From: Mycolicibacterium mengxianglii
Lineage (GTDB): Bacteria > Actinomycetota > Actinomycetes > Mycobacteriales > Mycobacteriaceae
Length of the DNA: 64,000 bases
Assembly: GCF_015710575.1 (NCBI RefSeq)
Contig: NZ_CP065373.1
Coordinates: forward strand, 5,208,001-5,272,000
Reading direction: 5' to 3'
The notes under the pieces are model-generated. The model was not told the origin of the DNA, did no database searches, and saw only the letters and a program-made list of their open reading frames with translations. This document shows, one piece after another, positions 1-64,000 of this stretch (position 1 is the first letter of the stretch; each line of letters starts with the position of its first letter). A program made the translations under genes and the position numbers.

Positions 1-2256
1 ATGGTGGACACCAAAGGCAATGTGATCGCCTGGCTGTACACCCAGCGGCGCTTCGAGGTGCCGACCGACAAGATCGCCGACACGATGAAGCTGGCAATCG
101 TGTCCATCGAGGACAAACGGTTTGCCGAACACAACGGTGTGGACTGGCAGGGCACTCTGACCGGTTTGTCGGGTTACCTGTCCGGCAACATGGACACCCG
201 CGGTGGCTCCACCATCGAGCAGCAGTACGTCAAGAACTATCAGCTGCTGGTGATCGCCCAGACCGACTCCGAGAAGCGCGCCGCGGTCGAGACCACGCCC
301 GCCCGCAAGCTGCGGGAAATCCGGATGGCGCTGACGCTGGACAAGACGTTCACCAAACCCGAGATCCTGACCCGGTACCTGAACCTGGTGTCATTCGGCA
401 ATAACGCCTTCGGTGTGCAGGACGCGGCGCAGACCTACTTCGGTATCGACGCCTCCCAGCTGAACTGGCAGCAGTCTGCGTTGCTGGCGGGCCTGGTGCA
501 GTCCACCTCGACACTCAATCCGTACACCAACCCCGAGGGCGCGCTGGCTCGCCGCAACCTGGTGCTCGACACCATGATCGAGAACATCCCCGAGGAGGCG
601 GAGGCGCTGCGCGCGGCCAAGGCCGAGCCGCTGGGGATCCTGCCGCAGCCCCAGGAATTGCCGCGGGGTTGCATCGCCGCCGGCGACCGGGCGTTCTTCT
701 GCGACTACGTGCAGGAGTACCTGGCGCGGGCCGGCATCACCAAGGAACAGCTGGCCAAGGGCGGCTACCTGATCCGCACGACCCTCGACCCGGACGTGCA
801 GGCAGGAGTCAAGAACGCCATCACCGAGTTCGCTCCCTCGGATCTGCAAGGCATCGCCAGCGTGATGAGTGTGATCCGCCCCGGGAAGCAGACCCACCCG
901 GTGGTGGCGATGGCCAGCAACCGCAACTACGGCCTCAACCTCGACGCCAACGAGACGATGCAACCGCAGCCGTTCTCGCTGGTGGGCAACGGTGCGGGCT
1001 CGGTGTTCAAGATCTTCACCACCGCGGCGGCCCTGGAAATGGGCATGGGCATCAACGCCCAACTCGATGTGCCCGGCAGGTTCGAGGCCAAGGGCCTGGG
1101 CAGCGGCGGCGCCAAGGGCTGCCCGAAGGACACCTGGTGTGTGCAGAACGCCGGTGGTTACCGGGGCCAGATGAACATCACCGACGCTCTGGCGACCTCG
1201 CCCAACACGGCGTTCGCCAAGCTCATCTCCCAGATCGGCGTGCAGCGGGCCGTGGACATGGCCGTCAGGCTGGGCCTGCGCTCCTATGCCGAGCCCGGTA
1301 CCGCCCGCGACTACGACCCCGAGAGCAACGAGAGCCTCGCCGACTTTGTTAAGCGGCAGAACATCGGCTCCTTCACCCTGGGTCCGATCGAGGTCAACGC
1401 CCTGGAGCTGTCCAACGTGGCGGCCACACTGGCTTCGGGTGGGGTGTGGTGCCCGCCGAACCCGATCGACAAGCTCTTCGACCGCGAAGGCAAAGAGGTC
1501 GCGGTCACCACGTCCACCTGCGAGCAGGTGGTACCCGAAGGTCTGGCCAACACGCTGGCCAATGCGATGAGCAAGGACGACACCGGCTCAGGTACTGCGG
1601 CCGGCGCTGCGGGTTCGGTTGGCTGGGATCTGCCGATGTCAGGCAAGACGGGGACCACCGAGGCCAACCGGTCCTCCAGCTTCCTGGGTTTCACCAACCA
1701 GCTCGCCGCCGCCAACTACATCTACGACGACTCGACCGAGCCGAGTGAGTTGTGCTCGTTCCCGCTGCGGCAGTGCGGTGACGGGAGCCTGTTCGGCGGC
1801 AACGAGCCCGCGCGGACGTGGTTCACCGCGATGAAGCCGATTGCCACCAATTTCGGCGAGGTGGCCCTTCCGCCGACGGATCCGCGTTATGTGGACGGCG
1901 CCCCAGGCGGACGGGTGCCCTCTGTGGCGGGCCTGACGCAGGATGCCGCCCGCCAACGACTGCGCGAGGCGGGTTTCCAGGTCGCCGACCAGGCCACGCC
2001 CGTCAACAGCAGCTCCAGCTACGGCACTGTGGTGGGCACTTCGCCCAGCGGGCAGACGGTGCCGGGCTCGATCATCACCATCCAGATCAGCAACGGCATT
2101 GCGCCGGCGCCGCCGCCTCCGGTGAACCTGCCGCCGCCGCCGGGCGCACCGCCGCAATTCGGGCAGACGGTGGTGGAGATCCCGGGTCTACCGCCGATCA
2201 CGGTGCCGGTCTTGATACCGCCTGCACCGGCCCCACCGCCGCCACCTCCCCCGTAG
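1..2256 (+). CDS. ponA2: Bifunctional penicillin-binding protein PonA2 (5' end outside window)
   Basis: Class A PBP that polymerises glycan strands and cross-links stem peptides at the outer face of the membrane. Visible order: GT51 glycosyltransferase with the catalytic Glu in EDKRF (E37), then a transpeptidase with SVFK (S334, K337), SPN (S400-N402) and KTG (K549-G551), then one PASTA domain (about 638-700) and a Pro-rich tail. The frame is already open at base 1. M. tuberculosis PonA2 (about 810 aa, from memory) has roughly 64 more N-terminal residues including the membrane anchor, so the first ATG here is internal and the gene is cut by the window edge. The two downstream genes follow closely on the same strand, as in Rv3682-Rv3684. 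Identity is very secure. Confidence 0.95.
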   Translation: MVDTKGNVIAWLYTQRRFEVPTDKIADTMKLAIVSIEDKRFAEHNGVDWQGTLTGLSGYLSGNMDTRGGSTIEQQYVKNYQLLVIAQTDSEKRAAVETTPARKLREIRMALTLDKTFTKPEILTRYLNLVSFGNNAFGVQDAAQTYFGIDASQLNWQQSALLAGLVQSTSTLNPYTNPEGALARRNLVLDTMIENIPEEAEALRAAKAEPLGILPQPQELPRGCIAAGDRAFFCDYVQEYLARAGITKEQLAKGGYLIRTTLDPDVQAGVKNAITEFAPSDLQGIASVMSVIRPGKQTHPVVAMASNRNYGLNLDANETMQPQPFSLVGNGAGSVFKIFTTAAALEMGMGINAQLDVPGRFEAKGLGSGGAKGCPKDTWCVQNAGGYRGQMNITDALATSPNTAFAKLISQIGVQRAVDMAVRLGLRSYAEPGTARDYDPESNESLADFVKRQNIGSFTLGPIEVNALELSNVAATLASGGVWCPPNPIDKLFDREGKEVAVTTSTCEQVVPEGLANTLANAMSKDDTGSGTAAGAAGSVGWDLPMSGKTGTTEANRSSSFLGFTNQLAAANYIYDDSTEPSELCSFPLRQCGDGSLFGGNEPARTWFTAMKPIATNFGEVALPPTDPRYVDGAPGGRVPSVAGLTQDAARQRLREAGFQVADQATPVNSSSSYGTVVGTSPSGQTVPGSIITIQISNGIAPAPPPPVNLPPPPGAPPQFGQTVVEIPGLPPITVPVLIPPAPAPPPPPPP

Positions 2257-2294
2257 CTCGCGCTACGCGGGAGGGGCCGCAGTAGGCTGGATAC

Positions 2295-3257
2295 ATGGCT
2301 GCCGCATTACATGTTCTGAAGAACTCCGCAGCAGTGGCACTCGGCACGACGGTCGCTGGCATCGGGTATGCGGCGGTCATCGAACGCAACGCGTTCGTCG
2401 TGCGCGAGGTCACGATGCCGGTGCTCTCCCCGGGTTCTTCGCCGCTGCGGGTGTTGCATCTGTCCGATATCCACATGCGGCCGGGGCAGCGCCGTAAGCA
2501 GGACTGGCTACGTGAACTGGCGGGCTGGCAGCCCGACCTGGTGGTCAATACCGGCGACAACCTGTCGCACCCGAAGGCGGTGCCGGCCGTCGTGCAGTCG
2601 CTGGGTGATCTGTTGTCGGTGCCCGGATTGTTCGTCTTCGGCAGCAACGACTACTTCGCGCCGATGCCGAAGAATCCGGCGAAGTACCTCTACGACCGGG
2701 AATTCCGCACCCACGGACAGCCGCTGCCCTGGCAGGACCTGCGCGCGGCGTTCACCGAACGGGGTTGGCTGGATCTCACCCACACCCGGCGCGAACTGGA
2801 AGTGGCCGGGGTGACCATCGCGGCCGCCGGTGTGGACGACCCACACATCGACCGCGACCGCTATGAGACCATCGCCGGGCCGGCCAATCCGGCTGCGAAT
2901 CTGCGTCTGGCACTTACCCATTCGCCGTACACCCGCGTCCTGGACCGTTTCGCCGCCGACGGCTATCAGCTGATCATGGCGGGCCACACGCACGGCGGGC
3001 AGCTGTGTCTGCCGTTCTACGGCGCCGTGGTGACCAACTGCGACCTGGACCCGTCCCGGGCCAAGGGAGCGTCGAAGTGGGGTGCCGACACCGCCCTGCA
3101 TGTGTCGGCCGGCATCGGCACGTCACCGTATGCGCCCCTGCGCTTCTGCTGCCGGCCCGAGGCCACGCTGCTGACACTCATCGCGGCGCCGACGGGCGGG
3201 CGGGATTCCAGCCGCAGTCGCGGCCAGTCCCACCCAACTGCTTCTTCCGTGCACTGA
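2295..3257 (+). CDS. Calcineurin-like metallophosphoesterase (Rv3683-like)
   Basis: Predicted membrane-associated metallophosphoesterase of 320 aa. Dinuclear metal motifs are in order: SDIH (D58, H60), TGDN (D88), GSND (N118), an HSP histidine (H209) and GHTHGG (H231, H233). The hydrophobic N-terminus (about 8-30) may anchor it; relatives in this family, such as YkuE-type enzymes, are lipid-associated phosphoesterases. It starts 38 bp after ponA2 and ends 2 bp before the likely TTG start of the next gene, so the three are probably co-transcribed. The natural substrate cannot be told from sequence. Confidence 0.88.
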
Positions 3258-3259
3258 TT

Positions 3260-4357
3260 TTGGAAACACGGATCGCCGACCGCGGCCATTCGCGGCGCTG
3301 GGCGGACAACGCCGTGCGATTGATCGAAGCCGATGCCCGCCGCAGTGCCGACACCCACCTTGTTCGGTATCCGCTGCCGTCGTCATGGTGTGGCGGAGTG
3401 GACGTCCAGCTGTATCTGAAGGACGAGACCACCCACATCACCGGCAGCCTCAAGCACCGGTTGGCCCGGTCACTGTTCCTCTACGGCCTGTGTAACGGCT
3501 GGATCGAAGAAGGCACCACTGTGGTGGAGGCGTCGTCGGGGTCGACGGCGGTGTCGGAGGCGTACTTCGCCGCGATGCTCGGCTTGCCGTTTATCGCGGT
3601 GATGCCTGCCTCCACCAGTCCTTCGAAGATCGCGCTTATCGAAGCTCAGGGCGGCCGCTGCCATTTCGTGGCGCGGTCGGCGGAGGTGTACGCCGAAGCC
3701 CACCGTCTCGCGGCCGAGACCGGCGGGCATTACCTCGACCAGTTCACCAACGCCGAGCGGGCCACCGACTGGCGGGGAAACAACAACATCGCCGAGTCGA
3801 TCTTCACCCAGCTCCAGCTGGAGGAGCACCCGATCCCGGAGTGGATCGTGGTCGGGGCCGGGACGGGTGGCACCAGCGCGACGATCGGCCGCTACCTCCG
3901 CTACCGTCGGCACGACACCCGGCTCTGCGTTGTCGACCCCGAGAATTCCGCGTTCTTCCTGTCCTACGAACAAGGCGTCGACGTGTCCACTGGGGCCTCG
4001 TCACGGATCGAGGGAATCGGGCGCCCCCGCGTGGAACCGTCGTTCCTGCCGAATGTCGTGGACCGGATGGTCATGGTGCCCGACGCCGCGTCGGTAGCTG
4101 CTGCACATCACGTGAGTGAGGTGCTGGGGCGCCGGGTGGGTCCGTCCACCGGCACCAACATCTGGGGTGCGTTCGGCCTGCTGGCAGAGATGGTGGCCCA
4201 AGGACGCAGCGGGTCGGTGGTGACATTGCTCGCCGACAGCGGCGACCGCTACTCAGATACCTACTTCTGTGACGAGTGGCTGACCAACATGGAACTCGAC
4301 ACCAGTGGCCCGGCCGCGAAACTGTCCGAGTTCGAGAGGTCCTGCTCCTGGAGCTGA
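3260..4357 (+). CDS. PLP-dependent cysteine synthase/lyase-like protein (Rv3684-like)
   Basis: Fold-type II PLP enzyme of 365 aa. The Schiff-base lysine lies in TGSLKHR (K65), an Asn-containing phosphate/substrate loop lies in SSGSTA, and a glycine-rich PLP-phosphate loop reads GAGTGGTS. Family members act as cysteine synthases or beta-eliminating lyases, but this branch has no firmly assigned reaction that I recall. The frame is open much further upstream, but that part overlaps the preceding gene. I chose TTG at 3260, just after the previous stop, because homology begins at once ([20 protein letters not shown]). Its 3' end overlaps a possible small gene on the opposite strand. Confidence 0.85.
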
Positions 4358-4449
4358 TCCTCGGCCGACGAGTCGTCGGCCGTCAGGAACAGCCACAGGG
4401 CTGCCAACGCGAAGAATCCTCCGTACAGAGCTGCCCCCAACGCGGTCAT
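4261..4449 (-). CDS. Putative small single-pass membrane protein
   Basis: Possible 62-aa protein with one hydrophobic segment (about 3-23, [20 protein letters not shown]) followed by an acidic hydrophilic tail. A purine-rich site (AGGAAGTGGAG) lies just upstream of its ATG. It overlaps the last ~97 bp of the PLP enzyme on the opposite strand, so only the N-terminal half is non-overlapping. No family is recognised. The RBS and clean membrane segment argue for it; the antisense overlap argues for caution. Confidence 0.42.
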
Positions 4450-4614
4450 GGCTCTCCACTTCCTGTGTCTACTACCTGATTGCGCAGTGTGCGCCCGTTG
4501 CTCAGCTCAACGCCTGCGACACGCCTTTTCCATCCCGATCACGGCGATCCGCAGGGATCCGACCCCGGATCGAACCTTGTTCTGCGTGTTCCCGGTCTCC
4601 GGATCTTTATGCGT

Positions 4615-4645
4615 TTGGCTTCCTGGCGTACCGGTGCGATAGGCT
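4615..4645 (+). promoter_or_regulatory. Candidate promoter of tRNA-Pro
   Basis: TTGGCT (4615-4620) and GATAGG (4638-4643) are 17 bp apart and end about 14 bp before the mature tRNA. This matches a housekeeping SigA-type layout. It is seen only by pattern. Confidence 0.4.
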
Positions 4646-4657
4646 GTCGAGGCTTCA

Positions 4658-4731
4658 CGGGGTGTGGCGCAGCTTGGTAGCGTGCTTCGTTCGGGACGAA
4701 GAGGTCGTGGGTTCGAATCCCGCCACCCCGA
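4658..4731 (+). tRNA. tRNA-Pro (anticodon CGG)
   Basis: Cloverleaf of 74 nt. The acceptor stem CGGGGTG (4658-4664) pairs with CACCCCG (4724-4730), with discriminator A at 4731. The anticodon stem CTTCG/CGAAG encloses loop TTCGGGA, giving anticodon CGG at 4692-4694. The T arm is GTGGG-TTCGAAT-CCCGC. CCA is not encoded. The gene decodes CCG, a common proline codon in this GC-rich genome. Confidence 0.95.
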
Positions 4732-4752
4732 CTCGTGTGATCGCAGGTGAGA

Positions 4753-4790
4753 GGCCCTGACTGGGAAACCGGTTCAGGGCCTTCTTGCTG
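4753..4790 (+). terminator. Rho-independent-type terminator after tRNA-Pro
   Basis: GGCCCTGA (4753-4760) and TCAGGGCC (4774-4781) form a perfect 8-bp stem followed by a short T-rich stretch (TTCTT). It lies 21 bp beyond the tRNA and ahead of the next gene. Confidence 0.6.
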
Positions 4791-4884
4791 CGCGGTCCGC
4801 AGCGGCAAGGCGATGCGGCCGCTTAACCTCCCGGCGACAGGGCACTCTAATCACGACCGAGAGCCCCCACCTCAGGAGAACCCG

Positions 4885-5310
4885 ATGTCATCGCCGCTGA
4901 GTGACGAAGCCAAGAAGATGCTGGCAAAGCCCAACCCTGCCGTCATCAGTACCGTGCGCAGCGACGGACATCCGGTTTCCGCCGCCACCTGGTATCTCAT
5001 GCGTGGTGACCAGGTTCTGGTCAACATGGACGTCGGCCGGAAACGTCTGAATCACTTGCGCAAGGATCCGCGAGTGTCGCTCACCGTGCTCGATGACACC
5101 GATTGGTACACCCACGTCACTCTCATCGGACACGTCACCGATATCTACGACGACGAAGGCCTCGCCGACATCGACGCGCTGTCTCAGCATTACCAGGGCA
5201 AGGAATACCCCGATCGGGACCGGCCGCGGGTCAGCGCGCTGATCACGGTCGACCGGGTGCACGGCTGGGGCGCTCAGAAGAACAACGATCAGGCCGACGG
5301 CCGCGGCTGA
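4885..5310 (+). CDS. PPOX-class (F420/flavin-binding split-barrel) protein
   Basis: Protein of 141 aa from the pyridoxamine 5'-phosphate oxidase-like split beta-barrel family; mycobacterial members commonly bind F420 or flavin and reduce small molecules. Supporting features are length (family 130-150 aa), the opening strand (PAVISTVRSDGHPVSAATWY), the GRKRLNHLRKDPRVSLTV segment typical of the cofactor-phosphate site, and the C-terminal barrel strand. ATG 4885 is preceded by AGGAG (4874-4878); upstream in-frame codons lie in the tRNA terminator. Cofactor and substrate are unassigned. Confidence 0.82.
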   Translation: MSSPLSDEAKKMLAKPNPAVISTVRSDGHPVSAATWYLMRGDQVLVNMDVGRKRLNHLRKDPRVSLTVLDDTDWYTHVTLIGHVTDIYDDEGLADIDALSQHYQGKEYPDRDRPRVSALITVDRVHGWGAQKNNDQADGRG

Positions 5311-5329
5311 CAGAGGCGGCGGCGCCCGG

Positions 5330-6724
5330 TCATCTCTTCAGCAGCCCGTATTCGTGGAACCCACGGTCGGTGTTCACCTGCCACGGGTCCACGTCTTCGC
5401 CGAAGTAGTGGGCGACGCTGTGCAGGGCACTCAACATCGCGTGGTCCTGGTTGTCGTAGCGGTGCATGCCGTTGCGTCCGATCGGATGCAGCGTCGGGTG
5501 ATGCGTGCGCAACCAGTCGCGAATCAGTGCCACACTTTTGTCCCGGGCCGGGTCGCTGATCGGGTAGGCGTATCGGGAACGGACGCACATGATGTGCTCG
5601 ACTTCCGGGCTGAGCCCCAGTGCGCGCAGATCCTGTTCGACGATGGCGGCCAGGCGCTCGTCGTCGGCCAGCCACAGTTCCTCGTCAGGCAGGGTGAAGT
5701 ACTCCAACCCCAGGTAGGTGCCTTTCCAGTCTGGCGGGGCCAGTTCGGCTGACCAGCGGCCGTAGTTCTGTATCCGGCCCGAGTGGAACCGCTCCCCCGG
5801 TGTGTACACCCAGTGGTACGGGATGTCGTAGCGCTTCGGCAGGGCGACCGCGACGGTGATCAGTGCGCGGTGTTTCAGGGCTGCGGCGACGGCCCGGATA
5901 TGTGCCGGAGGGTGTGGTTCCAGCGTCTCGACGAGCAACCTCAGCGGCATGCTGGAGAACACCGCGTCGGCAGAGGCGCTTTCGCCGTTCTGGAGGTCGA
6001 GAATCCAGCTGCGACCGTCGGATCGAACCCTGGTCACCTGTGAGTTCAGCGCCGGGATGACGCCCGCGTCTGACAGCGCAACCGCGGCGGCATCCCAGAG
6101 CTGACCGGGGCCCAGCCGTGGGTAACGGAAACTGTCCTGCGCCGCCGACGGCGGGTCGCTGCGCACGTGCCAACCGATGGGCTTGATCCGTTGGTCGGCC
6201 CAGTCGCTGGTCAGGTTGCCCGGGTCGGCGAGCCACGTCTTTCGGACATAACCGTCGAAGAACAGGTTGTACCAATACCGGCCGAATTCCCGTACGCCCC
6301 ATTCCCGGAAGCTGGCCGAATGGTCGGCGCCCCGCGACCCGCCCCGGGCCCTGGACCGCAGCAGGCTGCTGAGCCCGTAGAGCCCGCGCCTGATTCCCAG
6401 TTGGGTCAGCAGGTCGCGCCCGACCAGCGGGTACCGCACGTAGTGCCCGTCCACCAGCATGGCCGAGTCCCTGCGCACGGTCAGCCACTGGTCGGGCGGA
6501 AGCAACGAGTCCCACAGCTGCAAGATCTCTTCACTTCGGGTGAAGAAGCGGTGACCTCCGGGGTCAACCCGCCAGTCGCCCTGGGTGGGCGTGCTCGCCA
6601 GGCCCCCGACGGCGCCCGTTGCCTCGTACAGACGAGGTGTCACTCCGCGGCGTACCAGGTCCAGGGCTGCGGTGAGGCCCGCCGGGCCTGCGCCGATGAT
6701 CACCGGATTCCGGCTGGGCTCCAC
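5330..6724 (-). CDS. FAD-dependent amine oxidase/UDP-galactopyranose mutase-like oxidoreductase
   Basis: Protein of 464 aa with an N-terminal dinucleotide-binding motif IIGAGPAGL (G11, G13, G16), a downstream acidic residue (LYEATGAVGG) and the DPGGHRFFTRS segment shared by UDP-galactopyranose mutase, protoporphyrinogen oxidase and desaturase-like flavoproteins. No membrane segment is evident. It begins with GTG 7 bp after the prenyltransferase gene on the same strand, so the two are very probably an operon. Because its partner is a prenyltransferase, oxidation or isomerisation of a prenylated product is a reasonable inference, but the substrate is unknown. Confidence 0.8.
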   Translation of the reverse strand: MEPSRNPVIIGAGPAGLTAALDLVRRGVTPRLYEATGAVGGLASTPTQGDWRVDPGGHRFFTRSEEILQLWDSLLPPDQWLTVRRDSAMLVDGHYVRYPLVGRDLLTQLGIRRGLYGLSSLLRSRARGGSRGADHSASFREWGVREFGRYWYNLFFDGYVRKTWLADPGNLTSDWADQRIKPIGWHVRSDPPSAAQDSFRYPRLGPGQLWDAAAVALSDAGVIPALNSQVTRVRSDGRSWILDLQNGESASADAVFSSMPLRLLVETLEPHPPAHIRAVAAALKHRALITVAVALPKRYDIPYHWVYTPGERFHSGRIQNYGRWSAELAPPDWKGTYLGLEYFTLPDEELWLADDERLAAIVEQDLRALGLSPEVEHIMCVRSRYAYPISDPARDKSVALIRDWLRTHHPTLHPIGRNGMHRYDNQDHAMLSALHSVAHYFGEDVDPWQVNTDRGFHEYGLLKR

Positions 6725-6731
6725 GTCAGCG

Positions 6732-7385
6732 CTACCGGCCGCGACGCTGCGGGAGGCGGCGGTACTCGAGGATGAGTTCGTCGATACAGCTCATGGTGAG
6801 GTCGTTGAGCGGCGTGCTCAGGAACATCAACTGGGCGTACTGGCTCTGCATCGGCAGAAAGCCACTGAGCAGCGGCTCGTCGGTGGTTCGGATGACCAGG
6901 TCGACGTCCTCGATTTCGAGTGCGGCGCGGATGTCACAGCCCTGCAGTTGGGCTCGCGAACACGCGGCGCGCAACTCCTCGTCGGCGTCGTATGCGGCCA
7001 GGATGTTGATCCGGAAGTCGTTGCCCTGCATGACTTTTTCCAGGTGGTCCGCCGCCGCACGGTAGGGCGCGGGCAGGAGATCCCGCTGCCCGTGCAGGCG
7101 CACGCTGCAGCTGGCAGGGTCGAAGTGCGCGGGAATGAGGGTGGTGAGGAAGTGGCTGGACGCCGCGTACACCGCGTCCAGTTCGGCCTGTGGCCGCGCC
7201 AGATTGGCCCGACTCAGGTTGTACACCGAGACGGTCTGCACGCCGTGTTCACGCAGTGCCACCAGGATTTCGGCGACCTTCTCGGCGCCTCGGAGGTAGG
7301 CCTCCGCGATGGTGGTCCCGCGGGACTGCGCCCATCGCCGCATCCCGTCGGGAATCAGACCCACATGGCCTGGTTCGTGATGCAC
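6732..7385 (-). CDS. Atypical short cis-prenyltransferase (undecaprenyl diphosphate synthase superfamily)
   Basis: Protein of 217 aa in the Z-prenyltransferase fold. It keeps the catalytic Asp in IPDGMRRWA (D13), but the usual Asn after DG is Met (M15). The second signature reads DLVIRTTDEPLLSGF (162-176): the first Arg (R166) and a Ser (S174) remain, the second Arg of the canonical RTxGExRxS motif is Leu (L172), and the conserved Glu of the QxAYxE segment is Gln (Q185). Canonical enzymes are about 240-300 aa. Short members with DGMRRW include, from memory, cyclolavandulyl/lavandulyl-type irregular synthases. Start chosen at GTG 7385, preceded by AGGGGG; an upstream in-frame ATG at 7466 would add a non-conserved leader. 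Operon with the flavoprotein at 5330-6724. Confidence 0.82.
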   Translation of the reverse strand: MHHEPGHVGLIPDGMRRWAQSRGTTIAEAYLRGAEKVAEILVALREHGVQTVSVYNLSRANLARPQAELDAVYAASSHFLTTLIPAHFDPASCSVRLHGQRDLLPAPYRAAADHLEKVMQGNDFRINILAAYDADEELRAACSRAQLQGCDIRAALEIEDVDLVIRTTDEPLLSGFLPMQSQYAQLMFLSTPLNDLTMSCIDELILEYRRLPQRRGR

Positions 7386-7666
7386 CCGGCTACCCCCTAG
7401 CGACGACCCCCTGCAGCAAAGATACCGTAGCGTCTTTGCGTAGGAAAATACTAGATGAAAGTCCAACTAGGACAATGCGTTTCGTTTTCAAAATCACGTC
7501 CGGCAGCCGTGTTCCGGGCTAAGCGCAACCAGTCTCGAGGTTGTCGGAGTCCGAACTCCTGCGCACGGCCCGCCGAGGTGGGGCCGGGTTGATGCAGTCG
7601 AGTTCAGACCTCTGGCCGGACCGGATTCGTATGCACGGATGTCGCCACCCAGCTGGGCCGACCGAG
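7386..7666. other. Intergenic region with an AT-rich promoter-like stretch
   Basis: About 280 bp between the cupin and prenyltransferase genes. No convincing gene is seen. The part at 7425-7495 is notably AT-rich for this genome and lies 40-110 bp upstream of the prenyltransferase GTG, so it probably carries that operon's promoter. Confidence 0.4.
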
Positions 7667-8050
7667 TTACAGGGCGTGCCCGGTCGTGGCGTCGACGTGA
7701 TCGGGCACGCCCTCGTGCTGATCGCCGACGGTGACGGTCCCGGTCGGCTCCACCATGAGGATCGACGCGCCGCCCTCCGACGACGGCTTGTGCTCGGTTC
7801 CGCACGGCACCGTGAAGACATCACCTCGTTGCAGCACCACTGTGCGGTCGCGGAGGGCAATGGTCAGCTCGCCCTCCAGCACCAGGAAGAACTCGTCGGT
7901 GTGGTCATGGGTATGCCAGATGTGCTCGCCGCGCACCTTGGCGATGCGGATGTCGTAGTCGTTGACCCGGGTCACGATGCGCGGGCTCCACAACTCCGCG
8001 AAGGACGCCAGAGCCGTGGTCAAGGAGATCGGTTCAGTCACGCCACCCAT
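7667..8050 (-). CDS. Single-domain cupin protein
   Basis: Small cytosolic beta-barrel of 127 aa. Cupin motif 1 is HTHDHTDEFFLVLEGE (His, His and Glu ligands) and motif 2 is GDVFTVPCGTEHKP (His ligand), so a metal site is intact. Such proteins may be dioxygenases, isomerases or ligand sensors, and the sequence does not decide. It is divergent from the GlxA-type regulator, 44 bp apart, so that regulator probably controls it. ATG 8050 is used; GTG at 8041 is an alternative. Confidence 0.8.
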   Translation of the reverse strand: MGGVTEPISLTTALASFAELWSPRIVTRVNDYDIRIAKVRGEHIWHTHDHTDEFFLVLEGELTIALRDRTVVLQRGDVFTVPCGTEHKPSSEGGASILMVEPTGTVTVGDQHEGVPDHVDATTGHAL

Positions 8051-8094
8051 CGTGCGGCCTTCCTGAAGTACGGCGTGAGTGCTAGAAATCGCAT

Positions 8095-9120
8095 GTGACG
8101 AAAGAATCCTTGCATCGCGTCGTGGCGCTGGTCGACGCCGGTTCTAATCCCTTCGAGCTCGGCTGCGCCACCGAGGTCTTCGGGCTTCACCGCCCCGAAC
8201 TCGGTCGCGACCTGTACAACTTCCGTCTCTGCTCGGCTACCCGTACCACTCGGATGCGCGACGGCTTCTTCGATCTGACCGGAATCGCCCCGCTCGACGC
8301 GATCGACGAGGCCGACACCGTCATCGTCCCGAACCGGCCCGATGTCGATGCCCCGCGGCGCCCGGCCGTCCTGGACGCAATCCGCCGTGCCCACGCCCGG
8401 GGTGCCCGGCTGATCGGCTTCTGCAGCGGGGCGTTCACGCTGGCCGAGGCCGGGGTACTCGACGGAAGACGAGCCACCGCCCACTGGCAGTGGGCGGCTC
8501 AGTTCCGGTCGCGTTTTCCTCACGTACACCTGGAGACCGACGTTCTCTTCGTGGACGACGGTGACATCCTCACAGCGGCGGGAAGTGCTGCGGCCCTCGA
8601 TCTGGGCCTGCATGTAGTGCGGCGCGACCACGGCGCCGAGATCGCCAACGCGGTCAGCCGCCGACTCGTCTTCGCCCACCGCGACGGCGGTCAGCGGCAG
8701 TTCATCGAGCGCCCGATCCCCGACATCCCGGACGATTCGCTGGGCCCGCTGCTGGCCTGGATCCAGCAGCACCTCGACCGCCCGCTGACGGTCGCGGACC
8801 TCGCCCGTCACATGGCGGTGAGCCCGGCGACGCTGCACCGTCGGTTCCGGACCGAGTTGGGCACGACGCCGCTCGCCTGGCTGACCGGCGAGCGTGTCGT
8901 CCTCGCCTGCCGCCTGCTCGAACGCGGCGAGTCCCGCCTGGACGTGGTCGCCCACCGCAGCGGCCTCGGCACGGCAACGAACCTGCGCACACTACTGCGC
9001 CGTGAAACCGGCCTGACCCCCACCGAGTACCGCCGCCGCTTCGGCCGTCAACCAGATCAATCCCAAGGCATGCCAAATCTACGCGCAGCGATTGAGGGGC
9101 ACGACGAAGTGACCGGCTGA
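8095..9120 (+). CDS. GlxA-family transcriptional regulator (DJ-1/PfpI plus AraC HTH)
   Basis: Regulator of 341 aa. The N-terminal DJ-1/PfpI-like domain (about 8-190) contains the nucleophile-elbow-like sequence LIGFCSGAFTLAEAG. The C-terminal AraC double helix-turn-helix (about 220-325) includes VADLARHMAVSPATLHRRF and the second-helix region. The family senses small molecules and activates neighbouring catabolic genes. It is divergent from the cupin, with only 44 bp between starts. GTG start at 8095. Confidence 0.87.
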   Translation: MTKESLHRVVALVDAGSNPFELGCATEVFGLHRPELGRDLYNFRLCSATRTTRMRDGFFDLTGIAPLDAIDEADTVIVPNRPDVDAPRRPAVLDAIRRAHARGARLIGFCSGAFTLAEAGVLDGRRATAHWQWAAQFRSRFPHVHLETDVLFVDDGDILTAAGSAAALDLGLHVVRRDHGAEIANAVSRRLVFAHRDGGQRQFIERPIPDIPDDSLGPLLAWIQQHLDRPLTVADLARHMAVSPATLHRRFRTELGTTPLAWLTGERVVLACRLLERGESRLDVVAHRSGLGTATNLRTLLRRETGLTPTEYRRRFGRQPDQSQGMPNLRAAIEGHDEVTG

Positions 9121-9218
9121 CGTCCTGGCCTCCAGGGTTGGTGCACAGGACTTCAGACATCCGTGCAGCCCGCTTCGGAAACTGACAGAGGTGTCACGTC
9201 AAAACTGAGCAACGATCC

Positions 9219-9938
9219 TCAGAAACGTGGTTCAAAACCAGAACCGAACATCCTCTCGGCGGCGAGCTGAGCGAGATTGGCGAGGATCTGCACGTGACCG
9301 GTACCCCACAGCCGGGGTTCCTTGTCGAATACACACAGCGTTCCGACGGCGTTGTCGTCGTGGTCGGTCAAGGGAATGCCGAGGTAGGCACCCACGGTGC
9401 CGTCGAGCACTGCCGGATGCTGCCGGAATACCGGGTCCGTCCGCGCGTCCTCGATGATCAGCGGCGAACCGTTCGCGACGGTGTACTGACAGACCGACCG
9501 ATCGAGTGGTGTCTGCCTGTCCTCCGGGGAGGTGGCACTCATTCCGACAGAGCTCTTGAAGAATTGGCGGTCGACATCGACCAAGGTCAGCGCGGACAGC
9601 GGGGCGTCGAGGGCATCGGCGGCCGCGCGGGTGATCCGGTCGTACATCTCTTCGGTCGGCGAATCCAGCAATCCGGTGGCATACAGCGCGCGCAGCCGGC
9701 CCGGGTCGGTCAGCGTCGCAGAGGTGCTCGGCATCGCCGTGTCGGCGAAAACGCCGGATTCCCTCAGGTGAGTCATCAGCTCATCGACGGCGGGACTGTC
9801 GGCGCGGCGCCGGTCGGCGAGCATCTGGGATGCGACGGCTCGCGCCACGTAGGTGGGGACATCCTGGCCGGCCTCCCTCGCACACTCTTCGAGGAAGCGG
9901 TTGAGCCAGTCGTCAAACCTGGCCAGCCTGCTGTTCAC
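9219..9938 (-). CDS. GAF domain-containing protein
   Basis: Protein of 239 aa. The first ~80 residues are helical and charged; residues about 85-235 are a GAF domain with the typical LDSPTEEMYDRITRAAADAL entry helix, a DRQFFKS strand, the DRSVCQYTV segment and a YLGIPL/GTLCVFD core. GAF domains bind small ligands, haem or cyclic nucleotides. No output domain is fused, so it may be a stand-alone sensor. It lies 64 bp downstream of the flippase-like gene on the same strand and could be transcribed with it. Confidence 0.8.
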   Translation of the reverse strand: MNSRLARFDDWLNRFLEECAREAGQDVPTYVARAVASQMLADRRRADSPAVDELMTHLRESGVFADTAMPSTSATLTDPGRLRALYATGLLDSPTEEMYDRITRAAADALDAPLSALTLVDVDRQFFKSSVGMSATSPEDRQTPLDRSVCQYTVANGSPLIIEDARTDPVFRQHPAVLDGTVGAYLGIPLTDHDDNAVGTLCVFDKEPRLWGTGHVQILANLAQLAAERMFGSGFEPRF

Positions 9939-10002
9939 GCCGGCAACGGTAGTCGAAATTGCCCGGAATACCCGCCGGAGCGGTATCAGCAGCCAGCACC
10001 GG

Positions 10003-11169
10003 TCAGCGCACCCGCGCGCCCATTCGCCGGATCCCGAAGGTCGCCGAATAGTCCGGCGCGCCTTTGACCGCAGCGCAGTGGTAGAGCAGCGCGGTGATCA
10101 GCTCGGCTACCACAAAGGCCAGGAAGATCGCCGCCGTGCTCTGCCACACCACCAGGAAGCCGACACTGATCACCAGGTAGATGAGGGAGCTGCCGCCGCG
10201 GATCCAGAACACCAGGACCGTTCTGCCCGCTTTGCGCAGCGCGGCGAACGGCACGGTCGAGACCAACAGGACGGCTTTCCAGAGACAGGCCAACAGCAGA
10301 GCAGTGATACCCACCCCGTCCCAGGCCGGACCGAAGACCAGGCTGCCGAGCCCGCCCAGCGCGGCGGCGAGCACTGCGACCATTCCCACGACGAAAACCG
10401 CGACGAACGCCGCCAGCTCACCCCGGTGGCCGTGGGCCAGCAATCGGTACCTGCCATAGGACAGGATCGGCTCCAGCGCCCCCGCGACCGTGGAGATCAC
10501 CCGGAAAGTCACCGACGCTGCCGGGCCGACCATCACCAAGAGCAGGGAGGTGATGGCCGGCTGAACAGCCCCGACGACCCCGGTCTCCGCGGTGACCCAG
10601 CTGGACCTGCGGATATCCGGCGGGAAACCCGTGCGGAGCCCGGCTTTTCGCGGCGAATACCGCCACAGGACGGCCAGCACGGCGCCGATCGCCAGCACCC
10701 GCACGCAGTGCGGATTGTGCTGATCGGCCATCCAGAGGGCGATCAGGCCGGCGAGGAGCAATGTCGCCGCCCCGAGGCCTTCCCGCTTCCACTGGCCGCT
10801 TACCACCCCGATCGAGCGGGCCATCAGCAGACCGGTCATCACTCCGACCGAGCTGATCATCAGCACCGCCGACGGCGCGACGGCGGGCCCGATCATCAGC
10901 AGGGCGCCGGCGGCCACGGTGAACAGCACCACCCACAGCGGCAGCCCCAGCTCACCGTCGGCGTCCGGAGTCGCCAGGCGACCCTCGACGATGAAAGCGT
11001 TGAACAGCTGGGCGATGTAGACGCCGACGACCAACGACAGGGCAAGGAACCCCTGGGTGTCGATGGGGGCGATGCGGGCGTAGATCGCGATGAAGATCGC
11101 CGGGAAGACGTTCAACGCCAGACCGGCCGTCACCTGGACCGCGGTGTGCAGGTGCTTGCTGTCAGGCAT
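10003..11169 (-). CDS. Multi-pass membrane protein, polysaccharide flippase-like
   Basis: Hydrophobic protein of 388 aa with roughly 10-12 predicted membrane helices and short basic loops, resembling the MOP/MATE-type flippases that move lipid-linked sugars across the membrane. There is no diagnostic catalytic motif. Its start overlaps the end of the Wzz-like gene by 8 bp, giving translational coupling. With the BcsB-like gene divergent upstream, a role in exopolysaccharide export is inferred. It is shorter than typical Wzx proteins (about 420-480 aa). Confidence 0.62.
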   Translation of the reverse strand: MPDSKHLHTAVQVTAGLALNVFPAIFIAIYARIAPIDTQGFLALSLVVGVYIAQLFNAFIVEGRLATPDADGELGLPLWVVLFTVAAGALLMIGPAVAPSAVLMISSVGVMTGLLMARSIGVVSGQWKREGLGAATLLLAGLIALWMADQHNPHCVRVLAIGAVLAVLWRYSPRKAGLRTGFPPDIRRSSWVTAETGVVGAVQPAITSLLLVMVGPAASVTFRVISTVAGALEPILSYGRYRLLAHGHRGELAAFVAVFVVGMVAVLAAALGGLGSLVFGPAWDGVGITALLLACLWKAVLLVSTVPFAALRKAGRTVLVFWIRGGSSLIYLVISVGFLVVWQSTAAIFLAFVVAELITALLYHCAAVKGAPDYSATFGIRRMGARVR

Positions 11170-12436
11170 CTGAAGTGGTCGCCACGGTCGGCGTCAGCAC
11201 GTCGGGCATCGTGCTCGCTGTGGGCACCGCTGTGGATTTTCCTTCCGGTCGACGACGGTAGGTGAAAACCGCCAGCACCGGCGCGGGACTGGCCGCGGTC
11301 ACCGAGCGAAGCGCCAATGCCTCTGCCGCAGTGTCACTTTCGAGCCGAGTCACCGCCACGACGTGGGTCGCAGCGTTGATCACCTCAGAGGTCAGCGTCG
11401 GATCGCCGACCACCGCGCCGTACACGACGTGTGCCGGCTCCGCGGACCCGGACTGATTCTCGGCGGCCGCGAACTCGAGCAACTCAGCCACCACGGCAGC
11501 GCCGGAGGATGCCGTCGCGCCGATGACGAGGATCAGGCGGTGGGGTCCCGCAGCCGGGCACTGCGCGTAGAGCGTGCGGGCCAGCCGGGCCTGGTCGTCG
11601 GTCCAGTCGGCGCGCGGCGGCAGACGGAGGTCGACGGCGGGCAGCAGCACCCCGTCGACGCTGTCGGTCATGGTCCTCACCAGCGCGCCGCGGCCCGAGC
11701 GCCGTCGACGAGCGAGCAGAATCGCCGCCACCGTCGCCCCACCGATCAACGCGCCCAGGAAGGCTCCGATGGCCAACTGCGCCGGACTCCGGTGGTTCGG
11801 CGTCGGCGGCTGCACCACCAACAGGGTGCTGGCCTGAGTCCCCTGCAGCTCGACGCTTTCCCGTACCCGCCGGAGTTCCTGCGCCCGCGGCGAGTCCGGA
11901 GGCTCGTGCCGCTCCCATTCGGTCAGGGCGGGCAGGACCGTTCGCAGTTGTTCATCCACGCGCTGTTCGAGCTGCTGGCGGTACACGTCTATGGCCACCT
12001 GCACGGTCCGGATGGCGTCGGCGTCGGAGGCGCTGCTGTTGCTGATCGTGACCACCGCGGACTCGCCGCTCTGCACGACGCTGAGCTCGGCGGGCTCGTC
12101 CTGGGCCATCTTCCTGGCCACCGCCTGCGCGAAACCCTCACCGGAGAGGTACGCGATCTCGCCGGCGACGAAAGTACTGGTGTTGTCTTGACTATCCGGG
12201 GTGGTCTGGCTCGCCCCACCGGCAATCGCAGTCAGGTCAGCCGGATTCCGCAGGCGCAGGAACGCGGTCGCAGTGGTGTCGGTGCCCACCGCCGCGAATA
12301 CCAGGCCACCGATGAGTGCTCCAACGATGACGCCGATGACGACTCCGATGAGCAGTCTGGTCCGCATCAGGCGCGCCTCGATCGACGAGATCATCCCAGT
12401 CACGGACGCAGGCACTCTCGACTCGTTGACAGCCAA
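11162..12436 (-). CDS. Wzz/chain-length-determinant-like protein with degenerate C-terminal nucleotide-binding domain
   Basis: Protein of 424 aa: N-terminal membrane helix (about 28-50), extracytoplasmic coiled region, second helix (about 218-240) followed by RRRR, then a cytosolic domain resembling the BY-kinase fold. Where a Walker A motif would be, the sequence reads ILVIGATASSGAAVV without Lys, so ATP binding is doubtful. Wzz proteins set sugar chain length together with a flippase/polymerase, which fits the overlapping downstream gene. The TTG start at 12436 has a GGAG about 10 bp upstream; an internal ATG (Met15) is also possible. Confidence 0.68.
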   Translation of the reverse strand: MAVNESRVPASVTGMISSIEARLMRTRLLIGVVIGVIVGALIGGLVFAAVGTDTTATAFLRLRNPADLTAIAGGASQTTPDSQDNTSTFVAGEIAYLSGEGFAQAVARKMAQDEPAELSVVQSGESAVVTISNSSASDADAIRTVQVAIDVYRQQLEQRVDEQLRTVLPALTEWERHEPPDSPRAQELRRVRESVELQGTQASTLLVVQPPTPNHRSPAQLAIGAFLGALIGGATVAAILLARRRRSGRGALVRTMTDSVDGVLLPAVDLRLPPRADWTDDQARLARTLYAQCPAAGPHRLILVIGATASSGAAVVAELLEFAAAENQSGSAEPAHVVYGAVVGDPTLTSEVINAATHVVAVTRLESDTAAEALALRSVTAASPAPVLAVFTYRRRPEGKSTAVPTASTMPDVLTPTVATTSDA

Positions 12437-12669
12437 CTCGGCAGTACTCCGTCCCTGTTCCTGATGCGACCCACATGGTAGATGGATCGCAACGGTTTGC
12501 CCCGCCGGACACCACCAACCGGTGCGTACCGGCCGTCAAGCGCGTTCTGCGGCGCACGGCAACCGGTCTAGCCATTTGCCAGCGTGCCGAGTTTCGTCCG
12601 GGGGCGTTTGCCAGTAGCGTGCGACGCCAGAGCATGATCTGAACGCATTCACGCGAGGCTGGAGCGACG
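12437..12669. other. Divergent intergenic region between Wzz-like and BcsB-like genes
   Basis: About 230 bp that must hold promoters for both directions. I see no gene or strong repeat here. A GGAG lies 6 bp before the rightward GTG. Confidence 0.4.
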
Positions 12670-14658
12670 GTGTCTTGGGGTTCACTCGTCCCGTCGATGA
12701 GGCGTGACACGATGCGGCAAGCTGTCTTTTCGGCGGGGTACCGACTGTTGTCGGTACTGCTGGCGTCGATACTGGCGGTGACGTTGGTAGCGCCGGGGAT
12801 GGCACACGCCGAGCCGGTACCGGGCGAGGACGTGTCCATCCGGTGGACCGAGCTCGGGCTGCCGGCCGACGTCACCTTGCTCGGCGCGAACACCAATCAG
12901 GACTTCACGGTCGCGGTGCCGTCCGGATTCGAGGTGAGACGGCTACGCGGGCTCATCCATGCTCCGGTCGAATTCGGGGCCGGATTCGTCGAGATCACCA
13001 ACAGCAGGGGTGCCCTGCTGGCGACAGTGGACCTGCCCGCGGTCATCCCGAGCCAAGCGGTGGTGCCTTTCGACGTCGATATCGCGGGGGCCCAAACAGA
13101 CCGGGATACAGCATTTTTGAGCTTCACGGTGCGGACGGCTGAGGTCGCAGTGGACCGGTGCGGCCAGGCCCAGCAGCTGACCCTGAGCGACCTCAGCACC
13201 ACATATGCCGGTAATGAAACCGCGCCCACCACCATCGCGTCGTTCTTTCCGTCGGTCCTTCAACAGGTCACCGTTTATGCACCGATCGATGCCGACAGCG
13301 CCGAACAGCAGGCGGTCCTCGCACTGACGTCGGCGATCGCGCGGATGTACCGGCCGCAGTCGCCGGCGATCACGGTGGTCGATCAACCGCGCGGCACCAC
13401 ACCACCGCCGGCTCCTCGATTCGCCCGCGCCGTCGTCGTCGAACGCGGTGACGCGGCGATCTCCGTGGTCAACCCGGGCAGTGCCGAGGCCTTCCTGAAG
13501 CTGGCCGGCCGCGGCGACCAGCTCACCGATCAGGCGTCGCTGGTGGTCAATCAGCTGCAGTCCGTGGTGCAGGTCGCCACCGCGCGAGTCGACCTCGCCG
13601 GTCACGAAAGTCCGTCCGGTTCGGACCAGATGACCTTCGAGCAACTGGGCCTCGGCGGCGAAAGTCAGGTCATGCGCACCGCGGATTTCACTGTGGGCGT
13701 TGATCGTTCAGCGCTAGGTGGTCGCGTGGAGGGTCTGCAGGTACATCTGCTGGCGGCTTACACCCCGGTGGCGGCTGCCGATGCGGCCACTGTGATGGTC
13801 CGCGTCAACGGTCAGTCGGTCTACACCTCAGCGCTGGACAGCACCGGCCGCGTCGACGCCGTGTTCGACGTGCCGGGCGCCGTGCTCAGGCAGCGAATCA
13901 ATCTCGGGTTCGACCTCACTTTCAGCCCGCGCCAACTGTGCACGCCGACGACTGCGCCATTGACATTCCAGCTCGACCCGCGGTCGACGGTGACGATGCG
14001 CCGAGGTGGCCCCGCCCCAGGCGGTTTCGGCGCCGTACCGTCTGAGTTCAGCCCAGAGTTCCTGGTCGCGCTGGACGGCAGTAGCCCTGACCAACTGGAC
14101 TTCGCAAGCCAGGTGGTGGCAGACATCTCGCGGCGGACATCGACGACGCTGATGCCGCGCGTCGTCGATGTCACGGCAGCTGCAGACGCGACCACCGGGG
14201 CGTTGATCGTGGCCAACGCCGCGACGGTGAAGCTGACGTCGTTACGACCGCCGATCGACGGTGAGAATTCGGACGTGGTTGTCGATCTCGGCAAGGAGTT
14301 CCGCGCGCAGATCACCGACGGCGTCGGCTCCATCCAGGTGTTCGCCGACCGTCCCCGGGACCGGACCGTCATCTTGGTCACCACCAACGGCGCGTGGTCG
14401 CTCGTCGAGCCGCTCTTCGGTCATATCGATCGATTGCCCGACGGCTGGTCGAGCCTGGCGGGTGACGTTCTTGCCGCCGGCCCGGAAGGCACCGTTGTCG
14501 ACCTGTCGCTCGGATCCGCTGACACGGCGTCGCCGGCGGACCATGATCGGCCCGGCTGGCCGCTCTGGGCAGCTCTCGGAGGTGTTGCCGTCGTGGCGTT
14601 GGCGGTGGGCATCGCACTGTGGTGGCGCAGGCGGCGCAGCGGCCTACGCTCGCCCTGA
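12670..14658 (+). CDS. Secreted BcsB-like membrane-anchored protein
   Basis: Protein of 662 aa with a signal peptide (hydrophobic about 24-42, ending near MAHAEP), a long beta-rich extracytoplasmic region and a C-terminal membrane helix (about 630-655) followed by RRRR. Architecture and length resemble BcsB, the cellulose-synthase-associated subunit that guides a nascent polysaccharide outside the membrane. No cellulose synthase (BcsA) is in the window. GTG 12670 has GGAG upstream; ATGs at 12697 and 12712 are alternatives. It is divergent from the Wzz-like/flippase-like pair, suggesting a shared export system. Confidence 0.6.
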   Translation: MSWGSLVPSMRRDTMRQAVFSAGYRLLSVLLASILAVTLVAPGMAHAEPVPGEDVSIRWTELGLPADVTLLGANTNQDFTVAVPSGFEVRRLRGLIHAPVEFGAGFVEITNSRGALLATVDLPAVIPSQAVVPFDVDIAGAQTDRDTAFLSFTVRTAEVAVDRCGQAQQLTLSDLSTTYAGNETAPTTIASFFPSVLQQVTVYAPIDADSAEQQAVLALTSAIARMYRPQSPAITVVDQPRGTTPPPAPRFARAVVVERGDAAISVVNPGSAEAFLKLAGRGDQLTDQASLVVNQLQSVVQVATARVDLAGHESPSGSDQMTFEQLGLGGESQVMRTADFTVGVDRSALGGRVEGLQVHLLAAYTPVAAADAATVMVRVNGQSVYTSALDSTGRVDAVFDVPGAVLRQRINLGFDLTFSPRQLCTPTTAPLTFQLDPRSTVTMRRGGPAPGGFGAVPSEFSPEFLVALDGSSPDQLDFASQVVADISRRTSTTLMPRVVDVTAAADATTGALIVANAATVKLTSLRPPIDGENSDVVVDLGKEFRAQITDGVGSIQVFADRPRDRTVILVTTNGAWSLVEPLFGHIDRLPDGWSSLAGDVLAAGPEGTVVDLSLGSADTASPADHDRPGWPLWAALGGVAVVALAVGIALWWRRRRSGLRSP

Positions 14659-14679
14659 CGCGAGCGGCATGACAGGCTC

Positions 14680-15180
14680 GTGCCCATGGCACGTTGGTTT
14701 CCCCTCGAACCCTCGGACGCGAGTGTGTTCGACTCCGCCGCGCACGTATTCCGTTACCGGAAGCGATTTGACGCACCGCCCGAGGTGGTGTGGGCATCGC
14801 TGGCATCGGATCACTCGCTGGCCGACTGGGGGCCGTCGGTCCAGGAGGTGACCTGGTCGACACCGCGTCCGTTCGGTATCGGCACCCGGCGTGAGGTCGC
14901 GATCACTTTGGGACTGGCACGGGTCCGGGAAGAGTTTTTCCGCTGGGATGAGGGCCGCGGCTGCTCCTTCTACGTCTATGAGGCCAACGCCCCGCTGTTC
15001 CGTCGGTTCGCCGAGGATTACCGGATCAGCCCCGACGGCAGCGGGACGCTGTTCGAGTGGACTGTGGCGATCGAGCCCAGGAGGGCACTGCGCCTGCCGT
15101 TCCGGGCGCTGGCGCCGGTGCTCAAGGCCGGTTTCGGGCGGATGGCCGCCGATGGCGAGAAGTATTTCGCCGACCGCTAA
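14680..15180 (+). CDS. SRPBCC (START-like) family protein
   Basis: Protein of 166 aa with the SRPBCC layout: a first strand and helix around FRYRKRFDAPPEVVWASLASD, central strands, and a long C-terminal helix (about 145-163). These cavity proteins bind hydrophobic ligands. GTG 14680 or ATG 14686 could start it. It lies 21 bp after the BcsB-like gene and 12 bp before a thioesterase on the same strand, so read-through is likely. Ligand unknown. Confidence 0.72.
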   Translation: MPMARWFPLEPSDASVFDSAAHVFRYRKRFDAPPEVVWASLASDHSLADWGPSVQEVTWSTPRPFGIGTRREVAITLGLARVREEFFRWDEGRGCSFYVYEANAPLFRRFAEDYRISPDGSGTLFEWTVAIEPRRALRLPFRALAPVLKAGFGRMAADGEKYFADR

Positions 15181-15192
15181 GGTCGGCAATCT

Positions 15193-15999
15193 ATGACAGG
15201 TGTCAAGAAGAGCTGGATCGCCGGGCTGTTGTCCTTCGAGCGTGACGGGGACACGTTCACGGTGCCGGAGCCGATGGGCGGACGCGGTGAGCGGCTTTTC
15301 GGCGGGATGATCGCCGCCCAGGCGCTCGGCGCGGCCGGTGCCACCGTCGAAGCGGACAAATTGCCGCAGTCGCTGCACGCCTACTTCATCCGCGGCGGGA
15401 AATTCGGCGTCGAGCTGCAGTTCCAGGTGGAACGCACCCGCGACGGCCGGGCGTTCGACACCCGCCGGGTGACCGCCCTTCAAGAGGGCAAGGCGATCCT
15501 CGAGATGATCGCCTCGTTCCACACCCCCGAGGTGGGCGCCGACTGGCATCCCGAGCCGCCGCCGGCACTCACCCTCCAGGACGCCTTACCCAAGGATCCG
15601 GGGCTGTCGATCACCGACCATCTGGAGATCCGCACCGCGGTGACCGATTCCACGCCGTTCGCGGTACCGCCCTATTGGGTCCGGTTCCGCGACGCCGTTG
15701 CCGAGCCGGGCGCCGACACCGCCCTGACCCGCGCCTGCGCCCTGACCTTCGTCACCGATCTGGGCCCGGTGCCGGCCGCCAGACCCGCCGGCACCCCGCT
15801 GCGTCCCGACGTCGGTTTTGCCGCCAGTCTGGACCACGCCGTGTGGTTCCATCGCCCGTACGAGCCGACGGCCTGGCACCGCTACGAGGTGCGATCTGTC
15901 AACAACAGCGACAACCGCGGTCTCGTCGTGGGTTCGATGTACGACGAGGCGGGAAGCCTGGTCGCCAGCATGACCCAAGAGGCGTTGTGGCGACTGTGA
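15193..15999 (+). CDS. tesB: Acyl-CoA thioesterase II (TesB-type double hot dog)
   Basis: Protein of 268 aa that hydrolyses acyl-CoA to free acid and CoA in the cytosol. The N-terminal hot-dog repeat has GGMIAAQALGAAG and SLHAYFIRGG; the C-terminal repeat has SLDHAVWFHRP followed by GSMYDEAGSLVASMTQEAL, the usual TesB ending. Length matches TesB (about 280 aa). It belongs to a rightward run with the SRPBCC gene. Mycobacteria carry several TesB paralogues, and this one is not specifically identified. Confidence 0.88.
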   Translation: MTGVKKSWIAGLLSFERDGDTFTVPEPMGGRGERLFGGMIAAQALGAAGATVEADKLPQSLHAYFIRGGKFGVELQFQVERTRDGRAFDTRRVTALQEGKAILEMIASFHTPEVGADWHPEPPPALTLQDALPKDPGLSITDHLEIRTAVTDSTPFAVPPYWVRFRDAVAEPGADTALTRACALTFVTDLGPVPAARPAGTPLRPDVGFAASLDHAVWFHRPYEPTAWHRYEVRSVNNSDNRGLVVGSMYDEAGSLVASMTQEALWRL

Positions 16000-16049
16000 C
16001 GTTGGCGAAAGAGGGTTTTCAATGAGCCGGGGCGGGTACCAGACCGGGC

Positions 16050-17069
16050 GTGACCCTCGCTGCGCCCATCACTGAGCCCGTTCTGCCTGTTGCTGCCGGT
16101 CCGCTGTCCGCGACCGTGATCGAAGTTCTGGGTAGCCGGCCCCCGCGCCGCCACCTGAACCGCATCAACGCTCCTGTGATCGACTCCGACCCGTGGGGTC
16201 TCGACCTGCAGCTGGCCCTGTATGTCTGCTACGAACTGCATTACCGGGGGTTCCGTGGGGTCGACGCGGCATGGGAGTGGAACCCCGGCCTGCTGCACCT
16301 GCGGGCACAGCTGGAGAGCTCCTTCCTGGACGCGGTGACCAACGAAATCGGCTCGCTGGACCACGAGGAGTCGGCAGCGGCCGTCATGCAGGACATCTCC
16401 ATCGAGCCGGCCGACGGCGCGGGCCCGTCGTACTTCCTGCGCGACAAGGGGACCTGGGAGCAGGCGCAGGAGTATTTCGTGCACCGGTCGCTCTACCACC
16501 TCAAGGAGGCCGACCCCCATGCCTTCGCGATCCCGCGGCTGCGCGGCCAGGCCAAGGCCTCGTTCGTGGCGGTGGAGTTCGACGAGTACGGCGGCGGGCG
16601 CGGCGAAAACCTGCACCAGCAGTTGTACGCCGACTTGATGGCGGCGGCGGACCTGGACTCCAGCTACCTCGGTTACATCGACTCCGTGCCGGGTGAAGCC
16701 CTCGCGGTGGTGAACGTGATGTCCCTGTTCGGCCTGCACCGCGGATTCCGGGGAGCCGCCGTCGGGCACTTCGCGTCGACAGAGATCACCTCTCCCCCCG
16801 GGTCTGCCCGGTTGGTCGAGGGGCTCGAGCGCCTGGGCGCCCCGGAAGCCTGTGTGCGGTTCTACCGTGAGCACGTTGAGGCCGACGCCGTGCACGAGCA
16901 GGTGGTGCGCACCGACGTGGTGGGCAGCCTCGTTCAGACCGAACCGCACCTCGAGCGTGATGTCATCTTCGGTATCCGGGCCCACGCCGCCGTCGAGGAC
17001 CGGCTCGCCGATGTGCTGATGACGAGCTGGGCCAACGGAGAGTCGTCGCTACGCCGGCCCTTGTCCTGA
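16050..17069 (+). CDS. Haem-oxygenase-like iron-containing redox enzyme
   Basis: Protein of 339 aa from the iron-containing redox (haem-oxygenase-like fold) family. Candidate metal ligands fall on consecutive helices: Glu/His in TWEQAQEYFVHRS (E137, E141, H145), acidic residues in EFDEYGGGRGENLH (E176, D178, E179, H189), and the DxxH-type helix HVEADAVHEQ (H275, D279, H282). Characterised relatives with this fold are di-iron oxygenases or oxidases, but this subgroup has no known substrate. It converges tail-to-tail with the CDGSH gene (9 bp apart), next to an HemK2-like methyltransferase. Confidence 0.75.
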   Translation: MTLAAPITEPVLPVAAGPLSATVIEVLGSRPPRRHLNRINAPVIDSDPWGLDLQLALYVCYELHYRGFRGVDAAWEWNPGLLHLRAQLESSFLDAVTNEIGSLDHEESAAAVMQDISIEPADGAGPSYFLRDKGTWEQAQEYFVHRSLYHLKEADPHAFAIPRLRGQAKASFVAVEFDEYGGGRGENLHQQLYADLMAAADLDSSYLGYIDSVPGEALAVVNVMSLFGLHRGFRGAAVGHFASTEITSPPGSARLVEGLERLGAPEACVRFYREHVEADAVHEQVVRTDVVGSLVQTEPHLERDVIFGIRAHAAVEDRLADVLMTSWANGESSLRRPLS

Positions 17070-17078
17070 GGGCGGCGC

Positions 17079-17306
17079 TTACTCCGCGCGTTCTGACGAT
17101 TGGCCGGCGCGGCTCCGCTTACGGGTGCCGCGATGGCTGGTGTCGCACAACGGATACGTCTTGCTGCGCTTACACGCGCAGATCGCGACCATGAAGCGGT
17201 CCGACTGCACCGTGCTGCCATCGGGCATCTCGATGCAGACCGGACCCTCCACCATGATCGGGCCCTTCGGCACGATCTGAACCCGGCGAGGTGCGGCGTC
17301 GCTCAC
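17079..17306 (-). CDS. CDGSH-type iron-sulfur domain protein
   Basis: Small protein of 75 aa with the three-Cys, one-His 2Fe-2S motif: C43-A-C45, then PLC54DTSH58. The usual CDG is CDT here, but all four ligands are present. Such clusters are redox-active and can be transferred. Its ATG overlaps the stop of the methyltransferase gene by 4 bp (ATGA), showing translational coupling. It converges with the haem-oxygenase-like gene, suggesting a shared iron/redox role (inference). Confidence 0.88.
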   Translation of the reverse strand: MSDAAPRRVQIVPKGPIMVEGPVCIEMPDGSTVQSDRFMVAICACKRSKTYPLCDTSHRGTRKRSRAGQSSERAE

Positions 17307-17995
17307 CGCTTGTCGGCCCTGATCACCACGAGTTCCTCGGAACGGGTACCGGCGGAGATCTGCCCGGTGGCCTCAAGCCACGAAGCCTGCGCGGTGAGCA
17401 CCGGCCCGAACGGAATCAGTTGCCAGGCAACCACATCCGCGGACAGGCCCGCCGAACGCAGCGCACTCACAGTCTGTTCGACACCGGTGAACTCTGATTG
17501 CACCAGCAGCATGGTACCGCCGTCGGCCAGCAGCGCCGGTGCCAGCTCGCAAAGCGGATCGATGATCGCGCGTCCGTCGTGACCGCCGTTCCAGGACCAG
17601 ACCGGGTCAGCCTCGGCCGGCACCGTCAGGTCGATATCGGACGGGGTCGGCACATAGGGCGGGTTGGACACCACGACGTCGTAGGGGCCTTCTGCCAGAG
17701 CGTCATTGAATGACCCCAACCGGACGTCGACGGTCACGCCGGCCAGCTCGGCGTTACGTCGAGCACACTTCACCGCGTCGGCCGAGATATCCCACGCGGT
17801 GACCGGTTCTGCGCCCAGCTCTGCCGCCGCGATGCCCACGATTCCGCTACCGGTGCACAGATCCACGACCCGTCGTCCTACCACCACCGTGCTGCGCTCC
17901 AGCGTGTCGATCAGCAGCCGCGAATCTTCCTGCGGGCGATAGACGTCGGGAGCAGCTTCGATGGGACGGTGGAGTTCTGGGAGCGTTGCGGTCAC
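17303..17995 (-). CDS. HemK2/MTQ2-type class I methyltransferase
   Basis: SAM-dependent methyltransferase of 230 aa. Motif I is VVDLCTGSGIVGIAA (44-58), the acidic end of strand 2 is AWDIS, and the NPPY catalytic motif is at 111-114. NPPY is diagnostic of methylation of a planar amide or amino group (glutamine in release factors, or adenine/cytosine). The size matches the HemK2/MTQ2 subgroup rather than the longer PrmC. It is the first gene of a two-gene operon with the CDGSH protein. Confidence 0.82.
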   Translation of the reverse strand: MTATLPELHRPIEAAPDVYRPQEDSRLLIDTLERSTVVVGRRVVDLCTGSGIVGIAAAELGAEPVTAWDISADAVKCARRNAELAGVTVDVRLGSFNDALAEGPYDVVVSNPPYVPTPSDIDLTVPAEADPVWSWNGGHDGRAIIDPLCELAPALLADGGTMLLVQSEFTGVEQTVSALRSAGLSADVVAWQLIPFGPVLTAQASWLEATGQISAGTRSEELVVIRADKR

Positions 17996-18118
17996 GGCGG
18001 CCTCTCATCTGTCGTCGCGTGCAAAATGTGCAGCACGTGCCGACATTGATGCCCTGTTTCGCTGGTGTTAAACCGATTCGAGTCGTTTACCACAGGCCAG
18101 GAGGGGCATTCGAGGGCC

Positions 18119-18793
18119 GTGAGACTGAGTGAGGCCACCGAATTACCGTTCAAATTGGGTGCCCAATTGCGGCACCGGCGCGCGTTTCACCCCGTCGGTG
18201 TGCTCGCCGGGGGCACCGTTGAACGGGTGGCACCGCAGGGCGAGGGGCTGCCGGTCGAGGCCGGCGACGTCATCGGCCGACTGTCCAAGGGGATCGGCCT
18301 CCGGGGTGGTTTACCGGACTTCGCCGGACTGGCCTGGCGGATGCATACCGGACCGTCCGACGCCACCGCCTGGGACGTCTTGATGGTGTCGGCGGGCTCC
18401 AGCGCGCTGGGCCGGGTGGCGCTGCGCCCTGCGACATCGTGGTCGGGCGTCACCTTCTCCACCTTGATGCCGCTGGGCTACGGCGGCCGGTCATGGTGGC
18501 TGCGCGCGCGCATCGTCGAACCTCAGTTCGGCGGCGGGTTGGCACTCGAGTCCCTGTCCGAAGCACTGCGGGCGCGAGAGCCGATCCGGGTGGCCGTCGA
18601 CCAATCCCGGGGGCTCGGCGATTTCACCCCGCTGGCGACTCTGACGTTCACCGATTTGGAGCCGGCGGCCGAGCAGCACGAACTCGCGATGGATCCCACT
18701 GCGCATTCGGCGCCGGGGGTGGATCTGCAGCCGCGTTGGCTGACCGCGCTGCGCCGCGGTGCGTACCGGGGCAGCCGAAAAGGCCGGGACTGA
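18119..18793 (+). CDS. Conserved actinobacterial protein of unknown function
   Basis: Soluble protein of 224 aa with no recognised catalytic motif. The segment DVIGRLSKGIGLRGGLPDFAGLAWRM has a loose resemblance to the catalase-core pattern (RFS...DxxGxAxRF), but the haem ligands of true catalases are absent. Related actinobacterial proteins are sometimes called phosphodiesterases without clear support. GTG 18119 is the preferred start because conservation appears to begin there; an upstream in-frame start at 18065 would add 18 residues. The stop codon sits in the loop of a perfect 8-bp hairpin. Confidence 0.6.
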   Translation: MRLSEATELPFKLGAQLRHRRAFHPVGVLAGGTVERVAPQGEGLPVEAGDVIGRLSKGIGLRGGLPDFAGLAWRMHTGPSDATAWDVLMVSAGSSALGRVALRPATSWSGVTFSTLMPLGYGGRSWWLRARIVEPQFGGGLALESLSEALRAREPIRVAVDQSRGLGDFTPLATLTFTDLEPAAEQHELAMDPTAHSAPGVDLQPRWLTALRRGAYRGSRKGRD

Positions 18794-18801
18794 GTCCCGG
18801 C
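18783..18801. terminator. Compact hairpin at convergent gene ends
   Basis: GCCGGGAC and GTCCCGGC form a perfect 8-bp stem with TGA as the loop; that TGA is the stop of the rightward gene. The small leftward gene ends 6 bp away. It has no T-run, so it may act as a bidirectional or Rho-assisted terminator. Confidence 0.45.
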
Positions 18802-18806
18802 ACCCG

Positions 18807-18977
18807 TCAGTCCGGCGGTTCGGGGGAACCCTGTCCTTCGGCGACGTCGGGTGCCACCTCCCGGGTGGCCATCCCACCCTCGCGACCGTGGTCGGCCGGG
18901 CCGGGTCGGTCTTTGTCGTCGACGCCCTTGACCTCGGTCGGGCTGGTCGCCACTTCTTCGCTGTGATCGTCGCTCAC
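18807..18977 (-). CDS. Small acidic hydrophilic protein (56 aa)
   Basis: A short gene found by eye: GGAGG lies 7 bp before GTG 18977 and the frame runs 57 codons to TGA. The product begins VSDDHSEEVATSPTEVKGVD and is rich in Asp, Glu, Pro and Gly, with no Cys or hydrophobic segment, so it is probably disordered. It sits 60 bp downstream of the F420-dependent oxidoreductase on the same strand and could be co-transcribed. No family is recognised. The strong RBS and biased, charged composition support a real gene. Confidence 0.6.
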   Translation of the reverse strand: MSDDHSEEVATSPTEVKGVDDKDRPGPADHGREGGMATREVAPDVAEGQGSPEPPD

Positions 18978-19037
18978 TTGTACACCTCCGTTGTTTAGGC
19001 GCTTGTGTGGTTTTCAGGGGTTGTGGTTCGGCAGGCT

Positions 19038-20024
19038 TCAGGGGGCGGCGGACCGCAACGCCTCCAGCAGCGGCTTCGCGGCTTCCTCGAAGAACTGGGT
19101 TTGATGCTCGCCGCCGATCTGGATCAGGGCGATATCGGTGAATCCCGCGTCCCAGTATTCGCTGACCGCCTCGACGATGGCATCGAGGTCGGGTCCGCAC
19201 GGGATGGATTCGGCGACGTCCTCGGGACGCACGAACTGCGTCGCCCCCGCGAACCCGGCCGTCGTCGACAGGTCCGCATTGACAGCCCACCCGCCGCTGA
19301 ACCAGCGGAACTGCTCGTGGGCCCGCTCGACGGCGGCGTCGCGACTCGGATCCCAGCACACCGGAATCTGTCCGACCACCCGTCCGCCGCCGGGTAGGCC
19401 CGTGGCTTGGCGGGCCTTGTGCCAGGCCTCGACCCGGTCTGCCGCCGGCTGCACTTCGATCAGGTGGTCGGCCAGGGCCGCGAAGTTGTCCAGCGACCGG
19501 TCACCGGTCATCGAGATCCCGATGTGGATGGGATCGTCGGGCACATCCCAGATCCGGGCCGAGTCCACCTGGAAGTACTCGCCACGCCAATCCACCAGCG
19601 TGCCGGTCCACAGTTCCCGGATGATCTGGACCGCCTCGACGAGCATGTCCTGGCGGGTCTGCAGGCTGGGCCAGCCCTTGCCGACGACATGTTCGTTCAG
19701 GTTTTCGCCGCTGCCGAGTCCGAGGGTGAACCGGCCATCGGACAGGATCTGCACGGTCGCGGCCTGCTGGGCGACGATCGCCGGGTGGTAGCGCATGGTC
19801 GGGCAGGTGACATAGGAGTAAAGATCGACGCGCTCGGTGGCGTGTGCCACGGCCCCCAGTACCGTCCAGGCATTCGGGGCGTGGCCCTGCGCCGACAGCC
19901 AGGGTGAGAAGTGGTCACTGCAGACCTCGAAGTCGAAGCCGACAGTCTCAGCCGAAATAGCATGCTGCACAAGCTCTTTGGGCCCAGCCTGCTCCGTCAT
20001 CAGGGTATATCCGAACCGGGTCAT
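19038..20024 (-). CDS. F420-dependent LLM-class oxidoreductase
   Basis: TIM-barrel protein of 328 aa, luciferase-like family, G6PDH-like F420 subgroup. Indicators are the opening FGYTLMTEQAG, the EVCSDHFSPW segment (conserved Asp-His near F420), GRFTLGLGSGENLNEH and the C-terminal GFTDIALIQIGG. It would use reduced or oxidised deazaflavin F420 to transfer hydride to an unknown substrate. ATG 20024 gives the conserved start; a longer in-frame start at 20057 adds 11 unlikely residues. Downstream on the same strand is the 56-aa gene. Confidence 0.87.
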   Translation of the reverse strand: MTRFGYTLMTEQAGPKELVQHAISAETVGFDFEVCSDHFSPWLSAQGHAPNAWTVLGAVAHATERVDLYSYVTCPTMRYHPAIVAQQAATVQILSDGRFTLGLGSGENLNEHVVGKGWPSLQTRQDMLVEAVQIIRELWTGTLVDWRGEYFQVDSARIWDVPDDPIHIGISMTGDRSLDNFAALADHLIEVQPAADRVEAWHKARQATGLPGGGRVVGQIPVCWDPSRDAAVERAHEQFRWFSGGWAVNADLSTTAGFAGATQFVRPEDVAESIPCGPDLDAIVEAVSEYWDAGFTDIALIQIGGEHQTQFFEEAAKPLLEALRSAAP

Positions 20025-20062
20025 GCATGCACGGATACCCGAGCCCCTCGCCGGCAAACCGC

Positions 20063-20527
20063 CTACAGCCGGGCCTTGACAGCGGCAGAGACGCGACCCC
20101 CGTCGGCCTTCCCGGCGACGATCGCGTTGGCTGCCTTCATCACCAGACCCATCTGCCGGGTGCCGGGTCGCTCGCCGATCTCTTCGGCCACTTGCGCGAT
20201 TGCCGTGTTGACGGCGTGCGCCAGCTCGTCATCGTCGAGCTGGGCGGGCAGATACTCCTCGATCACGGCCGCCTCGGCGCGTTCATTGGCCGCCAGCTCG
20301 CCACGCCCGTTGCTGAGGTAGATCTGTGCGGCTTCGCCGCGTTTCTTGGCCTCGCGGGTAAGGACTTTGAGCACTTCGGCGTCGGTGAGTTCACGCACCT
20401 GCTTGCCTGCGACCTCCTCGGTCTGCACGGCTGCCAGCAGCATCCGCAGCGTTGCGGTGCGTAACTTGTCCTGCGCCTTCATCGCCGCGGTGAGGTCAGA
20501 CCGCAGCTTCGCCTTGAGCTCCGCCAT
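20063..20527 (-). CDS. GatB/YqeY domain protein (Rv3688c-like)
   Basis: Protein of 154 aa matching the stand-alone GatB/YqeY family: LKAKLRSDLTAAMKAQDKLR at the N-terminus, an RxxxLR-type helix (LRMLLAAVQ), YLPAQLDDDEL and the tail MGLVMKAANAIVAGKADGGR. The fold matches the tRNA-binding tail of the GatB amidotransferase subunit, but the free protein has no settled function. ATG 20527 is chosen; 24 extra in-frame codons upstream are not conserved. It sits beside the divergent membrane-protein operon, as in M. tuberculosis. Confidence 0.9.
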   Translation of the reverse strand: MAELKAKLRSDLTAAMKAQDKLRTATLRMLLAAVQTEEVAGKQVRELTDAEVLKVLTREAKKRGEAAQIYLSNGRGELAANERAEAAVIEEYLPAQLDDDELAHAVNTAIAQVAEEIGERPGTRQMGLVMKAANAIVAGKADGGRVSAAVKARL

Positions 20528-20645
20528 GGCCCCGACGCTACGCGCCGCCGCGCCTGGCCCGGGGCTGACTCTCGTATCGTTGTCATTTCCGGCAGCCATC
20601 GACCACGATGGTGGACATGAGCAATGACGACGGGGGGACTCACCG

Positions 20646-21800
20646 GTGACGCAGCCGCCGAACGGGCCCGGCTGGCCACCGCCGGCGTATCCGCCGCCGG
20701 GTTACCCCGCGCAGGGCTTTCCACCTCCGGGTTATCCGCAGGGCTATCCGCCACCGGGCTATTCGCCTCCCGGCTATCCCCCACCTGGTTACTCACAGCA
20801 GGGTTACCCGCCGCCGGGATATCCGGTGTTGCCGCCGATGGCCATGCAGCCGGGCATCATTCCCCTGCGACCGCTCGCACTGGGCGACATCTTCAACGGT
20901 GCGGTCCGCTATGTACGCGCCAATCCCAAAGCCAGCCTGGGCCTGACGGCCGTCGTGGTCATCATCACCGAGGTGCTGGGGCTGATCCTGCAGGTTGGAC
21001 CGCTGGCGGCGATGGGTGAACTCCCCGCGCTGCGCGGCGAGAGTGAGTCCACCGCCGGGATGGTGGGCTCCGTCGCCACCGGCGTGGTCGCAGCGCTGAT
21101 GCAGGTGCTCGCGGCGGTGGTACTCAGCGGCATGCTGACCGTCGTCGTCGGCCGGGCGGTGTTCGGTTCGCCCATCACCATCGGGGAAGCCTGGGCCAAG
21201 ATCCGGGATCGAATCCTGCCGCTGCTCGGGCTTGCGTTACTGGAACTGCTTGGCGCGGTGGTGCTCTTCGGCCTCGTCATACTCGTCATCGTCGGCCTCG
21301 CGGTGGGCACCAATGCCGCCGCCACCCTCATCATCGGGGTTCCGCTGGGGTTGGTCGCGTTCCTGGCGGTGGTGTACCTGGCCACCGTGTTGTCCTTTGC
21401 GCCGGTGGCAGTGGTGCTTGAGCGGATGCCGGTGATTGCGTCCATCAAGCGCTCGTTCTTCCTGGTGCGCCACGACCTTCTGCGGGTGTTCGGCATCCGT
21501 GCGCTGGCGGGCATCGTGGTCTGGGCGGTCAGTGCAGCCGTCGCCGTGCCGTTCGCGCTGGGGCAGGTGATCGCCGGCGGCGACTCCACCGCGGCGATTC
21601 TGTTCGGGACCATCTCGGCCAGCGTCGGCGCGATCATCGGCCAGGTCATCACGGCGCCGTTCACCGCCGGGGTGGTCGTGCTGCTCTACACCGATCGTCG
21701 GATGCGGGCCGAGGCGTTCGATCTGGTACTGCGCACCGGCGCCACCGCCGGGCCGGGGCCCACCAACTCCACCGACAATCTGTGGCTGGTCCGGCGTTGA
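20646..21800 (+). CDS. Membrane protein with Pro/Gly/Tyr-repeat N-terminus (Rv3689-like)
   Basis: Protein of 384 aa. Residues 1-60 are a low-complexity cytosolic region built from repeated PPGYP/PGYS units. The rest carries about 6 membrane helices starting after LGDIFNGAVRYVRANPK, the entry typical of this membrane domain family (glycerophosphodiester phosphodiesterase membrane-domain type). Its role is unknown. It leads a tight rightward operon (14-bp gap, then overlaps) with DUF4129, DUF4350, MoxR and DUF58 genes. GTG start. Confidence 0.82.
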   Translation: MTQPPNGPGWPPPAYPPPGYPAQGFPPPGYPQGYPPPGYSPPGYPPPGYSQQGYPPPGYPVLPPMAMQPGIIPLRPLALGDIFNGAVRYVRANPKASLGLTAVVVIITEVLGLILQVGPLAAMGELPALRGESESTAGMVGSVATGVVAALMQVLAAVVLSGMLTVVVGRAVFGSPITIGEAWAKIRDRILPLLGLALLELLGAVVLFGLVILVIVGLAVGTNAAATLIIGVPLGLVAFLAVVYLATVLSFAPVAVVLERMPVIASIKRSFFLVRHDLLRVFGIRALAGIVVWAVSAAVAVPFALGQVIAGGDSTAAILFGTISASVGAIIGQVITAPFTAGVVVLLYTDRRMRAEAFDLVLRTGATAGPGPTNSTDNLWLVRR

Positions 21801-21813
21801 GGGTGCGTCCGTC

Positions 21814-22464
21814 GTGCCGCCGGTAGTCATCGATCGTGACGCTGCCCGCGAGGCCGCCCAGGATGAACTCGGCAAGGCGATCTATCCGAAGGGCTCCTTG
21901 ACCGACCGTCTCAACGAGTGGATCAACGACCTGATCTACCGCATCATCGCCAAGGGACTGATGGTGCCGGGCGGCTGGTTCACCATCATGGTGCTGCTCA
22001 TCATCGTGGCGATCCTCGCGGTGGTGGCCATCAGGGTCGCCCGGAAGACCATGCGCACCAACCGCGGTGGCGATCAGCAATTGTTCGGGGCCACCGAGAT
22101 GTCCGCCGCGGCCCACCGCGAACTGGCCCAGCAGTGCGCCGCTCGCGGCGACTGGGCACCGGCCATCCGGCACCGGCTGCGCGCGGTCGCCCGCCAGCTG
22201 GAGGAGACCGGGGTGCTGGCGCCGGTTCCCGGTCGCACCGCCAATGAACTCGCGCACGACGCGGGCATCTCACTGCCCGAGCTGGCCGACGAATTCAGGA
22301 CTGCGGCAATCACATTCAACGACGTCACCTACGGTGAGCTGCCCGGAACGCCGGCCGCCTACCAGATGGTCAGCGAGCTCGATGAGCACCTGCAGACGCG
22401 GCACGGCGCCCGCGTTCCGGTATCGGCACCGGTCGCGCCTGCCGGTTGGACGCAGGTGCGATGA
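21814..22464 (+). CDS. DUF4129 membrane protein (Rv3690-like)
   Basis: Protein of 216 aa with one central membrane helix (about 50-72, WFTIMVLLIIVAILAVVAI) and a C-terminal cytosolic DUF4129 region (about 95-195) containing AHRELAQQCAARGDW and TANELAHDAG. DUF4129 proteins accompany MoxR ATPases and DUF58 proteins. Its stop overlaps the next ATG (ATGA), so translation is coupled. Confidence 0.85.
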   Translation: MPPVVIDRDAAREAAQDELGKAIYPKGSLTDRLNEWINDLIYRIIAKGLMVPGGWFTIMVLLIIVAILAVVAIRVARKTMRTNRGGDQQLFGATEMSAAAHRELAQQCAARGDWAPAIRHRLRAVARQLEETGVLAPVPGRTANELAHDAGISLPELADEFRTAAITFNDVTYGELPGTPAAYQMVSELDEHLQTRHGARVPVSAPVAPAGWTQVR

Positions 22465-23599
22465 CGTCGACAATGCAGGGACCGCCGGCGGTGCGCCGCC
22501 GGCGCAACTGGCGCTGGATCGGTGCGGCGATCCTGGCGATTGTGGCGCTGGCGGCGGTGACCGCCTGGCTGACCGCGCCCCGCCCGGGCGGGCGGATGGA
22601 TCCGGCGTCGACCTCCGCCGACGGCGCCCATGCGCTGGTGACACTGCTACGCGACCAGGGTGTCGATGTCGTGGTCGCCGATACCGTCGCCGAAGCCGAG
22701 CACGCCGCGCGTCCCGACTCCCTGCTGCTGATCGCCCAGACCGGGTACATGCCCAGCGACGAACTGCTGCGCCGGCTGATAGCCGCGCCCGGCGACCGGC
22801 TGCTGATCGAGCCGACGTCGCGAACACGGGAAGCGCTGGCTGCCGAACTCCGGGTCGCCCCGACCGTCACCTACGGTGGCGAGCCCGACTGCGACCTGCC
22901 CGAAGCCACCCGAGCCGGGTCGGCCCAGTTCGGCCCGACAGATACCTATGAGCTGGTAGCGGATTCGCCGGTGACACTGACCCGCTGCTATTCCGGTGCG
23001 GTGGTGCGTTATCGGGACGACGGCCACACCGTGACCGTCGCCGGCACCGCCGAGTTCATGACGAACTCCTCACTGCTGCGGGAGGGCAACGCCGCGTTGG
23101 CGATGAACCTGGCCGGCACCCGGCCCCGGCTCGTCTGGTACGCACCACAGCATGTCGAAGGCGAGAATTCCAGCTCAGCAACGATTTTCGACCTGATCCC
23201 GGCACGCGTCGGCTGGGCCGTCTGGCAGCTGTGGCTGGCGGTCGGGCTGGTCGCACTGTGGAAGGGCCGCCGCCTGGGTCCGCTGGTGGCCGAACGGCTC
23301 CCCGTGGTGGTGCGGGCGTCGGAGACCGTGGAAGGTCGCGGCCGTCTCTACCGATCGCGCCGGGCACGTGACCGCGCCGCCGATGCGTTGCGCACCGCAA
23401 CCCTGCAACGCCTGGCCCCCCGCCTGGGACTCGGCAACAAACCCGACCCCGGCGAGGTGGTGCAGGCGGTGGCACAGCGCACCCATAAAGATCCGAACAC
23501 CCTGGTGGACAACCTCTTCGGTCCGCCACCCAGCTCCGACAACGAACTGTTGCAGCTCGCCCACGCTCTCGACGACATCGAAAGGCAGGTCGCCCACTC

Positions 23600-23603
<4 letters not shown>
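22461..23603 (+). CDS. DUF4350 membrane protein (Rv3691-like)
   Basis: Protein of 380 aa: N-terminal helix after a basic RRRRNWRW stretch (about 20-40), an extracytoplasmic or periplasmic-side domain with the DUF4350 pattern (STSADGAHALVTLLRDQGVDV), a second helix near 245-265, and a cytosolic tail. ATG 22461 overlaps the previous stop by 4 bp; the frame extends 5 codons further, but that is less likely. The next gene starts inside its stop (GTGA). Confidence 0.85.
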
Positions 23604-24567
<964 letters not shown>

Positions 24568-24568
<1 letters not shown>

Positions 24569-25890
24569 TGGTCCTGACCGGTCGCACGGGGCTGGTGGCG
24601 CTGATCTGCACGCTTCCGGTCGTGGTGGCCCCTTGGCCGGCAACGGCTTTCATCATCCTGCTGGTCTTGCTGATGTTCGCCGTCGGCCTCGATGTGGCTC
24701 TGGCCGGCAGCGCCCGGGGTGTGCAGTTCTCCCGGGCCGGTGACACCTCAGCCCGCCTCGGCGAGCCCGTCGATGTCGTACTGCATATGCACAACCCGGG
24801 CCCGAGGACTTTCCGGGGGGCGGTCCGGGACGCGTGGGCGCCCAGCGCCAGAGCGCAACCGCGCGCACACGACGTGGTCATCGCCCCCGGACAGAGCCGG
24901 CGGTTGGACACCGTCCTTCGCCCGATGCGCCGAGGTGATCAGGTCTCGGCCGTTGTCACCGCCCGCTCGATCGGCCCGCTGGGCCTGGCCGGCAGGCAGA
25001 GCTCGCACCAGGCACCGTGGACGGTACGCATCCTGCCGCCGTTCTTGTCGCGTAAGCATCTGCCTTCGCGACTGGCCAAACTGCGCGAGCTCGACGGGAT
25101 GGTCCCGGTGCTGATCCGCGGCCAGGGCACCGAATTCGACTCGCTGCGTGAGTATGTCGTCGGCGACGACGTCCGCTCCATCGACTGGCGCGCCACCGCC
25201 CGGCGCTCAGATGTCGTGGTACGTACCTGGCGCCCCGAACGGGACCGGCGGGTGGTGATCGTCGTCGACACCGGCCGCACCTCCGCCGGCCGCGTGGGCG
25301 TCGACCCCACGTCCAGTGACCCCGGGGGTTGGCCCCGCCTGGACTGGTCATTGGACGCGGCGCTGCTGTTGGGCGCACTGGCGTCGCGCGCCGGGGACCA
25401 CGTCGACTTCCTGGCCCACGACCGCACCACCCGCGCCGCCGTCGTCAATGCCTCCCGCACCGGGTTGCTGGCGCAGCTGGTGGAGGCGATGGCCCCGCTG
25501 GAACCAGAACTGGTCGAATCCGATTACCCCGCAACGGTTGCCGCCATCACTCGTCGTGTCCGGCGCCGGGCCCTGGTGGTGCTGCTGACGGATCTGAACT
25601 CCTCCGCGCTGGAGGAGGGACTGCTACCGGTGCTGCCGCAGTTGGCGGCCAAACATCAGGTGATCGTCGCGGCGATCGCCGATCCGCGGGTGGACGAGTT
25701 GGCTGCCGGCCGGTCGGATGCCGCCGCAGTCTATGACGCCGCGGCTGCGGAGAAGTCCCGTAATGACCGTCGCGCCCTGGCCTCCGAACTGCGGCGCAGC
25801 GGCGTCGAGGTGGTCGACGCCCTGCCCGAGGATCTCGCGCCTGCCCTGGCCGACCGCTACCTGGCGATGAAGGCCACCGGCAAGCTCTGA
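24568..25890 (+). CDS. DUF58 protein (Rv3693-like)
   Basis: Protein of 440 aa with two N-terminal membrane helices (about 8-50), then a beta-rich domain, then the DUF58 signature (SLREYVVGDDVRSIDW) and a VWA-like Rossmann region with IVVDTGRT. DUF58 proteins partner MoxR ATPases. The start overlaps the moxR stop by one base (TGATG). The operon ends here; a large imperfect inverted repeat follows. Confidence 0.88.
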
Positions 25891-25899
25891 AACCTGCTC

Positions 25900-25953
25900 A
25901 GCAGACGCGAACTCGCCCTTTGGGGGGCCTGAACACGCGAGTTTGCGTCTGCT
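25900..25953. terminator. Long inverted repeat between convergent genes
   Basis: AGCAGACGCGAACTCGC (25900-25916) pairs with GCGAGTTTGCGTCTGCT (25937-25953): 17-bp arms, one G-T pair, 20-nt loop. It lies between two convergent genes and probably ends transcription from both sides. I recall similar GCGAGTTTGCGTCTGCT palindromes between many mycobacterial genes, so it is probably a dispersed element. Confidence 0.6.
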
Positions 25954-25973
25954 CGCGGTCAGGAGGGGGAGTT

Positions 25974-26966
25974 TCAGCCGGTCGGAACCACGTCGGGGGC
26001 GTCCTCGACGTCGCCGGTGGCGCCTGCGGCGACCGCCTTGCGACCGAAATATCCGATGTAGCTCAGGAATGCGGCTTCGGCCAGCACCCCGATGGCCACC
26101 CGCACGAACGTCGGGAACGGCGACGGCGTCACCAGCGCCTCGATCAGACCCGAGACCAACAGCACCACAACGAGTCCCACGGCCACTGCGACCACAGCGC
26201 GACCCTGTTCGGCGAGCACCTGCCCGCGCGGCCGGTTCCCCGGGGAGATCACCGACCAGCCCAGCCGCATCCCCGCCGCCGCGGCCAGGAACACCGCCGT
26301 CATCTCCAGCAGACCATGCGGGGCGATCAGCCCGAGAAAGATGTCACCCTTGCCGTGGTCGAACATCAGCCCGGCCGACACTCCGAGATTGGCGGCGTTC
26401 TGGAACAGCACATATGGGATGGGCAGGCCGAGCAGGATCGAGTAGCCGATGCACTGGGCGGCCACCCACGAGTTGTTCACCCATACCTGCAGCGCGAACG
26501 ACCCCGCGGGGTTTTCGCTGTAGTACGAGGCGAACTTGTTGTTCACCAGGTCGTCGATATCAGTGGGGGTTCCGATGGTCGCTTGCACTTCCGGGTTGTG
26601 TGCCACCCAGAACGCGATGAGCGTGGCCACCACGAAGAACCCGATCGCCGAGCCCAGCCACCACCGCCACGCGCGGTAGGCGACGACGGGAAAGGACACC
26701 GTCCAGAACCGGACGAACTCGCTCCACAGCGGAGCGTGCGCGCCGGTGACCGCTGACCGGGCGCGCGCCACCAGAGTGGAGAGTCGCCCGACGAGCACCG
26801 TGTCCGTGGAGGCCGACCGCAACACCGACAGGTGCGTCGACACCTGCTGGTAGAGCTCCACCAGCTCGTCGACTTCGGCACCGGACAGCTTGCGACGGTG
26901 CTTGACCAGCGTGTCCAGCCGGTCCCACGAAGGGCGGTGGGCCAGCACGAACGCGTCGACATCCAC
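25974..26966 (-). CDS. SpoIIM-family membrane protein (Rv3694c-like)
   Basis: Protein of 330 aa with a cytosolic N-terminus (DVDAFVLAHRPSWDRLDTLV) and about 5 membrane helices from residue 110 on, including the conserved FASYYSENP/NNSWVA region and the GLIAPHGLLEMTAVFLAAAAG motif of the stage II sporulation protein M family. In non-sporulating mycobacteria its role is unknown. GTG 26966 is chosen; the frame stays open about 1.2 kb further upstream, but only as a shadow of the divergent gene. Confidence 0.85.
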   Translation of the reverse strand: MDVDAFVLAHRPSWDRLDTLVKHRRKLSGAEVDELVELYQQVSTHLSVLRSASTDTVLVGRLSTLVARARSAVTGAHAPLWSEFVRFWTVSFPVVAYRAWRWWLGSAIGFFVVATLIAFWVAHNPEVQATIGTPTDIDDLVNNKFASYYSENPAGSFALQVWVNNSWVAAQCIGYSILLGLPIPYVLFQNAANLGVSAGLMFDHGKGDIFLGLIAPHGLLEMTAVFLAAAAGMRLGWSVISPGNRPRGQVLAEQGRAVVAVAVGLVVVLLVSGLIEALVTPSPFPTFVRVAIGVLAEAAFLSYIGYFGRKAVAAGATGDVEDAPDVVPTG

Positions 26967-26993
26967 CTGGCGAAGTCTAGTAGCGTCGGGCAC

Positions 26994-27953
26994 GTGGCCA
27001 TGCCGAGCTCGACGCCCAACAGCCTCTACGACCGATGGCAGGCTCCCGGCTCGGTGGTGACCGGTGATGCGGTCGTCCTCGATGTGCAGCTGGCGCAACT
27101 GCCGATGCGGGCGGTCGGCGCCCTGATCGACGCCACGGTGATGTTCCTCGGCTACCTGATCGGTGTGCTGCTGTGGGCGATCACCCTGGCCGACTACGAC
27201 CCGGCACTCTCGGGCGCGGTATTGATCATCTTCACCGTCGTGGTGCTGATCGGGTATCCGCTGGTGTTCGAGACCGCCACCCGCGGCCGTTCGCTGGGCA
27301 AGATGGCGATGGGCCTGCGGGTGGTGTCCGAAGACGGTGGTCCGGAACGCTTCCGGCAGGCGCTGTTTCGTGCACTTTCTGCGGTGATCGAGATCTGGAT
27401 GTTCTTCGGCGGGCCTGCGGTGATCTGCAGTCTGCTGTCGCCGAAGGGCAAACGGATCGGGGACGTGTTCGCCGGCACCGTGGTGATCAGCGAGCGCGGC
27501 CCGCGCCTCGGCCCCCCGCCGGCCATGCCGCCGGAGTTGTCGTGGTGGGCGGCGTCGCTGCAGTTGTCGGGGCTGGGTGCCGAGCAGGCCGAGTTGGCCC
27601 GGCAGTTCCTGTCCCGCGCCGCGCAGCTCGATCCGGCCCTGCGTGACCAGATGGCCTACCGCATCGCGGGTGAGGTCGCCGCCCGAATTTCCCCGCCGCC
27701 ACCGTCCGGGGCGCCACCGCAGTTGGTGTTGGCGGCGGTACTGGCCGAACGGCACCGCCGCGAACTGGATCGGTTGGGTCGACAGGCGGGCCCGCCATCC
27801 CCATCGGCCCCGCAACAGTCCGCGCCCTGGCCACCGGAGCCTTGGCCGCCCGCGCCCCGGCCGCCGGCCCCGCCGGCCCCGTCGGCCCCGTCGCAGTTCG
27901 GCCCACCGCCGCCGGCAGCCTCCTCTCCCACCGGCTTTACACCACCGACATAA
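26994..27953 (+). CDS. RDD-family membrane protein with Pro-rich tail (Rv3695-like)
   Basis: Protein of 319 aa with the RDD domain (about 18-165): MRAVGALIDATVMF carries the R and D positions, and RGRSLGKMAMGLRVV is the second signature. There are 3 membrane helices, a cytosolic middle and a long Pro/Ala-rich tail (from about 255). RDD proteins are linked to ion transport, but the role is unproven here. GTG 26994 or ATG 27000 starts it, only 27 bp from the divergent SpoIIM-like gene. A TetR-type operator begins right after its stop. Confidence 0.83.
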   Translation: MAMPSSTPNSLYDRWQAPGSVVTGDAVVLDVQLAQLPMRAVGALIDATVMFLGYLIGVLLWAITLADYDPALSGAVLIIFTVVVLIGYPLVFETATRGRSLGKMAMGLRVVSEDGGPERFRQALFRALSAVIEIWMFFGGPAVICSLLSPKGKRIGDVFAGTVVISERGPRLGPPPAMPPELSWWAASLQLSGLGAEQAELARQFLSRAAQLDPALRDQMAYRIAGEVAARISPPPPSGAPPQLVLAAVLAERHRRELDRLGRQAGPPSPSAPQQSAPWPPEPWPPAPRPPAPPAPSAPSQFGPPPPAASSPTGFTPPT

Positions 27954-27954
27954 G

Positions 27955-27972
27955 TGGGACAGTGATGTCCCA
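27955..27972. promoter_or_regulatory. Palindromic operator upstream of tetR
   Basis: TGGGACA-GTGA-TGTCCCA is a perfect 7-bp inverted repeat, 30 bp before the TetR-type ATG. A possible -10 (TACATT) lies between it and the start. The position suits autoregulation of the TetR gene and control of the efflux pump. Confidence 0.6.
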
Positions 27973-28002
27973 TTCTGAACGCGACGTGCTACATTTTGAG
28001 GC

Positions 28003-28575
28003 ATGAGCGAAGTGGTGTCGATTGAGGGTGGCCCGCGCGGCCGCACGCGTAAGGCGATCCTCGACGCTGCCATGACGGTGCTGGCCGACAACTCGACCGC
28101 CCCGCTGAGCGATATCGCCGCTGCCGCCGAAGTGGGTCGCAGCACCCTGCACCGCTATTTCCCCGAGCGGGTCGATCTGATCCGCGCGCTGGCCCTGCAC
28201 GTTCACGAACTCAGTAACACCGCGATCGCCGAGGCTGAGCCGGAGTGCGGCCCGCCCCTGGCAGCGCTGCGCCGCGTGGTGGAGTGTCAACTCGACCTCG
28301 GCCCGATCGTCCTCTACGTCTACACCGAGCCCATCGTGACCTCCGATCCCGAGCTCAGCGCCTTTCTCGACACCGGTGATGAGGTGATCGCCGAGATGCT
28401 CGGCAAGGTATCCACCCAGGCCGCCACCGCGCCGCCGGGATGGGCCCGCCGGGTGTTCTGGGCGCTGTTGCACGCTGGCTATCAGGCGGGCAAAGAGGAT
28501 GGCACCCCCAAGCACCGCATCGTCGACGCGATCATGGCCAGCCTCACCGAAGGCACCATCCGTTCCGAGGCGTAG
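28003..28575 (+). CDS. TetR-family transcriptional regulator
   Basis: Regulator of 190 aa. The N-terminal HTH spans about 10-56 (RKAILDAAMTVLADNS, then LSDIAAAAEVGRSTLHRYFP), followed by an all-helical ligand domain. It probably represses itself and the MFS pump 46 bp downstream via the perfect palindrome upstream, and is released by a pump substrate. The effector is unknown. Confidence 0.9.
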   Translation: MSEVVSIEGGPRGRTRKAILDAAMTVLADNSTAPLSDIAAAAEVGRSTLHRYFPERVDLIRALALHVHELSNTAIAEAEPECGPPLAALRRVVECQLDLGPIVLYVYTEPIVTSDPELSAFLDTGDEVIAEMLGKVSTQAATAPPGWARRVFWALLHAGYQAGKEDGTPKHRIVDAIMASLTEGTIRSEA

Positions 28576-28621
28576 AGCCCCCGCTCCGCTTCGATCCACC
28601 GCACGAAAACAGGAGATACCC

Positions 28622-30175
28622 ATGTCCACCGGTGTGGACCACACAACCGAGACCACCACCCCGCGCAGCGCCTGGGTGGCGCTGACGGTACTGATGCTGC
28701 CGGTGATGTTGATTGCCGTCGACAACACGGTGCTGACATTCGCGCTGCCCCTGATCGCCGCGGACTTCCGCCCGCCCGCGACCACCCAGCTGTGGATCGT
28801 CGATGTCTACGCGCTGGTGCTGGCGGCGCTGCTGGTCGCCATGGGCAGCCTCGGCGACCGCATCGGCCGCCGACGGCTGCTGTTGATCGGCACCTCCGGA
28901 TTCGCCGTCGTCTCCGTCGCAGCCGCGTTCTCCCCCACCGCGGAAACCCTGGTGGCCGCCCGCGCCCTGCTCGGCGTCTTCGGGGCGATGCTGATGCCAT
29001 CGACACTGTCGTTGCTGCGCAACATCTTTGTCAACGCCTCCGCCCGTCGGCTCGCCATCGCGATCTGGGCCTCCGGTTTCACTGCGGGATCAGCACTGGG
29101 GCCCATCGTCGGCGGCGTTCTGCTCCAGCATTTCCACTGGGGCGCAGTATTTCTCATCGCAGTGCCGATCCTGTTGCCACTGCTGATCCTGGCTCCCCGG
29201 CTGGTGCCCGAGTCCCGCGACCCCAACCCCGGTCCGCTCGACCCGATCAGCGTGCTGCTGTCGTTGGCGGCGATGCTGCCGATCGTGTGGGCCATCAAGA
29301 CCGCCGCACACGACGGCATCTCGACCGCGGTCGTGGTCGCTGCGCTGATCGGCGTGACGTCCGCAGCGATGTTCATCCGGCGCCAAAACCGCAGCGCCAC
29401 ACCGATGCTCGATATGAAGCTGTTCTCCAGCGGCCCGTTCTCGTCGTCGATCCTGGCCAACTTCTTGTCCATCGTCGGGTTGATCGGCTTCCTGTTCTTC
29501 ATCTCTCAGCATCTACAGCTGGTGCTGGGGTTGAGTCCGCTGACCGCGGGACTGGTGACGCTGCCGGGGGCCGTCGTCTCGGTGATCGGCGGCCTGGCGG
29601 TGGTGAAACTGGCGAAACGTTTTGCGCCGTACACGCTGATGACCGCCGGTCTGCTCCTGGTGGCTGCCGGGTTCCTGATGATCCTGCTGTTCCGGCACAA
29701 CCTGTCGGTGATCGCAGTGGTCATCTCCTTCATCGTGCTCGAACTGGGCGTCGGCATGTCGCAGACCCTGTCCAATGACGCGATCGTCTCCTCGGTGCCG
29801 CCGGCCAAGTCCGGGGCCGCGTCCGCGGTGTCGGAGACCGCCTACGAACTCGGCGCCGTTGTCGGTACCGCGACCCTGGGCACCATCTTCACCGCGTTCT
29901 ACCGCAACAACGTCGACGTCCCCGCCGGGTTGAATGCCGCGCAGACCAGCGCCGCCGCGGAAAGCATCGGCGGCGCCACATCGGTGGCCGCGACGGCACC
30001 CCAGCCCCTCGCCGAGGCGCTGATGACGTCCGCGCGGACGGCCTTCGATTCCGGTATCGCACCGACCGCGATCATCGCCAGCACGCTCGCGGTGGCAGCG
30101 GCGGTGGTGGTCAGCGTGTCCTTCCGGCGCTCACCGGTGCAGCATGCCGACCAGCAGGAGCACCGCACCCACTAG
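28622..30175 (+). CDS. MFS drug efflux transporter, DHA2 (14-helix, QacA/SmvA-like)
   Basis: Membrane protein of 517 aa with about 14 predicted helices. Motif A is GSLGDRIGRRRLLLIG, and helix 1 carries the DHA2-like VDNTVLTFALPLI (motif D1). The proton-drug antiporter family exports quaternary ammonium compounds, dyes and other lipophilic cations. The ATG is 46 bp after tetR on the same strand, an arrangement typical of an inducible efflux unit. Substrate not predictable. Confidence 0.9.
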   Translation: MSTGVDHTTETTTPRSAWVALTVLMLPVMLIAVDNTVLTFALPLIAADFRPPATTQLWIVDVYALVLAALLVAMGSLGDRIGRRRLLLIGTSGFAVVSVAAAFSPTAETLVAARALLGVFGAMLMPSTLSLLRNIFVNASARRLAIAIWASGFTAGSALGPIVGGVLLQHFHWGAVFLIAVPILLPLLILAPRLVPESRDPNPGPLDPISVLLSLAAMLPIVWAIKTAAHDGISTAVVVAALIGVTSAAMFIRRQNRSATPMLDMKLFSSGPFSSSILANFLSIVGLIGFLFFISQHLQLVLGLSPLTAGLVTLPGAVVSVIGGLAVVKLAKRFAPYTLMTAGLLLVAAGFLMILLFRHNLSVIAVVISFIVLELGVGMSQTLSNDAIVSSVPPAKSGAASAVSETAYELGAVVGTATLGTIFTAFYRNNVDVPAGLNAAQTSAAAESIGGATSVAATAPQPLAEALMTSARTAFDSGIAPTAIIASTLAVAAAVVVSVSFRRSPVQHADQQEHRTH

Positions 30176-30262
30176 TGGCGCGCCGGCGCGGACAGCGCGG
30201 CGGCCGAGGTCAGGATGAGGACCGGCGGTGGGCTCATGCCGGTGAGTAAACCCCAGAACGAC

Positions 30263-30616
30263 TCAGCGCTGGAAGGACATCAGCAAAAGCGCGAGGTCGA
30301 TGGTCAGCAAAATCCAGGCCAGGATCGGGACCAGAATTCCCTTGCGGCGGCGCGCGGTGAAGAACGACAGCAGCACCGCCGCCGCGGCGACCACCGGGGG
30401 GCCGTACAGCAGGACAGTGAACAACCCCTCCGACGGCACCTCGCAGGTGTCGGCGGTGCAGGCCGCGGTTCCCATCACCTTGCCGTAGGCGAGGACCACC
30501 AGGGCCGCCGCGCCGAGGATGGTGGCCAGCGCCAATGCCCAGTTCAGAAGGACTGCCGAACGACTGGCATGTTCGGGACGGTGTTCGAGATCGAGGTTCT
30601 CGGACGGCATGGTCAC
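30263..30616 (-). CDS. Small multi-pass membrane protein, unknown
   Basis: Protein of 117 aa with three hydrophobic segments (about 24-46, 66-88, 94-113) and a short loop with two cysteines (CTADTC). No family is recognised. GTG 30616 and ATG 30610 are both possible; a GGGTAGG purine stretch precedes them. It lies 70 bp downstream of the carotenoid oxygenase on the same strand and converges with the MFS gene. Confidence 0.62.
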   Translation of the reverse strand: MTMPSENLDLEHRPEHASRSAVLLNWALALATILGAAALVVLAYGKVMGTAACTADTCEVPSEGLFTVLLYGPPVVAAAAVLLSFFTARRRKGILVPILAWILLTIDLALLLMSFQR

Positions 30617-30686
30617 CGCCTACCCGAAGCAGTCCTGGATTAACCCTGGCACGACTTGCCCGCTCGCGACGTCTGCAGGATGTGGC

Positions 30687-32026
30687 CTAGCCGGAGATCC
30701 AGTTGCCGTGGAACCCGTAGGGCACCCGGCGCGGCAACCGGATCCGGGCGACCGGGTCACCGGCGAAGTCTGCGGCGTCGAGGATCACCAGGTCGCTGCC
30801 GTCGCGTCCCGGCTCGTAGACGTAACCCACGTAGTAGCCGTTGGATTCGTCGGCAGGTCCCGAGGTGGACGGTACAAACACGGCTTCCCCCGGCCCCCGG
30901 TCCCGAAGGAATGCACCTCGCTGGAACCGGTGGTCAGGTCGTAGCGGATCAGCCGGTCGCCGGCCACGGACACGGTGTAGCGGGCGGGGGATCCCGCCAG
31001 CCGGTCGTCGATCCGTGGGAACTCCACGGACCGATCGTCGAGCTGTCGTTCGGCGACCGTGCCGCTCGCCAGATCCAGCGTCCAGCTCCACAGCACACCG
31101 TCAGCTTGGAAGTCACCGCCGTCACGCCACAGTTCGGGGTAGCGAACTGCCTGCAGCACAATCGAATTGCCGTCGGCCGAGTCGTAGGAATTGGCCACGT
31201 GGAATACGTAGCACGGGTCGATGTCGAACCACCGGATCTCACCGAACGGGTCGTCGCGGCGCAGCACGCCCAGCCGGGCCCCGTAGGCGTCATCCCAGCG
31301 ATACGGCATGTCACCCTCGCCGCGTAGTGCGATGTCGAGGTTGAAGACGATCGGCAGGTCCGTGAAGATGACATGCCCTGCGGTCAGCGCGAAGTCGTGC
31401 ATCATCGTCTGTGCCGGTACGTCGACAGGGCGGTTGATGACGAGTTCACCTGATGCGTCGACGCGGTGATAGGTGACGTACGGGGTGAAGATGCTGCCGT
31501 AGCCGAAGAAGTGCATCTCCCCGGTGAGCGGGCAGATCTTCGGATGGGCGGTCATCGAGTCCACCAACTTGCCGCCGAAGTCATAGGCGCCGATGGTTTC
31601 CAGGTCATTGGAGATCTCGTAGGGCAGTGACGACTCCACCAGTGCCAGCGTCTTCCCGGCATGGTTGACCACATGCGTGTTGGCCACGCTGGCGTGCAGG
31701 TTGCGGGTGCCGTCGGCGTTGTAGAGCGGAAAGTCCTTTTTGAAACTGTCGGTCTGCACCCATCGGTTGCGGTACCAGGCGGCACGCCCGTTCTCGATCC
31801 GGACGCCGTGGATCATGCCGTCGCCGGTGAACCAGTGGGCGTTGTCTCTGCGCGGGTTCGGCCCGTTGCGCAGGTACCAGCCGTCGAGGTCCGGTGGGAT
31901 GGCACCGTCGACGGGAAGATCGAATTCGGTGAGCTCATCGGGTACGGGGGCGTAGTTACCGGTCTTGAAGAACTGGCCGGTGTCCGGCAGGTTGCCGCGT
32001 TCGGTCTCGGCCGTCGTATCGGTCAT
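30687..32026 (-). pseudogene. Carotenoid (apocarotenoid) cleavage oxygenase with a frameshift
   Basis: Non-haem iron oxygenase of the RPE65/carotenoid cleavage family, normally about 450-500 aa. The first frame (ATG 32026, AGGAG 8 bp upstream) gives a typical propeller with histidines in MTAHPKICP, MMHDFALTAGH and YVFHVANS. It loses homology near 30890 and stops at 30785. The adjoining frame carries the true C-terminus, from GEAVFVPSTSG to VPYGFHGNWI, which holds the fourth iron-ligand His. One missing C in either 5-C run (30887-30891 or 30894-30898) explains it and would restore 446 codons. This is either a real inactivating mutation or a base-calling error. It is divergent from a GntR gene. 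Confidence 0.85.
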
Positions 32027-32146
32027 ATCGAGGTCTCCTGGGGTGAGAAGCACGGGCATCTCCACTGTGACACTCCAATGCTGACTGGTCAATAGTGGAA
32101 TGTGGGTTGTGCCACGAATCTTCCGTGCGCGTAGCAAGATCGCAGA

Positions 32147-32869
32147 ATGCCTGACCGCCGCCACTCCGCAGCCCTCTTCAAGGCCGTTGTCGTGCGCCCC
32201 GGCGGCCGGGACGGCGGTTCGACCCAGAACATCGTCGACGAACTACGGCGGGTGATCCTGGACGGCGCCGTGCCGCCGGGCACGCCCATCCCTCTGGGCG
32301 AGGTTGCCGAGATGTTCGGCGTCAGCCACATCCCGGTGCGTGAGAGCCTGAAAACCCTTACCGGAGAAGGGCTGGTGCAACATCGCCGCAATTCCGGCTA
32401 CGCGGTGGCCCAGCTGACCGCAAGCGAACTCGCCGAGATGTACATCGTGCGCGAGACACTGGAATTCGCCGCGATGGCCGCCGCCCTGCAGCACGCCACC
32501 GACGACGACCGCGCGCATCTGTCCGAAGTGCACGCCACTCTCGAGCAGGCGCTGAAGTTCGATGACGCGCAGGCCTACCACCGCCACAGCCGGCAATTCC
32601 ACATGGCGCTGAGCCGCCCGTCGCGCATGCTACGGCTGGTGCACATGCTCGAATCCGCCTGGAACATGACCGAACCCGTGCAGTTGATGGTCCATGTGGA
32701 GCAGAGCCAGCGGGAACTGCTCAACGACGACCATCGCGTCATGCTGGATGCGTTCCTTGCCGGTGACACCGAATCGCTGCTGGCAGCAGCCGCGCTGCAC
32801 AACAAGCGCCTCAACAACGTGGTGGCCTCGCTGCCCACCGATACCGGCCTGGTGAGCCGAGACCACTGA
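32147..32869 (+). CDS. GntR-family regulator (FCD subgroup)
   Basis: Regulator of 240 aa. The N-terminal winged HTH (about 25-88) includes LRRVILDGAVPPGTPIPLGE and FGVSHIPVRESLKTL. The helical C-terminal FCD domain (about 95-230) has candidate metal/ligand histidines in RHSRQFHMAL and the DDHRVMLDAF segment. The GntR/FCD group responds to organic acids. It is divergent from the carotenoid oxygenase (120 bp) and 106 bp ahead of an NCS1 permease, either of which it may control. Confidence 0.88.
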   Translation: MPDRRHSAALFKAVVVRPGGRDGGSTQNIVDELRRVILDGAVPPGTPIPLGEVAEMFGVSHIPVRESLKTLTGEGLVQHRRNSGYAVAQLTASELAEMYIVRETLEFAAMAAALQHATDDDRAHLSEVHATLEQALKFDDAQAYHRHSRQFHMALSRPSRMLRLVHMLESAWNMTEPVQLMVHVEQSQRELLNDDHRVMLDAFLAGDTESLLAAAALHNKRLNNVVASLPTDTGLVSRDH

Positions 32870-32975
32870 TGCCCAAAATATATTCTCGGCGCAACGGTCA
32901 GGAAATACTGCGTGACTAGCTTGCCTGCATCGCCCTAATGACACTTTCTCCCAGTCATCTAGCAGGAAGCGGACT

Positions 32976-34532
32976 ATGACCGATACCCGAGATCTCCCCC
33001 CCGGCGCCAGGGTCGGCGCCGGAGACTCCGTGGAAGCCGCAGGTCATCCCGTCGGCGGCGGGATCATCAAGCCCGGTTACGATCCCCGGCTGACCAACGA
33101 GGACCTCGCCCCGCTGGGCAAGCAGAGCTGGACGTCGTACAACATCTTCGCGTTCTGGATGTCCGATGTGCACAGCGTCGGCGGCTACGTCACCGCCGGT
33201 AGCCTGTTCGCGCTCGGCCTGGCCAGCTGGCAGGTGCTGATCGCCCTGCTGGTGGGCATCGTGATCGTCAACATCTTCTGCAACCTGGTGGCCAAACCCA
33301 GCCAGCTGACCGGGGTGCCGTACCCGGTGGTCTGCCGCAGCAGCTTCGGCGTGCTCGGCGCCAACATCCCGGCCATCATCCGAGGCCTGATCGCGGTGGC
33401 CTGGTACGGCATTCAGACCTACCTCGCCTCGGCTGCGCTGGATGTGGTGCTGCTCAAGCTCTTCCCCGGCCTCGCCCCGTACGCCGACGTCGATCAGTAC
33501 GGCTTCACCGGCCTGTCCCTGCTGGGCTGGTGCAGCTTCGCGCTGCTGTGGGTGCTGCAGGCCTGTGTGTTCTGGCGCGGCATGGAATCCATCCGCAAGT
33601 TCATCGACTTCTGCGGCCCGGCCGTGTACGTCGTGATGTTCATCCTGTGCGGCTACCTGCTGTACCGCTCCGGCTGGCACGTCAGCCTCAGCCTGGGCGG
33701 CGAGAAGCAGGGCAACACCATTGCCGTCATGCTCGGCGCCATCGCGCTGGTGGTGTCCTACTTCTCCGGACCGATGCTCAACTTCGGCGACTTCTCCCGC
33801 TACGGCAAGTCTTTCGCCGCGGTCAAGAAGGGCAACTTCCTGGGCCTGCCCGTCAACTTCCTGGTGTTCTCGCTGCTGGTCGTGGTCACCGCGGCCGCGA
33901 CGGTCCCGGTGTTCGGCGAGTTGCTCACCGACCCGGTGACCACGGTTGCGCGCATCGACAGCACCATGGCGATCGTGCTGGGCGCGCTTACCTTCACGAT
34001 CGCGACCATCGGCATCAACATCGTCGCCAACTTCATCTCCCCGGCTTTCGACTTCTCCAACGTCAGCCCGCAGCGGATCAGCTGGCGTATGGGCGGCATG
34101 ATCGCCGCGGTCGGGTCGGTACTGCTGACGCCGTGGAACCTCTACAACAATCCGGAGGTCATCCACTACACGCTGGAGACCCTGGGCGCCTTCATCGGCC
34201 CGCTGTTCGGTGTCCTGATCGCCGACTTCTACCTGGTGCGTAAGCAGCACATCGCCATCGACGACCTGTTCACCCTCTCCGAGACCGCCAACTACTGGTA
34301 CAAGAAGGGCTACAACCCGGCGGCGGTGGCGGCGACGCTGGTCGGGGCGATCCTGGCGATGATCCCCGTACTGACGGGCAGCTCCTTCGACACGATGGCA
34401 GTCGCTGCCCAATACAGCTGGTTCATCGGCTGCGGCGTCGGGTTCGGCCTGTACTACCTGCTGGCCACCCGGGGCCCGTGGAAGACAGTGCCGCTGCGGG
34501 AGGCGGAGCCCCAGCCGGAAGCCGTCGTCTGA
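32976..34532 (+). CDS. NCS1-family nucleobase/hydantoin/allantoin permease
   Basis: Membrane transporter of 518 aa with about 12 helices, Mhp1-like. The family opening NEDLAPLGKQSWTSYNIFAFWMSD is present, as are an Asn-rich substrate region (SGPMLNFGDFSRYGKS) and NPEVIHYTLETLGAFIGPLFG. NCS1 proteins import uracil, cytosine, allantoin, hydantoins or thiamine with Na+ or H+. No catabolic genes are adjacent, so the substrate is open. An AGGAAG site lies 7 bp before the ATG. The gene ends at a very strong hairpin. Confidence 0.88.
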   Translation: MTDTRDLPPGARVGAGDSVEAAGHPVGGGIIKPGYDPRLTNEDLAPLGKQSWTSYNIFAFWMSDVHSVGGYVTAGSLFALGLASWQVLIALLVGIVIVNIFCNLVAKPSQLTGVPYPVVCRSSFGVLGANIPAIIRGLIAVAWYGIQTYLASAALDVVLLKLFPGLAPYADVDQYGFTGLSLLGWCSFALLWVLQACVFWRGMESIRKFIDFCGPAVYVVMFILCGYLLYRSGWHVSLSLGGEKQGNTIAVMLGAIALVVSYFSGPMLNFGDFSRYGKSFAAVKKGNFLGLPVNFLVFSLLVVVTAAATVPVFGELLTDPVTTVARIDSTMAIVLGALTFTIATIGINIVANFISPAFDFSNVSPQRISWRMGGMIAAVGSVLLTPWNLYNNPEVIHYTLETLGAFIGPLFGVLIADFYLVRKQHIAIDDLFTLSETANYWYKKGYNPAAVAATLVGAILAMIPVLTGSSFDTMAVAAQYSWFIGCGVGFGLYYLLATRGPWKTVPLREAEPQPEAVV

Positions 34533-34543
34533 CCGTTGCGCCC

Positions 34544-34583
34544 TACGGCCCCGATACTCCTGCACTGGAGTATCGGGGCCGTA
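34544..34583. terminator. 17-bp perfect hairpin, terminator and/or PadR operator
   Basis: TACGGCCCCGATACTCC (34544-34560) and GGAGTATCGGGGCCGTA (34567-34583) form a perfect 17-bp stem with a 6-nt loop. It follows the permease stop by 11 bp and ends 10 bp before the PadR GTG. The right arm runs into a TACTAT that could be a -10. It could end the permease transcript, bind PadR at the ATACTCC/GGAGTAT core, or both. Confidence 0.6.
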
Positions 34584-34593
34584 CTATGCAGCG

Positions 34594-35127
34594 GTGAGCC
34601 TGCGATTCGCCGCCCTGGGCCTGTTGGCCCAACACCCCGGGAGCGGTTATGACCTGCTGAAGCGGTTCGAGGTTTCGATGGCCAACGTCTGGCCTGCCAC
34701 GCAGAGCCAGCTCTATGCCGAACTCAACAAGCTCGCCGATGACGGGCTGATCGAGGTCACTGCCGTGGGTGCCCGCGGTCGTAAGGAATACCGGATCACC
34801 GACGCCGGCCGCGCTGCGCTGCTCGGGTGGATCACCCGCCCGCGGGACAACACCCCGATCAGGCGGCCCGACGTGCTGCGGGTGTTCCTGCTCGGCGAGA
34901 TGACGCCCGCCGACGCCAGCGCCTACGCCGGTGGGGTTGCCGCGGCCGCCGATGAGGTGCTGGCCCACTACCGGGACATTCGCGACAACGCGCCCTGGGA
35001 TGACAGCACGGCCGACTTCTACGCCCGCGCCGCACTGGAATTCGGCCTGCGCAGTGCGGCGATGGAAGCCGAGTGGGCGCGTTGGCTGCAGGCCGAGATC
35101 GCCAAGCGGGAGCTCGACCAGGGCTGA
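34594..35127 (+). CDS. PadR-family transcriptional regulator
   Basis: Regulator of 177 aa. The PadR winged HTH (about 5-80) contains LGLLAQHPGSGYDLLKRFE, WPATQSQLYAELNKLADDGLIE and RGRKEYRITDAGRAAL. The C-terminal helical domain (about 90-175) mediates dimerisation. PadR proteins usually repress themselves and a neighbouring transporter or detoxification gene. The upstream inverted repeat is a candidate operator. Start is GTG 34594. Confidence 0.88.
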   Translation: MSLRFAALGLLAQHPGSGYDLLKRFEVSMANVWPATQSQLYAELNKLADDGLIEVTAVGARGRKEYRITDAGRAALLGWITRPRDNTPIRRPDVLRVFLLGEMTPADASAYAGGVAAAADEVLAHYRDIRDNAPWDDSTADFYARAALEFGLRSAAMEAEWARWLQAEIAKRELDQG

Positions 35128-35171
35128 AAAATCCGGGGTAAATCTCAATCTTTTCGTTGCATCTCGATAGT

Positions 35172-35198
35172 TTCCGATATATCGTCAACGTATCGGAA
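35172..35198. promoter_or_regulatory. Inverted repeat upstream of the second PadR gene
   Basis: TTCCGATA (35172-35179) and TATCGGAA (35191-35198) form perfect 8-bp arms 11 bp apart, and an overlapping 10-bp palindrome CGATATATCG lies at 35175-35184. They sit 38-65 bp before the PadR ATG in an AT-rich patch, where an autoregulatory operator is expected. Confidence 0.55.
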
Positions 35199-35236
35199 GC
35201 CGATTTGGGCTTCCCACTTCGAAAGAGAGACAACCC

Positions 35237-35962
35237 ATGAACACCCCATTCCCACCTCAAGACAGTCCCTTCTCCGGCCGGCCCTTCCCCGGCCAGCCCG
35301 GTTTCGGGTTCGGATTCCCGCCCGCTGACCGGCGCGCCATGCACGAACATCGCCGCGGCGCCCGCCGCGAGTTGCGCGAGCACCTCCGCCAGCACGGCGG
35401 CCCCGCTTTCGGCGGTTTCGGCGGGCCGGGTTTCGGTGGCCCCGGTTTCGGCGGCCCCGGATTCGGCTTCGGCCCGGGCCCCTTCGCCGGACGCGGCGGA
35501 CATCGCGGCCCCGGCCGCGGCGGGCGCGGCAGACGCGGCGATGTCCGCGCCGCCATCCTGACGCTGCTCACCGAACGGCCCATGCACGGCTACGAGATGA
35601 TCCAGGAGATCGCCTCCCGTACCGACGGCCTGTGGAAGCCCAGCCCCGGCTCGGTTTACCCGACGCTCCAACTGCTGGTCGACGAGGGCTTGATCGTCGC
35701 CACCGAATCCGAAGGCAGCAAAAAGCTTTTCGACCTCACCGAGGACGGCCAGGCCGCGGCGGCCAAGGTCGAGACCGCACCCTGGGATGTCATCACCGAA
35801 GGTGCCGACCCCGCGCAGATGAACCTGCGGGCCGCGACGGGTCAGCTGTTCGGAGCGGTAGCGCAGTCCGCGCACGCCGCCTCCGAGGAACAGCAGCAGC
35901 GCATCATCGAGATCGTCAACAACGCCCGCCGCGAGATCTACCAGATCCTCGGCGAAGACTAG
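35237..35962 (+). CDS. PadR-family regulator with Gly/Phe-rich N-terminal extension
   Basis: Regulator of 241 aa. Residues 1-95 are low complexity: Pro/Phe-rich start, then repeated GGPGF units, then GRGG/GRGRRGD. The PadR winged HTH follows (about 98-175: AAILTLLTERPMHGYEMIQE, KPSPGSVYPTLQLLVDEGLI), then a short dimerisation helix. The extension is basic-aromatic and probably disordered; it could bind DNA non-specifically or drive assembly (inference). It follows the other PadR gene by 109 bp and has its own operator-like repeat. Confidence 0.85.
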   Translation: MNTPFPPQDSPFSGRPFPGQPGFGFGFPPADRRAMHEHRRGARRELREHLRQHGGPAFGGFGGPGFGGPGFGGPGFGFGPGPFAGRGGHRGPGRGGRGRRGDVRAAILTLLTERPMHGYEMIQEIASRTDGLWKPSPGSVYPTLQLLVDEGLIVATESEGSKKLFDLTEDGQAAAAKVETAPWDVITEGADPAQMNLRAATGQLFGAVAQSAHAASEEQQQRIIEIVNNARREIYQILGED

Positions 35963-35963
35963 G

Positions 35964-36012
35964 GATTTCGGCGCGCTGGTGACCGCTCAGCGGTCACCAG
36001 CGCGCCGAAATC
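35964..36012. terminator. 24-bp perfect inverted repeat between convergent genes
   Basis: Left arm 35964-35987 and right arm 35989-36012 are exact reverse complements, separated by one base. The arms start GATTTCGGCGCGCTGG. It begins 2 bp after the PadR stop and its right arm runs into the glpK stop codon. It is expected to terminate both convergent transcripts and may be a dispersed mycobacterial element. Confidence 0.7.
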
Positions 36013-37561
36013 ACTCGAGGTCGACCCAATCGAGGGTGCGTTGCACGGCCTTCTGCCAACCGGCGTAGCCGGTCGAGCGCTGGTCCTCCGACCATGACGG
36101 GGACCAGCGCTGACCCTCCTGCCAATTCGCCCGCAGCTCTTGGGGATCCGACCAGAACCCGACCGCCAGTCCGGCCGCATAGGCCGCACCCAGCGCCGTC
36201 GTCTCGGCCACCACCGGCTTGACCACCTCGACACCGAGCACATCAGCCTGGATCTGCATGCACAGCTCATTGGCCGTGATCCCGCCGTCGACCTTCAACA
36301 CCTCCAGGTGCACACCGGAATCGGCCTCCATGGCATCGACCACATCGCGACTCTGGTAGCAGATCGCCTCCAACGCCGCCCGCGCCACGTGCGCATTGGT
36401 GTTGAAACGCGACAGCCCGACGATGGCGCCACGGGCATCGGAACGCCAATACGGCGCGAACAACCCGGAGAACGCGGGAACGAAGTACACCCCGCCGTTG
36501 TCGTCGACCTGGCGGGCCAGCGTCTCACTCTGCGCGGCGCCACTGATGATCCCCAGCTGGTCACGCAACCACTGCACAGCCGAACCCGTCACCGCGATCG
36601 AACCCTCAAGTGCGTAAACAGGTTTGGCGTCACCGAAGCGGTAGCACACCGTGGTCAGCAACCCGTTCTTCGACCGCACGATGTTCTCGCCGGTGTTCAG
36701 CAGCAGGAAATTGCCGGTGCCATAGGTGTTCTTGGCCTCACCGACCGACAGACACACCTGCCCCACCATCGCCGCCTGCTGATCACCGAGGGCCGCCGTC
36801 AACGGCACCTCACCGGCCAGCGGGCCCGTCGGCAACGTCACCCCGTACGGTTCCGGCGACGACGAGGACACGATCCGCGGCAGCATCTGGCGCGGAATCC
36901 CGAAGAACGACAACAGTTCGTCGTCCCAATCCAGGGTCTCCAGATCCATCAGCATCGTCCGGCTGGCATTGGTCACATCGGTGACGTGCACCCCGCCTCG
37001 CGTACCGCCGGTGAGGTTCCACAGCAGCCAGGAGTCCGTGGTCCCGAAAATGGCATCGCCGCGTTCGGCCGCCTCGCGCACCCCGTCGACGTTGTCCAGG
37101 ATCCACTGCACCTTGCCGCCGGAGAAGTACGTCGCCGGCGGCAGCCCGGCCTTCTGGCGGATCACGTCACCCCGGCCGTCACGGTCGAGCGCGGCGGCGA
37201 TCCTGTCGGTGCGGGTGTCCTGCCAGACGATGGCGTTGTAATAGGGCCGGCCGGTTTTGCGGTTCCACACCAGGGTCGTCTCGCGTTGATTGGTGATGCC
37301 GAGCGCGGCCAGATCGGTGGCCTCCAGCGACGTCTTGTTCAGCACCGACATCAGCACCGAGGCGGTACGTTCCCAGATCTCCACCGGGTCGTGTTCCACC
37401 CAACCCGCCCGCGGCAGGATCTGCTCGTGTTCGAGCTGGTGCCGACCGATCTCGGCGCCACTGTGGTCGAAGATCATCGCTCGCGTACTGGTGGTGCCCT
37501 GGTCGATAGCAGCTACGAAGTCAGGAATGTCGGCCTCCTCGGGACGAACAGGAACAAGCAC
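36011..37561 (-). CDS. glpK: Glycerol kinase
   Basis: FGGY-family kinase of 516 aa that phosphorylates glycerol with ATP to glycerol 3-phosphate. It has the phosphate-binding [11 protein letters not shown] near the N-terminus, NQRETT, the glycerol-site WQDTRT, and the ATP-domain GTGNFLL and DGG motifs. It closely follows M. tuberculosis GlpK (Rv3696c, from memory). Start uncertain: GTG 37561 is chosen because the longer frame (to 37621) runs into the divergent gene. A GAGGAGG lies inside the coding region just before the conserved DFVAAIDQG, so a later non-ATG start is conceivable. Confidence 0.93.
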
Positions 37562-37572
37562 TGCAATCGTCC

Positions 37573-38337
37573 ATGATGGACCACATGACTTCGCGGACCG
37601 GGGAAATCGATCGCATGCCACGCGGGGGACCCGACGCCTCCTGCCTGGACCGGCTGCTGGAAACCGACCGCCTGGAGTACCTGGACCGCCACGACGTCGA
37701 CGACGCGGTGAAGCGTCAGGTCATCGGGGCGCTGGACTGGACGGGGCGGGTGTTCGGTAACCACCGCCGGGTCGCCGAGATCGCGCTGGAGGTGATCGCC
37801 GACGTGCCCGACCCCCGGATCCTGGAACTGGGCGCCGGCCACGGGGCAGTATCGCGGCTACTACTGGAGAACCATCCGAGCGCACACGTCACCATCACCG
37901 ACGTCAACACCGAATCGGTGGCCGCGATCGCCGCCTCCGAGTTGGGCTCCCATCCCCGTGCCACGGTGCGGGCGATGGACGCCACCGCCATCGACGCGCC
38001 GGACGGCGCCTTCGACCTGGTGCTGTTCGCACTGAGCTTTCACCATCTGGCGCCGGCGCAGGCTGCCCGGGTGTTCGCCGAGGGCACCCGTGTCGGCCGC
38101 GTGTTGGTGATCGTCGACCTGCCGCGCCCACCGGCGCCGCTGCATCTGCTGCGACTGGCGACCATGTTGCCGTTCGCGCTGTTCGTACCGTTCGTGCACG
38201 ACGGGGTTATCAGCTCGCTGCGCTGCTACAGTCCGTCGGCGCTGCGGGCACTCGCCGAGCATGCGCACCCGGACATCGCGCTGACATTGCGCGGTGGCAT
38301 CAACTCGCCCCAGGTGGTGCTGGCCCGCCGGGTTTGA
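37573..38337 (+). CDS. Class I SAM-dependent methyltransferase
   Basis: Methyltransferase of 254 aa with motif [16 protein letters not shown], acidic strand-2 residue TITDVN, motif II-like AMDATAID and post-motif [11 protein letters not shown], the UbiE/methyltransferase-11 pattern. No membrane segment apart from a hydrophobic stretch near 195-210. Divergent from glpK with only 11 bp between starts if ATG 37573 is used; ATG 37585 or 37615 would leave more promoter room and is equally likely. Substrate unknown. Confidence 0.78.
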
Positions 38338-38393
38338 ATCACGCTGCGCAGAACTCTGGGACTGCGGAACCATCGGTGCACTAATGGCCTGTC

Positions 38394-39713
38394 GTGACTA
38401 TCGCCGACCCACCGATCCACCCCGGAGCCGACGCCACCGACTCGTCGCGGGTGCGTACCGCGCTGCTGTCCAGCCTGGTCGGCACCACCATCGAGTGGTA
38501 CGACTTCTTCCTCTACGCCACCGCGGCGAGCCTGGTGTTCAACCACGCGTTCTTCCCGGACCAGAGCTCCTTCGTCGGGACCATGCTGTCGTTCGCGACG
38601 TTCGCGGTGGGCTTCCTGGTGCGCCCGATCGGCGGGTTCGTGTTCGGACACATCGGTGACCGGATCGGGCGCAAACGCACCCTGGCGATGACGATGTTCC
38701 TGATGGGCGGGGCCACGGCGCTGATGGGCGTGCTGCCGACGGCAGCGCAGATCGGGGTGCTGGCGCCGGTGCTGCTGTTGCTGCTGCGGGTCGCGCAGGG
38801 GTTCGCACTCGGTGGCGAGTGGGCCGGTGCGGTGCTGTTGGCCGTCGAGCACAGCCCGGCAAAACGCCGCGGCTTCTCCGGCAGCGTGCCGCAGATCGGC
38901 CTGGCCCTGGGCCTGGCGCTGGGCACCGGAGTTTTCGCGTTGTTGCAGGTGCTGCTGTCGGAGGAAGCATTTCTGTCGTACGGCTGGCGGATCGCGTTCC
39001 TGGTCAGCGTGGTGCTGGTGATCTTCGGAGTGGTGGTGCGACTCAAGGCCGCCGAGACTCCGGCGTTCGAGAAGGTGCGCGACGACGAACAGCGTTCCGC
39101 GATCCCGGTCAAGGACATCTTCCGCCCGCCGATGCTGAAGACCACCGTGCTCGGCATGTTGTCGCGCTGGGGCGAGGGTGCCGCCTTCAACACCTGGGGC
39201 GTGTTCGCCATCTCCTACGCGACGGCCACCCTGCACTTCGAGAAGGTGCCGGTGCTGATGGTGGTGACGGCCTCGGCATTGCTGATGGCGGTGCTGCTGC
39301 CCGTGTCGGGGATGCTGGTCGACCGGTTCGGCGCCAAGGTGGTCTACGGCACCGGCATCGCCGCCTACGCGGTCGCGGTCTTCCCGGTGTTCGCGCTGTT
39401 CAACACCGGCAGCATGGTGGCCTACGCCGTCGGCATGGTGGTGGTGTTCGGCATCATCCACGCCTGGTTCTACGGCGCGCAGGGCACGCTGTACGCATCG
39501 TTGTTCCCCACCCGGATTCGGTACACGGGCCTGTCCACGGTGTACCAACTCTCCGGTGTGTACGCCTCCGGCCTGACACCGCTGATCCTGACGGCGTTGA
39601 TCGCCGCCGGCGGCAAGACGCCCTGGCTCGCCTGCGGCTACCTGGTGGGCACCGCACTGATCAGCGTGGTCGCCACGGCGCTGCTGCGGCCCAAACAGCT
39701 GAGCGAACTGTGA
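38394..39713 (+). CDS. MFS transporter, metabolite:H+ symporter (MHS) family
   Basis: Transporter of 439 aa with 12 helices. MHS features: the opening VGTTIEWYDFFLYATAASLVF, motif A GHIGDRIGRKRTL, and FALGGEWAGAVLLAVEH in helix 4-5. The family imports organic acids or compatible solutes such as shikimate, alpha-ketoglutarate and proline betaine. GTG start. The next gene, a GCS2-type ligase, starts 33 bp downstream. Confidence 0.88.
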   Translation: MTIADPPIHPGADATDSSRVRTALLSSLVGTTIEWYDFFLYATAASLVFNHAFFPDQSSFVGTMLSFATFAVGFLVRPIGGFVFGHIGDRIGRKRTLAMTMFLMGGATALMGVLPTAAQIGVLAPVLLLLLRVAQGFALGGEWAGAVLLAVEHSPAKRRGFSGSVPQIGLALGLALGTGVFALLQVLLSEEAFLSYGWRIAFLVSVVLVIFGVVVRLKAAETPAFEKVRDDEQRSAIPVKDIFRPPMLKTTVLGMLSRWGEGAAFNTWGVFAISYATATLHFEKVPVLMVVTASALLMAVLLPVSGMLVDRFGAKVVYGTGIAAYAVAVFPVFALFNTGSMVAYAVGMVVVFGIIHAWFYGAQGTLYASLFPTRIRYTGLSTVYQLSGVYASGLTPLILTALIAAGGKTPWLACGYLVGTALISVVATALLRPKQLSEL

Positions 39714-39746
39714 GGTAGTTCCCGGCCCGTCGTTACGATCAGCGGT

Positions 39747-41237
39747 ATGGGCGAAGAGGTCACGCAGACTGAGTTCAGCCGCGCGCACCGCCAGCAGTAC
39801 CGGCGCAAGGTGCAGCTGTGCCTCGACGTGTTCGAGACGATGCTGAACCAGTCGAGCTTCGACTTCGACCGGCCGTTGACCGGCATGGAGATCGAGTGCA
39901 ACCTCGTCGACTCCGGCTACCAACCGGCGATGTCGAATTCCGATGTCCTGGCTTCGATCGCCGATCCGGCCTATCAGACCGAATTGGGCGCCTACAACAT
40001 CGAATTCAACGTGCCGCCGCGGCCGCTGCCCGGCACGGCCGCGCTGGAGTTGGAGTCCGATATCCGCGCCAGCCTCAATGCCGCCGAGGACAAGGCCAAT
40101 TCCAGCGGCGCGCACATCGTGATGATCGGGATTCTGCCGACGCTGATGCCGGAGCATCTGGCCGGGGACTGGATGAGTCCGTCCACGCGCTATCAGGCAC
40201 TCAACGACTCCATCTTCACCGCACGTGGTGAGGACATCACGATCGATATCGGTGGCCCGGAACGGCTGAGTCTGCTGTCGCCGTCGATCGCACCTGAATC
40301 CGCCTGCACCAGTTTGCAATTGCACCTGCAGGTCTCCCCCGGTGATTTCGCCAGCAACTGGAACGCCGCCCAGGTCCTGGCCGGGCCGCAGCTTGCGCTC
40401 GGGGCCAACTCCCCGTTCTTCTTCGGGCACCAACTGTGGTCCGAGACCCGGGTCGAGTTGTTCGCCCAGGCCACCGACACCCGGCCCGACGAGCTGAAAT
40501 CACAAGGCGTGCGGCCCCGCGTCTGGTTCGGCGAGCGCTGGATCACGTCGATCTTCGACCTGTTCGAGGAGAACGTGCGCTATTTCCCGTCGCTGCTACC
40601 GGAACTGTCCGATGAGGACCCGATCGCCGAACTGGCAGCGGGCCGCACCCCGAATCTGGCTGAGCTGCGGCTGCACAACGGCACGGTGTACCGGTGGAAC
40701 CGCCCGGTTTACGACGTGGTTGGCGAGGGGGCCGACGCCAAGCCGCATCTGCGCGTCGAGAATCGGGTGTTGCCGGCGGGCCCCACCGTGATCGACATGC
40801 TGGCCAACTCCGCGTTTTACTACGGCATGCTGCGCACCCTCTCCGAGGAGGAGCGCCCGGTCTGGACGAAGTTGAGTTTCGCTGCGGCGGAGGCGAATTT
40901 CATGTCCTCGGCCCGCAACGGGATGGATGCCCGGCTGTACTGGCCCGGCGAAGGTGAGGTGACGCCCGACGAGCTGGTGCTGCGGCGGCTGCTGCCGATG
41001 GCCCACGAAGGGCTGCGGCGCTGGGGCGTGTCCACCGAGGTTCGGGACCGTTTCCTCGGGGTGATCGAGGGGCGTGCCAAGACCGGGCAGACAGGGTCCT
41101 CCTGGCAGATCGCGACGGTGCGGGCGCTGCAGGAACGCGGCCTGACCCGACCGCAGGCACTGGCGGAGATGCTGCGGCTGTACTGCGAGCGGATGCACAG
41201 TAACGAGCCGGTCCACACGTGGGACGGCCCGTCTTGA
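39747..41237 (+). CDS. Glutamate-cysteine ligase (GCS2)-family protein (Rv3698-like)
   Basis: Protein of 496 aa with the GCS2 ATP-grasp-like glutamine-synthetase fold: LTGMEIECNLVD near residue 45 carries the acidic metal residues, and AYNIEFNVPPRPL, HLQVSPGDF and RLHNGTVYRWNRPVY follow. It is a distant paralogue of EgtA, encoded about 12 kb away. M. tuberculosis Rv3698 has no settled product that I recall. A carboxylate-amine ligase is expected, with unknown acceptor. It is followed 23 bp later by a methyltransferase on the same strand. Confidence 0.8.
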   Translation: MGEEVTQTEFSRAHRQQYRRKVQLCLDVFETMLNQSSFDFDRPLTGMEIECNLVDSGYQPAMSNSDVLASIADPAYQTELGAYNIEFNVPPRPLPGTAALELESDIRASLNAAEDKANSSGAHIVMIGILPTLMPEHLAGDWMSPSTRYQALNDSIFTARGEDITIDIGGPERLSLLSPSIAPESACTSLQLHLQVSPGDFASNWNAAQVLAGPQLALGANSPFFFGHQLWSETRVELFAQATDTRPDELKSQGVRPRVWFGERWITSIFDLFEENVRYFPSLLPELSDEDPIAELAAGRTPNLAELRLHNGTVYRWNRPVYDVVGEGADAKPHLRVENRVLPAGPTVIDMLANSAFYYGMLRTLSEEERPVWTKLSFAAAEANFMSSARNGMDARLYWPGEGEVTPDELVLRRLLPMAHEGLRRWGVSTEVRDRFLGVIEGRAKTGQTGSSWQIATVRALQERGLTRPQALAEMLRLYCERMHSNEPVHTWDGPS

Positions 41238-41260
41238 GGTGCGGTCGGTAGCGTGGCTTC

Positions 41261-41935
41261 ATGGCCTTCGAAATCATCGACTGGGACGGTGCGTACAAGG
41301 GCGATTCGGAGAACTTCCAGGGCCCGCCACCGTGGAACATCGGTGAACCCCAACCGGAATTGGCGGCCCTGATCGGCGACGGCAAGGTGCACGGCGAGGT
41401 CCTTGATGCCGGCTGCGGTTACGCCGAACTGTCGTTGGCGCTGGCAGCGCAGGGATTCACCGTCGTCGGCATCGAGCTGACGCCCACCGCGGTGGCGGCC
41501 GCCCGTCAGGCAGCTCAGGAACGCGGTTTGGAGAACGCGACATTCGTGCAGGACGACATCACGTCGTTCACCGGGTTCGACGGGCGCTTCGACACCATCA
41601 TCGACAGCACCCTGTTCCATTCGCTGCCGGTGGAAGCGCGTGATGCCTACCAGCGGGCGGTCTTCGCAGCCGCGGCTCCCGGTGCCACCTACTTCATCCT
41701 GGTGTTCGCCAAAGGAGCCTTCCCCGCGGAGTTGCAGGAGAAGCCCAACGAGGTCACCGAAGCCGAACTACGTGAGGCGGTGGGTAAGTACTGGGCCATC
41801 GATGAGGTGCGCCCGGCGTTCATCCATGCCGATATCCCGCAGCTGCCCAATGTTCCTACTCCCCCGCACGACCGCGACGAGAAGGGCCGGATCAAGATGC
41901 CGGCTTTCCTGCTGACGGCGCACAAGCCGGCGTAG
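41261..41935 (+). CDS. Class I SAM-dependent methyltransferase (Rv3699-like)
   Basis: Methyltransferase of 224 aa: motif I VLDAGCGYAELSLALA, acidic GIELTPTA, and DTIIDSTLFHSLP as the post-motif region. The opening IIDWDGAYKG, rich in aromatic and acidic residues, resembles thiopurine/small-molecule methyltransferases. It closely follows the GCS2-type ligase, so both may modify one small molecule (inference). It ends at the base before the stop of the convergent regulator. Confidence 0.82.
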   Translation: MAFEIIDWDGAYKGDSENFQGPPPWNIGEPQPELAALIGDGKVHGEVLDAGCGYAELSLALAAQGFTVVGIELTPTAVAAARQAAQERGLENATFVQDDITSFTGFDGRFDTIIDSTLFHSLPVEARDAYQRAVFAAAAPGATYFILVFAKGAFPAELQEKPNEVTEAELREAVGKYWAIDEVRPAFIHADIPQLPNVPTPPHDRDEKGRIKMPAFLLTAHKPA

Positions 41936-42511
41936 TCACCCGGCGATGACCAGCAGCGCCTCGGCCGGCTGGTTGTCCACCAGTAGCCACCGGTGCCGCA
42001 ACGGCGACGGATGGGTGATCAGGTCGCCCGCGCCGATCCGGTAGGTGCCGGCGCCCTCGACCACGATGTCGAGTTCCCCGGAAATCAGGTAGACCGCCAA
42101 CAGGCCCGGCGTCGCGAACCATTCACCGATGTACTGCTCACCCTCGATGCGGTATTCGATGATTTGCAGTCGCTCGTCGGGACTGAGGACCAAGACCCGG
42201 CCCAGCGCCGCGTCGGGGCGCTCGGCCACCGGCAGCAGCCGTCCCTCGGTGCGGCGCACTACCGTCACCTTGGACTCGGTGCTGGTCGGCAACAGGTCGC
42301 CGGGCGTGACGGCCAGGGCCTCGGCGAGCCGATAGACGGTGATCATCGACGGCATGCTGAGGCCGCGTTCGATCTGGCTCAGGAACGGCTGGCTGATTCC
42401 CGCCCGCGCGGCGGCTTCCCGCATCGATAGCCCGGACTTTTCACGGATGGCCCGGATCGCGCCTCCGGTCCGGATGGCGAGCGCCTGTTCGTCGCCTGTT
42501 TCGGGGCTCAT
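41936..42511 (-). CDS. XRE-family regulator with C-terminal cupin
   Basis: Regulator of 191 aa. The N-terminal HTH spans about 14-70 (IRAIREKSGLSMREAAARAGISQPFLSQIERG). The C-terminal cupin (about 110-188) has GEQYIGEWFATPGLLAVYLISGELD and GAGDLITHPSPLRHRW. This architecture senses small carboxylates or amino compounds. GAGGAGG lies 4 bp upstream of the ATG. It is divergent from the 2-oxoglutarate oxygenase (205 bp), its likely target. Confidence 0.88.
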   Translation of the reverse strand: MSPETGDEQALAIRTGGAIRAIREKSGLSMREAAARAGISQPFLSQIERGLSMPSMITVYRLAEALAVTPGDLLPTSTESKVTVVRRTEGRLLPVAERPDAALGRVLVLSPDERLQIIEYRIEGEQYIGEWFATPGLLAVYLISGELDIVVEGAGTYRIGAGDLITHPSPLRHRWLLVDNQPAEALLVIAG

Positions 42512-42532
42512 TTACCTCCTCGCAACCATTAG

Positions 42533-42553
42533 TTGATAGATACGACATATCAA
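42533..42553. promoter_or_regulatory. Candidate operator between XRE-cupin and oxygenase genes
   Basis: TTGATA (42533-42538) and TATCAA (42548-42553) are a perfect 6-bp inverted repeat with a 9-bp spacer, 22-42 bp upstream of the XRE ATG, in an AT-rich patch. It could overlap the XRE promoter. Confidence 0.45.
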
Positions 42554-42716
42554 AGACCGAACCTCATTACTGCTGCCTATCACACCCACGCGCTACCCCC
42601 CGGCCGCATCAGAACCTGCCGTCACGATAGGGCAGGAGTCCTGCCGGCTGGGCACATAGACCTCAGCAATCGACTCGCAGCCGCCAGACGACACTCGAAC
42701 GAAGGAGACGCCGCCG

Positions 42717-43766
42717 ATGGGCACCGACACCTTTTCAGTTCCGGCCATCGACATCACGCCGTGGGTCACCGACGGCGACGACGATGCCCGACGTGCGGTG
42801 GCCGAGGCCGTCGACGATGCGTGCAGCCGCGTCGGTTTCATGCAGATCCTCGGACACGGCATCCCCACCGCTGCGCTGGACGGGCTGGCAGCGGCGATCG
42901 ATGGGTTCTTCGAGCTGCCCGAAGACACCAAGAAGTCTTACCGGGTGCACGGCGCCAACCGCGGCTACAGCCCGCCCAAGAGCGAATCGCTGAGTTTGTC
43001 ACTCGGGGTGGAATCGGCCACCCGGGTGAACGATTTCTTCGAGGCGTTCAACGTCGGCGTCGAGGCCCGCTCGTTCGCCCACCTCGACCTCGATGAAGCC
43101 GACTACGGCATCAATGTCTGGCCCGGTGAAGTGGCCACCTTCCGGCCCACCGTCGAGCGGTACTTCACCGAAGCCGGCCGGGTGGCCCGGACGTTGACTG
43201 AAATCTTCTGCGCTGCACTGGGTTTGGCGCCCGATTATTTCGACGGTCTGACAGATCACTCGGTGGACGTGTTGCGGATGAACAACTACGCGTTGCCGCC
43301 GGGCACCGTGACCCTCGACGGTGAGCTCACCGGCATGGGTGAGCACACCGATTTCGGCATCGTCACGGTGTTGTGGGCCGATCAGGTCGCCGGCCTGCAG
43401 GTGCTGGGCTCCGATCAACGCTGGCATGATGTGGCCCCCATCGACGGGGCCCTGCTGGTCAACCTCGGTGACCTCACCGCCCACATCACCAACGACCGCT
43501 GGATGTCCACGCTGCACCGGGTGAAGCCGCCGATCGTGGACGGCACCGTCAAGCGCCGGCGTTCGGCAGCGTTCTTTCACGACGGCAATGTCGATGCGGT
43601 GATCTCCACCGCGCCCGGGTATCTGGACGCGGATGCGGGTATGGCGTACCAACCGATCACCGTGGGTGATCACATCGCCGCCAAGCTGGCGGGCTCCCGG
43701 CAGGGAAAGGCGAACGTGGCCGCGGTGCGCGAAGCGGCCCGGGTGCTGGCGGCCCAGCAGAGCTGA
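42717..43766 (+). CDS. Isopenicillin N synthase-like 2-oxoglutarate/Fe(II) oxygenase
   Basis: Oxygenase of 349 aa. An N-terminal DIOX_N region (about 8-125) is followed by the jelly-roll core with iron ligands H210 and D212 (GEHTDFG) and H267 (STLHRV), and the co-substrate R-x-S motif (R281, S283). It would hydroxylate or oxidise a small molecule using O2, in most members with 2-oxoglutarate. No NRPS or beta-lactam genes are nearby, so it is not a penicillin gene. ATG 42717 follows GAAGGAGA closely. Confidence 0.86.
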   Translation: MGTDTFSVPAIDITPWVTDGDDDARRAVAEAVDDACSRVGFMQILGHGIPTAALDGLAAAIDGFFELPEDTKKSYRVHGANRGYSPPKSESLSLSLGVESATRVNDFFEAFNVGVEARSFAHLDLDEADYGINVWPGEVATFRPTVERYFTEAGRVARTLTEIFCAALGLAPDYFDGLTDHSVDVLRMNNYALPPGTVTLDGELTGMGEHTDFGIVTVLWADQVAGLQVLGSDQRWHDVAPIDGALLVNLGDLTAHITNDRWMSTLHRVKPPIVDGTVKRRRSAAFFHDGNVDAVISTAPGYLDADAGMAYQPITVGDHIAAKLAGSRQGKANVAAVREAARVLAAQQS

Positions 43767-43799
43767 CGGGCTCGATCTGGACGACGGATCCCGACATGA

Positions 43800-43832
43800 C
43801 CGAGCGCCGACCCATTTCGGGCCGGCGCTCGG
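43800..43832. terminator. Bidirectional hairpin between convergent genes
   Basis: CCGAGCGCCG (43800-43809) and CGGCGCTCGG (43823-43832) form a perfect 10-bp stem with a 13-nt loop, between the convergent oxygenase and DctA genes. Confidence 0.55.
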
Positions 43833-43872
43833 CGGTTCGGTGGCTCGGCAGTTCGGTGACTCAGCGGCTCGG

Positions 43873-45243
43873 TCAGACGCCGACCGACTGACGCGCGGCC
43901 GTCGCGTCCGCCGCGGGCAATGGGTGGTCGTCGACCATCGTCTGCTCGTCGAACGGGAGCTTGCCGTCGAGTACGTCGTTGATCCGGGCCCGGTCAAGGG
44001 ATTTCGTCCACGAACCGATGAGCACTGTGGCGACCGCATTGCCGGAGAAATTGGTGACGGCGCGGGCCTCGGACATGAAGCGGTCGATGCCGACGATCAG
44101 GCCGATGCCGTCCAGGAGTTCGGGGCGGTGGCTCTGCAGGCCGCCGGCCAGCGTGGCCAGGCCCGCACCGCTGACACCGGCGGCACCCTTGGAGGCGATG
44201 ATCATGAACACCAGCAGCGACAGCTGCTCACCGATCGAGAGCGGGTTGCCCATCGCGTCGGCGATGAACAGCGACGCCATGGTCAGGTATATGGCCGTGC
44301 CGTCGAGATTGAACGAATATCCGGTCGGCACAACGATTCCCACAGTAGTGGGCTGAACACCGGCGTGCTCCATCTTGGCGATCAGCCGGGGCAGCGCGGA
44401 CTCCGACGACGAGGTGGCCACGATCAGGAGGTACTCGCGGGCCAGGTAGCGCACCAGCTTGAAGATCGACAGGCCGGCGACCAGTCGCAGCAGGGCGCCC
44501 AGCACCCCGAAGACGAACAGCACACACGTCAGGTAGAAGGCGCCCATCAGGACACCGAGCTGCACCACAGCGGCGAAGCCGGTGTCGCCGACCACCTTGG
44601 CGATGGCGCCGAAGGCACCGATCGGGGCGAGCCACAGGATGCCGGCCAGGATCCGGAACACCAGTTTCTGCACCATGCCGATGCCGCGCAGGATCGGCTC
44701 GCCGGCGGCACCCATGGCCTGCAGGCCGAACCCGACCAGGAGCGCCACGAACAGCGTCTGCAGCACATTGCCTTCGGTGAGCGAGCTCAGTAGCGAGGTC
44801 GGGATGATCCCGGAGATGAACTCCATGGTGCCGCCGGCCCCGTGCGCCTTCTCTGCCAGTTCGGCGCCTGCGCCCGGATCCGTCGCCACGTTCAGACCGG
44901 TCCCGGGGCTGATCAGGTTGCCCACCACCAGCCCGATGCCCAACGCGACGGTGGACATCACCAGGAAGTACAGCAGCGCCATGCCGCCGACCTTGCCCAC
45001 GGAGGCAGCCTTGCGGACCGACCCGATACCCAGCACGATCGTGCAGAAGATGACAGGGCTGATCATCATCTTGATCAGGCTGACGAACAGCGTGCCCAGG
45101 ATGCCGAGGCCGGACCCGGTGTCCGGGGCGACCAGACCGACGACGATGCCGCCCAGGACCGCGACGATGACGGCGAGGTAGAGCCAGTGGGTGCGGTCGC
45201 GTTTCCTGTCCTGTTTGGACGGTGGGGCCGTGGTGTCTGCCAT
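43873..45243 (-). CDS. dctA: C4-dicarboxylate:cation symporter DctA (copy 1)
   Basis: Transporter of 456 aa, GltPh/DAACS fold: SLIKMMISPVIFCTIVLG, hairpin SSSESALPRLI and NLDGTAIYLTMASLFIA in the substrate region, GVSGAGLATLAGGL in hairpin 2. Imports succinate, fumarate and malate with Na+ or H+. ATG 45243 has AAGGAG 7 bp upstream. It is the first of two close paralogues flanking a CitA/CitB-type system that reads away from it, so it is probably under that system's control. Confidence 0.9.
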   Translation of the reverse strand: MADTTAPPSKQDRKRDRTHWLYLAVIVAVLGGIVVGLVAPDTGSGLGILGTLFVSLIKMMISPVIFCTIVLGIGSVRKAASVGKVGGMALLYFLVMSTVALGIGLVVGNLISPGTGLNVATDPGAGAELAEKAHGAGGTMEFISGIIPTSLLSSLTEGNVLQTLFVALLVGFGLQAMGAAGEPILRGIGMVQKLVFRILAGILWLAPIGAFGAIAKVVGDTGFAAVVQLGVLMGAFYLTCVLFVFGVLGALLRLVAGLSIFKLVRYLAREYLLIVATSSSESALPRLIAKMEHAGVQPTTVGIVVPTGYSFNLDGTAIYLTMASLFIADAMGNPLSIGEQLSLLVFMIIASKGAAGVSGAGLATLAGGLQSHRPELLDGIGLIVGIDRFMSEARAVTNFSGNAVATVLIGSWTKSLDRARINDVLDGKLPFDEQTMVDDHPLPAADATAARQSVGV

Positions 45244-45251
45244 GGCAGCGC

Positions 45252-45300
45252 TCCTTCGGTACGGATCCTTCGGTACGGATGTTGGGATGAACACATGTTC
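45252..45300. promoter_or_regulatory. Tandem 14-bp duplication and palindrome upstream of dctA copy 1
   Basis: TCCTTCGGTACGGA occurs twice head-to-tail (45252-45265 and 45266-45279), duplicating the dctA RBS region on the minus strand. Next to it, GAACACATGTTC (45289-45300) is a perfect palindrome that could bind the response regulator encoded just to the right. Confidence 0.45.
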
Positions 45301-45359
45301 TGGCCCCACGTGATGCAAGTCACTAATAAGTTCATTTCGTTCATCGGAAGGAATGGCCC

Positions 45360-47015
45360 GTGATGCTCAGGACGCGCAGCTCGTCCACTGACCGCAGTGT
45401 CGCCCGCGAACTGTTCGGGTGGCAGCTGGCGCTGCTGCTTCTGCTGATCGTGGGTGCCGGCGGGGTGGCGGTGCTCGACGCGCGCCGCGACGCCGACGAA
45501 CTCACCCGGGAGAAGGTCATTGCGGTCACCGAATCGGTGGCGCTGATGACGTCCACCGCTGCAGCCATCGGGGCACCTGACCCGACGGCCATCCTCCAAC
45601 CGCAGACCGAGGAGATCCGCAAGGCCACCGGGATGGATTTCATCGTGGTGATGGCCCCGGACCGCGCCCGGTTCACCCACACCGACGTCAGCCGTATCGG
45701 CGGAGAGTTCACCGGGAACATCGACCGCGCCCTGGCCGGCGAGACGTTCACCGAGACCTTTGCGGGCACGCTGGGGCCGTCCATTCGGGCGGTGGCTCCG
45801 GTGTTCGACGCTGATGGCACCCTCGTCGGGTTGGTGTCGGCGGGCGTCACCCGAACGAAGGTGTCCCACAGTGTGCTGGCCACCCTGCCGGCCATCGCAG
45901 CAGCAGTCGGTACGGCGTTGGCATTGGCGCTGTGCGGTGCATTTCTGCTGGAACGTCGGCTGCGCCGCCGCACGCTGGGGCTGTCGTTCTCAGATCTGTC
46001 GACACTGTACGAACAGCGTGAGGCCGTGCTGCACGCCATCGGCGAAGGGCTGTTGGTATTCGGCCCTGACGGCACGGCCGAGGTGGTCAATGACGAAGCG
46101 CGGCGGCTCCTTTCACTGCCGGACGGACCACTGACGCGCGCGCAGCTACCCGGCTCGCTGGCCACCTCGGGCGGCGAGACGCTGACCGACGAAACCCATG
46201 TCACCCCGGACCGGGTACTTCTTGTCAACCAGCAACCGGTGCACTGGGAGGGCCGCAAAGTGGGCACGGTGATGACGTTGCGGGATCGCACTGACCTGCA
46301 ACGGGTTTCCGGTGAGCTCAGCTCGGTGACCCAGTTCGCCGAGTCGCTGCGTTCCCGGGCCCACGAAGCCGACAACCGGCTGCACACCGTGATCACCATG
46401 GTGGAGTTGGGCCGCGGTGAGCAGGCGGTACAGTTCGCCACGGCGGAGTTGGCCGTCTCTCAGCACCTCATCGACCGGCTGATGACCACCGTCGCCGAAC
46501 CGGCCTTGGCGGCGTTGCTGCTGGGCAAGATCAGCCAGGCCCGTGACCACGGAGTGGAACTCGACGTCACCGAGGACTCACTGCTCGACGACCCCCACAA
46601 CCTGGCCCTCACACAGGGCGAGGTGGTCACGCTGGTCGGCAATCTCGTTGACAACGCGGTGGAAGCCGCCCGGTCGACGAGCCTGAGGGACGAAGGCGAG
46701 GAAGGGCCGGGCGCGACCAACCCCGCCCGGTCGACGAGCCTTGGGGGTACCACCCGGGCCGAGGCATCCGGCTGGGTGGAGGTCACGGTCCGGGGAACGG
46801 CCGACGCACTCACCGTCACCGTGGCCGACAGCGGCCCGGGGATGACGCCGGATGCGTTCGAACAGGCCAGGATGCGGGGCTACTCGACGAAGCCGGGTGA
46901 ACGAGGGCTGGGCCTGGCCCTGGTCTGGCAGGTGGTGACCGCGCACGGCGGGACCATCACCTCGGAGAATTCCTATGGTTCAGTGATCACCGCGACGATT
47001 CCGGCGCATCCGTGA
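45360..47015 (+). CDS. Sensor histidine kinase, CitA/DcuS type
   Basis: Membrane kinase of 551 aa: helix 1 (about 22-42), an extracytoplasmic PDC sensor (about 45-175), helix 2 (about 178-200), a PAS-like region (about 215-320), then the kinase core. The H-box is RAHEADNRLHTV (H335), the N-box VGNLVDNAVEAA, and the G-box DSGPGM. The family senses citrate, malate or C4-dicarboxylates, matching the flanking DctA genes. GTG 45360 and ATG 45363 both fit a GGAAGGAA site. A 57-bp in-frame duplication lies between N-box and G-box. It overlaps the regulator by 4 bp (GTGA). Confidence 0.88.
   Translation: MMLRTRSSSTDRSVARELFGWQLALLLLLIVGAGGVAVLDARRDADELTREKVIAVTESVALMTSTAAAIGAPDPTAILQPQTEEIRKATGMDFIVVMAPDRARFTHTDVSRIGGEFTGNIDRALAGETFTETFAGTLGPSIRAVAPVFDADGTLVGLVSAGVTRTKVSHSVLATLPAIAAAVGTALALALCGAFLLERRLRRRTLGLSFSDLSTLYEQREAVLHAIGEGLLVFGPDGTAEVVNDEARRLLSLPDGPLTRAQLPGSLATSGGETLTDETHVTPDRVLLVNQQPVHWEGRKVGTVMTLRDRTDLQRVSGELSSVTQFAESLRSRAHEADNRLHTVITMVELGRGEQAVQFATAELAVSQHLIDRLMTTVAEPALAALLLGKISQARDHGVELDVTEDSLLDDPHNLALTQGEVVTLVGNLVDNAVEAARSTSLRDEGEEGPGATNPARSTSLGGTTRAEASGWVEVTVRGTADALTVTVADSGPGMTPDAFEQARMRGYSTKPGERGLGLALVWQVVTAHGGTITSENSYGSVITATIPAHP
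46666..46741 (+). repeat. In-frame direct repeat inside the kinase domain
   Basis: CCGCCCGGTCGACGAGCCT occurs at 46666-46684 and again at 46723-46741, exactly 57 bp apart. The translation is PARSTSL-type on both sides of a Glu/Gly-rich linker. The 19 extra codons fall in the ATP-lid region, where sequence varies, so the kinase may tolerate them. Confidence 0.65.
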
Positions 47016-47701
47016 TCCGGGTTCTCGTCGTCGACGACGAGCCGCTGATCGCCGAGGCGCACCGCCAGTACCTGGAACGGCTCTCGGGTTTCGTCGTTCA
47101 CGCATGTGTGGGCACGGGCAGCGCGGCGGTACGCGCCGTCGCCGCGGCGGCGGCCGACGGCGCTCCGGTCGATCTGGTGTTGCTCGACATCGGCCTGCCC
47201 GATGCCAGCGGTATCGACGTCGCTTCGGCGCTCAACGGGATCCGGCCGTCGCCGGACATCATCGCCATCAGCTCCGAGCGTGACCTGGAGGTCGTCCGCT
47301 CGGCGGTTGCCCACGGCGTCGCGCTGTATCTGTTGAAGCCGTTCACGTTCGCGGCGTTCCGGGAGAAGCTGGAGCGCTATCAGCAGTACCGCGAGGCACT
47401 CGGGGCCGGGGGCGCCGCCGCGGGCCAGCACGAGATCGACCGGGCGATGAATGCGCTGCGCACCGCCGAGCAGCGGGCGTCCACCCCCAAAGGGGTCTCG
47501 GCGGACACCATCGACCTGGTCCTCGGCGCCATCCGCGCTACCCCGGCCGGGCTGAACGCTTCCGAAGCCGCTGGCGCCGTGGGTATCTCGCGGGTGACGG
47601 CGTGGCGTTACCTGGAACGTCTCGCCGACGACGGCGTGGTCTCCAGGATCACCGAGTACGGCAAGGCCGGACGGCCGCAGGTCCGGTACCGCCGCGCCTA
47701 G
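47012..47701 (+). CDS. Response regulator, CitB/DcuR type
   Basis: Regulator of 229 aa. The receiver domain (1-120) has phospho-acceptor D59 in LVLLDIGLPD, acidic D8-D9 and K109 in LLKPF. The C-terminal DNA-binding part (about 165-225) has a winged-helix pattern (NASEAAGAVGISRVTAWRYLERL). The partner kinase overlaps it. Expected targets are the two dctA promoters. Its TAG stop overlaps the stop of dctA copy 2 on the opposite strand by 4 bp. Confidence 0.9.
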   Translation: MIRVLVVDDEPLIAEAHRQYLERLSGFVVHACVGTGSAAVRAVAAAAADGAPVDLVLLDIGLPDASGIDVASALNGIRPSPDIIAISSERDLEVVRSAVAHGVALYLLKPFTFAAFREKLERYQQYREALGAGGAAAGQHEIDRAMNALRTAEQRASTPKGVSADTIDLVLGAIRATPAGLNASEAAGAVGISRVTAWRYLERLADDGVVSRITEYGKAGRPQVRYRRA

Positions 47702-49101
47702 TGAGTGTCGGGCTTGGCTGCGGCCAACTGCCGGTCTTGGTCTGGGGCAGGGTCATCCTGGCGCTTGGGCAGTGGGTGGTCATCCACCATCGCCTGCTCG
47801 TCAAACGGTTTGTCGCCGCTCAACACTGCGGCCATCCGGTCCGGATCCCAGGTCTTCGTCCACGCCCCGATCAGCACCGTGGCCACCGCGTTTCCGGAGA
47901 AGTTGGTCAGGGCGCGCGCTTCTGACATGAACTTGTCGATGCCCACGATGAGCCCGATACCGTCCAGCAATTCCGGGCGGTGACTCTGCAACCCCGCCGC
48001 CAACGTCGCCAACCCGGCGCCGCTGACCCCGGCCGCGCCCTTGGACGCCACCATCATGAACACCAGTAGCGACAGCTGTTCGCCGATTGCCAGCGGACTG
48101 CCCATGGCGTCGGCGATGAACAGCGAGGCCATGGTCATGTAGATCGCCGTGCCGTCGAGATTGAACGAATATCCCGTCGGCACAACGATTCCGACGGTGG
48201 TGGGTTGCACCCCGGCGTGCTCGAGCTTGGCGATCAACCTCGGCAGCGCCGACTCACTCGATGAGGTCGCCACAATCAGCAGGTATTCGCGGCCCAGGTA
48301 GCGGGTCAACTTGAAGATCGAGGTGTGAGCCACGAAGTGCAGCATCAGGCCGAGTACGCCGAAGATGAAGATGATGCAGGTGGCGTAGAAGGCGAGCATG
48401 AGCACACCCATCTGGATGACCGCGTCGAAGCCGGTGTCGCCCACCACTTTCGCGATGGCACCGAAGGCACCGATGGGAGCCAGCCACAGGATGCCGGCCA
48501 GAATGCGGAACACCAGCTTCTGCACCAGGTTGATCCCGCGTAGCAGCGGTTCCCCGCTAACGCCCATCGCCTGGATGCCGAAGCCGACCAGCAGCGCCAC
48601 GAACAGCGTCTGCAGCACATTGCCCTCGGTGAGCGAGGACAGCAGCGACGTCGGGACGATGTTCTCGAAGAACTCCAACATGCCGCCTTCGGCGGCGGCG
48701 TTGCCGGCCAGCGCGGCTCCGGCGGCGGGGTCAGCTTGGATGTTGAGTCCTGATCCCGGACTGATCAGGTTGCCCACCAACAACCCGATTCCGAGCGCGA
48801 AAGTGGACATCACCAGGAAGTAGCCCAGCGCCAGTCCGCCCACTTTGCCGACCGAGGCGGCTTTGCGCACCGACCCGATGCCGAGCACGATCGTGCAGAA
48901 GATGACCGGGCTGATCATCATCTTGATCAGGCTGACGAACAGCGTGCCCAGCACCCCGAGTGCCGCGCCGGTGTCCGGGGCGATGAGACCGACGATGATG
49001 CCGGCCACGATCGCTACCAGCACCATGATGTACAGCCAGTGGGTGCGGTCTTTTCGCTGCTTCTTGGCGGGCTCGGGCTCCGTGCTGGTTGTGCTGGTCA
49101 T
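47698..49101 (-). CDS. dctA: C4-dicarboxylate:cation symporter DctA (copy 2)
   Basis: Transporter of 467 aa, a close paralogue of the protein at 43873-45243: nearly the same core (SLIKMMISPVIFCTIVLG, SSSESALPRLI, NLDGTAIYMTMASLFIA) and the same C-terminal MVDDHPLP block, but a longer tail (RQDDPAPDQDR). ATG 49101 has GGAG upstream. It converges on the response regulator. Two copies around one regulatory pair suggest duplication with a shared signal, or two affinity classes (inference). Confidence 0.9.
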   Translation of the reverse strand: MTSTTSTEPEPAKKQRKDRTHWLYIMVLVAIVAGIIVGLIAPDTGAALGVLGTLFVSLIKMMISPVIFCTIVLGIGSVRKAASVGKVGGLALGYFLVMSTFALGIGLLVGNLISPGSGLNIQADPAAGAALAGNAAAEGGMLEFFENIVPTSLLSSLTEGNVLQTLFVALLVGFGIQAMGVSGEPLLRGINLVQKLVFRILAGILWLAPIGAFGAIAKVVGDTGFDAVIQMGVLMLAFYATCIIFIFGVLGLMLHFVAHTSIFKLTRYLGREYLLIVATSSSESALPRLIAKLEHAGVQPTTVGIVVPTGYSFNLDGTAIYMTMASLFIADAMGSPLAIGEQLSLLVFMMVASKGAAGVSGAGLATLAAGLQSHRPELLDGIGLIVGIDKFMSEARALTNFSGNAVATVLIGAWTKTWDPDRMAAVLSGDKPFDEQAMVDDHPLPKRQDDPAPDQDRQLAAAKPDTH

Positions 49102-49157
49102 CAGCCACTCCTCGTCGGTCGCGCAGGCGGAGTTCCCAAAAGTGGCCGAGCTCACAC

Positions 49158-50303
49158 CTACGGCACTCGGCTGGCCGCGGTGGCTTCCTCGAGTGCACCG
49201 GCGAACTGGTGCAGGTCGGTGGTGGTGACGTCGACATGCGGTGACACCCGCAGCACTGGGCCGGTCAGTTCGAAGGGCGCGCGCGCCACCTCGGCCGCCG
49301 TCGTCACGATCGCCCGGTTGGTGATGAGCCACTGCCGGACCGCCGCGGGCTCGGTGCCCGGCGGCGGTACCAGCGTGGTGATGGCGGTGGGTTCGTCGGC
49401 TCCCTCGACGACCTGCCAACCGGCGGTGCCGTCGAGCAGGCTGCGCGCCGCTGCGCCGATCTGCCCCAGCCGGGCTCGCACCGTGGCCGCACCCGCTGCC
49501 AGGTGTTCCCCTACTGCCAGCGAAAACCCCACCCGGGCGGCGATGTTCGCCTCAGTGTGCTCGAAGCTGGCGAGTACTGCGAGGGGCACCTGCCACTGGG
49601 CGGGCGGCAGGCGGCGAACCAGCCGGTCCGCGAGGTCGGCTTTCACGGCGAGGAAGCCGACACCCCGCGGGCCCGCGAGCCATTTGCGTGAGGACCCATA
49701 AACGACGTCGGCGCCCACCGCGCAGTCGATCTGCCCCAGCGCCTGGGCTGCATCGAGGACCACCGGGATGCCCAGCGCACGGCACAGTTCGGTGAGCTCG
49801 CGGACCGGCTGGGCCCCACCCCGGTGGCTGGCCACGCCGGTCAGATGCACCAGGGCCGGCGGCGCGGACTCCAGCGCCTCGGCCGCGTCAGCAACGACGA
49901 CGCGACCCGCGCCGTCAACGGGCAGGGGCCGCACGTCGAACCCGTTGGCCGCCATCACCGCCAGATTCGGGCCGTATTCGCCGGGCGCACACGCCAGCGT
50001 CCGCGGCCCGGGCCACGTACTGAGCAGCAGGTCCAGCGCATGGCCGGAGCCGGTGGTGAAGACAACGTCGGCGGCACTCATCGAGGTCAGGGCCGCAACA
50101 GCGGCCCGGCCTGCCGCCAACACCGGTGTGGCCGCCTCCGCGGCCACGTATCCGCCGACCTCGGCTTCGTGGCGGGCGTGCTGGCTGGTCGCGGCCATCA
50201 CGGCAAAAGACTGCCGAGAGCACGCCGCCGAATCCAGGTGCACACCGGCAACCTCTGGCCGCGCTGCCCGCCAACTGCGGGCCAGCCCGTCGTCGTCGAT
50301 CAC
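49158..50303 (-). CDS. egtE: Ergothioneine biosynthesis PLP-dependent C-S lyase EgtE
   Basis: Fold-type I PLP enzyme of 381 aa, aminotransferase class V. It cleaves the hercynylcysteine sulfoxide intermediate to ergothioneine. The Schiff-base lysine is K207 in [10 protein letters not shown], and the PLP-binding Asp is in [13 protein letters not shown] 50303 overlaps the egtD stop (GTGA). Last gene of the egtABCDE operon. Confidence 0.92.
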
Positions 50304-51277
50304 TTGGCGGCCAGGCTGAGCCCGAAGTCGCCGGCTCTGTCGGTCCACCAGTGGGTGCGGGTCAGCCCGGCGGCGGCCAACTCAGCCGCCACGGTCTCGG
50401 CCCGGAACTTGCAGGACACCTCGGTCAGCATCTCTTCCCCGGCCGCGAACTCCACCGTCATGTCGAGGTCGGCGATGCGGACGCGCTGCGCCGTGGCGGT
50501 ACGCAGCCACATCTCGATGCGGTCCTCCTCGGCGTTCCACTTCGCGACGTGGGTGAACGCACCCGGATCGAAGTCGGCGTGCAGTTCCCGGTTCACGACG
50601 GCCAGGACGTTGCGATTGAACGCCGCGGTGACACCGGCACTGTCGTCGTAGGCGCGGATCAGCCGGTCGGTGTCCTTCACCAGGTCGGTGCCCAGCAGCA
50701 GGGTGTCGCCGGGTTGCAGCACCGCAGCCAGCGCGGCGAGGAACTCGGCGCGGGGTCCGGGTGTCAGATTGCCGATGGTGGAGCCGAGGAAGGCGATCAG
50801 CCGCCGGCCACCGCGGGGTATCTCACCGAGATGGTGCTCGAAATCGCCGCACACGGCGTCGATGTCGATACCGGGGTATTCGGCGGCCAGCGCTGTGCCC
50901 GCCGCCTCCAGAACCGTGGCATCGACATCGAACGGGATGAACCGGCGCAGATTGTTTCGGTCCCGCATCGCATCGAGCAGCATCCGCGTCTTCTCCGATG
51001 TTCCGCTGCCCAACTCGACCAGAGTGTCGGCGTCAGTGGCGGCGACGATCTCCCCCGCCCGTTCGGCGAGGATGGACGCCTCGGCCCGCGTCGGGTAGTA
51101 CTCCGGCAGGTGGGTGATCTGGTCGAACAGGTCACTACCGGTGGCATCGTAGAACCACTTGGGCGGCAACGACTTCGGTGTGGCCGTCAAGCCCTGTGCG
51201 ACATCGTGGCGCAACGCCCGGGCCGCATGGTCGGCGGCCAGATGGTTGGCGACGGACAAAGAGGTGCGGCTTGCCAT
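50300..51277 (-). CDS. egtD: L-histidine N-alpha-methyltransferase EgtD
   Basis: Trimethylates histidine with three SAM to give hercynine, the first ergothioneine step. 325 aa. The SAM motif is [12 protein letters not shown], with [16 protein letters not shown] upstream and the histidine-site region [17 protein letters not shown] 51277 has AAGGAT upstream; a longer frame exists but runs into egtC. It starts 22 bp after egtC ends. Confidence 0.95.
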
Positions 51278-51299
51278 CGGAATCCTTTCGCAGGGTCTG

Positions 51300-51986
51300 T
51301 CAGTGGGGCAGCGCGGTGATCGACACCGATCCGTCGCGCACGTCGACGAGGTGGCGGTCCGGGATGTCCTGCCAGTCCGGGTGGTCGTCGTAGGGTTCAC
51401 TGGCCAGCACCACCCCATCGGGGCGGCGCCGCACCGACAGGGTGTCTCCCCAGGTGGTGGCCAGCAGCCGAGATCCGTTGGCGGCCATGATGTTCAGGCG
51501 CGCCCCGGGGTCGGCGGCACCCACCTCGGCGATCGTGGACCCGAGATCGTCGAGGCCCCGGCGGAAGATCAGGGCCGCCAGCACCGCGCTGTCGACCACC
51601 GATTCGGCGAGCGGATCCAGCGGGAGCACCGACCGGTCGACAACCCCGTTGTGCGACAACAGCCAGTGCCCGTCGGTGAACGGTGCGGCGGCCCCGACGT
51701 CGATCGGCATGCCGGCGGTGGCGGAGCGCACCGCAGCCACCACACACGAACTCGACAGCGCCGGCGCGACGGACGCGAACGACACGTCACCCCACAGCGG
51801 GTTCGCCCCACGCCAGCGTCGCGGCACCGGGCCGTCAAAGAAGCCGACGCCCCACCCGTCGGCGTTCAGCAGGCCGTGCTTCTGGCGGCGCGGGGCATAC
51901 GACTGCACCAGCAGCCCGTTGGGCGGGTCCAGCACCAGGCTGCTGACGGGCACCGCGGCCCCCAGCCACCCGAGGTGACGGCACAT
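51300..51986 (-). CDS. egtC: Gamma-glutamyl-hercynylcysteine sulfoxide hydrolase EgtC
   Basis: Class II glutamine-amidotransferase-type hydrolase of 228 aa that removes the gamma-glutamyl group after EgtB. The N-terminal nucleophile is Cys2 in MCRHLGWLG, exposed after Met removal; [10 protein letters not shown] and SHNGVV are further family segments. Its ATG lies directly after the egtB stop with no gap, so translation is coupled. Confidence 0.94.
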
Positions 51987-53279
51987 CTACAGGTCCCAGG
52001 CCAGACGCACCCCGGCGAAGATCTGCCGACGGACGGGGTGGTCCCAGTTGCGGAAGCTGGGCCGCAGGATGTCGGGTGCCACCGCCCAGGAGCCACCGCG
52101 CAGCACCCGGTAGTCACCCGTTGCAACGTCGTCGAAGAACGGCGCCGAGTAGCGGTCGTAGATCATCGGGGTGAACCCCGGCCACGGCCGCAGCGGTGAA
52201 CTGGTCCACTCCCACACGTCACCCAGCATCTGTTCGGCACCGTAGGCCGACGCACTCGCGGGATACGCGCCGACCGGCGCCGGGCGCAGCGCGTCCCCAC
52301 CAAGATTGGCCGCGGCGGGGATCTCGGCGGCGCCCCACGGATAGCGGCGGCGCTTGCCGGTCGCCGGATCCCAGGCGCAGGCCTTTTCCCACTCGATCTC
52401 GGTGGGCAGCCGGGCCCCGGCCCAGGTGGCGTACGCCTCGGCTTCGAAGTAGCTCACGTGCTGGACGGGTTCGTCCGCCGGGATGGCCTCCACGACACCG
52501 AACCGGGTGCGGGTGCCGGCGAGATCGCCGGTGTTCCAGAACTGCGGGGCCACCAGTTCGGCCCGACCGCGATGCTCCCAGCCCCGCGGCGACCACAGCT
52601 CCCGGCGGCGGTAGCCGCCGTCGTCGACGAACGCCTGCCATTCGCCATTGGTGACCGGCACCCGGCCGATCCGGAATCCGGCCACGTCCACGAGGTGCGC
52701 CGGCCGCTCGTTGTCCAGGGAGAACGGTTCGTCCGCGGCGTCGACACCGAGGACGAAGGGGCCACCCGGTACCAGCACCGACGTGCCGGCCAACCCGGGC
52801 CGGCCGGCAGGTACAGGTGTGCCCGCCCCCAACAGCGGCGCACCCACCCGCAGATTGAGCGCCTGCAGCATCGTTTCGGTGTGCTGGTTCTCGTGGCTGA
52901 CCACCAGCCCGAACCGGAACCAGTCGGCGTCGCCACTCAGCCCGTCCAACACGTCCAGCGCCTTGGCGCGCACGGTGTCCAGATAGGCGTGCGCCTCCTT
53001 CGGCGTCAACAGCGGGAGGTCGACGCGGCTGGCCCGGGAATGGACGAAGGCGTCGTAGAGGCCTTCCACATTGGCCGGCAGCAGCCCCGGGACTTCGAGG
53101 TTGCCGTCGCGCAACAACCAGAGTTCCTCCTGCTGGCCGATATGGGCGAGATCCCACACCAGGGGGCTCATCAGCGGGTTGTACTGCCGGCGCAGCTCGT
53201 CATCGTCGAACGCGACCAACCGGCGGGTGCGCTCCCGCGCCCGGGTCAGGCTGTCGGCCAACAACTCTCGTGTGCTCAC
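51987..53279 (-). CDS. egtB: Hercynine oxygenase (sulfoxide synthase) EgtB
   Basis: Non-haem iron enzyme of 430 aa that joins hercynine and gamma-glutamylcysteine with O2. The DinB-like N-domain carries iron ligands H46 (LAHIGQQ) and H129, H133 (SHENQH); the C-terminal FGE-sulfatase domain includes YPWGAAE and RVLRGGSW. Ligand spacing matches M. thermoresistibile EgtB (from memory). GTG 53279 overlaps the egtA stop by one base; the longer open frame upstream is a shadow of egtA. Confidence 0.95.
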
Positions 53280-54565
53280 TAGTGCTCCTGCCACAGGTCG
53301 GTGAGGGCCGCTTCGATGCCGACGGCCACCGCGGCGTCGGCGAAGTCGTCCCCGGCGGTGCGCCCGCGTTCGGTCATGTCCACCAACAGCTGCATCGGCC
53401 CGGCCAATTCCGCGGGCGCCAGCTCGGCGGCGATCCCGACGCATCGGACGGCGGCCGCGTGGAGCTGTGGGTCGGCCAGGCCGACGCGGGCTGCAGTGTC
53501 CCATGCTGTGGCCACGGGTTCGACGGTCTGCGCAGCCTGCTCAGCGGCGCCACGGTCATCGAGCAACGTGGCCAGGGTGAACGCCACGGCCGGCCACAGC
53601 GCTTCGGGCACGCTGTCGAGATAACGGATCTCCAGCCAGCTCCGGGGCCGCACCGGCGGAAACAGCGTGGTGAGGTGGTAGTCCAGGTCGGCCGTGGTGG
53701 GTCGGCGACCCTCCAGCAGTACCGCGCCGCCGGCCCATTTGGTGAACGGCACCCAGTCCAGCACCGGGACCGCGGCGTCGTCGGTGGCGGAACGGACCAA
53801 CATCACCGGCGCGTTCAGGGCGTAGCGCGCCCACTCGGCGGCCGGATCGTCGGCGCTGGTGCCCAGGATCGGCCCGCAGCGGGCGGAGTCCAGCTGACCC
53901 CACACCTGCTGCCGGGAGGAGGCCCAACCGGTGAGCTCACCGCTGCGCAGCGGTGAGTTGGCCGCCACCGCGATCATGGTCGGGCCCAACGCATGAGCCA
54001 GCCGCACCCGCTCGGCCCAGCCATCGCGCGGACCGGCGTCGAGATTGAGCTGTATCGACGCTGTCGACGTCATCATCGCCGCGCCGGCGTCTCCGGTGCC
54101 GCTGGCGGTGAAGAACTGCTCCATCGCCTCGTAGCGCGGCCCGGGGTTGACGCGGTGCGGCGGCCGCAGCGGGTCCGCGCCGAGCAGCGCCAGCCCCAGA
54201 CCGGCATCGTAGAAGGCGGCGTTCAGTATCGCCCGGTCGGCGGCCATGGCGTTGATGGCCGGCAGCACCCCGACAAAGGGTGGACCGGACAGTTCGACGG
54301 CGCCACCGGGCTCTAAGGTCACGGCGCTGCCTCCCGGCAGCTCCGGCAGAGTCTCCAGCACCGCGGTGATCTGCGACCAGGACGGTCGACGGCTCAGGTC
54401 CGATCTGTCGAAGCAGTGCGCTTCGATCTCCAGACCGACCTGCCCCAACGGCGCGTCGGTCAGGCTGGCGTCAGCGATGTACTGGGCGGCGTCCGCGGCA
54501 TCCACCAACGGCCGCGCCTCCGGCCCCGGTGGTGGGACGAACAGCGAGGTGACGGCATACGTCAT
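53279..54565 (-). CDS. egtA: Glutamate-cysteine ligase EgtA
   Basis: Makes gamma-glutamylcysteine, the sulfur donor for EgtB. 428 aa of the GCS2 fold: [10 protein letters not shown] (acidic metal residues), [26 protein letters not shown] and LEIRYLDS. It is the first gene of the operon, and 96 bp of non-coding DNA upstream should hold the promoter. A paralogous GCS2 gene sits at 39747-41237. Confidence 0.93.
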
Positions 54566-54661
54566 CTGTCCATCTTGGGTGAGGCCACCGACAAACTCCC
54601 GCGATTTTTGGGTGACATTGCGCTGACATGTACTCCCAACGCATCTTCACGGTCATTGCAT

Positions 54662-55306
54662 TCATTGCCCGAGGCTGTTCTGCATCGCCCCGGCCAGCAC
54701 ATTCACCGCCGGACCACCGTTTCCGGACTGGCAGACTTTCGCCTGTAGCAGAACGTTGTCCCGGAGCCGGGTCTGGGTGAAGCAGCGCCGGTCGGTGCCG
54801 GCTTCCTGTTTGGTCCAGGAGGCGTCGACTGCACCCGGTGGGCCGCCGGTGAACGACCACACCTCGGAGGTGCCGTTGCCGAACCGCATGACCGCGGTAC
54901 TGCCGGAGCATCCGGCGGTGCGATCAGTGATCCGGTGGAACGCGGCGTCGGCCGCCTGCGGCGTCGCGTACACCCCGACGGCCTGTTTGACCAGGTGAGA
55001 GGCGTCGGTGGGTGAAGTTTGCGTGGTGGCTCCGTTGAACGACGCCAAATCCGGGTCGTTGAACACCTCAGGCAGGCCGATATCGGCCCAGTTGTTGCAG
55101 GGTGGGACATCCACCGAGAACACCTGCACCGGATCGGTGAACATCGTCTCGGACGTCATCGGCGCGCCGACGATATTGGCCACCGAGCCTCTACCCAGCA
55201 CGGCGTAGTTGACCACGCCCGGATCGGAGGGCCGGGCGCTGACGGGCGCGGCCGTGCCCAGTGCCACGGTCGCAGCGGCCAACATGGCTATGGCGCTGAT
55301 CCGCAT
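54662..55306 (-). CDS. Secreted sensor-domain protein, PknH-like extracellular domain (Rv3705c-like)
   Basis: Protein of 214 aa, the same length as I recall for Rv3705c. A signal peptide (MRISAIAMLAAATVALGTAAPVSARP) is followed by a mycobacterial PknH-type sensor domain with Cys residues in VPPCNNWADIG, RTAGCSG, DRRCFTQ and AKVCQSG that probably form two disulfides. Ligand unknown. It begins 2 bp after the Ohr gene stop on the same strand, so it may be co-transcribed. Confidence 0.82.
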   Translation of the reverse strand: MRISAIAMLAAATVALGTAAPVSARPSDPGVVNYAVLGRGSVANIVGAPMTSETMFTDPVQVFSVDVPPCNNWADIGLPEVFNDPDLASFNGATTQTSPTDASHLVKQAVGVYATPQAADAAFHRITDRTAGCSGSTAVMRFGNGTSEVWSFTGGPPGAVDASWTKQEAGTDRRCFTQTRLRDNVLLQAKVCQSGNGGPAVNVLAGAMQNSLGQ

Positions 55307-55308
55307 CG

Positions 55309-55737
55309 TCAGACCTTGGCAGACAGCGACACTTCGATATTTCCGCGGGTGGCCTTCGAATACGGGCACACACCGTGTGCCTTCTCCATCAACTCGTCGG
55401 CCACCTGCTGCTCGAGTCCCGGCAGGTATCCGATCAGACTCGCGGTCAGGCCGAACCCGCCCTCGGAATCCTTGCCGAAACCGATCTGGGCGGTGATGCC
55501 ACTGGCATCGTCGAGGGAGATCTTCTCGTTCTTGGCGACCAGGCGCAGCGCGCCCAGAAAGCACGCCGCATACCCGGCGGAGAACAGCAGTTCCGGGTTC
55601 ACTCCCTCGCCGTTGCCACCCATTTCCTTGGGCGGACGAGTGTCGAGATCGATCTTGCCGTCCGTGGACTTCACGTGGCCGTCGCGGCCGCCGCCGCTGG
55701 CTGTGGACTCTGCGGTGTACACCACTTCGATGCTCAT
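55309..55737 (-). CDS. OsmC/Ohr-family organic hydroperoxide resistance protein
   Basis: Peroxidase of 142 aa that reduces organic hydroperoxides. The two catalytic cysteines are present: C60 in the GYAACFLGAL helix and C124 in HGVCPYSKATRG. The Ohr-type opening is VVYTAESTASGGGRDG. ATG 55737 is used. The catalase gene lies 55 bp upstream on the same strand, and the secreted Rv3705c-like gene follows with a 2-bp gap. Confidence 0.9.
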   Translation of the reverse strand: MSIEVVYTAESTASGGGRDGHVKSTDGKIDLDTRPPKEMGGNGEGVNPELLFSAGYAACFLGALRLVAKNEKISLDDASGITAQIGFGKDSEGGFGLTASLIGYLPGLEQQVADELMEKAHGVCPYSKATRGNIEVSLSAKV

Positions 55738-55791
55738 GAGTCCGATCATGCCAGTCAGGCGCCCGGCCGCGACGGCGATGAACCGAGTCCG

Positions 55792-57261
55792 TCAGCCTCC
55801 CGTGGACTTCTCACGCACGCCCTCTTCGACCTTCTTACCGAGGTCGGGGTCGACGTTGCGCCAGTACTCGAAGACCCGGGAGAGCACCGGCTCCCTCACA
55901 CCTTTGCAGACATGGCCGATGATGTTGTGCGCCAACCGTTCCCTCTGCTGGTCGTCGAGCACCTCGCGCACCAACGTGCCCGCCTGTCCCCAGTCGTCGT
56001 CGGCCTCGCGCAGCGTGTAGGCCGTACGCACCATGTCGCCGTCGGACGCCCAACCGACTTCCGCCGCGCGGGCTGGGTCGGCCACCGGACCGCCCATGGA
56101 ATTCGGCGCGTACACCGGATCGGTCACGTTGCGGATCCGCATCGCGCCGTCCTTGCTGTAGCTGTGCACCTCGACCTTCGGTTCGTTCACCGGGATCTGT
56201 TTGTAGTTGACCCCGAGCCGGGCGCGGTGGGCATCGGAGTAGGAGAAACCCCGTGCCAACAGCATCTTGTCCGGGCTCAGGCCGGTGCCGGGAACGATGT
56301 TGTTCGGTTCGAATGCGGCCTGTTCGATCTCGGCGTGGTAGTCGGTGACGTTGCGATCCAACGTCATCCTGCCGACGTCGATCAGCGGATAGTCGCTGTG
56401 CGGCCACACCTTCGTCAGGTCGAACGGGTTGAACCGGTAGGTCTTGGCCTCCTCGAACGGCATGATCTGGACTTTCAGTGTCCAGCTGGGCAACTCACCG
56501 TCGGCGATCGAGGAGTACAGGTCGCGCTGGTGATAGTCACCGTCTTCGCCGGCGAGTTGATCGCCCTGTTCCTGGGTGAGGAAATCGACACCCTGATCGG
56601 TTTTGAAATGGTATTTGACCCAGAACAGTTCGCCCTCGGCGTTCGTCCAGCTGTAGGTGTGGCTGGAGTAACCGTTCATGTGCCGCCAGGACTTCGGGAT
56701 GCCGCGGTCGCCCATCAACCACGTGACCTGGTGCGCCGACGCGGGTACCAACGTCCAAAAATCCCACTGCATGTGATGATCGCGCAGATTCGTTGCCTGC
56801 ATTCGCTTTTGGCTTCGGATGAAGTTCTGGAACTTCATCGGGTCACGCAGGAAGAACACCGGGGTGTTGTTGCCCACCATGTCGAAGTTGCCCTCGGAGG
56901 TGTAGAACTTCACCGCGAAGCCGCGCGGGTCGCGCCAGGTGTCTGGGCTGCCCCGCTCGCCGGCGACAGTGGAGAACCTGACCAGGGTGTCAGTCCTGGT
57001 ACCCGGGGCGAGGAACGCCGCCCGGGTGTACTTGGTGACGTCGTTGGTGACCTCGAAATGCCCGAAGGCACCGCCACCCTTGGCGTGGGGTTGACGCTCC
57101 GGGATGCGCTCCCGGTTGAAGTTGGCCATCTGCTCGATCAGGTAGTGGTCCTGGAGCAGCAGTGGCCCGTTGGGGCCCACCGACAGCGAGTGCTCGACAC
57201 TCGGCACCGGAGCACCACCGTCGGTGGTCGCATACTTCGGGGCGAACTGATTCTCGGTCAT
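55792..57261 (-). CDS. katA: Monofunctional haem catalase
   Basis: Small-subunit clade catalase of 489 aa that dismutates hydrogen peroxide. The distal His is H59 in [12 protein letters not shown], the distal Asn N132 in VGNNTPVFF, and the proximal haem-ligand Tyr Y341 in [14 protein letters not shown]. The substrate-channel region [20 protein letters not shown] is intact. Five short repeats lie 36-105 bp upstream of the ATG and may be regulatory. Gene symbol is by family, not exact orthology. Confidence 0.93.
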
Positions 57262-57296
57262 GGATGTCCATCTCCTCGCTGGTCGGGCTGCCTCGT

Positions 57297-57366
57297 CGCA
57301 GTTCGGGCGTCGCAGTTCGGGATCGCAGTTCGGGATCGTCGCAGTTCAAGATCGTCGCAGTTCAGG
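57297..57366. repeat. Five short repeats upstream of catalase
   Basis: CGCAGTTC followed by (G/A)(G/A)G occurs at 57297, 57311, 57324, 57340 and 57356 (spacing 14, 13, 16, 16 bp). It sits 36-105 bp before the catalase ATG. On the catalase strand the unit reads GAACTGCG. It is either a binding-site array for a redox regulator or a decayed tandem repeat. Confidence 0.65.
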
Positions 57367-57407
57367 GTCGGGATTACCCGCTCTGCCGCGAATCGGAAAC
57401 GCGGATC

Positions 57408-57830
57408 TCAGGGTCGGGTCGTCGGAGTCGGTGCGCCCGGCGAAGTCGGCTGGTTCGGCTGCGCGGGGCCGGAACCTTCCTGACCTGGGCCGTACATCCC
57501 CGGTCCGCCGGGTCCGCCGGGGCCGCCGGGGCCGAAGCCCTGCCCCGGCCGCATCGGCATCATCGGCGCGCCGGGTCCACCGTCGCCGAACATCATGCCG
57601 TGATGACGGCCCCCACCACCGGAATGCCCGCCACCGTCGGAATGCCGTCCGAGGATGAAGCCGGAGAAGAAGATCACGGCCACGACGAACACCGTGCCGG
57701 CGACGATGCCGACCCACGCGGCGGCCTGAACTACCCGGCTTGACCTGCGGCCGCGGTGTTCGACGGCAGTGCGCACGACCGACTCGTTGGCCACGACCGG
57801 CTGGGTGGGGTGCTCCGGTATGTCACTCAT
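57408..57830 (-). CDS. Single-pass membrane protein with Gly/His/Met/Pro-rich tail
   Basis: Protein of 140 aa: cytosolic N-terminus (about 1-35), one membrane helix (about 37-60, VVQAAAWVGIVAGTVFVVAV), then a low-complexity outer region with His, Gly and Met (GGHSGGGGRHHGMMFGDGG) and GPGGPGGPGG. No family recognised. The His/Met content could bind metal (inference). It is upstream of catalase on the same strand, 146 bp away. GTG 57833 is an alternative start. Confidence 0.65.
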   Translation of the reverse strand: MSDIPEHPTQPVVANESVVRTAVEHRGRRSSRVVQAAAWVGIVAGTVFVVAVIFFSGFILGRHSDGGGHSGGGGRHHGMMFGDGGPGAPMMPMRPGQGFGPGGPGGPGGPGMYGPGQEGSGPAQPNQPTSPGAPTPTTRP

Positions 57831-58005
57831 CACACAATCTTGCCCGCACGGGTCGCAGCGCCGGCTGGATTTGGCCTATCCGGTTCCTGTGAGACCGGTC
57901 GAGGTTTCTCACAGCTGAATGGGGTTTGCGGGGGGTACCGATTGAGGTACTCCTGCATTGGTTCACCCGAGCCCGATATCCAATACCTTCAGTAAGGGGA
58001 CGACC

Positions 58006-58179
58006 ATGGGAGCCGACGACAAGGCCAGCAACAAGATCGATGACCTGGGCGGCAAGGCCAAAGAAGGCCTGGGCAAGCTCACCGGTGACAAGAGCACCGA
58101 GAACGAGGGCAAGGTCGACCAGGCCAAGTCAAGCCTCAAGGATGCCGGCGAGAAGGTGAAGGACGCGTTCAAGAACTGA
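58006..58179 (+). CDS. CsbD-family stress protein
   Basis: Protein of 57 aa, highly charged and helical, with the CsbD pattern: NKIDDLGGKAKEGLGKLTGD followed by GKVDQAKSSLKDAGEKVKDAF. CsbD proteins are abundant under general stress (sigma-B in Bacillus; SigF-type in mycobacteria is inferred), with unknown molecular role. ATG 58006 has AAGGGGA 5 bp upstream. A strong hairpin terminator lies downstream. Confidence 0.9.
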   Translation: MGADDKASNKIDDLGGKAKEGLGKLTGDKSTENEGKVDQAKSSLKDAGEKVKDAFKN

Positions 58180-58263
58180 CGGCCTGCATCGGGCGGATTA
58201 GTCCGCCACGAACTGGCTACCCGGACATCGAGGCCCCCGCTCTCGGGCGGGACCTCAGCGAAG

Positions 58264-58313
58264 CCCCGTAGACCGAGCGTCAAGCCCAGCGCGCTCGGGG
58301 TCTGCGGGGTTTT
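58264..58313 (+). terminator. Rho-independent terminator downstream of csbD
   Basis: CCCCGTAGACC (58264-58274) pairs with GGTCTGCGGGG (58299-58309) with one G-T pair; an inner GAGC/GCTC extends the stem, and TTTT follows (58310-58313). It is 84 bp after the csbD stop and 22 bp before the end of the convergent gene. Confidence 0.8.
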
Positions 58314-58334
58314 GTGCCGTCCGGGAGTGGGCGG

Positions 58335-59468
58335 TCACCGCACGGGGTTCACCGCGAACTGGATGACGCGATATGGCGCGCGGTCGCGAGACTCGGTGTT
58401 CCACTGGCTGACGAACACCCGGACGTCCTCCAGAGTCGAGGCCGGCGACAGGTAGCCGCCATACGGCTGCGCGAGCTCGTTGACATCCGGTGGTGGCAGG
58501 CTCTCCGCCGGTTCCGGCCAGGAGTAGGCCCGCACGACCGTGGTGACCGGAGCAGCCCCCAGACCCGTGGGATCGTTGGCCACCCGGATCTCCATGTTGC
58601 CGGTACTGGCATTGAAGTACGACAACACCGCCTTGCCGTCGATCTGGCGCACGCTCATCTCGCCGATGCGGTCGCGCCACAGCGGAGTGGGCGCGGCGTC
58701 CCAGCCCGCGCTACCCGACCAGCCCTGCCAGGCGCTGCGATCAGTGAAGTCCGCCGGCGGCACGCGATACAGCGTCGCCGGGCCGCTGCGGTCGAAGTTG
58801 TTGGCGACGATGTACACCCAGCCGGTCTCCGAATCCGCCGTCGGGATCGGATCGTAGTAGCCGCTGATCTGCGACTGCCGCCCGTCGGCGTAGGAGGCGT
58901 CGCGGGCGGAGTCCGGCACTGTCTCCCAGAGATCTTGTGCCGCTTGCGCTTTCACCAGCCGGGAGGTCTGCGGGCGCAGGCTCGCGGTGGTGGTGATCAT
59001 CAGGTAGTTCTGGCGGTTGATGGAGACGACGCCTGCGGGTAGTTGCGACGAGCCCGGGGGCGTCGGGTCGGCCAGTAGCGGCGTGTGCACGCCGCTGACC
59101 CCGGTGTACCGGACACCCTCCGGCGCGGTCAGCGATGCCCTGTCGACGTGTAGTGCCACCGGCGAATACCAGCCGCCGAACCCCACGCCCTGACCGGCGA
59201 AGCTGTCACCGCATACCTGCAGCAGCTCCGTCGGGAACTCCATGAACTCACACAGGTCGGTAGCGCCGATACCGTAATCCTTTGTCGGCGTGCCGGTTCC
59301 GGCGATCGGCCCGAGGCGGATCACCTCGCCGGGCGCCAGCGGGGGCAGGCCGGCCTCCGGGGTGGCATACGCGGGTGCAGGCGCAGCCGTCGCCGACAGC
59401 AGCGCCGAGATCGACGAAATGGCGCAAACCACTCGTACTTTTCCGCCCAAACGTGAGTTTCGGCGCAT
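58335..59468 (-). CDS. Secreted DUF4185 protein (Rv3707c-like)
   Basis: Protein of 377 aa with a signal peptide (hydrophobic about 12-30, ending near APAYATP) and a DUF4185 beta-propeller-like region: a DYGIGATDLCEFMEF opening, CGDSFAG, GGWYSPVALH and repeated W/Y-rich strands. DUF4185 may bind or cleave glycans, but function is not established. It starts 6 bp after asd on the same strand, so it is the third gene of the ask-asd operon. Confidence 0.82.
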   Translation of the reverse strand: MRRNSRLGGKVRVVCAISSISALLSATAAPAPAYATPEAGLPPLAPGEVIRLGPIAGTGTPTKDYGIGATDLCEFMEFPTELLQVCGDSFAGQGVGFGGWYSPVALHVDRASLTAPEGVRYTGVSGVHTPLLADPTPPGSSQLPAGVVSINRQNYLMITTTASLRPQTSRLVKAQAAQDLWETVPDSARDASYADGRQSQISGYYDPIPTADSETGWVYIVANNFDRSGPATLYRVPPADFTDRSAWQGWSGSAGWDAAPTPLWRDRIGEMSVRQIDGKAVLSYFNASTGNMEIRVANDPTGLGAAPVTTVVRAYSWPEPAESLPPPDVNELAQPYGGYLSPASTLEDVRVFVSQWNTESRDRAPYRVIQFAVNPVR

Positions 59469-59474
59469 GGGAGG

Positions 59475-61789
<2,315 letters not shown>

Positions 61790-61885
61790 TGTCTGCCCTT
61801 TCACAGGTGCTGGAATGTCGGTTAAGGATATAGGGCGCCAGCACGTGGTTTTTCCCGCCGGTGACCTGACCCCTAGGTTTGGGGG

Positions 61886-62488
61886 ATGCCCGAGCAGCCC
61901 ACCGAGCGGTTGGCCGTCACCCAGGTGCCGATTCACGAGCACATCGCCGCCCGCTGGAGCCCACGCGCCTTCGATCCCGAGGCCACCCTGGATCACGACG
62001 ACCTGGTGGCACTGCTGGAGGCCGCGCGGTGGGCGGCGACCTGGGGTGGACGGCAACCGGTGCGGTTTGTGGTGGGCTGCCGCGGTGACGCGACGTTCAC
62101 CGCCCTGGCCGCGCTGTTGAAACGCGGCAACAGTTACGCCCGTGCCGCCGGGGCCCTGATCCTGGTGTGTGCCGACGAAGGAACCGACGAGAAGACCGCC
62201 CGTTACTCCGGGGTGGACGCCGGGGCCGCCATGGCCAACCTCGCTGTCGAGGCGGTGTCCCGCGGACTGCACGCCCACCCGATGGCCGGCTTCGACGCCC
62301 TCGGGGCGCAGCAGGTGTTCGCGATCCCGGACGGCATCCGGCCGTTGGCGGTGGTGGCGGTGGGCAGCCTCGGCGACTACGGGCAGATGACCGCCGAGAT
62401 CGCCGAACGGGACGCCCGCCCCCGCGAACGTTTGCCGCTGGCCGAGATCGCGTTTGCCGGGCGGTGGGGCTCCCCCGCGCAGCTGTAG
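61886..62488 (+). CDS. Nitroreductase-family FMN oxidoreductase
   Basis: Protein of 200 aa with the nitroreductase pattern: [14 protein letters not shown] with FMN-phosphate arginines, [38 protein letters not shown] and [14 protein letters not shown]. It would use NAD(P)H and FMN to reduce nitro, quinone or similar compounds. ATG 61886 follows a G-run and is divergent from ask, 96 bp between starts. Confidence 0.85.
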
Positions 62489-62580
62489 CACTCCACTGCG
62501 CGCTGCCGGTGATTGTGGTTGTGCCCGTGGTGGGTTCGGTTTCCTTGTAGTGTTCGCCGCATGTCGGATTCGACGCACCA

Positions 62581-63624
62581 GTGAACGCGAGTCGACGGAG
62601 TCGCGCCGGTTCGGACACCGAGATCACCCGGACGATGCAATCCGACACCCGCACCACGGATCTCGACGCCACCGACCTTCAACTGATCGACAATCTGCAG
62701 CTCGACGGCCGGATGACCTACACCGAGTTGGCCCATCGGGTGGGAGTCACGGAGAAAACCGCCCGCCGGCGCGTCTCGCGACTGCTCGAAGCGCGTTACA
62801 TCACCATCGCCGCTGTGACTGACCCGGGTGTGCTCGGATTCCATTGCATGGCACTGATTTTCATCACCATCGACGGATCCAGACTGCCGGTGGACATCGC
62901 CGACGAGCTGGTGACGGTGCCTGAGGTCCACTACGTCACGGTGACCACCGGCCGCTTCGCGATGCAGGCCGAGGTGGTGTGCACCGACAAGCAGGAGCTC
63001 TACGACGTGGTCTTCGGTGCCATCGCGTCCGTCTCCGGTGTCGCCACAGTCGAGATCCTGCCGTACCTGCGGTTGCACTACCAGCAGGCCCGCTTCTCCG
63101 GCCTGCCCACAGGAGTCGGCGGCATCCGACCGAAGCCGCTGGACACCACCGACCGTGCCATCATCACCCACCTGGCCGCCGACGGTCGGGCCGCCTTCCG
63201 GGATTGCGCAACCGCCCTGGGAGTCTCCGAGGCAACGGTGCGGCTGCGCTACGCCAAGCTCATCGAATCCGGGGCGATCCGGGTGATGTGCATCGCCAAC
63301 CCGTTGCGGCTGGGTTACCGCTTCAGCGGCTGGGTGACCATCCAGATCGGTGAGAATGGCCGCGCCCAGGATGTCGCCGAGGCGCTGACACGTCTCAAAG
63401 CTGTGTCTTACGTGGCGATCACCGCCGGCCGGGCCGACGTCATCGCAGAGGTGATCGCGGCGACCGGGGAATCGCTGCTCGCGGTGCTCGACGATGAGAT
63501 CCGGGTGATCGACGGGGTGGCCGCAATCGGGTCGTTGACGTACTTGACCGTCTACTACAAGGCCATCCGCCCACGCGGGCCCAGCACCCGCGTCGATCCT
63601 GACGCCGACGACCAGACCGGCTGA
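62581..63624 (+). CDS. Lrp/AsnC-family regulator with two complete modules
   Basis: Regulator of 347 aa, twice the usual 150-160. The first module has [23 protein letters not shown] and an effector domain to about 175; the second has [23 protein letters not shown] and a C-terminal domain. Tandem Lrp proteins occur in actinobacteria. GTG 62581 is the outermost start; ATG 62635 ([10 protein letters not shown]) may be the true one. The aldehyde dehydrogenase 0.3 kb downstream on the same strand is a likely target. Confidence 0.87.
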
Positions 63625-63913
63625 GCGTCACGGTAGTTCTCCAAGCCCTCTGGGCGGCAGTCGCATTGGAATCCCGGGCTCTCGATCCGGCCCCGCGGGC
63701 CGGCCACCTCGAATGAGTCGTGGGGCCGGACTCCACGTACCAGTACCCGACCTCGCAGTCACGTCATGCGTGAGAATTTGCTCCGCCAGGGCCGTATTCC
63801 GCATCCCAGAGTGGCTACGTGACCGTAATGCGTTACATTCTCAGGCGGCCGACGGTTAGCTGAACTACCGGCCTGTACCGCCACCGAAGCTTCACGACCT
63901 CCGAGGGACGACC
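63625..63913. other. Intergenic region upstream of the aldehyde dehydrogenase
   Basis: About 290 bp with no gene seen. It holds GTAATGCGTTAC (63825-63836), a near-palindrome with GTAA/TTAC ends, and distant inverted copies TGAGAAT (63771-63777) and ATTCTCA (63837-63843). These are possible Lrp-type sites. Confidence 0.35.
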
Positions 63914-63955
63914 ATGGCCATCGCCGCCTCGCACTGGCGCGAGGACCGCCAGTGA
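63914..63955 (+). CDS. Putative 13-codon upstream ORF coupled to aldehyde dehydrogenase
   Basis: ATG 63914 has GAGGGA 7 bp upstream and encodes MAIAASHWREDRQ. The TGA stop overlaps the next GTG (GTGA), so ribosomes could pass directly to the dehydrogenase. Its function could be translational coupling or a leader peptide. There is no Cys or amino acid run to suggest attenuation. Confidence 0.4.
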   Translation: MAIAASHWREDRQ

Positions 63956-64000
63956 CGATCGCCGACACGATTGACCGGCTGCCCACCGACCTGTTCATCA
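63952..64000 (+). CDS. Aldehyde dehydrogenase-like protein, 3' end outside window
   Basis: Only 16 codons are visible: VTIADTIDRLPTDLFI. The LPTDLFI run just after the start is typical of the N-terminus of succinate-semialdehyde or other aldehyde dehydrogenases, where IGG/INGKW follows. GAGGA lies 7 bp before the GTG. The family call is tentative. Confidence 0.45.
   Translation, partial: MTIADTIDRLPTDLFI

Follow-up and report, generated by a model that had tools for sequence, protein, structure and literature searches.

Cis-prenyltransferases are, to our knowledge, known mainly for joining isoprenoid diphosphates to each other. In undecaprenyl diphosphate synthase (UppS), the Asn of the DGNxRW motif, the second Arg of RTxGExRxS, and a conserved metal-binding Glu lie at positions that contact isopentenyl diphosphate (IPP) and Mg2+; the cis-prenyltransferase fold is also shared by tuberculosinol synthase and kolavelool synthase. 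Two irregular head-to-middle enzymes of Streptomyces, Mcl22 (isosesquilavandulyl diphosphate synthase) and CLDS (cyclolavandulyl diphosphate synthase), read DGM in place of DGN. The predominance of reactions between isoprenoid diphosphates is in line with PMC8131916, which also reports that MM_0014 of Methanosarcina mazei, a cis-prenyltransferase without Arg in its C-terminal RXG motif, O-prenylates small alcohols; the lack of this Arg is proposed there as the reason why solvent molecules serve as acceptors. According to PMC7839719, the RXG Arg is involved in binding IPP. MM_0014 differs from the comparison drawn below in that it also accepts IPP and dimethylallyl diphosphate (DMAPP) (PMC8131916), and it is used here as a mechanistic analogy only. 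Among the open-access papers listed in literature searches, none describes a mycobacterial irregular cis-prenyltransferase or a prenyltransferase–flavoenzyme pair.

The window, i.e., the whole 64,000-nucleotide stretch of Mycolicibacterium mengxianglii DNA that was analysed, encodes on its minus strand (6732..7385, GTG start at 7385) a divergent protein of 217 aa with the cis-prenyltransferase fold. Its match to PF01255 (115.4 bits against the Pfam cut-off of 27) assigns it to the cis-prenyltransferase superfamily, and the AlphaFold2 model has a mean pLDDT of 93.0. The score against the NCBIfam uppS equivalog TIGR00055 fell short (84.0 bits against 109.55), and a PHROGs search gave no match. 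Among the matches listed in the homologue search, a 98% identical protein carries the name Mycolicibacterium mengxianglii. The chain-elongating residue set of UppS is replaced at three points, all read from the minus strand: DGMRRW (residues 13–18; 7332..7349) has Met15 (bases 7341–7343) for the Asn of DGNxRW, RTTDEPLLS (residues 166–174; 6864..6890) has Leu172 (6870–6872) for the second Arg of RTxGExRxS, and Gln185, within YAQLMF (codon at 6831..6833), occupies the position of the metal-binding Glu. The C-terminal RXG motif is retained in this copy as RRG (residues 214–216; 6738..6746).

The M. mengxianglii genome encodes three PF01255 cis-prenyltransferases including the 217-aa protein. The other two have canonical motifs, with Asn, Arg, and Glu at the positions of Met15, Leu172, and Gln185; one of them, at 848 kb, groups with Rv1086 in a phylogenetic tree of 54 rows (two pairs of which are duplicates), while the other is presumably of the Rv2361c type. 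The 217-aa protein shares PF01255 and the fold with the Z,E-FPP synthase (Rv1086 type) and the decaprenyl diphosphate synthase (Rv2361c type), but the other two PF01255 members of this genome have canonical acceptor motifs. Since these two are encoded elsewhere in the genome, its gene can be called accessory, and on the same ground its identification as the essential UppS was rejected.

The residues were followed in two sets, one of 121 proteins (the query and the best 120 of 358 homologues; a further homologue search was represented by the best 120 of 457 proteins) and one of 37 genomic copies from genomes of the genus, that of M. mengxianglii included. The latter set is without loci L034–L036 (L035 and L048 being one contig), and the residue and pair counts are without three further family genomes (G385, G494, and G510). 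Position 172 is Leu in 119 and Met in 2 of the 121 proteins, and Leu in 37/37 genomic copies. Position 15 is Leu in 107, Met in 13, and Ser in 1 of the proteins, with 25 Leu and 12 Met among the genomic copies. Position 185 is the least uniform: Gln in 94, Arg in 11, Glu in 9, and other states in the remaining 7 of the 121 proteins (including two Ala, two Lys, and one His), against 26 Gln, 5 Glu, 4 His, 1 Leu, and 1 Arg among the 37. Leu172 is thus fixed or almost fixed, Met15 represents one of two alternative states, and position 185 varies, with Gln most frequent. None of the 37 copies retains the Asn of DGN or the second RTxGExRxS Arg, and the RXG Arg (position 214) is present in 10 of them, the others having Leu (23), Phe (1), or a gap (3). 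D13, R17, W18, N61, R64, R166, and S174 are invariant (37/37), and the donor-side residues are unchanged throughout. Five proteins around Mycolicibacterium sp. S2-37 make up a sister group, in which position 15 is Met and positions 172 and 185 are both Leu (5/5 each). Because Leu172 is fixed in 37/37 copies, chance or a sequencing oddity was rejected as the origin of the pattern.

Judged by its invariant donor residues, fixed Leu172, and variable position 185, the family appears to have retained the donor side and altered the acceptor side beyond what is seen in the known head-to-middle enzymes. A retained donor side with an altered acceptor side would also suit a hydrolase or an enzyme similar to terpene synthases, in which the donor diphosphate would be ionised and then quenched by water or cyclised, as in other prenyltransferase-like terpene synthases; PMC8131916 cites tuberculosinol synthase and kolavelool synthase as hydrolysing allylic diphosphates, and reports that MM_0014 takes water and alcohols. 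Such an activity is nevertheless improbable, as no name of this kind occurs among the 36 PDB sequences that phmmer listed and the flavoenzyme partner described below would be left unexplained. Tuberculosinol synthase itself was not among the PDB rows listed by phmmer or Foldseek, which excludes nothing. Heteromeric cis-prenyltransferases composed of catalytic and non-catalytic subunits also exist (PMC7839719), and with two canonical enzymes in the genome, the 217-aa protein might act only together with one of them, altering its product. We regard this as very unlikely, since the catalytic-motif residues D13, R17, and W18 are invariant (37/37), which would not be expected of a non-catalytic subunit, and the gene adjoins that of a flavoenzyme, not a second prenyltransferase gene.

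The resemblance to Mcl22 and CLDS is marked at the N-terminus. In a PDB search with the N-terminal piece, Mcl22 (5xk3) and CLDS (5ygj) both read LLPDGMRRW, and the query reads the same apart from the first letter; it shares with them LxPDGMRRW, Tyr at the position of the usual His, a length of about 217 aa, and the fold. A search with the Mcl22 sequence returned 115 proteins, CLDS among them as P0163, and the alignment contained 109 homologues (of 112 matches, the three no longer than 200 aa were excluded) together with 9 family rows. Position 15 is Met in 109/109 of these homologues, and Ala replaces the Glu of xxEN in 92/109 of them and in 36/37 family copies. Of the points raised in the earlier note, which gave no strand and did not mention the flavoenzyme partner described below, the three replacements are present in the minus-strand translation and are not peculiar to this copy, and DGMRRW is indeed common to the lavandulyl-type irregular synthases, although within the family PDGMRRW has Met at its third motif position in only 12 of the 37 copies. 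Leu172 and Gln185 do not belong to the irregular-synthase pattern: the Mcl22/CLDS homologues keep the second Arg in 109/109 cases and have an acidic residue at position 185 in 109/109 (107 Glu and 2 Asp), both of which are absent from the 217-aa protein, and they keep the RXG Arg in 108/109, whereas in the family these three positions are occupied by Leu, by Gln in most copies, and frequently by Leu, respectively.

In the 54-row tree, the family and the sister group form a clade (100/100) that adjoins 8wu7, the cis-geranylfarnesyl diphosphate synthase of Streptomyces clavuligerus (89/97), and is associated weakly (73/22) with rows of the Z-FPP synthase type. The family lies outside both groups of the latter, one of 13 rows (98/94) and one of 5 (100/97); the union of these 18 rows has a support of 93/81, which is below the starred level. 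Mcl22 and CLDS form a separate long branch that the family does not join, and uniting the family, the sister group, and Mcl22/CLDS in a single clade costs 5.3 log units and is not rejected (AU p 0.329), at a point where the tree carries a warning of long branches meeting. The two canonical enzymes encoded elsewhere and the position outside the Z-FPP-type groups set the protein apart from the essential UppS and the Z-FPP synthases, respectively; a union with the irregular synthases was not recovered in the best tree. The proposed irregular prenyl diphosphate product is possible in view of the shared PDGMRRW and of a union that is not rejected, but another reading fits the residues better, because the second Arg and Glu/Asp persist in the Mcl22/CLDS homologues, which the best tree also places apart from the family. 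A head-to-middle reaction, in which DMAPP in the acceptor site would attack a DMAPP, GPP, or FPP donor and other residues would replace the lost Arg and Glu, is consistent with the common LxPDG[ML]RRW, with the Ala of xxEN, and with the single clade not being rejected; it is set back by the conservation of both residues among the homologues and by the best tree, which pairs the family with the S. clavuligerus enzyme, and we consider it an unlikely, though serious, candidate. The DGM motif shared with Mcl22 and CLDS may reflect either descent or convergence.

The nearest solved sequence is 8wu7 (97.8 bits, E 7.4e-27, phmmer against the PDB), which is also the first Foldseek match. It shares with the 217-aa protein SR[AD]N, LSGFLP, and the Tyr for His, but it is canonical in DGNRRW, RTSGERRLS, and the Glu. 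This kinship, visible also in the tree, the retained first Arg and Ser of RTxGExRxS, and the RXG motif of this copy would fit a head-to-tail short-chain synthase that adds IPP and releases a short Z-prenyl diphosphate, perhaps the carrier lipid of a sugar transferase often encoded nearby; that transferase (PF02397) would use a prenyl phosphate, which we take to be its substrate. The replacement of the Asn of DGN and the second Arg in 37/37 copies, both of which are present in 9/9 aligned rows outside the family, the sister group, and Mcl22/CLDS, speaks against such a synthase, which we consider fairly unlikely.

The gene is followed directly downstream, also on the minus strand (5330..6724), by a gene for a 464-aa flavoenzyme resembling UDP-galactopyranose mutase (UGM; NCBIfam PRK07208.1-3). 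In all 37 copies of the prenyltransferase gene, a flavoenzyme gene comes next on the same strand, with 6 to 52 bases between match ends, and the pair is also present at loci L034 and L036, outside the 37-copy set. Among 198 genomes of the genus, the prenyltransferase was found in 36 (E 1e-30; 37 copies) and the flavoenzyme in 38 (E 1e-80); in the two genomes with the flavoenzyme only (G008 and G185), its gene is cut by a contig end, the G185 match starting at base 3 of its contig. The partner has the UGM fold with the paired active-site Arg residues, and shares with UGM of the eukaryotic type the FAD-binding GAGPAG, GGH, two aligned Arg, and RY..NQDH, but the identity is only about 22%. Because a separate GLF-family (PF03275) gene for the ordinary UGM lies elsewhere in the genome, the role of cell-wall UGM was rejected for this flavoenzyme. 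Its homologues of other families (loci L083–L090) had dissimilar neighbours, which revealed no function.

A wider module frequently surrounds the pair. A homologue of the GAF-domain protein encoded in the window (Pfam; 9219..9938, minus) occurs near 28/37 copies and a sugar transferase gene near 27/37; transferases of less than 45% identity were left uncounted, and of the 10 copies near which none was found, two are on contigs shorter than 5 kb (L047 and L048). PF02397 (Bacterial sugar transferase) was present in both transferases run (L039 and L036). The GAF protein, sugar transferase, prenyltransferase, and flavoenzyme genes stand in this order and all run in the same direction at 19/37 loci; the GAF and transferase genes lie downstream and reversed at 5/37, the transferase gene alone is downstream and reversed at 2/37, the GAF gene is missing at 1/37 and the transferase gene at 2/37 (this window included), and neither is present within the stretch examined at 8/37. 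In the window, the GAF gene and the prenyltransferase gene are separated by a cupin gene and an AraC-type gene, with no sugar transferase between them; the cupin and AraC/DJ-1 regulator genes (7667–9120; best NCBIfam FtrA, below cut-off) stand where many relatives have the sugar transferase. Another locus of this genome has a 58% identical transferase beside part of a GAF-like gene (44%). The position of the module varies by genome; at L036, L039, L041, and L042 it is on the same stretch as purK- and purE-type genes. The adjacency of the flavoenzyme is a stronger finding than the residue changes, while the sugar transferase ties the protein to a pathway less strongly than the flavoenzyme does, because that gene is missing here and was not found near 10/37 copies in all.

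We tentatively favour the view that the protein is an accessory enzyme with a non-IPP acceptor, to which it would transfer a prenyl group during the synthesis of a glycolipid or polysaccharide. Since the donor-side residues are invariant, it would be an active enzyme whose donor site holds an allylic prenyl diphosphate and Mg2+; since the loss of the second Arg is fixed and the Glu and RXG Arg are often lost, the altered acceptor site would direct the prenyl group to another acceptor. The UGM-like flavoenzyme would then handle the product or the acceptor, and its nature points to one of these containing a sugar or nucleotide diphosphate, while the retained first Arg and Ser would leave room for an acceptor carrying a phosphate. 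A setting in glycolipid or exopolysaccharide synthesis, close to a polyprenyl-phosphate sugar transferase, is suggested by the neighbourhood. The fold and family, the conserved residue pattern, the gene pair in all 37 copies, and the frequent sugar transferase and GAF neighbours are observations; retained catalysis, a non-IPP acceptor, this order of steps, and the pathway are inferred from them. A non-IPP acceptor is, however, at odds with the first Arg and Ser kept in 37/37 copies, the Glu in 5/37, the RXG Arg in 10/37 (this protein included), and the nearest solved relative, 8wu7, being by its name an ordinary chain-elongating enzyme; the pathway link is weakened by the lack of a sugar transferase beside this copy. 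A more specific version, in which the two enzymes form a prenylation unit with IPP-independent transfer to a sugar, a nucleotide sugar, or the reduced flavin of the partner, and N5-flavin chemistry completes a prenylated glycolipid or sugar precursor from which a surface polysaccharide of mycobacteria is built, is speculative and quite unlikely. The pair points to an undescribed modification of a lipid or sugar, as opposed to the usual synthesis of a lipid carrier, and it may open the way to a surface lipid or sugar of environmental mycobacteria that has so far gone undescribed. With its kept donor side, changed acceptor side, and UGM-like companion, the family would also lend itself to the question of which residues determine the acceptor.

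In a sample of 397 genomes from 85 genera of the order, 6 matched at E 1e-22, all of them from the same genus (1/85 genera), and no spread beyond it was found in this sample. The genus has further additional cis-prenyltransferases (L049 in G023 and L051 in G015), whose motifs are canonical and which the tree places in a group by themselves. A second kind of pair occurs in G018 (L050:8615-10592), where genes of nusA and infB type enclose a gene for a divergent cis-prenyltransferase with the canonical DGNRRW and, after it, one for a PRK07208-like flavoenzyme, and in G004 (L093) a flavoenzyme gene occupies the nusA/infB-type place without a prenyltransferase. Genome G044 has two prenyltransferase–flavoenzyme pairs, on contigs C144 (L048) and C156 (L047). 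Locus L034, a MAG contig on which part of a GAF gene precedes the full prenyltransferase gene, also has, about 3 kb upstream of that gene, a fragment of a second cis-prenyltransferase copy (L034:892-1149; residues 49–134, 71% identity). Three long open reading frames of the window (10003–14658; 388, 424, and 662 aa) have no Pfam or NCBIfam match; relatives of the 388- and 424-aa frames are found next to the module in L045 and of the 388-aa frame in L040, and weak relatives (27%) of the 662-aa frame were found in L037 and L038. On the other side of the pair, the window encodes an ordinary L-cysteine desulfhydrase, Cds1 (3005–4357; NCBIfam NF052478, 684 bits against 600).
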